DNA from: an uncultured SAR116 cluster alpha proteobacterium
GTDB lineage: Bacteria > Pseudomonadota > Alphaproteobacteria > Puniceispirillales > Marisalimonadaceae
Length of the DNA stretch: 37,777 nt
Reading direction: 5' to 3'
Assembly: GCA_902578805.1 (NCBI GenBank)
Contig: CACHEH010000011.1
Coordinates: 1 to 37,777, forward strand
Part shown: positions 1 through 37,777 of the stretch, in pieces
Layout of the letters: each line of letters opens with the position of its first letter
Numbering within the stretch: the stretch's first letter is position 1
Made by a program: the position numbers and the translations under genes
Notes under the pieces: generated by a model
The model's database searches: none
The model's input: only the letters and a program-made list of their open reading frames with translations
Told to the model about the DNA's origin: nothing

Positions 1-457
1 TTAATGTTTTAATATCATTGATAATACTAAAAGGTAATCCTCCGCGTTCATTATAATTTACTTTAAATAGCTGTAAAAAAGCGTCATCCCTTTTACTATC
101 AATTGAACTTATAATATAATTAAGATTAAGTTTTTTTGCATCCTCTAATACAGACATTGTTAATCCTGCTAAAGAATTTATACTTATACTTTTGATATGA
201 TTATTAGAAATTTTCACACCTAATGCAGCAGACATTACTGTACGAATACCAGTAAAACTTCCAGGCCCAGATCCAACTGCTAAAAAAGACACATTATTAA
301 ATAATATCGAGTTGTCTTCCAAAAACTTTTTAATTGTTGGTACAATAATTTCAGAAAGCTCATGTTTAAATGGTACAGCTAAATTTTCTATAATATGTTC
401 TTTATTCAACAAAGTAAGAGAAAAATTAGTAGAACTAGTTTCAATAGCAAGTATCAT
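1..457 (-). CDS. tsaB: TsaB, tRNA threonylcarbamoyladenosine biosynthesis protein (3' end cut off by window)
   Basis: Read on the minus strand from an ATG at 455-457, the frame stays open for 152 codons to the window edge. It begins MILAIETSSTNFSLTL and contains AVGSGPGSFTGIRT at about residues 68-81, then SINSLAGL. These are the hallmark N-terminal ASKHA-type strand and GPGSFTG(I/L)R motif of TsaB (YeaZ). TsaB is a non-catalytic partner of TsaD and TsaE in making the t6A37 modification of ANN-decoding tRNAs in the cytoplasm. A complete TsaB is about 200-230 residues, so roughly a quarter to a third is missing. In many alphaproteobacteria rimI follows it, which would lie outside the window. 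Confidence 0.92.
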   Translation of the reverse strand, partial: MILAIETSSTNFSLTLLNKEHIIENLAVPFKHELSEIIVPTIKKFLEDNSILFNNVSFLAVGSGPGSFTGIRTVMSAALGVKISNNHIKSISINSLAGLTMSVLEDAKKLNLNYIISSIDSKRDDAFLQLFKVNYNERGGLPFSIINDIKTL

Positions 458-504
458 AATTTTTTTTAATAAACATTTAAAAAGATGGTAATGTAAGTTT
501 ATCA

Positions 505-510
505 TATAAT
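505..510 (+). promoter_or_regulatory. Candidate -10 element for the deacetylase gene
   Basis: TATAAT lies 45 bp upstream of the deacetylase start in the 97-bp divergent gap with tsaB. The hexamer 17 bases upstream (AAGATG) is a poor -35, so this rests on the -10 alone in AT-rich DNA. Confidence 0.25.
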
Positions 511-554
511 AAAGTGATCGGTTAGAGAATTAAATTATTAAATCTGAGGACAAA

Positions 555-1580
555 ATGAAAGTTATACTTACGTTTTTATTATTTATTCTACCTTCTTTTT
601 CATATTCTCAACTTAATGAGACAAAAAAAGTTTCTTATGTTAACTATGCATCTGTAATAATGTACCATAGGTTTGGTGACAGTAGATATCCGTCAACAAA
701 TATCACAAAAGAACAGTTCTCAAAACACATTAAGGAATTATTAAAACCTAAATATAACGTAATACATATTAACAAAGCGGTTCTTGCTATAAAGGGGATT
801 AATCCAATAAAAGATAGATCTGTTGTTATAACTATTGATGATGCATATTCGTCAGTATATAAATATGCATGGCCATTATTAAAAAAACATAGTCTACCTT
901 TTACATTGTTTGTATCAACAGATGTAATTGATAACAATACTCCTGGATACATGACTTGGGAAGAGATTAGAACTTTAAGAGATCATGGCGTCACCATTGG
1001 AAGTCAAACTAAATCACACCATCACATGTTTAAACTAAGTAAAGATAAAATTATAGAAGAACTTTCAATTTCAAATAAAAGATTTATTGATGAAATAGGT
1101 AGCAGACCTAAAATTTTTGCTTATCCGTATGGTGAATATAATTTACAAGTTTTAGAACAAGTAAAGTTACATGGATTCGTCGCTGCTTTTGGTCAACACT
1201 CAGGTGTGGCACACAGAAGTTTAGGGATGTATGAGTTGCCCAGATTTGCAATGAATGAAAAATATGGAGATATGGATAGATTTTTGTTAGCAGTGAATGG
1301 CTTACCTTTGCCGATTTCAGATCTTTCACCAAAAAACCCTGTTATTTTCAAAAACCCACCAAATTATGGATTTACTTTGTCTGAAAAAATTGAACCAAAA
1401 AATCCTGTAAGGTGCTTTGCAAATAACGGATTAAATGCTAACACAAAAAGACTAGGCAAAAATAGAATTGAAATAAGGTTAAATGGACCTTTTTCAAAGG
1501 GACGAGGCAGAATAAACTGTACAATGGCAGGTAATGATAATAGATGGCGATGGCTTGGAAGACAATTCATCGTTAAATAG
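555..1580 (+). CDS. Secreted polysaccharide deacetylase family protein (NodB homology domain)
   Basis: A 341-residue protein with a Sec signal peptide (hydrophobic residues 3-18, likely cleaved near S17-Y-S-Q). The NodB deacetylase fold covers about residues 32-215. Motif 1 is TIDDAY at 93-98, whose two Asp residues normally provide the base and a metal ligand. Motif 2 is GSQTKSHHHM at 149-158. Motif 3 is FAYPYGEY at 188-195. The first metal-binding His of motif 2 appears as Gln151. The C-terminal ~120 residues, with two cysteines (about 286 and 326), lie outside the NodB fold and I do not recognise them. The family removes N- or O-acetyl groups from cell-surface sugars or peptidoglycan; the substrate here is unknown. 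The start is supported by GAGG seven bases upstream. It converges on the Bax-like gene with an 8-bp gap. Confidence 0.85.
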   Translation: MKVILTFLLFILPSFSYSQLNETKKVSYVNYASVIMYHRFGDSRYPSTNITKEQFSKHIKELLKPKYNVIHINKAVLAIKGINPIKDRSVVITIDDAYSSVYKYAWPLLKKHSLPFTLFVSTDVIDNNTPGYMTWEEIRTLRDHGVTIGSQTKSHHHMFKLSKDKIIEELSISNKRFIDEIGSRPKIFAYPYGEYNLQVLEQVKLHGFVAAFGQHSGVAHRSLGMYELPRFAMNEKYGDMDRFLLAVNGLPLPISDLSPKNPVIFKNPPNYGFTLSEKIEPKNPVRCFANNGLNANTKRLGKNRIEIRLNGPFSKGRGRINCTMAGNDNRWRWLGRQFIVK

Positions 1581-1588
1581 TTAATAGT

Positions 1589-2563
1589 TTAAAAATTTTC
1601 TAATTTAGAATATTCAAATTGGTTTAATTTATTGTTTTTGATCATATTTTTTACTTTGATAACATATTCGAAACCAATTTCAGCATAATTCTCAAGAAAA
1701 TAAGACAACTCATATCCTGTTACATTTTTACCAATCTGAATTTGTTTTTCTCTATAGCTCCTTAAATGTTTGTATGCAGGGTGAGAATTTAAGTTTAAAA
1801 TATATGAATTAACTGAATCTAATAAATTATTGAAATTTTTTACTGAAAAGTTTGCATCTAAATTCCCTTTGGGTTTTATACCTGTATGATTTTTCCATGT
1901 CCATTCGCCAAAAAGTGCGTTTCCTTGTTGAGCAAACCTAGATGATCCCCAACCGCTTTCAATTATAGCTTGTGCTATAATCATTGAAATTGGTATTACA
2001 TTAATTTTTTTTGATAATTCTGTTTTGATTTTAACTAGTTCTAATCTGTTAAGTTCACTAAAATTAGTTTTTTTGAAGTTTTTAACTTTGTATTTTTTTG
2101 AAAGTTGTTCTATTTGATAAATATTATTTGAGGAAAATGCACTATTCATTAATTTTCTTTCCTCTAATACAAGTTCATTTCCTCTCAAAGCAATAGGTAT
2201 TAATATAGCTATAAAAACAGACTTTTTTTTATTAGTTTCATATTTATTAATATTTCTAGGAATATAAGGAAAATACATTCTTGCAACAGGAACACCAATC
2301 TTTGTATTATTTAAAATTAATTTAGACCACTCTGAAACGACAGTCTTGTTATTAAATTGATCTGAAGATAAATAATTTTTGTTAGTATTAAAATTACTAA
2401 GTTTATCAATGTTTACACTTGTATTACCGAAATTTCTTTCGAATATCTTGTTATTTATTGGTAGTTGTGGTGTTTTCCAGAAAGTAGGTCCTAAAAAACC
2501 AATAGGTAAAAGAAAAAAAATAACCAGTAGGTATATTATTTCATGATAACTACGTAAAGCCAT
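1589..2563 (-). CDS. Bax-like membrane-anchored glucosaminidase
   Basis: A 324-residue protein with one N-terminal membrane segment (about residues 8-26) and a long low-complexity Asn/Lys-rich linker. A glucosaminidase (Bax/FlgJ type) domain covers about 175-310. The segment SMIIAQAIIESGWGSSRF at 193-210 is the family signature, and Glu202 is the expected catalytic acid. NALFGEWTW at 215-223 and a YILNLNSHPAY segment also match Bax family proteins. The fold cleaves the GlcNAc-beta-1,4-MurNAc bond of peptidoglycan, and the anchor places it at the periplasmic face of the inner membrane. No clear ribosome binding site precedes the ATG. It lies 45 bp downstream of nfu in the same direction, so it may be read with that gene. 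E. coli Bax is shorter (about 270 residues). Confident on family, not on cellular role. Confidence 0.85.
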   Translation of the reverse strand: MALRSYHEIIYLLVIFFLLPIGFLGPTFWKTPQLPINNKIFERNFGNTSVNIDKLSNFNTNKNYLSSDQFNNKTVVSEWSKLILNNTKIGVPVARMYFPYIPRNINKYETNKKKSVFIAILIPIALRGNELVLEERKLMNSAFSSNNIYQIEQLSKKYKVKNFKKTNFSELNRLELVKIKTELSKKINVIPISMIIAQAIIESGWGSSRFAQQGNALFGEWTWKNHTGIKPKGNLDANFSVKNFNNLLDSVNSYILNLNSHPAYKHLRSYREKQIQIGKNVTGYELSYFLENYAEIGFEYVIKVKNMIKNNKLNQFEYSKLENF

Positions 2564-2608
2564 AACAATGTTTTAGATAATATTTTGTTTTTAAAGACAC
2601 TCACTTCT

Positions 2609-3166
2609 TTAAAGTTCTGCAGCTTTTACCTCTATCACTTCCGGTATATAGTGCCTAAGCATGTTTTCAATACCCATTTTTAATGTTGCTGTGCTAGAAG
2701 GGCAACCAGCACATGCTCCTTTCATTTGCAATGTAACTACTCCTGATTCAAATGAGCAAAAGGTAATATCTCCTCCATCCATTGCAACAGCTGGTCTAAC
2801 TCTTGTTTCTAATAGATCTTTTATTTGTTTTATGGTTTCTGTATCTTCAGAGATATTTGAGTCACTATCAATTTCCATTGATCTATTTAGAGAGGGAAGC
2901 CCACTAGAAAAATGATCCATTATACCCGTTAATATTGATGGTTTGAGAGTATTCCAATCTAATTGGGTTTCTTTTGTTACAGAGATAAAATCAGAAGCTA
3001 AAAAAACTCTGCTTACTCCATCTATTTTGAATAATCGTTCAGCAAGAGGAGAATTTTCTGTGGTTTGTGCATTTGGAAAATCAGCAGTTCCACTGTTTAG
3101 AACAACTACACCAGGTATAAATTTTAAAGTTTCTGGATTTGGTGTGTCCTCAGTTTGAATAAACAT
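2609..3166 (-). CDS. nfuA: NifU/Nfu-type Fe-S cluster scaffold-carrier
   Basis: A 185-residue protein with the two-domain layout of mitochondrial NFU1 and alphaproteobacterial NifU-like proteins. The N-terminal Nfu_N domain (1-90) begins FIQTEDTPNPETLKFIPG. The C-terminal NifU domain (about 112-183) contains MKGACAGCPSS, whose Cys152 and Cys155 form the CxxC that binds a shared [4Fe-4S] cluster between two subunits. It passes clusters to apoproteins in the cytosol. A strong ribosome binding site (GGAGG, six bases before the ATG) fixes the start. It sits 64 bp downstream of trpS, an arrangement seen in many alphaproteobacteria. The symbol is by function; this type is often just called NifU family protein and lacks the degenerate A-type N-domain of E. 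coli NfuA. Confidence 0.93.
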   Translation of the reverse strand: MFIQTEDTPNPETLKFIPGVVVLNSGTADFPNAQTTENSPLAERLFKIDGVSRVFLASDFISVTKETQLDWNTLKPSILTGIMDHFSSGLPSLNRSMEIDSDSNISEDTETIKQIKDLLETRVRPAVAMDGGDITFCSFESGVVTLQMKGACAGCPSSTATLKMGIENMLRHYIPEVIEVKAAEL

Positions 3167-3230
3167 CTCTTACCTCCAAAGTTTTGATCAATATTAACAT
3201 TTTTTTTTAAAAATACTATTAAATATCTTA

Positions 3231-4265
3231 TTAAATAATAAACCCAACTAAATATTTTACATCTTTTAAGATGGGTTCTGCAATTTCTCTAGCTTTATCT
3301 GCCCCATTTTTTAATATATTATCAATTTCATTGGTATCTTTTAATAACTTTCTCATTTCAAATGAAATTGGATTTAAAGTTTCCACAGCTAACTCAATTA
3401 ATTTAGGCTTAAAAAAAGAAAAACCCTTACCAGAAAATTGACTTAGCGTAAATTCAATAGATTGATTTGATAATGATGAATAAATATTAAGTAAATTTGA
3501 AGCCTCAGGTCTGTTTTCGAGTTCTTCAAGACTAGTTGGTAATGGTAGAGGATCAGTTTTTGCTTTTTTAATTTTATTTGAAATTTCTTCCTTTGTATCT
3601 GTTAAGTTTATTCTTGATAAATCTGAGATGTCAGACTTGCTCATTTTCTTTTTCCCGTCTCTAAGACTCATTACACGAGTTGCTTGACCTAAAATTTGTG
3701 GCTCAGGTAAAATGAAAAAATCCTTTTCATTTTTACCACTAAACATATTATTAAATGATGATGCTATATCTCTTGCTAATTCAATGTGTTGCTTTTGGTC
3801 ATCACCAACTGGAACATGAGTGGCTTTATAAAGTAAAATATCTGAAGCCATTAAAACTGGATATCCATAAAGACCAACCGAAGCTTTTTCTCGATTTTTA
3901 CCCGCTTTTTCTTTAAATTGTGTCATCCTATTTAGCCACCCAATTTTACACACGCAATTAAAAATCCAAGCCAATTCAGCATGTTCTTTTACTGAAGACT
4001 GATTAAAAACTATAGCTTTTTTTGGGTCTATGCCTGATGCAATAATTGCAGCAGCAACTTCATAAGTAGATGATTTTAGTTGTGAAGGTTTTTGAGGTAT
4101 TGTTATTGCATGTAAATCAACTATTGAAAATATTGAGAAAAAATCCTTTTGAAGATTAACCCAATTTCTAATTGCACCCAAATAATTACCTAAATGTAAA
4201 TTTCCCGTTGGTTGTATTCCTGAAAAAATTCTTTTTTTATAGTTTTCTAATTTTGAATTTGTCAT
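3231..4265 (-). CDS. trpS: Tryptophan--tRNA ligase
   Basis: A 344-residue class I aminoacyl-tRNA synthetase that charges tRNA-Trp in the cytoplasm. The HIGH-equivalent is [13 protein letters not shown] at about 19-31 and the signature KMSKS is at 207-211. [15 protein letters not shown] at 154-168 is the typical Trp/Tyr-synthetase segment. Length matches bacterial TrpS (about 330-350). It starts 4 bp beyond the murJ stop, so the two are very probably co-transcribed and perhaps translationally linked. Confidence 0.97.
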
Positions 4266-4269
4266 TATA

Positions 4270-5904
4270 TCATTTTGCTTTCTTAATTTTTAAGACTACA
4301 GAGTTCAGTAATTCTTGAGGAATATATTTAAATATGTAAGATGTCAAAATATATACGAAAAAGCCAAATGAACATAATATAACTAACATAAGAGTTTCGG
4401 TAATATCAATCAATTCTGATATATATAAAATATATTTCATACTTAACACCATCAAAAAAGAAGAAAACATAATTTTAAAACTATAGAGCAGAACAGAAAC
4501 CAAATTTAATTCTTTGTTTTTAGTCAAGAATTTAGGCTTCAAGATCTTACCAGTTCTTAACAAGACTGAAATATAAATAATTATTCCAATCCAAGACACA
4601 ATTGACGTTGCAAGAGCAATTCCAACATGTTTTAAATAATTCATTAGAGTAAATGAGAGAGCAATATTCAAAATTAATAATATTAAACCAACATACATTG
4701 GTGTCTTTGTGTTACCTTGTGCTAAAAAAGCTGGTTGACAGGATTTAAGCAAAATAAAAGCAGGAATACCAAATGCGTAAGCTAGTAAAGCTTTAGAAGT
4801 TTGGATTGTTTCTTGAGAACCAAACTCACCACGCTCAAATAATACTTTTATTATTAAATCGCTAAAGTTAGTAAAAACAAATGTTGCTGGTATTGAAAAA
4901 AACAACCCAATCTTAAATGAAATTATCAATTCTTTAGAAAATTGTTTTTCATCTTTAATAGCATTTGATTTTGATAGTGAAGTTAGGAGAGTTGTTCCCA
5001 GTGCAATCCCTATTATACCCAACGGCAACTGGGCAATTCTGTCTGCAAAATATAAATAAGAAATAGATCCAAAACTAAGTAAACTCGCCAAAATAGTGTC
5101 AACTAACAAGTTTAATTGTAATATTCCTCCACCAAATGCAGCTGGTAAAAATTTTTTCCATGTTTGATTTATCTGAAATTTGATTTTTTTATTTTCTTTT
5201 TTATATTCAATTTGGTTTTTCAAATTCTTATAATTAAAAATTTCAAATTTCTTAATCATTATAATTATAAATAAAATTTGAATTATTCCTCCAATCACCG
5301 TAGCAAAAGCAAGGGGTAATGATTTAATGGTCAAATAATCATTTATAAAAAAACATCCTAAAATCAAACTTACATTTAATATTGTAGGCGTAAACGCTAA
5401 AACCCAAAACTTCCCAGATACATTTGTTGCAACACCAAGCAAAGCAACAATTGAGATCATAGGCATAAATATTATTGTAATCCTTGAAAGAGTCGTTATT
5501 TGATTTACGACTCCTTCATTGTTAATAAACCCAGGAGCTAGAAAATGAACTACAATTGGCATTATTATTTGAAATATAAACATTAGAATAATTAAAAAAA
5601 CAGAAACACTGAAGAAAATTTTTTTAAAATAGATATAAGCAAAACCATTACCACTTTGAATTTTTAGTTTTGAGTATATTGGCAAAATTGCTGACGTGAG
5701 CGCTCCCTCAGCAGTAATTCTTCTAAATAAATTAGGCAGCTTAAAGGCTATCAAAAAAATATCGGAAAAAATACCAGCACCTAAAAATGCTGCCATAAAT
5801 ATATCTCTTACAAAACCAGATAAACGACTAATGATTGTAAACAAAGCTGATTGAGTAAAACCACTTATAAAAAAAGATGTTTTATTTTTCTTGCTAAGTC
5901 TCAT
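4270..5904 (-). CDS. murJ: Lipid II flippase MurJ (MviN)
   Basis: A 544-residue, very hydrophobic protein with about 14 predicted membrane segments and the MOP-superfamily MurJ signature. It begins [21 protein letters not shown] at about 14-34, followed by [18 protein letters not shown] near 286-303. MurJ flips the undecaprenyl-linked peptidoglycan precursor lipid II across the inner membrane. The ATG overlaps the glnD stop as ATGA (5901-5904), which implies translational coupling. The glnD-murJ-trpS order is widespread in alphaproteobacteria. Confidence 0.96.
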
Positions 5905-8777
5905 GAATATAATTTTTGTTCAGAAAAATTTATTTCTTCTAATATTATAGAAATTGATTTCTTAATTTTTTCTAGGGTTTTTTCGTCATCGATTTTTGAA
6001 CCAAATGCATTTTTTAAGTAGAAAATATCTACAACTCTATCACCATATGTAGAAACACTCGCAGAATTAATTTGAAGACCTAAATTTGTTAATGTTTTTG
6101 TTATTTTATATAAAACTCCAGGAGCATTTTTACACTTTATATCTAAAATGGTGAAATGTTCACTTGTTTTGTTATCAACTAATATTCTTGTTGGAGCTTT
6201 TACAGCTCTAAATCGTACTGGAATTTCTTCCCATTTAATATTTAAAGCTTTTTCTATATTAAAGTTACCTTCAAGGCCTAAGGTTATAGTTTTAATTAAT
6301 TTTTTTCTTGGATAATCTTCCAAAATCGGTTTTTTTTCTTTATTTTGAATAAAAAATGTATCTAACGCATAACCGTCAGATCTTGTAATGATTTTGGCAC
6401 TTACGACATCATAACCTGATGCAGCCACTAAACCTGATATTAAAGAGAATAAACCATGATGATCTGGAGCAATAACAATTAGTTCTGTAGCTTGTAAATC
6501 ACTTTCATGAGACAAATATATTTCAAATTTTTTTCTGTTGTCCAGCATTTTCTTAAAAAGATAAAAGTGGTTTATTACAGTTTGTAAATTAAATATTTCC
6601 CAATAATTTTTATAGTAATTATTAATGTATATTTCTACTGCTTCACTATTCATTCCATTTTCAAATAAATCTCTTCTAAATAATTCCTTCGTTGTTTCAA
6701 TAGTGTCATTAGGGTTTTTTGAGGAATTTTTTCTTTGAAGAATATTTAACGATTTTGTATATAAATCAGTAATAAGGGAACCCTTCCAATCATTCCATAT
6801 ATCTGGTCCTACACCTTTAATATCTGCAACAGTTAGGACCAACAATAATTTTAATTTTTCAGCAGTTTTTACTTTATCTGCAAAGTCTTTAATTATCTTT
6901 GGGTCTCCTAATTCATATCTAAAAGCAGTCTTACTTAATAGTAAATGATGAAGAACTAACCATTTAACAATGTCTGTTTCATCATTATTCAATCCTAATC
7001 TAGGACAAATAGTTGATGCTATTATAGAGCCATTAACCGAATGATCGCCTTTTTTTCCTTTTGCAATATCATGTAGCAACATCGCCACAAATAAGCATCT
7101 GTAAGAACTTATTTCTAGTATTACCTTACTAGCAAGTGGAGCAAAACTTTTAAACTTTCCATTCTTTAACGAATGTAGATTAGAAATTGTAAAAATTGTG
7201 TGTTCGTCAACGGTGTAAGAATGATACATATCAAATTGCATCAGACAAACAATTTTTTGAAATTCTGGAATAAATTTACCTAATATGTTAGATTCATTCA
7301 TAAGTCTCAAAGTTCTTGTTGAATCTTTTTCACTTGTTAATATCTCTAAAAACATTTTGTTAGCACGTAAATCATACTTAACATCAGAGTTAATTAACTT
7401 TGTTAAACTTGTAATTAATCTTAGTGTTTTGGGATGAATGTCTATATTTTTTTTGTGAGAAATAAAAAAAAGTTTAATTATATTTATAGGGTTTTGAGTA
7501 AATATCTTTTTATCTTGTACGTATAAACGACCTAACTCAATACTAAAAGGATCTACATTTTCACTTTTTTTAAAACTTAAAAAATTTAATCTTAAGGGTT
7601 TATTAAATTCTGTTTCTATAGCGGCACAAAAAATTCTAGTTAAATTACCAACTGTTTTTGTAGCTAAGAAATATCTTTTCATAAATCTTTCAACATCTCT
7701 ATGGGTTATAGTGTTTTTAAAATTCATACTTTTAGCAATTTCCATTTGTGCATCCATTGCTAGCCTGTCATCTTCTCTTTCTGCTCTATAATGAAGATGA
7801 CATCTTACCGAAAATAAAAAACGCTGTGCTTCAGCAAAAGCAAGAGCTTCATTTTTAGATAGAGCGCCCTTCTTAATTAGCTTAGATATAGTATCGACTC
7901 TATAAACAAATTTTGATATCCAAAAAAGAGTATGAAGATCTCTCAATCCACCTTTACCATCTTTGACATTTGGCTCAACAACATAACGTGATCCTCCGAA
8001 TTTTTTATGTCTTAAGTCAGATTCTTTCAACTTTGCTTCTACAAAACTCAATGTTTTAGTATTTGCGATAAAGGTGTTGAATTGAGATTTTAATTGATCA
8101 AAATATTTTTTATTACCTGTTATGAATCTTTTCTCTAATAAGCTTGTAGTTATAGTTAGGTCCGACTTACTTTTCTCAATACATTCAACAATCGACCTTG
8201 TAGCATGGCCAACCTTATAACCTAAATCCCATAATAAATATAAGATTGCTTGAATGAGTCTTTCTATTTTTTTAGCTTCACTCTGGTTTGTCTTTTTTTG
8301 TATAAGAAATAATAAATCTAAATCAGAGTGAGGAGCCAGTTCACCTCTGCCATACCCACCAACAGCTATTATTGAAAGCTTGTAATTAATATTTCCAAAA
8401 AAATGTAAATGAGTGTTTTTAAGTATTTCTTTTAGCATACTATCAATTAAAACGACATTTAGGCCGACATTTAGTGACCCATCAGAGGTTTTTAAAAATT
8501 CTTGCTTTATTTTTTTTTTACATTCAACTAATTGTTTTTTTACATTATTAAAAAGCAATTCTTTAAATACTGCCGTATTTTTATGATTTATTTTTAACTC
8601 TTTAACTTTATGTAATTTGTTTTCATTATTCATAGCATAGTAAATTGGTTCCATGCTTTGAAACCAAGTTGCATTTAGGTTAACTTCTTCTTCTATTCCG
8701 AAATTAATATTATTTGCAATGTTAACTTGAGATTTATTACATAATGCAAATTTATTTTTTAAATTTACTTTTACCAT
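5901..8777 (-). CDS. glnD: Bifunctional PII uridylyltransferase/uridylyl-removing enzyme
   Basis: A 958-residue nitrogen-status sensor that uridylylates PII proteins (GlnB/GlnK) under nitrogen limitation and deuridylylates them when glutamine is plentiful. The nucleotidyltransferase domain shows GGYGRGELAPHSDLDLLFL at 140-158, with metal-binding Asp152 and Asp154. The HD hydrolase domain has HSYTVDEHT at 519-527 and LLHDIAKGKKGDHS with HD at 569-570. Two ACT domains for glutamine sensing follow at about 764-845 and 873-950. All expected domains are intact. The chosen ATG overlaps the end of mutS by 26 bp. The first ~70 residues are poorly conserved, so a later start is possible. No PII gene is in the window. 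Confidence 0.96.
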   Translation of the reverse strand: MVKVNLKNKFALCNKSQVNIANNINFGIEEEVNLNATWFQSMEPIYYAMNNENKLHKVKELKINHKNTAVFKELLFNNVKKQLVECKKKIKQEFLKTSDGSLNVGLNVVLIDSMLKEILKNTHLHFFGNINYKLSIIAVGGYGRGELAPHSDLDLLFLIQKKTNQSEAKKIERLIQAILYLLWDLGYKVGHATRSIVECIEKSKSDLTITTSLLEKRFITGNKKYFDQLKSQFNTFIANTKTLSFVEAKLKESDLRHKKFGGSRYVVEPNVKDGKGGLRDLHTLFWISKFVYRVDTISKLIKKGALSKNEALAFAEAQRFLFSVRCHLHYRAEREDDRLAMDAQMEIAKSMNFKNTITHRDVERFMKRYFLATKTVGNLTRIFCAAIETEFNKPLRLNFLSFKKSENVDPFSIELGRLYVQDKKIFTQNPINIIKLFFISHKKNIDIHPKTLRLITSLTKLINSDVKYDLRANKMFLEILTSEKDSTRTLRLMNESNILGKFIPEFQKIVCLMQFDMYHSYTVDEHTIFTISNLHSLKNGKFKSFAPLASKVILEISSYRCLFVAMLLHDIAKGKKGDHSVNGSIIASTICPRLGLNNDETDIVKWLVLHHLLLSKTAFRYELGDPKIIKDFADKVKTAEKLKLLLVLTVADIKGVGPDIWNDWKGSLITDLYTKSLNILQRKNSSKNPNDTIETTKELFRRDLFENGMNSEAVEIYINNYYKNYWEIFNLQTVINHFYLFKKMLDNRKKFEIYLSHESDLQATELIVIAPDHHGLFSLISGLVAASGYDVVSAKIITRSDGYALDTFFIQNKEKKPILEDYPRKKLIKTITLGLEGNFNIEKALNIKWEEIPVRFRAVKAPTRILVDNKTSEHFTILDIKCKNAPGVLYKITKTLTNLGLQINSASVSTYGDRVVDIFYLKNAFGSKIDDEKTLEKIKKSISIILEEINFSEQKLYS

Positions 8778-11391
8778 TTTTTTGTCTCTTTAATTTGAGT
8801 TCATACAAAAGATCTAGAGACTGACGTGGACTTATATCATCAACATCTATTTTATCAAACTCATCTAAAAAATTATTAACTTCTTTTGCATTAACTATGT
8901 CTACATCTTTTTCTGGATTTTTCACAGTCTGATTACTTTTTTTATTTAGTTTAGATAATATCTTTGAAGCGTTTTCAGTTACAACTAATGGAATTCCTGC
9001 TAATTTTGCAACATGAATACCATAGGATTTATCTGCCTCTCCATCTAAAATTTTATGCATGAAAATTATTGAATTATTCCATTCTTTAACAGACATTTTG
9101 TGACATGATAATTTTTTAAGAGTTTCTTTTAAAGATGTTAATTCATGATAGTGTGTTGCAAACAGTGTTATAGGCTTTATATTCTCATGTAAATATTCTA
9201 AAACTGACCAAGCTATGGCTAATCCATCAAATGTGGATGTGCCTCTTCCAATTTCATCTAGAATAACCAAAGATTTTTCAGTTGATGTATTTAATATAAG
9301 TGAAGTTTCAATCATCTCTATCATAAATGTAGATTGTCCTTTTGCTAAATCGTCAGATGCTCCTACCCTAGAAAATATTTTATCAAACAAACCTATGTTT
9401 GCTTTTTTGGCAGGTACAAACAAGCCTGCTTGAGCCATAATAACAATAAGCGCATTTTGTCTGAGATAGGTTGATTTACCAGCCATATTAGGTCCTGTAA
9501 TTAACCAAATAAAATTATCATTATTTAGCTTACAATCGTTCGAGACAAATTCATTTTCAGACATTCTCATCTGATGTTCTACTACAGGGTGTCTTCCACC
9601 AATAATCTCTAATTTTTTTTCATTTGAAATGTTAGGACAACTATAATTCCTCGATAAAGCTTGGTTAGCCACCATGAACGAAATATCTAACTCTGAAATA
9701 GCATGCACTACATTTAAAATTTCTTTACCTTTATTGGCTATTTGATTAGCAAAATTGTTAAAAATTTCTAACTCTATTTTAATGGAATCGTCAAATGAAT
9801 TTAATATTTGATTTTCAACATCAATAAGTTCATTTGTTGTAAATCTAGATGTCTGTGCGGTAGTTTGTCTATGAATAAACAGACCAGTATCTCTTATAGA
9901 TTTATCATGCATAGCTCTCACTTCAATATGATAGCCCAGCATTCTGTTATGCTTTATCTTTAAAGAATTGATATTTGTTTGCTCTGAATACTTCTTTTGA
10001 AGTTGTATTACCTGATTTAACTCATTATTTACAAGACTTCTTAAATAATCTAGTTCTTTGTTAAAACCATCTTTTATAAATCCACCTTCTTTAACAATTT
10101 GTGTTGCATCTAACTTGAAAGCTTTTTTAATATTTAAGAAAAGATTATAATCAATGTTAAGACTATCTAGAATAGAATTTAACAGCTTTGGCATAGATGT
10201 TTTTTGTCTAATTAGAATTAAATTTTCATAAATATCTTTTATAATTGTAAGACCTTTGGAAATTGATAATAGATCTTTTGGTCCACCCCTAAACAGTGAG
10301 ATTCTAGATAATGACCTTTCAAGGTCTGGTATGTTTTGCAAGCTAGTTTGATTTTTCTTTATGTTAATATCATTTTCCAATATCCAATTAACTAATTCGT
10401 ATTTATCTTTTATTATGTTAATACTGCGAAATGGTTCAATTATTCTTTGTTTAAGTAACCTTGCACCACTAGCAGTTTTTGTTTCGTCTATACATGAAAT
10501 TAGACTTCCTTCATATTTTCCCGACAAGTTTTTAAAAATTTCAAGTGATTTTTGGGTAAAATAATCAATATCTAAAAATTCATTCATGGTTTCAGATTTA
10601 ATCATGGAAAGAAACGGAGTTTTTCCACATTGAGTTAATTTTAGATAAGAAAGTAGAACACCTGCGGCTATAATTTCTCCTTTATTAAAGGAACCAACAC
10701 CTTCTAATGAGATAATTGAGTAATGTGAAAATATCTGATTTAAACAAGATTGATAATGGAACAATGTAGGAGATTGTTTTTTTATTAGTGAATGCCACTC
10801 ATTTCCTATAAAATCAAGATCCATATCTTCAGAAATTAATATTTCAGAACAATCCATCCTTAACAAAAAATTGGTTAACAGTTGTTTTTGATTAGAAGTA
10901 TTATCTTTTCCAATTAATCTTGATTTAAAACTTCCTGTAGAGATGTCTAGCCATGCCACACATATTGAATCATTAAAATTTGAAATAGCTGCTAAATAAT
11001 TATTGTTTTTTCTTTGTAATAAATTGTCTTCAGTTAGTGTGCCGGGTGATATTATTCTTACAACTTCTCTTTTAAGAGGTCCTTTTTTTGGGTTATGTTT
11101 AGCTTCTTCAGGAGTTTCTGTTTGTTCACATACAGCAACATTAAAACCTTTTTTAATTAATTTTGGTAAGTAGTTGTCTGCTGAATGAAAGGGCACGCCA
11201 CACATAGGGATATCATTACCATTGGATTTACCTCTTTTTGTCAGAGCAATATCTAATGCTTCTGAGGCTATAATTGCGTCTTCAAAAAATAATTCATAAA
11301 AATCGCCCATTCTGTAAAATAATAAAGCATCTTTATGTTTGTTTTTAATATTTAAATATTGCTCCATCATTGGAGTGTGGACATGTTTCAC
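8752..11391 (-). CDS. mutS: DNA mismatch repair protein MutS
   Basis: An 879-residue ATPase that recognises mispairs and recruits MutL. The mismatch-reading Phe-X-Glu motif is F31-Y-E33 in MGDFYELFFEDA. The Walker A loop is GPNMAGKST at 633-641, and LVILDEIGRGTSTFDG (Walker B and the signature region) and ATHYHEL follow. Length and domains fit MutS1. The start is GTG at 11389-11391, giving KHVHTPMMEQ just before the conserved core; AGGA lies about 13 bases upstream, rather far. An internal ATG pair at HTPMM is an alternative. It is divergent from maeB, a common alphaproteobacterial arrangement, and heads the run mutS-glnD-murJ-trpS. Confidence 0.97.
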   Translation of the reverse strand: MKHVHTPMMEQYLNIKNKHKDALLFYRMGDFYELFFEDAIIASEALDIALTKRGKSNGNDIPMCGVPFHSADNYLPKLIKKGFNVAVCEQTETPEEAKHNPKKGPLKREVVRIISPGTLTEDNLLQRKNNNYLAAISNFNDSICVAWLDISTGSFKSRLIGKDNTSNQKQLLTNFLLRMDCSEILISEDMDLDFIGNEWHSLIKKQSPTLFHYQSCLNQIFSHYSIISLEGVGSFNKGEIIAAGVLLSYLKLTQCGKTPFLSMIKSETMNEFLDIDYFTQKSLEIFKNLSGKYEGSLISCIDETKTASGARLLKQRIIEPFRSINIIKDKYELVNWILENDINIKKNQTSLQNIPDLERSLSRISLFRGGPKDLLSISKGLTIIKDIYENLILIRQKTSMPKLLNSILDSLNIDYNLFLNIKKAFKLDATQIVKEGGFIKDGFNKELDYLRSLVNNELNQVIQLQKKYSEQTNINSLKIKHNRMLGYHIEVRAMHDKSIRDTGLFIHRQTTAQTSRFTTNELIDVENQILNSFDDSIKIELEIFNNFANQIANKGKEILNVVHAISELDISFMVANQALSRNYSCPNISNEKKLEIIGGRHPVVEHQMRMSENEFVSNDCKLNNDNFIWLITGPNMAGKSTYLRQNALIVIMAQAGLFVPAKKANIGLFDKIFSRVGASDDLAKGQSTFMIEMIETSLILNTSTEKSLVILDEIGRGTSTFDGLAIAWSVLEYLHENIKPITLFATHYHELTSLKETLKKLSCHKMSVKEWNNSIIFMHKILDGEADKSYGIHVAKLAGIPLVVTENASKILSKLNKKSNQTVKNPEKDVDIVNAKEVNNFLDEFDKIDVDDISPRQSLDLLYELKLKRQKNGKSKFKK

Positions 11392-11435
11392 GATTCAGCA
11401 ATTTTCCTTTAAAACTTTAATAGGATTAATTATAG

Positions 11436-11441
11436 TCGAAT
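11436..11441 (-). promoter_or_regulatory. Candidate -10 element for mutS
   Basis: On the minus strand TATAAT occurs about 45 bp before the mutS start, inside the 137-bp mutS/maeB divergent region. No good -35 lies 16-18 bases upstream (TGTTTT at 17), so support is modest. Confidence 0.3.
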
Positions 11442-11528
11442 TATTTGTATTAAAACACAATTTATTAAGATCTTTTGAAAAATTTAAGATATAGTTTGTA
11501 ATTAAATATTTATAGTTTTGAGGAAAAA

Positions 11529-13817
11529 ATGTCTACCGCCAATACCGAAGCTAACAACAAATCAAATCTGGAAAAAGAAGCCCTAGAATATCACAAAAAA
11601 GGTCGTCCTGGAAAATTAGAAATAACACCAACAACTTCTCTAATTAGTTCTAATGATTTATCTTTAGCTTATTCTCCTGGCGTTGCAACACCATGTCTTG
11701 AAATTGAAAAAAAACCGGAAACTATTTATGATTACACTTCAAAAGGAAATATAGTTGCAGTTATTTCTAATGGTACTGCAGTATTGGGACTTGGTAATAT
11801 TGGAGCTGCTGCGTCTAAACCTGTTATGGAGGGAAAATCCGTATTATTCAAAAAATTTGCTGATGTTGATGGTATTGACCTAGAAATTAACACAGAGGAC
11901 ACTGAAAAATTTATAGATGCAGTTTCTTTACTTGAACCTAGCTTTGGAGGAATTAATTTAGAGGATATCAAAGCTCCCGATTGTTTCATTATTGAACAAA
12001 GATTAAGAGAAATTATGAATATACCAGTTTTTCATGATGATCAACATGGTACTGCAATTGTAACAGCAGCGGGTATAATCAATGCACTTCATTTAACTAA
12101 AAGAAAGATTGAGAATACTAAATTTGTAAGTAACGGTGCTGGTGCTGCATCTATAGCTTGTGTTGAACTTTTAAAAGCAATGGGAGCAAAAAACGATAAT
12201 ATAATTTTGGTTGACAGAAACGGTGTCTTATACAAAGGAAGGCAAAGTAACATGAACCAATGGAAATCTGGTCATACTGTTAATACTAAAGCTAGAACTC
12301 TAGAAGATGCACTTAAAAACGCAGATGTTTTTTTAGGGTTATCAGCACCGGGTTCTGTAACAAAAAAAATGGTTATTAGCATGGCTGAAAAACCTATCAT
12401 ATTTGCAATGGCCAATCCCGTTCCTGAAATAATGCCTGAAGAAGTTAAAACTGCAAGATCAGACGCAATCATAGCTACTGGTAGATCTGATTATCCCAAC
12501 CAAGTAAATAATGTGCTTGGGTTTCCATATATTTTTAGAGGTGCTTTAGATGTAAGAGCGACAACTATTAATGAAGAAATGAAAATTGCCGCAGCTAATG
12601 CTATTGCTGAATTAGCAAGAAAAGATGTCCCAGATGAAGTAAATGCTGCTTACCATGGTGTTCAGCTTCATTATGGGAATGACTATATAATTCCTGCTCC
12701 ATTTGATCCTAGACTTATTTCTTCAGTTTCTTCAGCTGTTGCTAAAGCAGCAATGGATAGTGGTGTGGCAAGAAAACCAATTAAAAATTTAGATGCTTAT
12801 AAGAGAGAACTAGAAGTAAGAACAAATCCTATAGCTTCTATTTTAGAACCTATTAAAGCTAGAATAAAAAATAAGAAACAAAGAGTTGTATTTGCAGAAG
12901 GAGAAGAGGAGAAAACAATAAGAGCGGCCTTATCATTTTATAATTCAGGATTTGGAATTCCAATCTTAATTGGTAGAGAAAACAGGGTTAGAGAAACTAT
13001 GGAAAAAGTCAATTTAGAAGGACTTAACGAGCTAATCATTCATAATGCAAGCATGAGTACAAATAACCAAAAATATATAGATAATTTATATAAATTACTC
13101 CATCGAAATGGTCATTTAAGAAGAGATTGTCAAAGATTAATCAACCAAGATAGAAATGTATTTGCAGCTTCTATGGTTTCTGCTGGAGATGCAGACGCTA
13201 TGGTTACAGGAGTAACAAGACCGTTTGGTAGATGTTTTAATGATATAACCAAAGTGATTTCGTCAAAAGATAACCAAAGCTTTTTATCTATGTCAATGAT
13301 GGTTTCGAAGGAAAGAACTGTATTTATTGGGGATGTTAATATTCATGATACGCCAAATGCTGAGCAGTTGGCTAATATAGCAACCGGTATTGCTAGTACG
13401 GTTAAAGAACTGGGTTATAAACCTCGTGTAGCTTTATTATCATTTTCTAATTTTGGCAGTTTGTCTAGACCAAGTTCTAAAGAATTAAAAGAGGCAGTTA
13501 ATATACTTGACAAAAAGAAGGTTGATTTTGAATTTGATGGTGAAATGACACCAGAGGTTGCTCTAGATTATGAACAGATAAAAATGAACTATCCTTTTTG
13601 TAGACTCTCTGGTCCTGCTAATGTTCTAATTATGCCAAGTCTCCTTGCTGCAAACATATCTTTTAAATTATTACAAAAACTTGGTGGTGGATCAATTTTA
13701 GGTCCGCTAATGATAGGTGGAGAAAAACCATTTCAAATCGTTCAAATGGGTTCTTCTGTCTCAGATATTGTAAATTCTGCATCCATAGCTGCATACAATG
13801 TACTTTATTCAAATTAG
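11529..13817 (+). CDS. maeB: NADP-dependent malic enzyme with C-terminal phosphotransacetylase-like domain
   Basis: A 762-residue fusion typical of MaeB. The malic enzyme part (1 to about 430) has AYSPGVATPCLEI at 47-59, the divalent-metal region VFHDDQHGTA at 167-176 and the NAD(P)-binding loop GAGAAS at 203-208. The C-terminal third (about 436-762, starting near RIKNKKQRVVFAEGEEEKT) is homologous to phosphate acetyltransferase. In studied MaeB proteins it is regulatory, mediating allosteric control by acetyl-CoA, not a working Pta. The enzyme decarboxylates malate to pyruvate and makes NADPH. The ATG is preceded by GAGGA six bases upstream. Whether NAD or NADP is preferred cannot be told from the sequence alone. 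Confidence 0.95.
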   Translation: MSTANTEANNKSNLEKEALEYHKKGRPGKLEITPTTSLISSNDLSLAYSPGVATPCLEIEKKPETIYDYTSKGNIVAVISNGTAVLGLGNIGAAASKPVMEGKSVLFKKFADVDGIDLEINTEDTEKFIDAVSLLEPSFGGINLEDIKAPDCFIIEQRLREIMNIPVFHDDQHGTAIVTAAGIINALHLTKRKIENTKFVSNGAGAASIACVELLKAMGAKNDNIILVDRNGVLYKGRQSNMNQWKSGHTVNTKARTLEDALKNADVFLGLSAPGSVTKKMVISMAEKPIIFAMANPVPEIMPEEVKTARSDAIIATGRSDYPNQVNNVLGFPYIFRGALDVRATTINEEMKIAAANAIAELARKDVPDEVNAAYHGVQLHYGNDYIIPAPFDPRLISSVSSAVAKAAMDSGVARKPIKNLDAYKRELEVRTNPIASILEPIKARIKNKKQRVVFAEGEEEKTIRAALSFYNSGFGIPILIGRENRVRETMEKVNLEGLNELIIHNASMSTNNQKYIDNLYKLLHRNGHLRRDCQRLINQDRNVFAASMVSAGDADAMVTGVTRPFGRCFNDITKVISSKDNQSFLSMSMMVSKERTVFIGDVNIHDTPNAEQLANIATGIASTVKELGYKPRVALLSFSNFGSLSRPSSKELKEAVNILDKKKVDFEFDGEMTPEVALDYEQIKMNYPFCRLSGPANVLIMPSLLAANISFKLLQKLGGGSILGPLMIGGEKPFQIVQMGSSVSDIVNSASIAAYNVLYSN

Positions 13818-13825
13818 ATAATTTA

Positions 13826-14797
13826 TTACAAAATTGATTTGAGAGAAATTTTAGGTCGAGCGCCAATATATTGGATAATTTCAGAAGCAGCATTGTTACC
13901 TATATACCCACATTTTTCCATTGAGTATTTATTAATGAAACCAAACAAAAAACCAGAAGCAAATAAATCACCGGCTCCAGTTGTATCAACTAGTTTTTCT
14001 GTAGATACTGGATCGATATGATATTTTGCCTCTTTATTAAAAACAATAGCTCCCTTTGAGCCTAGGGTAACAGCCCCAACTTCTACCTGATTTTCAATGT
14101 TATTTATGCTTGCTTTCAAGTCTAGTTGATACAAACTTTTTATTTCATTTTCATTTGCAAAAATAACATCTACATATTTATCAATTAAGTAAAGAAAATC
14201 ACTTCTATGTCTGTCAACACAAAATAAATCAGATAAACTTAAAGCAACTTTACTATTATTCACTTTTGCTAAATTGCAACATTTATAAATTGCTTCTTTT
14301 GCTTCAGCGTGATCAAATAGATATCCTTCAATATAAATCATATTACTACTAGAAATTAATAGTTCATCAACAGAATTTATATTAAATTTGTTACTAGCAC
14401 CTAAAAACGTGTTCATACTTCTTTCTGCATCAGGAGTTACCAAAACAATACTTTTAGAAGTTTTTTCAGAAATTTTATAATCTAAATCTTCAAAAAAAAC
14501 ACCAGTATTATTGAGATCCTTATAAAATAATTCCCCAAATTGATCGTTACCAATTTGGCCTATGAAGCAGCATTTCCCTCCAAAAGATTGAAATCCAACG
14601 GCTGTGTTTGCTGCGCTTCCACCAGAAATAATTGACGGATTTTTTATATTATTTAAGATTTTGTCAGCTAATTCCTCATTAACTAATTGCATAGAACCTT
14701 TTGGAATTTTTAACTTATCAAGCTTTTCGAAGGTTATTTTAGATAAAATATCTACTATTGCGTTCCCGATAAAACAAATATCAAACTTATTATTCAT
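13826..14797 (-). CDS. PfkB-family carbohydrate/nucleoside kinase (adenosine kinase-like)
   Basis: A 323-residue ribokinase-fold kinase. The substrate-side glycine motif SGGSAANTAVG is at 58-68, and the PfkB signature DTTGAGDLFASGFLFG at 271-286 carries catalytic base Asp277 and the anion hole. The pattern VDILSKI...IPKGSMQLV and GSAANTA resembles the alphaproteobacterial family usually annotated as adenosine kinase, which phosphorylates adenosine to AMP. A sugar substrate cannot be excluded. Start supported by GAGG five bases before the ATG. It converges on maeB with an 8-bp gap and no obvious terminator. Confidence 0.85.
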   Translation of the reverse strand: MNNKFDICFIGNAIVDILSKITFEKLDKLKIPKGSMQLVNEELADKILNNIKNPSIISGGSAANTAVGFQSFGGKCCFIGQIGNDQFGELFYKDLNNTGVFFEDLDYKISEKTSKSIVLVTPDAERSMNTFLGASNKFNINSVDELLISSSNMIYIEGYLFDHAEAKEAIYKCCNLAKVNNSKVALSLSDLFCVDRHRSDFLYLIDKYVDVIFANENEIKSLYQLDLKASINNIENQVEVGAVTLGSKGAIVFNKEAKYHIDPVSTEKLVDTTGAGDLFASGFLFGFINKYSMEKCGYIGNNAASEIIQYIGARPKISLKSIL

Positions 14798-14858
14798 CTT
14801 TGCCTCATATATTTTTTTAAATAGACTTCCTTACAAACAATATTTATGAATGTAATTT

Positions 14859-15380
14859 ATGAAATCTAATCTTATTAAAATTATATCTAGTTTTTGTATA
14901 GTCGTTTTTGTGAATGCTTGCCACACTTTTGAACACCAGAATATTTTTCTCGATAATATAAAAATAAATTTAAAACAAGAATCTTTAAATAATGAAAATA
15001 AAAACTCTAAAATCAGTAATGATGAAACCAAAATTATTGAAATGGCTCCAATAAATTTGCCTAAACAAAAGGAAAAAGTTCAAAAATCAACTCTAAAAAA
15101 GCGGGTTAAAGTTCCTAAGTCAAACAGCTTTGATTTGGATCATATTAAAAATTGGAACGAATTTAAGGTTATCAAAGAATTTGGTAAAAGTGATTTTGTT
15201 AAAGAAGAAGGGAAATTAAAAAATTATCAATATTATTTAAAAGAATGTTTTTTAGATGTTTTCTTAATAAAAAAAAATAATGGATATTTTGTAAATTACG
15301 TTGAGACGAGACCTACAAAATTAAACGGGCAAATCAATATTGAAGCTTGCTATAAAAACATTTATAAAATCTTGAAATAA
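14859..15380 (+). CDS. Small putative lipoprotein, conserved alphaproteobacterial type
   Basis: A 173-residue protein with a lipoprotein signal sequence: hydrophobic residues 5-19 and lipobox VNAC, giving Cys21 as the lipidated residue. A Lys/Asn-rich low-complexity stretch covers about 35-90. The compact C-terminal domain (about 97-173) reads WNEFKVIKEFGKSDFVKEEG, then YQYYLKECFLDVFL and a late Cys. The pattern small-domain 'L-G-x-P-D-x-x-x-x-E-G ... W-Q-Y ... C-x-L-D-L-F-L' recalls uncharacterised lipoproteins of other alphaproteobacteria and, loosely, SmpA/BamE-like folds. That resemblance is from memory. No function can be assigned. No good ribosome binding site precedes the ATG. It converges on dapB with a 6-bp gap. 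Confidence 0.72.
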   Translation: MKSNLIKIISSFCIVVFVNACHTFEHQNIFLDNIKINLKQESLNNENKNSKISNDETKIIEMAPINLPKQKEKVQKSTLKKRVKVPKSNSFDLDHIKNWNEFKVIKEFGKSDFVKEEGKLKNYQYYLKECFLDVFLIKKNNGYFVNYVETRPTKLNGQINIEACYKNIYKILK

Positions 15381-15386
15381 TTTAAT

Positions 15387-16214
15387 TTATCCACCCTTTT
15401 CTAAAACATTTGCCAAAGAATATAAACCAGGCTGTGCATTAGCAGCCCAATAAGATGCTCGTAATGCTCCTGAAGCAAAAATTGATCTATCTGTTGCTTT
15501 GTGAGCTAACTCTATTCTTTCTCCAGAATTACAAAATAATACCGAATGTTCTCCAACAACATCACCCCCTCTTAAAACCGCAAATCCTATTTCCTTTTCT
15601 TTTCTTTTTCCAACTAATCCATCACGTGAAACAGATTTTACATTTGACAATTCTTGCTGCCTGGCGTCTGCAGCTGATTTTCCTAGTAATAAAGCAGTTC
15701 CTGAAGGAGAATCAATTTTTTGTTTGTGGTGCATTTCTAGAACCTCAATATCCCAATCATAGCCTAATGTCTTGGTTGCATTTGAAACTAGTTTAGACAA
15801 TAAAGTCACTCCTATTGAAAAATTTGCTGAATAAACGATAGGTATTTTTTTGGAAAAAAATAATAATTCATTTTCTTGGTTATCACTTAATCCAGTGGTA
15901 CCAATTACAATTGACATATTGTTGTCATAACATTGTTTAGCATGAAACATGGTTGCTTCAGGAGCAGTAAAGTCAATAAGTACGTGTGAGTTTTGAAATA
16001 ATAACATTGGTTCAGATTTAATTTCTTTATTAATTTTACTTTTGCCAGCAAATAGTCCAACATCAATGCCAACCTCGTGTTCGTTAGGTAAACATGTTGC
16101 TGTAGCTATTTCATATTTTGAATTTTCCAATATAAGACTGAGCAATGTTTTACCCATTCTGCCATTACAACCAGGAATAGAAACAGATACTTTATTCATA
16201 TTAACCACTTTCAT
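15387..16214 (-). CDS. dapB: 4-hydroxy-tetrahydrodipicolinate reductase
   Basis: A 275-residue enzyme of the diaminopimelate/lysine pathway that reduces 4-hydroxy-tetrahydrodipicolinate to tetrahydrodipicolinate with NAD(P)H. The Rossmann loop is GCNGRMG at 15-21 and IGTTGLS is at 104-110. The active-site segment is EMHHKQKIDSPSGTA at 160-174 (His162/His163, Lys166, and SGTA binding substrate). The first ATG is used here; a second ATG five codons later (MNKVSVSIPG) fits the usual DapB N-terminus at least as well. It lies 32 bp downstream of dnaJ in the same direction, so it is likely read with the dnaK-dnaJ group. Confidence 0.96.
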   Translation of the reverse strand: MKVVNMNKVSVSIPGCNGRMGKTLLSLILENSKYEIATATCLPNEHEVGIDVGLFAGKSKINKEIKSEPMLLFQNSHVLIDFTAPEATMFHAKQCYDNNMSIVIGTTGLSDNQENELLFFSKKIPIVYSANFSIGVTLLSKLVSNATKTLGYDWDIEVLEMHHKQKIDSPSGTALLLGKSAADARQQELSNVKSVSRDGLVGKRKEKEIGFAVLRGGDVVGEHSVLFCNSGERIELAHKATDRSIFASGALRASYWAANAQPGLYSLANVLEKGG

Positions 16215-16246
16215 TATTTCAATAACTAAGTATAAAAAATTTTAAT

Positions 16247-17347
16247 TTACTGAATTAACTTTTTAAACCTACTTGTTTTTGGACTAATTTTATCTAGTCC
16301 TAAATCTTTTATTTGATTAAATAATTCTTCTTGTTTTCTTGAGAGGCCTACTGGCGTTTCGACATTAATTTGTACATATTGATCACCTCTAGTCCCCCCT
16401 CGCAACCCAGGCATACCTTTTCCTTTCATCCTTAATCGTGTACCACTTTGTGTTCCTGCTACTAAATTCATTTTTGCCTTAGAACCGTCAATGCATGGAA
16501 CCTGAATAGAGTTGCCTAATACAGCATCTATAAAATGAACTGGTACCTCAATAAAAGTGTCTTTTCCGTCTCTCTGGAAAAAGGAATGATCTTTTATATC
16601 AATAAAAATGTACAAGTCACCAGCATTAGATCCTCTAGCGCCGGCTTCACCTTCACCAGAAAGTCGAATGCGTGTTCCATTATCCACACCAGCTGGAACA
16701 TTTACTGATAGTTTTTTATTTTTATTAACCCTACCCTGACCTTTACAATGTCTGCATGGGTCACCAATAATTTCTCCAGAACCAGAACAAGCAGCACAAG
16801 TTCTTTCTATTGTGAAAAATCCTTGTTGCGCTCTAACTTTTCCATAACCACCACATTGACCACATTGTTTTGGTTGAGAACCTTTAGCAGCACCAGAACC
16901 ATTACAAGAATCACATTTTGTTGGAACTGTTAAGGAAATTTCAACCTGATCACCAGAAAAAGCTTGTTCAAGAGTAACTGATAAATCATACCTTAAATCT
17001 GATCCTGTAGTAGCAGATCTTCTTCTTGAGTCGCTACCCATACCAAACATATCTTCAAATATATCTGAAAATCCCCCAGCTCCAAAACCTGAAAATCCTC
17101 CACCTGGATTACCACCGGTACCTTGAGAGAAAGCTGAATGCCCGTACTGATCATAAGCAGCTTTTTTTTGAGGGTCTTTTAAAATCTCATAGGATTCTGA
17201 AATTTCTTTAAATTTTTCTTCTGCTTTTTTATCACCAGGATTTCTATCAGGATGATATTTCATGGCTAATTTACGGTACGAAGATTTAATTTCACTATCT
17301 GATGCAGATTTAGATAAACCAAGTATATCGTAATAATCACGTGCCAT
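16247..17347 (-). CDS. dnaJ: Chaperone protein DnaJ
   Basis: A 366-residue type I J-protein that stimulates DnaK ATPase and delivers unfolded clients. The J domain (1-68) has HPD at 32-34, followed by a Gly/Phe-rich linker (about 74-105). The zinc region has four CxxCxGxG repeats, with cysteine pairs at 145/148, 162/165, 184/187 and 198/201, all intact. C-terminal beta domains run to about 345. AAGGT nine bases before the ATG supports the start. It is 31 bp downstream of dnaK. Confidence 0.98.
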   Translation of the reverse strand: MARDYYDILGLSKSASDSEIKSSYRKLAMKYHPDRNPGDKKAEEKFKEISESYEILKDPQKKAAYDQYGHSAFSQGTGGNPGGGFSGFGAGGFSDIFEDMFGMGSDSRRRSATTGSDLRYDLSVTLEQAFSGDQVEISLTVPTKCDSCNGSGAAKGSQPKQCGQCGGYGKVRAQQGFFTIERTCAACSGSGEIIGDPCRHCKGQGRVNKNKKLSVNVPAGVDNGTRIRLSGEGEAGARGSNAGDLYIFIDIKDHSFFQRDGKDTFIEVPVHFIDAVLGNSIQVPCIDGSKAKMNLVAGTQSGTRLRMKGKGMPGLRGGTRGDQYVQINVETPVGLSRKQEELFNQIKDLGLDKISPKTSRFKKLIQ

Positions 17348-17378
17348 AATTTATACCTTAAGTTTATCTTTAGTCTAT

Positions 17379-19301
17379 TTAAGAAGCATCTTTCTTTTCT
17401 TCATTATCTTTAACTTCTTCGAAATCAGCATCGACAACATCTTCCTTATTTTCACCAGAATTTGCTTCTGTTGTGTCTGCATTTTCAGTATTGTTAGCCT
17501 CATTTGCTTTGTAGGCTGCTTCTCCCATCTTCATCATTACTGCTGATAAAGAAGAAGTCTTTTCTTTTATAATTGAAATATCATCACCTTCTAAAGCAGT
17601 TTTTAGATCAGCAATGGCGGCCTCAACATCCTTTTTTGCACTATCCTCGGCCTTTTCACCTAAATCTGATAATGATTTTTCAGCACCGTGTATCATAGAC
17701 TCGGCTTGATTCCTAGTATCAATGGCTTCTCTTTTTTCTTTATCAGCCTCAGCATTATCTTCTGCTTCTTTCACCATTCTTTCAATTTCATTCTCATCCA
17801 GACCACCTGACGCTTGTATTGTGATGTTATGAGCTTTACCGGTTGCCTTATCTTGAGCACTTACGTTAACTATTCCGTTTGCATCAATATCAAATGTAAC
17901 TTCTATTTGAGGTACTCCTCTTGGAGCCGGTGAAATACCTTCTAGATTAAATTCGCCTAAAGATTTATTATCTGAAGCCATCTCCCTTTCACCCTGAGAA
18001 ACTCTAATTGTAACTGCTGACTGATTATCTTCAGCAGTTGAAAAAACTTGTGATTTTTTAGAGGGAATAGTTGTATTTCTGTCAATTAATCTTGTAAAAA
18101 CTCCACCTAAGGTTTCAATTCCTAAAGATAACGGGGTAACGTCTAATAATAGCACATCTTTGACATCACCCATTAAAACTCCACCTTGAATTGCTGCACC
18201 TGAAGCAACTACTTCATCAGGGTTTACACCTCTATGAGGTTCTGTCTTAAAAAAAGAAGTTACAGTTTCAATTATTTTTGGCATTCTAGTCATACCGCCA
18301 ACTAGGATAACTTCATCTATATCACCAGAACTTATACCAGCATCCTTTAAGGCAGCCTTGCATGGCTCAATGCTTTTAGTAATAAGATCGTCTACAATAC
18401 CTTCAAATTGTGATCTGGTTAATTTTACATTAAGATGTTTTGGACCATTTGCATCAGCAGTAACAAATGGAAGATTAATATCAGTTTGTGCAGCACTTGA
18501 AAGTTCTATTTTGGCTTTTTCTGCAGCCTCTTTCATTCTTTGAAGAGCTAATTTATCTGATCTGAGATCAATACCATTATCTTTTTTAAATTGTTCTGCA
18601 ATGTAATCAATAATCCGTTGATCAAAATCTTCACCGCCTAAAAATGTATCTCCGTTTGTGGATTTTACTTCAAAAACCCCATCACCAACTTCTAAAATGG
18701 AAACGTCGAAAGTTCCTCCACCTAAGTCATAAACAGCTATTGTTCCACTTTCCTTTTTATCAAGGCCATATGCAAGTGCTGCAGCAGTTGGTTCATTAAT
18801 AATTCTAAGGACATCTAAACCCGCAATTTTACCTGCATCTTTTGTTGCTTGTCTTTGAGCATCATTGAAATAAGCTGGTACAGTAATAACTGCTTTGTCA
18901 ACTTTTTCACCAAGAAATGATTCAGCATCTTCTTTAAGCTTTCTAAGGATAAAGCTGGAAACTTCAGAAGGAGCATAATCCTGACCATTAGCTTGCACCC
19001 AAGCATCACCATTTTTTGCTGATATAATTTTGTAAGGAACCAGTTCAGAAAATTTTTTAGAATACTCATCATCATGTCTACGTCCTATTAATCTTTTAAT
19101 GGCAAATAACGTATTTTCTGGATTAGTAACTGCTTGTCTTTTAGCAGGTTGTCCAACTAATCTTTCATTGTCAGTGATACCTACCATTGAAGGTGTTGTT
19201 CTGGCACCTTCACTATTTTCAATTATTTTTGGTGATTTACCATCCATTACTGATACACAACAATTTGTTGTACCCAGGTCAATACCAATAACTTTTGCCA
19301 T
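17379..19301 (-). CDS. dnaK: Chaperone protein DnaK (Hsp70)
   Basis: A 640-residue Hsp70. The ATPase domain (about 1-385) begins with [14 protein letters not shown] and includes [17 protein letters not shown] and VGGMTRMP. The substrate-binding domain has the linker [15 protein letters not shown]. The tail is acidic and ends with the [10 protein letters not shown] motif typical of proteobacterial DnaK. It is a cytoplasmic ATP-dependent foldase working with DnaJ and GrpE. GGGAG seven bases before the ATG (minus-strand copy of 19309-19313) fixes the start. A sigma-32-type promoter lies about 64 bp upstream. Confidence 0.98.
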
Positions 19302-19364
19302 TAATTAACTCCCTAAACTTTATAATTTTTATTAATAAATCTTTTTTATAAATATTAACAAACT

Positions 19365-19394
19365 TTATATGGGTTAAGTTGTTGAATTTACAAG
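19365..19394 (-). promoter_or_regulatory. Heat-shock (sigma-32/RpoH-type) promoter of dnaK
   Basis: On the minus strand the grpE-dnaK gap contains CTTGTAA (19388-19394), a 14-base spacer and CCCATATAA (19365-19373). The known RpoH consensus is CTTGAAA, 13-15 bases, CCCCATNT; this site differs at one -35 base and has the CCCAT core. It would start transcription near 19358, giving a leader of about 57 bases before dnaK. Confidence 0.72.
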
Positions 19395-19415
19395 ATTATA
19401 AATAAAAAATTATTT

Positions 19416-20063
19416 CTAATTATTTTGTTTATCATTTTTTTCCAAGATTTCTTCTTCAGGCTTTTTGGAAATTCCAACCATTGCGGGTCTCACTAACCTA
19501 TCATGTAACAAATATCCCTTTTGAGATACCTCAACAACATATCCAGGATCTTTTTCAGTTGTTGTAACTTCATACATTGCTTGATGAAAGTTGTAATCAA
19601 ACTTTTCACCCAAAGGAGATATTTGTGTTAATTTATGTTTTTCAAAAGTATTTATTATTTCTTTTTCAACTATTTCCAAACCAATAATTAAATTTTTAAT
19701 TGGCTCTGAAAACTCTGATTTGTCCTTTGGTACTGCCACCAATGCACGTTGAAGGTTATCAACTGACGAAACTAAATCTCGTACGAAAGAAATATGACTA
19801 TACTTTTTAGCATCTTCAATTTCTTTAATAGTTCTTTTCCTTAAGTTTTCACCTTCAGCTAAACTTCTTAATAGTTGGTCTTTAAGATCCTGAATTTCTT
19901 TATTCTGGTTTTCAATTATTTCTTCTGCTGAAATATCTTCGATTTTTCCATCATCCATATTTGCAGAAACATCATCGGTTTCTACTTCGGTTTTAACATT
20001 TTCTTCTTCCAAAAATTTTGATTCATTTTTATCTGTGTTTAATGATACCTTTTTTTTAGACAA
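19416..20063 (-). CDS. grpE: Nucleotide exchange factor GrpE
   Basis: A 215-residue protein that releases ADP from DnaK. It has an acidic, disordered N-terminus (about 10-50) and a long coiled-coil helix (about 48-100, EIIENQNKEIQDLKDQLLRS...). The C-terminal beta domain carries the conserved FDYNFHQAMYEV and VVEVSQKGYLLHDRLVRPAMVGISK segments. The start codon is TTG at 20061-20063, supported by GGAG seven bases upstream. It lies 114 bp upstream of dnaK. In many alphaproteobacteria hrcA is next to grpE; here the neighbour is rph, divergent. Confidence 0.96.
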   Translation of the reverse strand: MSKKKVSLNTDKNESKFLEEENVKTEVETDDVSANMDDGKIEDISAEEIIENQNKEIQDLKDQLLRSLAEGENLRKRTIKEIEDAKKYSHISFVRDLVSSVDNLQRALVAVPKDKSEFSEPIKNLIIGLEIVEKEIINTFEKHKLTQISPLGEKFDYNFHQAMYEVTTTEKDPGYVVEVSQKGYLLHDRLVRPAMVGISKKPEEEILEKNDKQNN

Positions 20064-20096
20064 TTTCAGACTCCAGATATATTCTCATTTCAGTAT

Positions 20097-20126
20097 GACA
20101 TAATAAATAATAGGTTGATTTACAAG
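20097..20126 (-). promoter_or_regulatory. Possible heat-shock promoter of grpE
   Basis: On the minus strand CTTGTAAATCAAC (20114-20126) nearly repeats the -35 region of the dnaK promoter (CTTGTAAATTCAAC). At the same 14-base distance the -10 position reads TATTATGTC, which lacks the CCCAT core and looks more sigma-70-like. The shared upstream part is suggestive; the -10 is weak. Confidence 0.35.
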
Positions 20127-20143
20127 AGGTAAAAAATTATAAA
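20115..20143 (+). promoter_or_regulatory. Sigma-70-type promoter of rph-rdgB-hemW
   Basis: TTGATT (20115-20120), a 17-base spacer and TATAAA (20138-20143) form a good housekeeping promoter on the plus strand, 53 bp before rph. It overlaps the candidate grpE promoter on the other strand, so polymerase binding for one may exclude the other. Confidence 0.5.
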
Positions 20144-20196
20144 TTCTAAATACAAATTTTATTTTAATTTGGACTATTGTTTACAGAAATAACTTA

Positions 20197-20934
20197 ATGA
20201 AAAAATCTATGTTTAAAAGACCATCAAATAGAAATTTTGACGAGTTAAGAAATATATCACTTGAAGCAAATATCTCACCTCACGCTGAAGGATCATGTAT
20301 TGCAAAATTTGGAAAGACTCATGTTTTATGCACTGCTTCAGTTGACAGTAAATTACCATTGTGGTTAAAAAATTCAGGAAAAGGTTGGATTACTGCAGAG
20401 TATGGAATGCTGCCTAGATCAACACACACCAGAATGGACAGAGAAGTTACAAAAGGAAAAGCTTCTGGTCGAACACAAGAAATTCAAAGATTAATTGGCA
20501 GATCACTAAGATCAGTTGTTGACTTGAAAAAATTGACAGATTATCAAATAAAAATAGATTGTGATGTAATACAAGCTGATGGCGGGACACGTACAGCTTC
20601 TGTTACTGGTGCTTGGGTAGCATTATATCAAGCAGTTAACTTTTTACTTAAATCAGGTAAAATAATAGAAAACCCTATTAAAGACCAAATCGCAGCAATT
20701 TCGTGTGGTATTTGTGAAAATCAGGAGTTAATTGATCTGGATTATGAAGAAGATTCTTGTGCAGAAACTGATGGAAATTTCGTAATGACTTTTACTAACG
20801 GAATTGTAGAAATTCAAACTACAGCAGAAGAAAAACCATTTAATAAAAATCAATTTTTTAATCTTTTAAATTTAGCTGAATTAGGAACAAGATCTATTTT
20901 TAAAATTCAAAGAAAAGCTTTAAATCTTGAATAA
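20197..20934 (+). CDS. rph: Ribonuclease PH
   Basis: A 245-residue phosphate-dependent 3'-5' exoribonuclease that trims tRNA 3' ends. Conserved segments are [61 protein letters not shown] and the catalytic-region [19 protein letters not shown]. Length matches bacterial RNase PH (about 238-245). The stop lies inside the start region of rdgB. Confidence 0.97.
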
Positions 20935-21556
20935 ACTTATGAGAAGTAAAGCTTATAATCAAAAAAAAATCGTCATTGCCAGTCACAATAAAGGTAAAAT
21001 TACAGAAATTAAGGATTTATTAAAACCCCTAAAAATTGAAATATTATCAACAGATAATTTTAATTTGAAAGAACCAGTTGAGAATGGTTCATCATTCGAG
21101 GAAAACGCTCTAATAAAATCTTCTTATGTGTCAAAATTAACTGGAATTCCAAGTTTGTCGGATGATAGTGGTATTTGTTTTTCTGATCTCAATAATGAAC
21201 CAGGTATCTACTCCGCACGATGGGCAGGCAAAGCTAAAAATTTTAACCTGGCAATGATTAAAATCAATGATTCAATTCGTAAAATAAAAAAACCAAGTTA
21301 TGATTGTTTTTTTGTTTGCGCCCTTTCACTTTGTTGGCCTGATGGCAGTAACGTAACTGTTTCTGGAAAAATTGACGGCAAATTTACTTGGCCACCTAGA
21401 GGTGATTATGGTTTTGGATATGATCCGATTTTTAAACCTATGGAGTATGACGATACCTTTGCTGAAATGGATCCAAAATTAAAACATAGTATTAGTCACA
21501 GGGCTATAGCTTTTAAAAAATTAATAAATTTATGTTTTCCTAGTTTAAAACATTGA
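20927..21556 (+). CDS. rdgB: RdgB/HAM1-type non-canonical purine NTP pyrophosphatase (dITP/XTP)
   Basis: A house-cleaning enzyme that hydrolyses dITP, ITP and XTP to monophosphates, keeping deaminated purines out of DNA and RNA. Motifs are [10 protein letters not shown] at 19-28, LSDDSGICF at 77-85, GIYSARWAG, the [10 protein letters not shown]-like segment and [10 protein letters not shown] near the end. The longest reading starts at TTG 20927, overlapping rph by 8 bp; an ATG four codons later (20939) is an equally plausible start. Both lack a clear ribosome binding site, so coupling to rph translation is likely. Confidence 0.95.
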
Positions 21557-22722
21557 AATATATTAATGAAAATCCATTAAGCCTTTATATTCACTGGCCA
21601 TACTGTGAAACAAAATGTCCCTATTGTGATTTTAATTCTCATGTAAACGAACATGTAGAAATAAATCATTGGATTAAATCATTTAATAATCAATTACATA
21701 CTATGAGAAAAGAATTTATTGACAAAAATATTAAATTTAAAAATCTGAATGCAATTTTTTTTGGTGGAGGAACTCCTTCGTTAATGCCTTTAGAAATAGT
21801 AGAAGATATTATAAACATCTCTAATCAAATTTTTGGGTTCGAAAAAAATATTGAAATAACTCTAGAGGCTAATCCAAGTTCATATGACCGAGAAAAATTT
21901 ATTGAACTAAAAAAGTTAGGCATTAATAGGTTATCAATTGGTGTGCAATCTCTAAATAATCAATATTTAAAATTTTTAGGCCGATTGCACAATATTAGTG
22001 ATATAGATAATGCATTAAAGGATGCTCTCGAAATTTTTGATAATATTTCTGTAGATTTGATTTATGCTTTTCATGGCCAAAAGTTAGTTAATTGGACAAA
22101 TGAACTTGTATCTTTTCTAACTAATTATAATTTACAACATCTCTCTCTTTATCAACTGACAATTGAGGAAGGTACTAAATTTTTCAAAGATTACAAAAAT
22201 GGTTTAGTTAAAGTAATTGATAACGATTTAGCTGCTGAATTTTATGATATCTCAAACAATATAATAAGTGATTTTAAATTTATGAGATATGAAGTTTCTA
22301 ACTATGCGAAAAAAGGTTTCCAATGCATACATAATTTAAATTATTGGAATTCTGAAAATTGGATTGGTATAGGACCAGGTGCATATGGTAGAATATGGGC
22401 TCCGAATAAAATTAGTCGAATTGAATATTCTAATTATAAAAACCCAAAAACTTGGTTATCTAAAAATTTCTACCATACAGAATTTGAAAAAATCACTAGA
22501 TTTAACAATTATGAGTCCGATATAGACACTTTGACAATGGGGCTAAGGTTATATGATGGTATGCATATTTCCAAACTAGAAAATAAATCAATTATTAATT
22601 TTAATGCTCTTAAAATATTACAAAACCATAATATAGTATCATTTAGAAATAATACTTTAAAAGTAAATAAAAATCATATGATAAAATTGAATAGTATAAT
22701 AAAGTTTTTAATTAATACATAG
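21553..22722 (+). CDS. hemW: HemW, radical SAM heme chaperone
   Basis: A 389-residue radical SAM protein. The [4Fe-4S] motif is CETKCPYC (Cys18, Cys22, Cys25), the CX3CX2C spacing of the HemW/HemN family. FFGGGTPSLM, the SIGVQSLN segment and a HemN_C-type C-terminal domain follow. HemW proteins bind heme and were often mis-annotated as coproporphyrinogen III oxidase; the CX3CX2C without the extra HemN cysteine favours HemW. It begins at TTG, overlapping the rdgB stop as TTGA. It converges on the LpoA-like gene with an 11-bp overlap of coding ends. Confidence 0.94.
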   Translation: MKYINENPLSLYIHWPYCETKCPYCDFNSHVNEHVEINHWIKSFNNQLHTMRKEFIDKNIKFKNLNAIFFGGGTPSLMPLEIVEDIINISNQIFGFEKNIEITLEANPSSYDREKFIELKKLGINRLSIGVQSLNNQYLKFLGRLHNISDIDNALKDALEIFDNISVDLIYAFHGQKLVNWTNELVSFLTNYNLQHLSLYQLTIEEGTKFFKDYKNGLVKVIDNDLAAEFYDISNNIISDFKFMRYEVSNYAKKGFQCIHNLNYWNSENWIGIGPGAYGRIWAPNKISRIEYSNYKNPKTWLSKNFYHTEFEKITRFNNYESDIDTLTMGLRLYDGMHISKLENKSIINFNALKILQNHNIVSFRNNTLKVNKNHMIKLNSIIKFLINT

Positions 22723-24181
22723 ATTTGCTGCATTTTCCAATATTGGTTAGTTTGTCAAGATCCTCTATTTGCATAACTTGAATAGGCTTTTCAACACTTC
22801 CATTAGCCTTAAAAATTAGTCCTGTGACTGGACCAGTTACATTATTTAAGCTCGCTTGAGTATTCTGAAAATTTTTCAAAAAATTTATGGCTATGATACC
22901 TGTGTCAAATCCAGCATTCGCAAAATAATTAATATTATCCACCCAAGTGCTCTTCCAAAGAAATTTATATTCACTTTTGTTTTTACTTGATATCATAGGA
23001 AACCATGATTTTTCTAATGATGGTTCATTTTTAATTTCATTATTATTAAATTTTTCCGTACCTAGAATTCTTACTTGTTTTGAGTCAACATTGAAGTAAG
23101 CTAGTAGAGGTGCTATTTCCAATACAAATTCTTTTCTTCCTCCAATAAAAATTGTATCAAATTTATTGTGAGTATCTTGAGTTTCTGAATATTCTAGAAA
23201 ACGACTAAGTCTTGAATAAAGATCCGTTTTGTTATTCAAGTTATTATTTGAAAGATAAATTTCCTCATAATAATTTTTCTTATTAACAGATATTAATTCT
23301 TTTGATCGGTTAGTGATAATTTTCCCATATAAATTATCTGGGGCAATGACGCCAAATTTTTTATAACCAAAAACTAGTGCGCAGGAGATTACACTATCAA
23401 CTTGTTCTTCAGGGGAAAAACCTAGAGACCATACATTATTTTCTACCATTGCTATATCATTTGAGAATGTAAATATTGGTAGTTGGTATTTCTTTGCAAA
23501 AGGTTTAATTTTAAGCAGAATTTCTCTTGTAAATGGCCCAATAACAAATTTAGGTTCCAGCTTTTCAAATAAACTTAATATATTTTTTGTATCAAAAGGA
23601 GTTCCTGTATCAAAATAAATTATTTTAATACCATCGTAACCAAAGTTTAAAATGCTTAGGTCAAGAGCCTTTCTGATTTTGTTTCCAAAATTTGAATACT
23701 TGCCTGACAATGGTAGGAACGCTATTATATTTTGAGATTTTGAATCCTCGATTGTTTCAAAAAAATAACTATCTACTTCTATCGTGTTATTATTATATTC
23801 TAATTGAAGTTCTGAACTGTTGGAACTTAAATTTTTTTTTAGCATTTTTAGAACAGCTGATAAAGCTTTTTTAGTCTTTTTTTGATCTATACTATTATTG
23901 ATGTTTCTTCCCTGAAGCAGCCTTTCATTTCTAAACTCAAAAACAACATTCTCATTTTTTAAATTTTTTGAAAAATTTTCCTTATTAGATGTTACATCTT
24001 TTTTAATTATTTTGTACGTTTGTAATTTTTTATTATTTGATTTTTCATTATTTATACTCTGTACGTCAATAATTTTATTATTTTCAACGACTATTTTTTT
24101 ATTTTCTTTTTGACAAGCGCTTATCATTAAAAATATACAAAGAAAAATAATAATATTTTGTTTAATATTACGAAAAAGCAT
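22712..24181 (-). CDS. LpoA/LppC-like penicillin-binding protein activator (lipoprotein)
   Basis: A 489-residue lipoprotein with hydrophobic residues 9-20 and lipobox ISAC (Cys23). A low-complexity Asn/Lys region covers about 25-105. A periplasmic-binding-protein type I fold (Peripla_BP_6/LppC) covers about 150-470, starting IIAFLPLSGKYSNFGNKIRKALDLS and containing KFVIGPFTREILLKI. In gammaproteobacteria the LpoA C-domain of this fold activates PBP1A from the outer membrane. In alphaproteobacteria the same family sits divergent from rsmI, as here, and the partner is not well established. It lacks the N-terminal TPR-like half of E. coli LpoA. Confidence 0.88.
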   Translation of the reverse strand: MLFRNIKQNIIIFLCIFLMISACQKENKKIVVENNKIIDVQSINNEKSNNKKLQTYKIIKKDVTSNKENFSKNLKNENVVFEFRNERLLQGRNINNSIDQKKTKKALSAVLKMLKKNLSSNSSELQLEYNNNTIEVDSYFFETIEDSKSQNIIAFLPLSGKYSNFGNKIRKALDLSILNFGYDGIKIIYFDTGTPFDTKNILSLFEKLEPKFVIGPFTREILLKIKPFAKKYQLPIFTFSNDIAMVENNVWSLGFSPEEQVDSVISCALVFGYKKFGVIAPDNLYGKIITNRSKELISVNKKNYYEEIYLSNNNLNNKTDLYSRLSRFLEYSETQDTHNKFDTIFIGGRKEFVLEIAPLLAYFNVDSKQVRILGTEKFNNNEIKNEPSLEKSWFPMISSKNKSEYKFLWKSTWVDNINYFANAGFDTGIIAINFLKNFQNTQASLNNVTGPVTGLIFKANGSVEKPIQVMQIEDLDKLTNIGKCSKSMY

Positions 24182-24223
24182 GTCAACTCACTAAAGAAAA
24201 AAAATAAATCTTAAGGTAGTCTA

Positions 24224-25123
24224 TTGGAAAAGTTAAGTAAAGAGGATCTGAAATATCACAAACAAAGTGATAAACAAGAAGTTAAAGGATGTTTGCACAT
24301 TATAGCTACACCAATTGGTAATTACGAAGATATTACATTAAGAGCTATCAAATTGTTAGAAACTGTAGATTTTTTACTTTGTGAGGATACTAGAAAAACT
24401 AAGAGACTATTAGTTCACCTTAATATTGTTCGCAAAAATCTCATTTCATATAATGATGTTAATGCATCAAGTAAAAGACCATTTATTATTCAAAAGCTTC
24501 TGACAAAGCATAATGTTGGTATTGTATGTGATGCGGGAACACCATTAATATCTGATCCAGGCTATAAGCTTGTACAGGAATGTTATTTTCATAAAATTAA
24601 AATTACACATGCGCCAGGTCCTTCTTCTTTAATAAATGGATTAATATTATCAGGTCTTCCAACAGACCAATTTTATTTTGGTGGGTTTGTTTCTTCAAAA
24701 AAAAATTTAAAGAAGAAACAATTTTTACTCACTGAGGGTAATAAAATGACAGGTGTCTGGTTTGATACGTGTTTAAGATTAAAAAATACTTGCGAAATAA
24801 TGCTTAATATTTTTGGAAATAGAAAAATATCTATAGCGAGAGAACTTACAAAAATTCATGAAGAGATTATATTGAGTGACTTAAAAAATATAAATTTAAT
24901 TATAGAAAAAAGAGAGGAAAATAACAATCCTTTAAAAGGAGAAGTAGTCCTGATTATAGAGGGCTCCAACAAAACAAATCAAGTAGACTTTAAAGCATTA
25001 TCTTTTAGTATTAAAAACAAACTCAAAACTTTATCTCTCAGAGATACAGTAAAAGAAATTGTAATTGAAACAAAATTACCAAGAAAACTAGTTTACAGTG
25101 AAGCGATGAAAATAAAAAAATAA
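24224..25123 (+). CDS. rsmI: 16S rRNA (cytidine-1402-2'-O)-methyltransferase
   Basis: A 299-residue tetrapyrrole-methylase-fold enzyme that 2'-O-methylates C1402 of 16S rRNA in the decoding centre. Motifs are LHIIATPIGNYEDITLRA at 24-41, LCEDTRKTKRLL at 52-63, CDAGTPLISDPG at 102-113 and the GPSS loop. It starts at TTG 24224 with AAGG seven bases upstream; no earlier ATG is in frame. It is divergent from the LpoA-like gene with a 42-bp gap. Confidence 0.96.
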   Translation: MEKLSKEDLKYHKQSDKQEVKGCLHIIATPIGNYEDITLRAIKLLETVDFLLCEDTRKTKRLLVHLNIVRKNLISYNDVNASSKRPFIIQKLLTKHNVGIVCDAGTPLISDPGYKLVQECYFHKIKITHAPGPSSLINGLILSGLPTDQFYFGGFVSSKKNLKKKQFLLTEGNKMTGVWFDTCLRLKNTCEIMLNIFGNRKISIARELTKIHEEIILSDLKNINLIIEKREENNNPLKGEVVLIIEGSNKTNQVDFKALSFSIKNKLKTLSLRDTVKEIVIETKLPRKLVYSEAMKIKK

Positions 25124-25127
25124 GATT

Positions 25128-25162
25128 TGATAGTAAAATTAACTATTACTTTTTCTTTTTTT
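25128..25162 (+). terminator. Weak candidate terminator after rsmI
   Basis: TGATAGT (25128-25134) pairs with ACTATTA (25142-25148), including one G-U, around a 7-base loop, and a T-rich run follows (25150-25162). The stem is AT-rich, so termination would be partial at best. Confidence 0.35.
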
Positions 25163-25194
25163 AATTTAATCTTTTTTACATAGAAAGGAATTTC

Positions 25195-25773
25195 ATGGTG
25201 AAAAATTTATTATATATTTCAATAATGGCTTTATTCCTGCAGTCTTGCGGGCCATTCATTGGAACTGTAGGAATGGTCTCTCTAGGAGCAGCATCGAAAG
25301 AAAAAGGATTAGGTACAACAATTAACGATAATTTAATAAAAACTAAAATTTCTAACCTAATTTTTAAGTATGATAAGGAATTAATAGCTAATACAAAAAT
25401 TTTTGTTAACAATGGTTCAGTATTGTTTACTGGTAAGGTGAAAAACCCTAATGATAAAATTGAATTTACTAAATTGGCTTGGACTATTAGAGGCGTTAGA
25501 GAAGTTAACAATGAGATACAAATTACTGATACTTCTTCAATTAAAAATATTGCGCGAGATCTTGCTTCAATGGGTGAAATAAGAGCGCGTATAATGTCAG
25601 ACAAGTCAATTAATAGTATTAATTACTCAATAGATGTTGTTAATGACAAAGTATATATCAGTGGGGTCGCTTCTAATGAAACTGAATTGAATCTTGTAAA
25701 GAACCATGCTTCTAGTGCTAGATTTGTAAAAGAAGTTTATAGCTACATAATATTAAACAAAGATACAAGATGA
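25195..25773 (+). CDS. dolP: DolP/YraP-like lipoprotein with two BON domains
   Basis: A 192-residue lipoprotein with a short signal and lipobox LQSC (Cys18). Two BON domains cover about 44-110 (INDNLIKTKI ... VLFTGKVKN ... VREVNNEIQI) and 126-186 (IRARIMSDKSI ... VYISGVASN ... VKEVYSYI). E. coli DolP has the same build and size (191 residues), sits in the outer membrane, binds anionic lipid and supports envelope integrity. AAAGGA before the ATG supports the start. The neighbourhood lpoA-like/rsmI/dolP echoes the E. coli rsmI-lpoA-yraN-diaA-dolP cluster, with yraN and diaA absent. The stop overlaps gshB as ATGA. Confidence 0.85.
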   Translation: MVKNLLYISIMALFLQSCGPFIGTVGMVSLGAASKEKGLGTTINDNLIKTKISNLIFKYDKELIANTKIFVNNGSVLFTGKVKNPNDKIEFTKLAWTIRGVREVNNEIQITDTSSIKNIARDLASMGEIRARIMSDKSINSINYSIDVVNDKVYISGVASNETELNLVKNHASSARFVKEVYSYIILNKDTR

Positions 25774-26723
25774 GTGATTATTTAAATATTGCATTCCTTA
25801 TGGATCCACTTGAGAAACTTGACCTTAAAGGAGATACAACTTTTGCCCTAGCACTTGAAGCTCAAAACCGCAAACATAAAATAAGTTTTTTTAAACCTGA
25901 AGACTTAATACTTAAATCTAATGATGTTTATGCGAACATTTGTGAACTTGAATTGTATTCAATAAATAATAAAAATGAGTTCAAATATCATGATTCAGTT
26001 ATTAAGCCATTGAAAGATTATGACGTGGTAATGATGAGGCAAGATCCTCCCTTTGATATGGCTTACATCACCGCGACTCATATACTTGAAAAACTTCCAT
26101 TATCAACATTGGTTGTTAACAATCCATCAGAAGTAAGAAACTCACCTGAAAAAATATTTGTAACTAATTTTCCTCATTTAATGCCTAAAACTATAATAAC
26201 CAGAAACTCTAAAGTTATTGAAAATTTTAGAAATGATTATAATGACATTATCATAAAACCACTTTATGGAAATGGTGGACAAGGTATATTTCATATTCTT
26301 CCAGAAGATGAAAATTTTAATTCAATTTTAGAAATGTTTTTTAGTAAAAGTAAAGAACCTTTGATGATACAAGAATATCTCAGAGATGTTCGTGAAGGTG
26401 ATAAAAGAATTATTTTATTAAATGGTGAACCCGTAGGGGCAATTAATAGAATACCAAAAAAAGGAGAAAGTAGATCAAACATGCATGTAGGAGGAAAACC
26501 AGAAAAGACACAATTAACAACAAGAGATAAATTTATTTGTAGTGAGATTTCGGACTCACTTAAGAAAAAAGGTCTTTATTTAGTAGGAATTGACGTAATT
26601 GGAGACTATATGACTGAAATCAATGTAACTTCACCAACTGGAATTAGAGAAATTAGAGATCTTCAATCTATCGCCATTGAGGAAATGTTCTGGGACTTTA
26701 TTGAAAATAAAATAGTATATTAG
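25770..26723 (+). CDS. gshB: Glutathione synthetase
   Basis: A 317-residue ATP-grasp ligase that joins gamma-glutamylcysteine and glycine. It shows the GSH-S N-domain (FLMDPLEKLDLKGDTTFALALEA; MMRQDPPFDMAYITATHILE) and ATP-grasp elements (IIIKPLYGNGGQGI, EGDKRIILLNGEPVGAINR). The C-terminal VGIDVIGDYMTEINVTSPTG is also typical. Length is normal. Its ATG overlaps the dolP-like stop, so the two are probably translated together. It ends 3 bp short of the convergent HIT gene. Confidence 0.97.
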   Translation: MSDYLNIAFLMDPLEKLDLKGDTTFALALEAQNRKHKISFFKPEDLILKSNDVYANICELELYSINNKNEFKYHDSVIKPLKDYDVVMMRQDPPFDMAYITATHILEKLPLSTLVVNNPSEVRNSPEKIFVTNFPHLMPKTIITRNSKVIENFRNDYNDIIIKPLYGNGGQGIFHILPEDENFNSILEMFFSKSKEPLMIQEYLRDVREGDKRIILLNGEPVGAINRIPKKGESRSNMHVGGKPEKTQLTTRDKFICSEISDSLKKKGLYLVGIDVIGDYMTEINVTSPTGIREIRDLQSIAIEEMFWDFIENKIVY

Positions 26724-26726
26724 ACT

Positions 26727-27089
26727 TTAATTTATCATTCTTCCTAGGTTCTTTCCACCTAGAATGTGAATATGAAAATGAGGTACATCTTGATTTCCAT
26801 GATCTCCAGAATTTGTAATAAGTCTAAAACCTTTACCATGAATATTTTCTTTTAAAATAACATCATTTACCAATCTCCAAAAAAGTTCTACTTCTCTACT
26901 ATCAGCATTATTCGTAAAGTCATAAAAACTCACATAAGCATTTTTTGGAATAACTAATACATGTATGGGGGCTTGAGGGTTTATGTCAGAAAACGCTAAA
27001 GCAGAATCATTTTCTAATATTTTATTGCATGGAATTTCTGACCTTAATATTTTAGCGAAGACATTGTTTTTGTCATACTTACTTTTCAT
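26727..27089 (-). CDS. HIT family protein (HINT-type nucleotide hydrolase/transferase)
   Basis: A 120-residue protein with the histidine-triad signature HFHIHILGG (His104, His106, His108), plus VFAKILRSEIP and the LAFSDINPQAPIHVLVIPK segment of HINT proteins. HINT enzymes hydrolyse AMP-lysine or other nucleoside phosphoramidates in the cytoplasm. The ATG overlaps the hisE stop by 4 bp and has AGAGG six bases upstream. A HIT gene directly after hisE is common in alphaproteobacteria. Confidence 0.94.
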   Translation of the reverse strand: MKSKYDKNNVFAKILRSEIPCNKILENDSALAFSDINPQAPIHVLVIPKNAYVSFYDFTNNADSREVELFWRLVNDVILKENIHGKGFRLITNSGDHGNQDVPHFHIHILGGKNLGRMIN

Positions 27090-27406
27090 TTCAAACCTCT
27101 ATTTTTTTTTTCTTCAAAACCAGATTTAAATTTTCTATTACGTAGTTCATTCCATATTTCTTCAGGTTTAATGCCAGTAGAAACCCAGATAACTAACATA
27201 TGATAAATTAAATCTGTAGATTCTTTGATTATACCTTCCTTATTTAATTTTATAAAATCTATAATTAATTCTGACGATTCTTCACCAATTTTCTTAGCCA
27301 AAAACTCTGGGTTTTTAATTAAATGAGATGTATATGACACGTTCTCGTTTGTTTTTTTTCTTTCTTCCAATACTTGAAATAATTCTTTAATAATAAGTTC
27401 ATTCAT
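27086..27406 (-). CDS. hisE: Phosphoribosyl-ATP pyrophosphatase
   Basis: About 106 residues: an all-helical MazG-like enzyme for the second step of histidine synthesis (PRATP to PRAMP). Conserved are YTSHLIKNPEFLAKKIGEESSELIIDF (metal-binding EExxE helix) and STDLIYHMLVIW. I chose the ATG at 27404-27406, which starts just after the hisF stop and gives the usual N-terminus. A GTG at 27418 four codons earlier would overlap hisF by 11 bp and cannot be excluded. HisI, which does the next step, is not in the window. Confidence 0.94.
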   Translation of the reverse strand: MNELIIKELFQVLEERKKTNENVSYTSHLIKNPEFLAKKIGEESSELIIDFIKLNKEGIIKESTDLIYHMLVIWVSTGIKPEEIWNELRNRKFKSGFEEKKNRGLK

Positions 27407-27407
27407 T

Positions 27408-28181
27408 TTAATTTTCACAATCTCTTACTTGAATTCCATTTTTTAACATTTCTTTTTTTACAGAACTTATTGAATGAATACCATAATGGAATATTGATGC
27501 AGCTAAAACTGCTGACGCACCTGCTTGTAAAACAACATCTACCATATCCCTTGGACTTCCAGCACCACCAGAAGCGATTACAGGAACTGAAACGTTTTTA
27601 GCAATTAATTTCGTAAGTTTTAAATTGTACCCTTTTTTGGTTCCATCAGAGTTCATTGATGTTAACAAAATTTCGCCAGCTCCATTCTTTACACCCTGTT
27701 TTGCCCATTTAAGAACATCTATGTTTGTTTTTTTTCTTCCTCCGTGAGTGGTTACTTCATATCCACATGGTAATTTTTTATTTTCTATTGCATCAATCGC
27801 TAAAACAACACATTGATTTCCAAATTTATCTGAAGATTCTCTTATAAAATTTGGATTGTAAACTGCTGATGAATTTATAGATACTTTATCGGCCCCTGAA
27901 TTTAATAATTCTCTAAAATCCTTAAGATTATTTACACCACCTCCAACAGTAAGAGGTACAAAACATGACTCGGCAGTTTTGGAGATTACATTAAACATTG
28001 TTCTCCTTTTTTCATTAGTAGCTGAAATATCAAGAAAGCAAATTTCATCAGCTCCAATTAAGCTATATTGCCTAGCCTGTTCAACTGGATCACCTGCATC
28101 TTTCAAATTAATAAAATTTATACCTTTAACTGTTCTTCCATTATGAACATCTAAACATGCGATCACTCTTGTAGAAAGCAT
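27408..28181 (-). CDS. hisF: Imidazole glycerol phosphate synthase, cyclase subunit
   Basis: A 257-residue (beta/alpha)8 barrel that uses ammonia from HisH to convert PRFAR into imidazole glycerol phosphate and AICAR. Catalytic Asp11 (ACLDVHNGRTVKG) and Asp130 (VLAIDAI) fall at the positions known for this enzyme, and LTVGGGVNN and IASGGAGSPRDM form the phosphate sites. It overlaps hisA by one base. Confidence 0.98.
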   Translation of the reverse strand: MLSTRVIACLDVHNGRTVKGINFINLKDAGDPVEQARQYSLIGADEICFLDISATNEKRRTMFNVISKTAESCFVPLTVGGGVNNLKDFRELLNSGADKVSINSSAVYNPNFIRESSDKFGNQCVVLAIDAIENKKLPCGYEVTTHGGRKKTNIDVLKWAKQGVKNGAGEILLTSMNSDGTKKGYNLKLTKLIAKNVSVPVIASGGAGSPRDMVDVVLQAGASAVLAASIFHYGIHSISSVKKEMLKNGIQVRDCEN

Positions 28182-28939
28182 TAGTTCTTGACCTTTTTTA
28201 TTGCTTTTAAAGCTTCAGAAAATGAAAATTTATTATCGTATAGTGCTTTTCCGATTATAACACCTTGGATACCATTTGCAAATTCATCACTTAATCTTGA
28301 AATATCATTTAAAGAAGCAACTCCACCGGAGGCAATTACAGGATGTGGAATTAACTTAGCGAAATTTAAAGTTTGATCAAGGCTAATACCTTGCAGGCTG
28401 CCATCTTTAGAAATATCAGTGTATATTATTGAATTAATAACTGATGATTTAAATTTTTTAACTAAATCTACAGCCATAATGCCTGACTGTTTTTTCCAAC
28501 CATGAGAAGCTAATTTGCCATCTCTTACATCAGCCCCAACGATTATTTTTTTGAAATATTTTTTATCTAATTGATTTATGAATTTTGGATTTTCTAATGC
28601 TAATGTTCCTAAAATTACACGATTAACTGATCTTTGTAACCAAAAATCAATGTCATTTATATTTCTTATACCTCCACCTATTTGAATTTTTACTTGATCT
28701 TTTAATTTCTTCAAAATTTTTTCTATGGACTTCTTATTTTCTTTATTGCCAGAAACTGCACCATCAAGATCTACGATGTGTAGCCATTCTGCACCTTGAT
28801 CAATAAAAGACATTGCTTGATCCAGTGGATCAGTATTATAAATTGTATCCTTCTCCATATCTCCAAATAGAAGTCTAACACATTTACCATCCTTAATATC
28901 AATAGCAGGATACAAAGTAAAAATTTTTTCGTTCATCAT
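28181..28939 (-). CDS. hisA: ProFAR isomerase
   Basis: A 252-residue (beta/alpha)8 barrel homologous to HisF that isomerises ProFAR to PRFAR. Catalytic Asp14 is in YPAIDIKDGKCVRL and Asp137 in GADVRDGKLASHGW; IGGGIRN and ASGGVASLND are the phosphate loops. It starts with two adjacent ATGs; the first overlaps the stop of the upstream GNAT gene as ATGA. Confidence 0.97.
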   Translation of the reverse strand: MMNEKIFTLYPAIDIKDGKCVRLLFGDMEKDTIYNTDPLDQAMSFIDQGAEWLHIVDLDGAVSGNKENKKSIEKILKKLKDQVKIQIGGGIRNINDIDFWLQRSVNRVILGTLALENPKFINQLDKKYFKKIIVGADVRDGKLASHGWKKQSGIMAVDLVKKFKSSVINSIIYTDISKDGSLQGISLDQTLNFAKLIPHPVIASGGVASLNDISRLSDEFANGIQGVIIGKALYDNKFSFSEALKAIKKVKN

Positions 28940-29472
28940 TTCAGTTCTTTGTAATAGTAATAACCCGCTATATATTTTCCATCAATATAAACAGCCTTTG
29001 GATTAATACCAGATCTAACATATCCAGCTTGTTCGTATAATTGAATTGCTCTTGTTTGAGTTTCTCTAACCTCTAAATTAATAACTTTAAATCCATCTTG
29101 TTTAGCTTTTAATTCAGCTTTTTGAAAGACAGCTTTAGCAAGTCCAAAGCCTCTGGCCCAGGACGCAAAGAAGAAAGTGCTTAGAATGCAAGAATGGGAT
29201 TGAGCTTCATTATTTTTTGCCGGTTTAATTAATTGAGCTGACCCAGCCACTACGTTGTCTAATTTTCCGATAATCAACACTCTTTCTGGAATTAGTAAAA
29301 CACCTTTCCAATAGTTTTGAAGAGTTTTTAACGATGGAGGAGAAATCCATCCAAAACCACCTCCAGCTAAAATTGCTTCTTCAGTGGCTTCACATAATTC
29401 TTGTAAATCAATTTTACTTAAACTTTTACATAATTCAGCTTTTACATTATAATTTTTAAGTTTTGTATCCAT
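28936..29472 (-). CDS. GNAT family N-acetyltransferase inside the his operon
   Basis: A 178-residue acetyltransferase fold. Motif A is STFFFASWARGFGLAKAVFQKAELKAK (R/Q-x-x-G-x-G/A acetyl-CoA loop seen as ARGFGLA). It is followed by INLEVRETQTRAIQLYEQAGYVRSG, the typical GNAT C-terminal strand-helix-strand. No signal or membrane segment. The substrate is unknown. It lies between hisH and hisA: 15 bp after hisH, and its stop overlaps the hisA start. It must therefore be co-expressed with histidine synthesis, though nothing in the sequence shows a role in it. Confidence 0.88.
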   Translation of the reverse strand: MDTKLKNYNVKAELCKSLSKIDLQELCEATEEAILAGGGFGWISPPSLKTLQNYWKGVLLIPERVLIIGKLDNVVAGSAQLIKPAKNNEAQSHSCILSTFFFASWARGFGLAKAVFQKAELKAKQDGFKVINLEVRETQTRAIQLYEQAGYVRSGINPKAVYIDGKYIAGYYYYKELK

Positions 29473-29487
29473 TTAAACTCTTTAAAA

Positions 29488-30147
29488 TCACGGTTTCCAT
29501 TTAAGCCAGTTATATATAAATTTTTGACCCGAATTACCACTCTTTTCTGGATGAAATTGCACACCTATGTAATTGTCTTTACCTATAATTGCAGGTATTC
29601 TTTGGTTGTAAATTGTATTAGCAAGTATTTCGTTTGTACTTTTACTCTCAAGAGCGTATGAGTGTACAAAATAATATTGTTCTTTTTCATTAATATTGTC
29701 AAAAATTGGATGGTTTCTATCCTCAATCTGTAAATTATTCCAACCAATGTGTGGTATTTTATAACTTCTTCCAAGATAATCTAAACCATTTTTTTTTAAT
29801 TTTTTGAAACAACCATCAAGCCAGCCAAAACCTGAAGTTCTTTTTTTTTCAAGACTATAATCAACCATTAGTTGCATTCCAACACAAATGCCTAAAAATT
29901 TTTTTCTTTTGTTAAGAACTTGGTTTGTTAATAAATCTAATAATCCAATTATTTTTAACAATCCTTTTTTGCAATCAGGAAAAGAACCAACACCAGGCAA
30001 AATTAAATGATCAGCCTTTGAGATTATGCTTAGGTTATTTGTAACTATAATTTTAAAATTTAAATTGTTGACTGCAACAGTATTTTTAAATGCATTTTCT
30101 ACAGACCTTAAATTGCCAGATCCATAGTCTATTATAACAAGATTCAT
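29488..30147 (-). CDS. hisH: Imidazole glycerol phosphate synthase, glutamine amidotransferase subunit
   Basis: A 219-residue class I glutaminase that supplies ammonia to HisF. IDYGSGNLRSVENAF is the N-terminal signature, the nucleophile is Cys88 in LGICVGMQL, and the catalytic pair is His199/Glu201 in VQFHPEKSG. Length is slightly above the usual 200-215. It begins 1 bp after the hisB stop. Confidence 0.97.
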   Translation of the reverse strand: MNLVIIDYGSGNLRSVENAFKNTVAVNNLNFKIIVTNNLSIISKADHLILPGVGSFPDCKKGLLKIIGLLDLLTNQVLNKRKKFLGICVGMQLMVDYSLEKKRTSGFGWLDGCFKKLKKNGLDYLGRSYKIPHIGWNNLQIEDRNHPIFDNINEKEQYYFVHSYALESKSTNEILANTIYNQRIPAIIGKDNYIGVQFHPEKSGNSGQKFIYNWLKWKP

Positions 30148-30148
30148 T

Positions 30149-30766
30149 TTATTTGTTTCCAGTTAAAGTTCCTTTTGTAGATGGAATATTATTTAAATTT
30201 CTTAAATCTAACATAATAGCCTTTCTCAAAGAGATTGCCATAGATTTAAAACATGATTCTAAAATGTGGTGAGTGTTTTTGCCATAAATATTTTCTATAT
30301 GAAGTGTTAAAGATGCTGATTGAGAAAAAGATTGAAAAAACTCTCTAAAAATTTCTGTCTCTACTCCCTTAATTGATATGTTTGGCAAAAAAACATTCCA
30401 AATGAGCCAAGGTCGTCCTGAGATATCAATGCAGCACCTAGTTAAACATTCATCCATAGGTAAATATGTATAGCTATATCTATTTATGCCCGTTTTACTA
30501 TCTAATGCATCATTTATAGCCTTACCAAGTGCCCAACCAACATCTTCCATAGTATGATGTGCATCTATTTGAAGGTCACCTTTACATTTAAGGTCAATAT
30601 CTATAAGACTATGTTTAGATAATTGCTCAATCATATGATCAAAAAATGGCAAGCCTGTGTTTATATTGTTGTCACCAGAACCATCTAAATTTACTGTGAC
30701 TGAAATCTTTGTTTCATTGGTTTTTCTCTCAAAAGAAGAGGTTCTTTTGTTTACTTTTTCTGTCAT
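30149..30766 (-). CDS. hisB: Imidazoleglycerol-phosphate dehydratase
   Basis: A 205-residue monofunctional dehydratase (no HisB phosphatase domain) that converts imidazole glycerol phosphate to imidazole acetol phosphate. The two metal motifs are HHTMED at 70-75 and HHILE at 166-170, with FFDHMIEQLSKH and SGRPWLIWNV also typical. It is first of the his genes here, 16 bp after smr. A perfect DnaA box lies in that short gap. Confidence 0.97.
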   Translation of the reverse strand: MTEKVNKRTSSFERKTNETKISVTVNLDGSGDNNINTGLPFFDHMIEQLSKHSLIDIDLKCKGDLQIDAHHTMEDVGWALGKAINDALDSKTGINRYSYTYLPMDECLTRCCIDISGRPWLIWNVFLPNISIKGVETEIFREFFQSFSQSASLTLHIENIYGKNTHHILESCFKSMAISLRKAIMLDLRNLNNIPSTKGTLTGNK

Positions 30767-30769
30767 TGT

Positions 30770-30778
30770 TTATCCACA
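30770..30778 (+). other. Isolated perfect DnaA box upstream of hisB
   Basis: TTATCCACA in the 16-bp smr-hisB gap, 4 bp before the hisB start codon on the opposite strand. A single 9-mer can occur by chance in this composition, so function is uncertain. Confidence 0.35.
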
Positions 30779-30782
30779 ATTG

Positions 30783-31250
30783 TTAAATATGTTTTTTAAA
30801 TTTGTTTTTAATTTTTATTAATAAGGCACCTTCGCCACCAAAATTTTTAGGTGCAATATCGTATCTAATTATAAATTTTTTTAGAACATATTCAGTCAAC
30901 CATTTTGGTACTTCTTCTTTTAAGACCCCTTTGTTAAATTGTCCTTTACCAGTAATTATTAATACACTCCTAATATTTTTATCATAACAATCTATTAAAT
31001 ATTTATGTAAAATTAACTTCGCAGTATATAGTGAATAGCCATGTAAATCTAATTTTGCACCAGGTTTAAAACCCTTTTTCCTTGAAATGTTGGAATCATT
31101 TTTTAACTTGTGAGTCTTGTGTAAGTTACTTTTTAACAAGCGATCTTCTGAGTTATCCATATTTTTCTTATTTACTCTTAGTACCGAATTTTCAAAATTA
31201 GAGATATATTTATCCCAAATTTTTTTGTCATATTTTGAAATAAAGCCCAT
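30783..31250 (-). CDS. Smr domain protein
   Basis: A 155-residue protein with a charged N-terminal half and a C-terminal Smr domain (about 64-150). LDLHGYSLYTAK at 67-78 carries the LDxHG motif, and the usual HGxG appears as TGKG at 100-103. Smr domains of MutS2 and relatives have been linked to nuclease activity on branched DNA or on mRNA, but the free-standing alphaproteobacterial form (DUF2027-free, next to Tim44/MltA genes) is uncharacterised. It is cytoplasmic, 21 bp downstream of timA. Confidence 0.88.
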   Translation of the reverse strand: MGFISKYDKKIWDKYISNFENSVLRVNKKNMDNSEDRLLKSNLHKTHKLKNDSNISRKKGFKPGAKLDLHGYSLYTAKLILHKYLIDCYDKNIRSVLIITGKGQFNKGVLKEEVPKWLTEYVLKKFIIRYDIAPKNFGGEGALLIKIKNKFKKHI

Positions 31251-31271
31251 TTGATAAATAACTTTACTTGT

Positions 31272-31901
31272 TCAGTAGCTTTTTGTTTCAATTAACGTCC
31301 AATTTGGGTTCTCATCTTTAATTTTTCTTTCATAGACCCACTCATCTTTAACAAGAATTGCTTCTTCTTTATCGCCATCAATAATCTGTTCGTTTTTATC
31401 CATTAATGCTCTTATCTGTAATGACTCATACCGTACGTTAATTTTTATTGATGATTTTGTAATAACTGACTTAATTATTTTATTTTCTTGAATCGATTTT
31501 AAGTCAATTAACAACACTTCATTTTCCTTGTTTCGTTCTTCAATTGCAACTTTGAAACTTTTAAGAACTGATGGTTTAATAAAATCTTTAATAGTGTCTA
31601 GATTTCCACTTACGAAACTATTTAAAACCATTTCAAAAAAGGTTTTCGATCCATCTAAGAAATCTGAAGCGTTAAATTTTGGATCAACTTCAAGGATTTT
31701 CTCTATTTCTATATTTTCTGAATTACTTCTTTTTGTTTCAATAGAAACTACATTTGTGAACTGTTTATCTTGATTTTTTTTATTAATATTTGTTTCTTCA
31801 AAACCAGTTTTAGTACCTAATATATTTTTTAGTCTAAAAATTAAAAATATTGCTATTACGCCAAATATAAGAATATCAAGATAAGGGAAGTTGTTCTGCA
31901 T
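31272..31901 (-). CDS. Tim44-like domain protein TimA
   Basis: A 209-residue protein with an N-terminal membrane segment (about 7-24, LDILIFGVIAIFLIFRL), a polar linker, and a Tim44 domain at about 75-205. That domain starts near FNASDFLDGSKTFFEMVLNSF, and the segment SITKSSIKINVRYESLQIRAL ends at the WTLIETK pattern. It matches alphaproteobacterial relatives of mitochondrial Tim44, which are inner-membrane-attached; their role is not settled, and import motor function is not implied here. It heads the leftward timA-smr-his group and is divergent from secB. Confidence 0.87.
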   Translation of the reverse strand: MQNNFPYLDILIFGVIAIFLIFRLKNILGTKTGFEETNINKKNQDKQFTNVVSIETKRSNSENIEIEKILEVDPKFNASDFLDGSKTFFEMVLNSFVSGNLDTIKDFIKPSVLKSFKVAIEERNKENEVLLIDLKSIQENKIIKSVITKSSIKINVRYESLQIRALMDKNEQIIDGDKEEAILVKDEWVYERKIKDENPNWTLIETKSY

Positions 31902-31941
31902 ATTTTTTTACCACCATTAATTTAAGAAGTTAGTCAAATGT

Positions 31942-31947
31942 ATTATA
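31942..31947 (-). promoter_or_regulatory. Candidate -10 element for the timA-smr-his operon
   Basis: Minus-strand TATAAT about 40 bp before timA in the 124-bp timA/secB gap. The -35 position (ATATTA) is poor. Confidence 0.3.
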
Positions 31948-32025
31948 CAAAAAAAATTAAAAATTAATATTCATAATTACTTAATTCATATATACATACT
32001 TTTAGTTAATTATTTAGAGAATTAA

Positions 32026-32451
32026 ATGAACAATGTAAATGAAAATAAAATTGATGAAATAGAAGTTATAAGACATTACATAAAAGATCTTTCTTTTGAG
32101 AATCCTCTAGATATTAATCAAAATAAATCTATTCAAAATGGTAATTACGAAATTTCTTCAAATATGAACGTTATATATGAACCCTATAATAATAATTTTT
32201 TTAGTTTAATTATTAAAATTACCCTTGACTGTTCATTGAAAAAGGAAAACATCAAATTGTCTCACCTGGAACTTGATTACTTTAGTTTTTTTAAAACATT
32301 TAATGAAAGTCTTGATCAAAAGTCATTAACCGAAAATGGTCTTAAGCTTATATTTCCTTATGCAAAAACTATAATTGAAGAAATTACTAATAAAGGTGGT
32401 AATATACCTATTTCTCTAGAAGACATAGATTTTAAACTTGTAGAAAATTAA
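32026..32451 (+). CDS. secB: Protein-export chaperone SecB
   Basis: A 141-residue tetrameric chaperone that keeps preproteins unfolded and hands them to SecA. It is recognised by IRHYIKDLSFENPLDI near the N-terminus and the C-terminal KLIFPYAKTIIEEITNKGGNIPISLEDIDF, matching the 'LFPFAR..I...T..GGFPP..L..IDF' pattern. The middle is diverged: the usual hydrophobic strand ending in YAGLF reads YFSFF here. Location beside dnaQ and coaE is typical of alphaproteobacteria. Its stop overlaps the dnaQ stop by 4 bp, tail to tail. Confidence 0.9.
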   Translation: MNNVNENKIDEIEVIRHYIKDLSFENPLDINQNKSIQNGNYEISSNMNVIYEPYNNNFFSLIIKITLDCSLKKENIKLSHLELDYFSFFKTFNESLDQKSLTENGLKLIFPYAKTIIEEITNKGGNIPISLEDIDFKLVEN

Positions 32452-33158
32452 ACAATTAATTTTGTCCATATGTTATTCTTTATATTTTTTATGCTCTCAA
32501 GATGAGATGATAAATCTTTTTGATTTATGTCAACGCGCTTTATGTCCTTTTTTTTTAGATTTTGATAATACTCATCTATATTAAACGTAGAATCTTGTTT
32601 TTCTTGACTTTGTGATTCATCATAAGTAACAAATTCCAACTTAGACTGTTTTCCGCCAATCAATTCAAGATAGACAGAAGCTAATAATTTAGCATCTTTC
32701 AGGGCTCCATGTATATTTCTATCTGACAAATCGATATTATATTTCCTACATAGGGAGTCTAAACTGACAGCTTGACCTAAAAATCTTTTTTTAGCCAATT
32801 GCAAAGTATCTATTACACGATCTTCATTTAAAGCACTAATTTTACATCTCTCTAGCTCTGAGTTTATGAATCCAACATCAAACGTAGCATTATGGATGAT
32901 AATTTTACTATCCGATAAAAATTCAAGAAAATCGTCAACTATTTCATAGAATTTAGGCTTATTAATCAAAAACTGACTGCTTAAACCATGCACTTTTTCA
33001 GCCGCATAGTCTGAATCTCTTTCTGGATTGAGGTAATGGTGAAAATAATTACCTGTTGGAACATGATTTTCCAGTTCAACTATACCAATTTCAACTATTC
33101 TATGACCAATTTCAAAATTTAGACCCGTGGTTTCAGTGTCCAGTACTAGTTCTCTCAT
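32448..33158 (-). CDS. dnaQ: DNA polymerase III epsilon subunit (3'-5' proofreading exonuclease)
   Basis: A 236-residue DEDDh exonuclease. Metal and catalytic residues are Asp7/Glu9 (LDTETTG), Asp94 (HNATFDVGF), His150 and Asp155 (NIHGALKDAKLLA). The C-terminal ~60 residues are polar and would hold the alpha-subunit binding tail. The start is fixed because the catalytic DTETTG begins six residues in; AGGTG lies six bases upstream. It therefore truly overlaps the coaE end by 26 bp. Confidence 0.96.
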   Translation of the reverse strand: MRELVLDTETTGLNFEIGHRIVEIGIVELENHVPTGNYFHHYLNPERDSDYAAEKVHGLSSQFLINKPKFYEIVDDFLEFLSDSKIIIHNATFDVGFINSELERCKISALNEDRVIDTLQLAKKRFLGQAVSLDSLCRKYNIDLSDRNIHGALKDAKLLASVYLELIGGKQSKLEFVTYDESQSQEKQDSTFNIDEYYQNLKKKDIKRVDINQKDLSSHLESIKNIKNNIWTKLIV

Positions 33159-33768
33159 GTTTAGTCACCTTTCTGCTAATTATTATTCCAAATAAATATA
33201 TTAAAACAATAAAAAAACTAATTAATTTCCCATATGATGTGCTTATTAAAAAAGGTCGCTTTTTAATTTTTCTTTCAAAGCTCCATTGACTACTATTTAT
33301 GAGATTAAATTTCTCTTCGGTCATATCCTGTCTTTTTAAAACCCTTTTTTTTTGTATCTTTTTGGACGAGTTTACCAGAAATACGTAGTGACATTCTTTA
33401 TCTGTACGAGTTTCATATAATAGTGGTATGTCCAATCCCACAAAATAACATTTATTGTTTTTTTTAATGAAACACTTTCTTTTCCTTTTAACTATAGGAT
33501 GTATAATTTTTTCAAGAATTTTCCTTTCATGCTTTCTTTCAAATATTATTTTACTAAGCAAAACTTTATTAATTCTTTTTTCCTGTTCAGATAAAACTAC
33601 TGTTTCAGGCCAAATATCTCCAATTTTTTCTTTAACATCCTTGTTTTTTTCCAATATGTTTCTAACTTCTTTATCTGAATCAAATACAGGTATATTTAAT
33701 AACCTAAGCATAGAGGAAATAGTTGTTTTCCCCATCCCAATTGAGCCTGTTATGCCAATAAGTATCAT
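33133..33768 (-). CDS. coaE: Dephospho-CoA kinase
   Basis: A 211-residue P-loop kinase for the last step of coenzyme A synthesis. Walker A is GITGSIGMGKTT at 5-16, with FDSDKEVR at 29-36, the HP pair in IIHPIVKRKRK at 88-98, LDIPLLYE at 112-119 and RQDMTEEKF at 146-154. The C-terminal helix after STSYGK is unusually hydrophobic (about 182-198), resembling a membrane segment. It then ends in a basic tail that overlaps dnaQ. It is the first leftward gene from the proposed origin. Confidence 0.92.
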   Translation of the reverse strand: MILIGITGSIGMGKTTISSMLRLLNIPVFDSDKEVRNILEKNKDVKEKIGDIWPETVVLSEQEKRINKVLLSKIIFERKHERKILEKIIHPIVKRKRKCFIKKNNKCYFVGLDIPLLYETRTDKECHYVFLVNSSKKIQKKRVLKRQDMTEEKFNLINSSQWSFERKIKKRPFLISTSYGKLISFFIVLIYLFGIIISRKVTKHERTSTGH

Positions 33769-33800
33769 AATTAAATATTTTTAGTTGTTAATAAAATGTT

Positions 33801-33860
33801 TATAAACTTATTTTTGCTTTATTTTTTCTTTTTTTTTTTTTTTTATTTACATTTATTAAT
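33801..33860. other. T-rich candidate DNA unwinding element
   Basis: About 60 bp with almost no G or C, strongly T-biased on the plus strand, including 16 consecutive T. It adjoins the DnaA-box cluster on the coaE side, where strand opening would be expected. Position is inferred from composition only. Confidence 0.5.
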
Positions 33861-33872
33861 ATCTTAAGAACA

Positions 33873-33881
33873 TGTGGATAT
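33873..33881 (-). other. DnaA box 1 (one mismatch)
   Basis: Minus strand ATATCCACA versus TTATCCACA; the first base differs. Confidence 0.55.
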
Positions 33882-33892
33882 AAATTATATTT

Positions 33893-33901
33893 TGTGAATA
33901 A
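33893..33901 (-). other. DnaA box 2
   Basis: Minus strand TTATTCACA, which fits the classic TTATNCACA definition. Confidence 0.6.
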
Positions 33902-33944
33902 TATCTTTATTCGTTATGTTTATTTAATATTTTTTTTTATAAGA

Positions 33945-33953
33945 TGTGGATAA
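33945..33953 (-). other. DnaA box 3 (perfect)
   Basis: Minus strand TTATCCACA, exact consensus. With box 4 it forms an inverted pair with 10-bp arms and a 17-bp spacer. Confidence 0.75.
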
Positions 33954-33970
33954 ATATTTTATAAACTATA

Positions 33971-33979
33971 TTATCCACA
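33971..33979 (+). other. DnaA box 4 (perfect)
   Basis: Plus strand TTATCCACA, exact consensus, facing box 3; 48 bp before the hemE start. Confidence 0.75.
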
Positions 33980-34027
33980 TAAATACAGAAAACAACAACA
34001 ACAATTATTTTATTATAAGATTTTTTT

Positions 34028-35059
34028 GTGATAACAAACTCAATAAGCGACCTTTTTAATAAAGTTAACTCTCGTACTCCAATATGGTTTTTGCGACAAG
34101 CTGGAAGACATATACCTGAGTATTTTGAAATAAGAAATAAAGAGAAAGATTTTATTAGTTTTTGTTTAAATGAAGAATTAGTTGTTCAAAGTACAAAATT
34201 ACCTTTGAAATATTATGACCTTGATGCTGCAATTGTTTTTTCTGACATATTAATGGTACCTTGGGCAATGGATAGAAATGTCAGATTCTGTAAAAATTTT
34301 GGTCCATTGTTAGATCCTATGATACCGGGTGAAACCATAATTAAAAAAAACATATCTATTCAACAAAAGCTTGAACCATTAAAGAAATCAGTATTGAGAT
34401 TAAGAAATGACTTACCAATATCTAAAAGTTTGATAGGTTTCGCAGGTGCTCCATGGACATTAGCTTGTTATATGATTGAAGGAAAAGGAAGTAAGGATTT
34501 TGTTAATACTAGAAAAGCATTATGGAGTTTTAGTAATTGGTTTATGGAACTCATAGAAACGTTAAGTTTTTATGTTGCCGAAAAACTTGAAATTCAAGCA
34601 AAAGCTGGTGCAGATCTACTTATGATATTTGATACTTGGTCTCATATGATACCAAATAGTTTTTTTGAAGAATGTGCTATTAGTCCTATTGCAAACATAG
34701 TTCAAACTTTAAGATCGAAAAATATAAACGTTCCAATTATTGGCTTCCCGTTTAAAGCTGGTTCCTCTATTATAAAATACTCTTACGAGACTAATATAGA
34801 TTGCATAGCGTTAGATTGGACAGTAGATTTAAATTGGGCCAATACATACATTAATAAAAAAATAGTTATACAAGGTAATCTTGATCCGGCATCTTTAATA
34901 CCAAAAAACAGCATCTATCTCAAAAAAAATGTTTTATCAATTTTAGAAATTATGAAAGATAGAAGATTAATTTTTAATGTAGGACACGGACTAACTCCAG
35001 ACTGTAAAATAGATAATGTTAAATCTGTTATAGATATTGTCAGGGATTACAAGGGGTAA
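34028..35059 (+). CDS. hemE: Uroporphyrinogen decarboxylase
   Basis: A 343-residue TIM-barrel enzyme that decarboxylates the four acetate groups of uroporphyrinogen III to give coproporphyrinogen III. Hallmarks are WFLRQAGRHIPEY at 20-32 and catalytic Asp73 in IVFSDILMVPWAMD. GFAGAPWTLACYMIEG and the late VGHGLTPD segment also match. The start is GTG at 34028, after a T-run, with no evident ribosome binding site. It is the first gene on the right side of the proposed origin and is followed closely by hemJ, so two heme steps are paired. Confidence 0.96.
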   Translation: MITNSISDLFNKVNSRTPIWFLRQAGRHIPEYFEIRNKEKDFISFCLNEELVVQSTKLPLKYYDLDAAIVFSDILMVPWAMDRNVRFCKNFGPLLDPMIPGETIIKKNISIQQKLEPLKKSVLRLRNDLPISKSLIGFAGAPWTLACYMIEGKGSKDFVNTRKALWSFSNWFMELIETLSFYVAEKLEIQAKAGADLLMIFDTWSHMIPNSFFEECAISPIANIVQTLRSKNINVPIIGFPFKAGSSIIKYSYETNIDCIALDWTVDLNWANTYINKKIVIQGNLDPASLIPKNSIYLKKNVLSILEIMKDRRLIFNVGHGLTPDCKIDNVKSVIDIVRDYKG

Positions 35060-35068
35060 TGTTATCAA

Positions 35069-35509
35069 TTGTATTATGATATAATCAAATCAATTCATCT
35101 TATTTCAATCATATCTTGGATGGTTGGCTTATTGTATTTACCAAGACTTTATGTGTATCATAATGATACTAACCATATGAGTGAAATGGATAATACTTTT
35201 TTATTGATGGAGTATCGCCTTTTAAATTATATAATGGTACCGGCACTAATTGTTACATATGTATTCGGTTTTATTTTATTGCACAGTAATATTTTTTATT
35301 TAAGCGAACAATTTTTTTTATTAAAATTATTATTAGTTTTGTGCTTAACTATTTTTCATTTCTACTTATCTATTCTTTACAAAGATTTTAAAAAAGGGTA
35401 TAGAATCAGAACAACTAAATTTTACAGAATAATTAATGAAATTCCGACTATACTGATGATATTAATTATATTATTAATAATTGTTCAGCCTAATTTCCAA
35501 TCAAGTTAA
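35069..35509 (+). CDS. hemJ: Protoporphyrinogen IX oxidase HemJ
   Basis: A 146-residue integral membrane protein with four hydrophobic segments. It matches HemJ (UPF0093): IKSIHLISIISWMVGLLYLPRLYVYH, EYRLLNYIMVPALIVTYVFG, FFLLKLLLVLCLTIFHFYLS and the C-terminal FYRIINEIPTILMILIILLIIVQP. The conserved His10 and the RLxVYH His are present. HemJ oxidises protoporphyrinogen IX to protoporphyrin IX in bacteria lacking HemG and HemY. The start is TTG at 35069, with AAGGGG 12 bases upstream (overlapping the hemE end); no in-frame ATG lies nearby. Confidence 0.93.
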   Translation: MYYDIIKSIHLISIISWMVGLLYLPRLYVYHNDTNHMSEMDNTFLLMEYRLLNYIMVPALIVTYVFGFILLHSNIFYLSEQFFLLKLLLVLCLTIFHFYLSILYKDFKKGYRIRTTKFYRIINEIPTILMILIILLIIVQPNFQSS

Positions 35510-35533
35510 AATTCATACCTCAACGAGATATAA

Positions 35534-36793
35534 ATGCACTTAAAAGATCTTAAAGCAAAAAATCCATCAGATCTATTAACATATGCTGAGAGTTTAGATA
35601 TAGAAAATGCAAGCACACTTAGAAAACAGGATATGATGTTTGCTTGTTTAAAAAAACTTGCAGATAATGGTATAGCAATATATGGAGATGGTGTTTTAGA
35701 GGTACTATCTGATGGTTTTGGCTTTTTAAGATCTCCAGAGTCTAACTATCTTGCCGGACCCGACGATATTTACATTTCACCCAATCAAGTAAGAAAATTT
35801 GGTCTTAGAACTGGTGATACTGTAGAAGGACAAATTAGAGCTCCAAAAGAAGGTGAGAGATACTTTGCTTTACTTAAAGTTGAAAATATAAACTTTGAGT
35901 CTCCAGACTCAGTACGCCATAGAATAAACTTTGATAACTTGACACCTTTATACCCCCAAGCCAAGATTAATTTTGAAACTGAGTTTGATCCAAATAACAA
36001 AGATATAACAACAAGAGTTGTAGAAATGGTCGCTCCTATGGGAAAGGGACAACGTGGTTTAATTGTTGCGCCTCCTAGAACAGGAAAGACAATGATGCTA
36101 CAATCAATAGCTCAAGCTATATCCAAAAATCATCCTGAAATATATTTAATCGTTTTATTAATTGATGAAAGGCCTGAAGAAGTTACAGATATGCAGAGAT
36201 CGGTCAATGGTGAAGTAATAAGTTCTACTTTTGACGAACCAGCGTCAAGACATGTCCAAGTAACTGATATGGTTATTGAAAAATCAAAAAGACTTGTAGA
36301 ACATAAAAGAGATGTTGTTATTTTATTAGATTCAATTACAAGATTAGCAAGAGCATACAACACAGTTATACCATCTAGTGGCAAAGTGTTAACTGGTGGC
36401 GTAGATGCAAATGCATTGCAGAGACCAAAAAGATTCTTTGGAGCAGCAAGAAATATTGAAGATGGCGGCTCTTTGACTATTATCGCCACAGCCTTAGTTG
36501 AAACAGGCTCTAGAATGGATGAAGTAATATTTGAAGAATTTAAAGGTACTGGAAACAGTGAAGTGATTCTTGATAGAAAATTATCAGATAAAAGAACTTT
36601 TCCAGCAATTGACGTTACTAAGTCAGGGACAAGAAAAGAAGAGCTCTTGGTTGAAAAAGACACGCTATCAAGAATGTGGGTGTTAAGAAGAATCTTGATG
36701 CAAATGGGACCCGTAGATGCAATGGACTTTCTTGCAGACAAACTTAAACAAAGTAAATCTAATGAAGATTTTTTCAGAGCAATGAACAAATAA
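35534..36793 (+). CDS. rho: Transcription termination factor Rho
   Basis: A 419-residue hexameric RNA helicase. The N-terminal Rho domain has the RNP1-like [13 protein letters not shown] at 61-73. The P-loop is APPRTGKT at 179-186, followed by [13 protein letters not shown], the Q-loop/R-loop region [22 protein letters not shown] and the conserved C-terminal RKEELL and [13 protein letters not shown]. Length is that of standard proteobacterial Rho (about 419). Its stop codon lies inside the 28-bp palindrome that contains parS. Confidence 0.98.
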
Positions 36794-36817
36794 GATGTTT
36801 CACGTGAAACATCTTAT
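36790..36817. promoter_or_regulatory. parS: parS centromere site within a 28-bp perfect palindrome
   Basis: TGTTTCACGTGAAACA at 36796-36811 is identical to the chromosomal parS consensus bound by ParB proteins (TGTTNCACGTGAAACA). Symmetry continues six bases further each way, so 36790-36817 is a perfect 28-bp inverted repeat (14-bp arms, no spacer). It lies in the 42-bp rho-mnmE gap and takes in the rho stop codon. No T-run follows (AATAAAAAG), so a role as an intrinsic terminator is less likely. The parA and parB genes, often near gidA/gidB after mnmE, would be outside the window. Confidence 0.88.
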
Positions 36818-36835
36818 AATAAAAAGAATTTAAAA

Positions 36836-37777
36836 TTGGACACGATTTTTTCCTCAGCATCTGGCTCTCAAAAAAGCGCAATTAAGATTATAAGGATTTC
36901 TGGAAGTAAAATAGGTATTTTACCAAAAATATTTTCATTTAAACCAACACGACCAAGAATCGCTTCATTACGAAAGATTTATGACTTAGACAATAACATT
37001 ATAGACAACGCACTTATCATTTATTTTCCTGGACCTAATACAGTCACCGGTGAAGATGTTATGGAAATTCATTTTCATGGAAGCACTTTAATTGAAAAAA
37101 AAATATATGATGTTTTAACCAACATTAAAGATGCCCGATTAGCTCGCAAGGGTGAGTTTACAAGAAGAGCTTTTTTGAATGGTATTTTAGATCTTACACA
37201 AGCAGAAGGTTTAAATGATTTAATAAATTCCGAGACAGAAAGTCAGTTTAAGTTATCTATGTCTCAATATGAAGGCGCATTATCAAAAAAAATACAAACA
37301 TGGAGAATTGACATTGTTCGTCTTTTATCGAATTTGGAAGCATTAATTGATTTTTCAGATGAGGAGCTTCCAAAAAAACTTGAAGGAGAATTTAAATCTA
37401 AAGCTAAAAAAACATTAGATGAAATGAAGAAATCTATCAAAAACAGCAATTATGGAGAAAGAATAAGAAATGGTTTCTTAATAACACTTATAGGACGACC
37501 AAACGTAGGAAAAAGTTCTCTTATTAATTATTTGTCAGAAAAAAAAGTTGCGATTGTGACAAGTGAAGCAGGGACGACAAGAGACATTCTAGAAGTAATT
37601 ATGGATTTTGAGGGTTATCCTGTTATATTAAATGATACTGCGGGCATAAGAAACGCCAACTCAGAAGTAGAAAAAATTGGAATTGAAAGAGCTCTAGAAA
37701 AAGCAAAAATGTCAGATATAATTCTTGTTCTATCAGATAACGAAGATTTCTCTTATCCAAAATTACAAACAAGAGGT
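36836..37777 (+). CDS. mnmE: tRNA modification GTPase MnmE (TrmE), 3' end cut off by window
   Basis: 314 codons remain open to the window edge. The N-terminal folate-binding domain (1-115) begins DTIFSSASGSQKSAIKIIRISG and has PNTVTGEDVMEIHFHG at 67-82. The helical domain follows (GEFTRRAFLNGILDLTQAEGLNDLI). The inserted G domain shows G1 GRPNVGKS at 220-227, G2 TTRD at 247-250 and G3 DTAG at 267-270. MnmE with MnmG (GidA) modifies wobble U34 of certain tRNAs. The start is TTG at 36836; no ATG lies in frame after the upstream stop at 36791. The ribosome binding site is weak (AAGAA). The missing part would include G4 and the C-terminal CIGK motif. Confidence 0.95.
   Translation, partial: MDTIFSSASGSQKSAIKIIRISGSKIGILPKIFSFKPTRPRIASLRKIYDLDNNIIDNALIIYFPGPNTVTGEDVMEIHFHGSTLIEKKIYDVLTNIKDARLARKGEFTRRAFLNGILDLTQAEGLNDLINSETESQFKLSMSQYEGALSKKIQTWRIDIVRLLSNLEALIDFSDEELPKKLEGEFKSKAKKTLDEMKKSIKNSNYGERIRNGFLITLIGRPNVGKSSLINYLSEKKVAIVTSEAGTTRDILEVIMDFEGYPVILNDTAGIRNANSEVEKIGIERALEKAKMSDIILVLSDNEDFSYPKLQTRG

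What the first reader, a model, noticed from the sequence alone, without database searches (positions are those of the whole stretch)
33769..34027. Likely chromosomal replication origin between coaE and hemE
Four DnaA boxes (two exact TTATCCACA in inverted orientation, one TTATTCACA, one with a single mismatch) fall within 107 bp, beside a 60-bp T-rich stretch. The gap separates leftward coaE-dnaQ from rightward hemE-hemJ-rho-mnmE. Established knowledge: the origin of Caulobacter and related bacteria adjoins hemE. The chance of two exact boxes this close in AT-rich DNA is low.
Basis: partly seen in the sequence, partly recalled or inferred. Interest (0 to 1): 0.85.

Follow-up and report, generated by a model that had tools for sequence, protein, structure and literature searches.

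The report
Replication origin with altered unwinding repeat

Summary
The coaE-hemE gap (33769-34027) holds two exact and two one-mismatch DnaA boxes in 107 bp; 0 of 2000 shuffles do so. It is the only place in the held genome (70% complete) with three TTATYCACA within 100 bp. The inverted pair is kept in 25 of 27 genus gaps, 0 of 2700 shuffles. In three complete genomes of the order, sampled GC3 skew puts the origin at hemE, the terminus opposite. hemE-adjacent origins are known, so this part is a new member of a known kind.

New: 13 nt right of the + box lies CAACAACAACAA (33993-34004), a C-N-N repeat with the position, spacing and strand of a DnaA-trio (canonically 3'-GAT-5') but no adenine on the strand to be bound. 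In the family, 38 of 40 gaps have three or more such triplets. Similar arrays precede hemE in part of the class (13 of 28 tested). All 34 class DnaAs examined carry Tyr/Phe where B. subtilis Asn187 reads the middle adenine. I propose a relaxed trio, 3'-G[A/T]N-5'; function is inferred, not shown.

The parts
33769..34027 (.). Putative oriC: coaE-hemE intergenic gap, 259 bp, 13.5% GC
   Evidence: conserved in relatives
33873..33881 (-). DnaA box, one mismatch (ATATCCACA); the least conserved of the four: relatives have weaker matches here (e.g. TGTGAATA, TGTTAATA, CTGAATAA as read on +)
33893..33901 (-). DnaA box TTATTCACA; relatives mostly TGTGAATAA or TGTTAATAA (as read on +)
33945..33953 (-). 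DnaA box TTATCCACA, left half of the conserved inverted pair
33971..33979 (+). DnaA box TTATCCACA, right half of the inverted pair; the box from which the trio-like array is spaced
33797..33805 (-). Weak fifth box (TTATAAACA here; TTATCAACA in many relatives)
   Evidence: invariant columns 158-161 of the first row
33853..33861 (+). Degenerate sixth box (TTATTAATA here; TTATCCATA, TTATCCAAA or TTATCCAGA in several relatives)
33980..33992 (.). 13-nt spacer between box and trio-like array
33993..34004 (-). DnaA-trio-like array: CAA x4 on +, so 3'-GTT-5' x4 on the presumed bound (-) strand; contains no adenine on that strand
   Evidence: (C354, C357, C360 invariant)
34005..34027 (.). Stretch of A and T with one G, up to the hemE start; presumed part of the unwinding element
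33811..33850 (.).
33133..33768 (-). coaE (dephospho-CoA kinase)
   Evidence: TIGR00152
32448..33158 (-). dnaQ (DNA polymerase III epsilon)
   Evidence: TIGR01406
34028..35059 (+). hemE (uroporphyrinogen decarboxylase), GTG start
   Evidence: TIGR01464
35069..35509 (+). hemJ
   Evidence: TIGR00701
35534..36793 (+). rho
   Evidence: TIGR00767
36836..37777 (+). mnmE, cut by the contig end

Best explanation
The coaE-hemE gap is the chromosomal origin (oriC) of a low-GC SAR116-cluster alphaproteobacterium. DnaA binds the box cluster, above all the inverted pair 33945-/33971+. From the + box it extends over 13 nt to the right onto the bottom strand of a C-N-N array (33993-34004, 3'-GTT-5' x4), which acts as a relaxed DnaA-trio (3'-G[A/T]N-5' rather than 3'-GAN-5'), and opens the AT-rich DNA up to the hemE start. 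Shown here by sequence: box cluster, its conservation, skew reversal at this locus in relatives, conserved array with near-fixed spacing to the box in the genus. Inferred: that DnaA binds it, that the array is contacted as single strand, that the Tyr/Phe at the B. subtilis Asn187 position explains the relaxed middle base.
For: Origin: cluster beyond chance and unique in the held genome; window cumulative skew is lowest in the 33-35 kb bin; inverted pair at 23-26 bp in 25 of 27 genus gaps, 0 of 2700 shuffles; best-fit origin between stretches at 1788-1810 kb (hemE 1809 kb), 2469-2491 kb (hemE 2490 kb) and 1470-1492 kb (hemE 1490 kb) in the three complete order members sampled, termini opposite; in the one whose dnaA position I have (G082) dnaA lies about 87 kb away and skew does not turn there; SAG contig of 728 kb: corrected GC3 skew -0.050 on one side of the gap (455 genes), +0.029 on the other (211), 0 of 500 permutations. 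Trio-like array: 38 of 40 family gaps have >=3 C[AT][AT] triplets, 36 of 40 >=4, against 1 of 40 with >=3 G triplets; spacer to the + box 10-14 nt, s.d. 0.9, against s.d. 5.0 for the distance to the inferred hemE start, n = 25 genus gaps; 13 nt is also the commonest published spacer (PMC8287927, passages). DnaA residue at B. subtilis 187: Tyr in own; Tyr 30/Phe 4 of 34 class members examined, none aromatic in 26 from other classes of the phylum (A10, Q6, T5, N4, S1).
Against: No marker-frequency, footprint or unwinding data. Own genome is a 60-contig MAG, so its skew could not be tested beyond 37.8 kb. The SAG change point is imprecise (443 kb; bootstrap 5-95% 382-571 kb, 60 resamples; hemE at 495 kb). 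In the complete genomes some stretches have the wrong sign and in G129 the runners-up are close (score 11.9-12.1 against 13.1). The array is among the more stable parts of the gap; the least stable are 33914-33943, 33832-33867 and 33767-33796. The published NAN rule is met somewhere in all 37 family gaps tested, in the window at three other boxes, so canonical placements elsewhere cannot be excluded. With the distant genus g4 included, the spacer s.d. rises to 4.0 (35 gaps), little better than the hemE distance (5.0), because g4 has only weak boxes there. In B. subtilis a middle T impairs trios (PMC10721633, passages). Outside the family the array is weaker: significant in 1 of 4 (f2, as often on the other strand), 10 of 19 (f3), 3 of 5 (f4) and 13 of 28 other class members. 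The DnaA residue difference is one phylogenetic event, only one member of the order (own) was examined, and other classes have Ala, Thr, Gln too, so it is weak as co-variation.
Confidence: 0.65

Rival explanations
1. Ordinary hemE-adjacent alphaproteobacterial oriC, with the DNA opened through a canonical NAN trio elsewhere in the gap (for example leftward from box 33873) or simply through AT-rich DNA; the C-N-N array has some other role or none.
For: The NAN rule is met from boxes 33881- (spacer 10, 3 motifs), 33843+ and 33794- in the window; a '-' strand placement about 110 nt left of the array is met in 23 of 37 family gaps; the lowest stability lies left of the inverted pair.
Against: The rule is met somewhere in 37 of 37 gaps, so it has little power in such DNA; no placement near -110 is listed for the window itself; the C-N-N array is strand-specific, conserved and box-spaced in the genus.
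Confidence: 0.23
2. The C-N-N array is part of the hemE mRNA leader (a CA-rich, unstructured translation enhancer or promoter part), unrelated to replication; the DnaA boxes are still the origin.
For: It lies 34-54 nt before the inferred hemE start on the coding strand in 26 gaps; CA-rich leaders are known to aid translation (recalled, no call).
Against: Spacing is tight to the box (s.d. 0.9) and looser to hemE (s.d. 5.0) in 25 genus gaps (hemE starts inferred from the gap-free match, not annotated); C stays at period 3 while A and T interchange.
Confidence: 0.08
3. The box cluster is a DnaA-regulated promoter or DnaA-titration site, and the origin is elsewhere (for example at dnaA).
For: DnaA boxes also occur as a conserved pair at a promoter region in this genus (nrdJ); divergent promoters are expected in the gap.
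Against: Skew turns at hemE in three complete relatives, and in the one whose dnaA position I have, not at dnaA; only this locus has three close boxes in the own genome.
Confidence: 0.04

Closest known systems
Caulobacter crescentus Cori and the Rickettsia/Wolbachia hemE origins
   Same: Intergenic origin beside hemE, DnaA boxes, AT-rich (PMC1914354, passages)
   Different: Other neighbour is coaE, not COG1806 (Caulobacter, Rickettsia) or COG1253 (Wolbachia); no strict CtrA site (TTAA-N7-TTAA), no IHF consensus and no GANTC in the gap
Bacillus subtilis basal unwinding system (BUS): DnaA-box, spacer, DnaA-trios
   Same: Box-to-repeat order, 13-nt spacer, 3-nt period, strand with G first
   Different: Middle base of the motif is T in all four window triplets instead of the conserved A; boxes inverted rather than tandem; DnaA has Tyr at the Asn187 position
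Thermotoga maritima eTrio
   Same: Trinucleotide repeat in the unwinding element bound by DnaA (PMC10316083, passages)
   Different: TAG repeats with canonical middle A; not an alphaproteobacterium

Membership tests
Bacterial chromosomal oriC | Cluster of DnaA boxes in an AT-rich intergenic region | tested here: met
Bacterial chromosomal oriC | Strand-composition skew changes sign at the locus, with the terminus opposite | tested here: met
   In three sampled complete order relatives, consistent in a 728-kb SAG contig; not testable in the own fragmented genome
Bacterial chromosomal oriC | Replication starts there (marker frequency, two-dimensional gels, autonomous replication) | not testable with these tools
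   No reads or bench data
hemE-type alphaproteobacterial origin (Cori type) | Adjacent to hemE | tested here: met
hemE-type alphaproteobacterial origin (Cori type) | CtrA and IHF binding sites | tested here: not met
   0 strict CtrA, 2 looser matches (TTAA-N7-TTWW), 0 IHF by the consensus of PMC1914354; that paper reports hemE origins with few or no CtrA sites, so this does not exclude a hemE-type origin
DnaA-trio / BUS as published | DnaA box within 16 nt of the repeat | tested here: met
   13 nt
DnaA-trio / BUS as published | At least three motifs with adenine in the middle (3'-NAN-5') | tested here: not met
   Array 33993-34004 has no adenine on the - strand; rule met at the array in 9 of 37 family gaps
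DnaA-trio / BUS as published | DnaA oligomer binds the single strand and unwinds | not testable with these tools
   needs purified DnaA

The most novel reading that the evidence does not exclude
Alphaproteobacteria use a relaxed trio code at the hemE origin, 3'-G[A/T]N-5', read by a DnaA in which an aromatic residue (Tyr/Phe) stands in place of the Asn that in B. subtilis selects the middle adenine. The window is an extreme case, with all-GTT trios and no adenine. This would be the 'deviant DnaA-trio without the middle adenine' that the BUS authors suspected.
Probability: 0.45. Interest if true: 0.7.

Novelty: new variant of a known kind. Interest (0 to 1): 0.5.

Why it matters
It locates the likely replication origin of an uncultured marine lineage, so that read-depth growth estimates and genome ordering can be anchored. 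If the relaxed trio is real, it could account for some of the 15% of origins in which no trio was found in the 2021 survey (PMC8287927), and it gives a natural series, CTA to CAA to CAT, for testing how DnaA recognises single-stranded origin DNA.

Tried and rejected
Raw GC skew on the SAG contig was noisy because of gene orientation; replaced by third-position skew averaged over both gene strands. One fixed inverted-pair pattern in five relatives matched in 1 of 5 genomes, at the origin only, since boxes vary by a base; replaced by position-based comparison. CtrA, IHF and GANTC sites: none by strict consensus. The T-rich tract as the unwinding element: not conserved as such, kept as a rival only through its low stability.

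Errors found and mended: one search read eight minus-strand loci in the wrong orientation (corrected before any count). One search failed in its second half through a script error (redone). Searches took a wrong stretch for L274, whose contig is short upstream; recomputed, it is significant (0.01), so the class count is 13 of 28, not 12. 4.0) and the array's position in a more stable part of the gap had been given too little weight, and trimmed the rivals so that the odds add up.

Rows dropped or not taken: L088 and L103 (contig ends) and L167 (contig end) before it; G027 (fragmentary hemE) not fetched. Of 109 order genomes with a hemE match, 68 gaps entered; of 98 class genomes with a match, 28 outside the order entered. 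Gaps outside the genus were picked by HemE score or convenience, not at random. DnaA residues come from the best-scoring 30 of 192 genomes and 30 of 100, 4 of the latter from the own class. Of four single-contig order genomes G140 was not sampled.

Papers: PMC8287927 passages and its results section; PMC10721633, PMC1914354, PMC10316083, PMC10225481, PMC13220808, PMC5043019 passages only; the 2016 Nature DnaA-trio paper was not held and I know it second-hand. Searched for in this open-access library alone: SAR116 with 'replication origin' and DnaA, 0 papers; DnaA-trio with Alphaproteobacteria, 1 paper, on Epsilonproteobacteria, which names the class in its methods; DnaA-trio with Caulobacter, 16 papers, of which I looked at passages of three and saw no alphaproteobacterial trio there; one search listed 10 of 4,423, none of the ten holding DnaA-trio. 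So 'not in print' is not established.

Full report
What is there. The gap 33769-34027 between coaE (leftward) and hemE (rightward) holds four DnaA boxes within 107 bp exactly as described, in DNA of 13.5% GC. None of 2000 dinucleotide shuffles of the gap has as many exact or one-mismatch boxes. Single boxes are not enriched over the genome (TTATYCACA 31, reversed control 42), but only here do three lie within 100 bp. Gene names are confirmed by curated models.

Whose it is. HemE's 22 nearest loci in named genomes (52-83% identity) are titled SAR116 cluster in 19 cases and as unclassified alpha- or proteobacteria in 3. The own assembly is 1.49 Mb in 60 contigs, 70% complete; the window is G000:C11:1-37777.

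Is it the origin? Conservation: an alignment of the window and 18 relatives' gaps keeps the box positions in register, best for 33893, 33945 and 33971, poorly for 33873, plus two weaker ones near 33797 and 33853. Of 27 genus gaps examined, 25 have an inverted box pair (<=2 mismatches each) 23-26 bp apart and 10-14 nt before the array; 19 of 27 at <=1 mismatch; 0 of 2700 shuffles at either level. Skew: I computed third-codon-position GC skew averaged over genes (ORFs of 100 aa or more) of both orientations, which cancels the coding-strand effect. In three of the four single-contig genomes of the order (G082, G129, G087), sampled with 19-20 stretches of 20 kb each, the best of all two-arc fits puts the origin in the interval that holds hemE and the terminus opposite. 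In G082 dnaA is at 1.721 Mb; stretches on both sides of it are negative, and the sign turns between 1.808 and 1.810 Mb. Some stretches contradict the arcs (1.885 Mb in G082; 1.630 Mb in G087; 0.426, 0.568 and 2.600 Mb in G129), and in G129 the runners-up are close, but no other origin fits better. On a 728-kb contig of a nearer relative the corrected skew is -0.050 on one side of the gap and +0.029 on the other, 0 of 500 permutations, with an imprecise change point. In the window itself cumulative skew is lowest in the 33-35 kb bin. A direct replication measurement is missing. Taken alone I put the origin call at about 0.95; the stated confidence of 0.65 is for the whole explanation with its mechanism.

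In the alignment the columns C354, C357 and C360 of the window row are invariant (33993, 33996, 33999). They belong to a C-N-N array: CAACAACAACAA in the window, CATCATCATCATC or CTACTACTACTAC in relatives. In the last 150 nt before hemE, 38 of 40 gaps of the family have three or more consecutive C[AT][AT] triplets and 36 of 40 have four or more; the same test for G triplets gives 1 of 40. With a second scoring over 300 nt, 32 of 39 family gaps are significant at 0.05 on this strand and 1 of 39 on the other. In the genus the array starts 10-14 nt after the + box (s.d. 0.9 nt, n = 25) while its distance to the inferred hemE start varies more (s.d. 5.0 nt). This is the order, spacing and strand of the DnaA-trio of the basal unwinding system: a box, a spacer with a peak at 10-13 nt, and 3'-GAT-5' repeats (PMC8287927). 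In genus g4 the boxes left of the array are weak, the measured spacer falls to 0 in four gaps, and the family-wide spacer s.d. is 4.0; two g4 gaps and three of four f2 gaps lack a run of three.

How it differs. The published definition demands adenine in the middle of each motif. The window's array is 3'-GTT-5' four times and holds no adenine on that strand. Of the 38 family arrays, 13 have no triplet with the canonical middle base, and 9 of 37 meet the published rule at the array. Triplets in the family are CAA 59, CTA 54, CAT 39, CTT 3. Similar arrays precede hemE elsewhere in the class, some all-CAA (L277, L281), some mostly CTA (L286); 13 of 28 class gaps are significant at 0.05 with the scoring I chose, against 1 of 28 on the other strand. 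In the B. subtilis structure the middle adenine is contacted by Asn187, and a middle T impairs opening (PMC10721633, passages). In own DnaA that residue is Tyr; in 34 class members it is Tyr (30) or Phe (4), in 26 members of other classes never aromatic. The Arg202 to Lys change is not class-specific. This suggests, but does not show, that the class reads a relaxed code 3'-G[A/T]N-5'. The authors of the survey wrote that they suspect deviant trios without the middle adenine.

Doubts. In DNA this AT-rich the NAN rule is met somewhere in every gap tested (37 of 37), so canonical trios elsewhere cannot be ruled out, and the lowest duplex stability lies left of the inverted pair, while the array is among the more stable parts. 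The residue argument is a single evolutionary event. The class sample is not random, and fewer than half of its gaps show the array at 0.05.

Verdict. An ordinary origin in the expected place for its class, well supported, with an unwinding element that departs from the published motif and is worth a direct test.

Noticed in passing
own genome G000:C12:29753-29761 and 29860-29868 (L079 4754-4762 and 4861-4869): Two exact, co-oriented DnaA boxes upstream of nrdJ (vitamin B12-dependent ribonucleotide reductase, NF005736). In 24 of 25 same-genus loci examined (of 34 genomes with a match) both are exact, starting 73-86 and 182-205 nt before the start codon (the 25th, L336, is a short contig). They are kept more strictly than the origin's own boxes. 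In the alignment of 12 the upstream box adjoins a conserved stretch resembling an NrdR box (recalled motif). Suggests DnaA control of dNTP supply, as known for E. coli nrdAB (recalled).
   Followed up: partly
L006 and L016 (the same contigs as L088 and L105) and L103: Three SAR116 contigs end within 300 bp of, or inside, the start of hemE on the origin side, as if the AT-rich origin breaks assemblies.
   Followed up: no
class loci L260, L261, L265, L273, L276, L277, L279, L281, L283, L284, L285, L287: 12 of 28 non-SAR116 alphaproteobacterial gaps have a GANTC site (the CcrM methylation target, recalled) within 75 nt from the start of the best C-N-N array; the window gap has none. No chance control was run.
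   Followed up: partly
window 32026-32451: A secB-like gene scoring far below the NCBIfam SecB cut-offs (64.6 bits against 143) although above the Pfam SecB cut-off (64.5 against 26): a diverged SecB.
   Followed up: no
window 16680-16688 and 30770-30778: Two further exact TTATCCACA in the window, single boxes, one just upstream of the hisB start; not tested for conservation.
   Followed up: no
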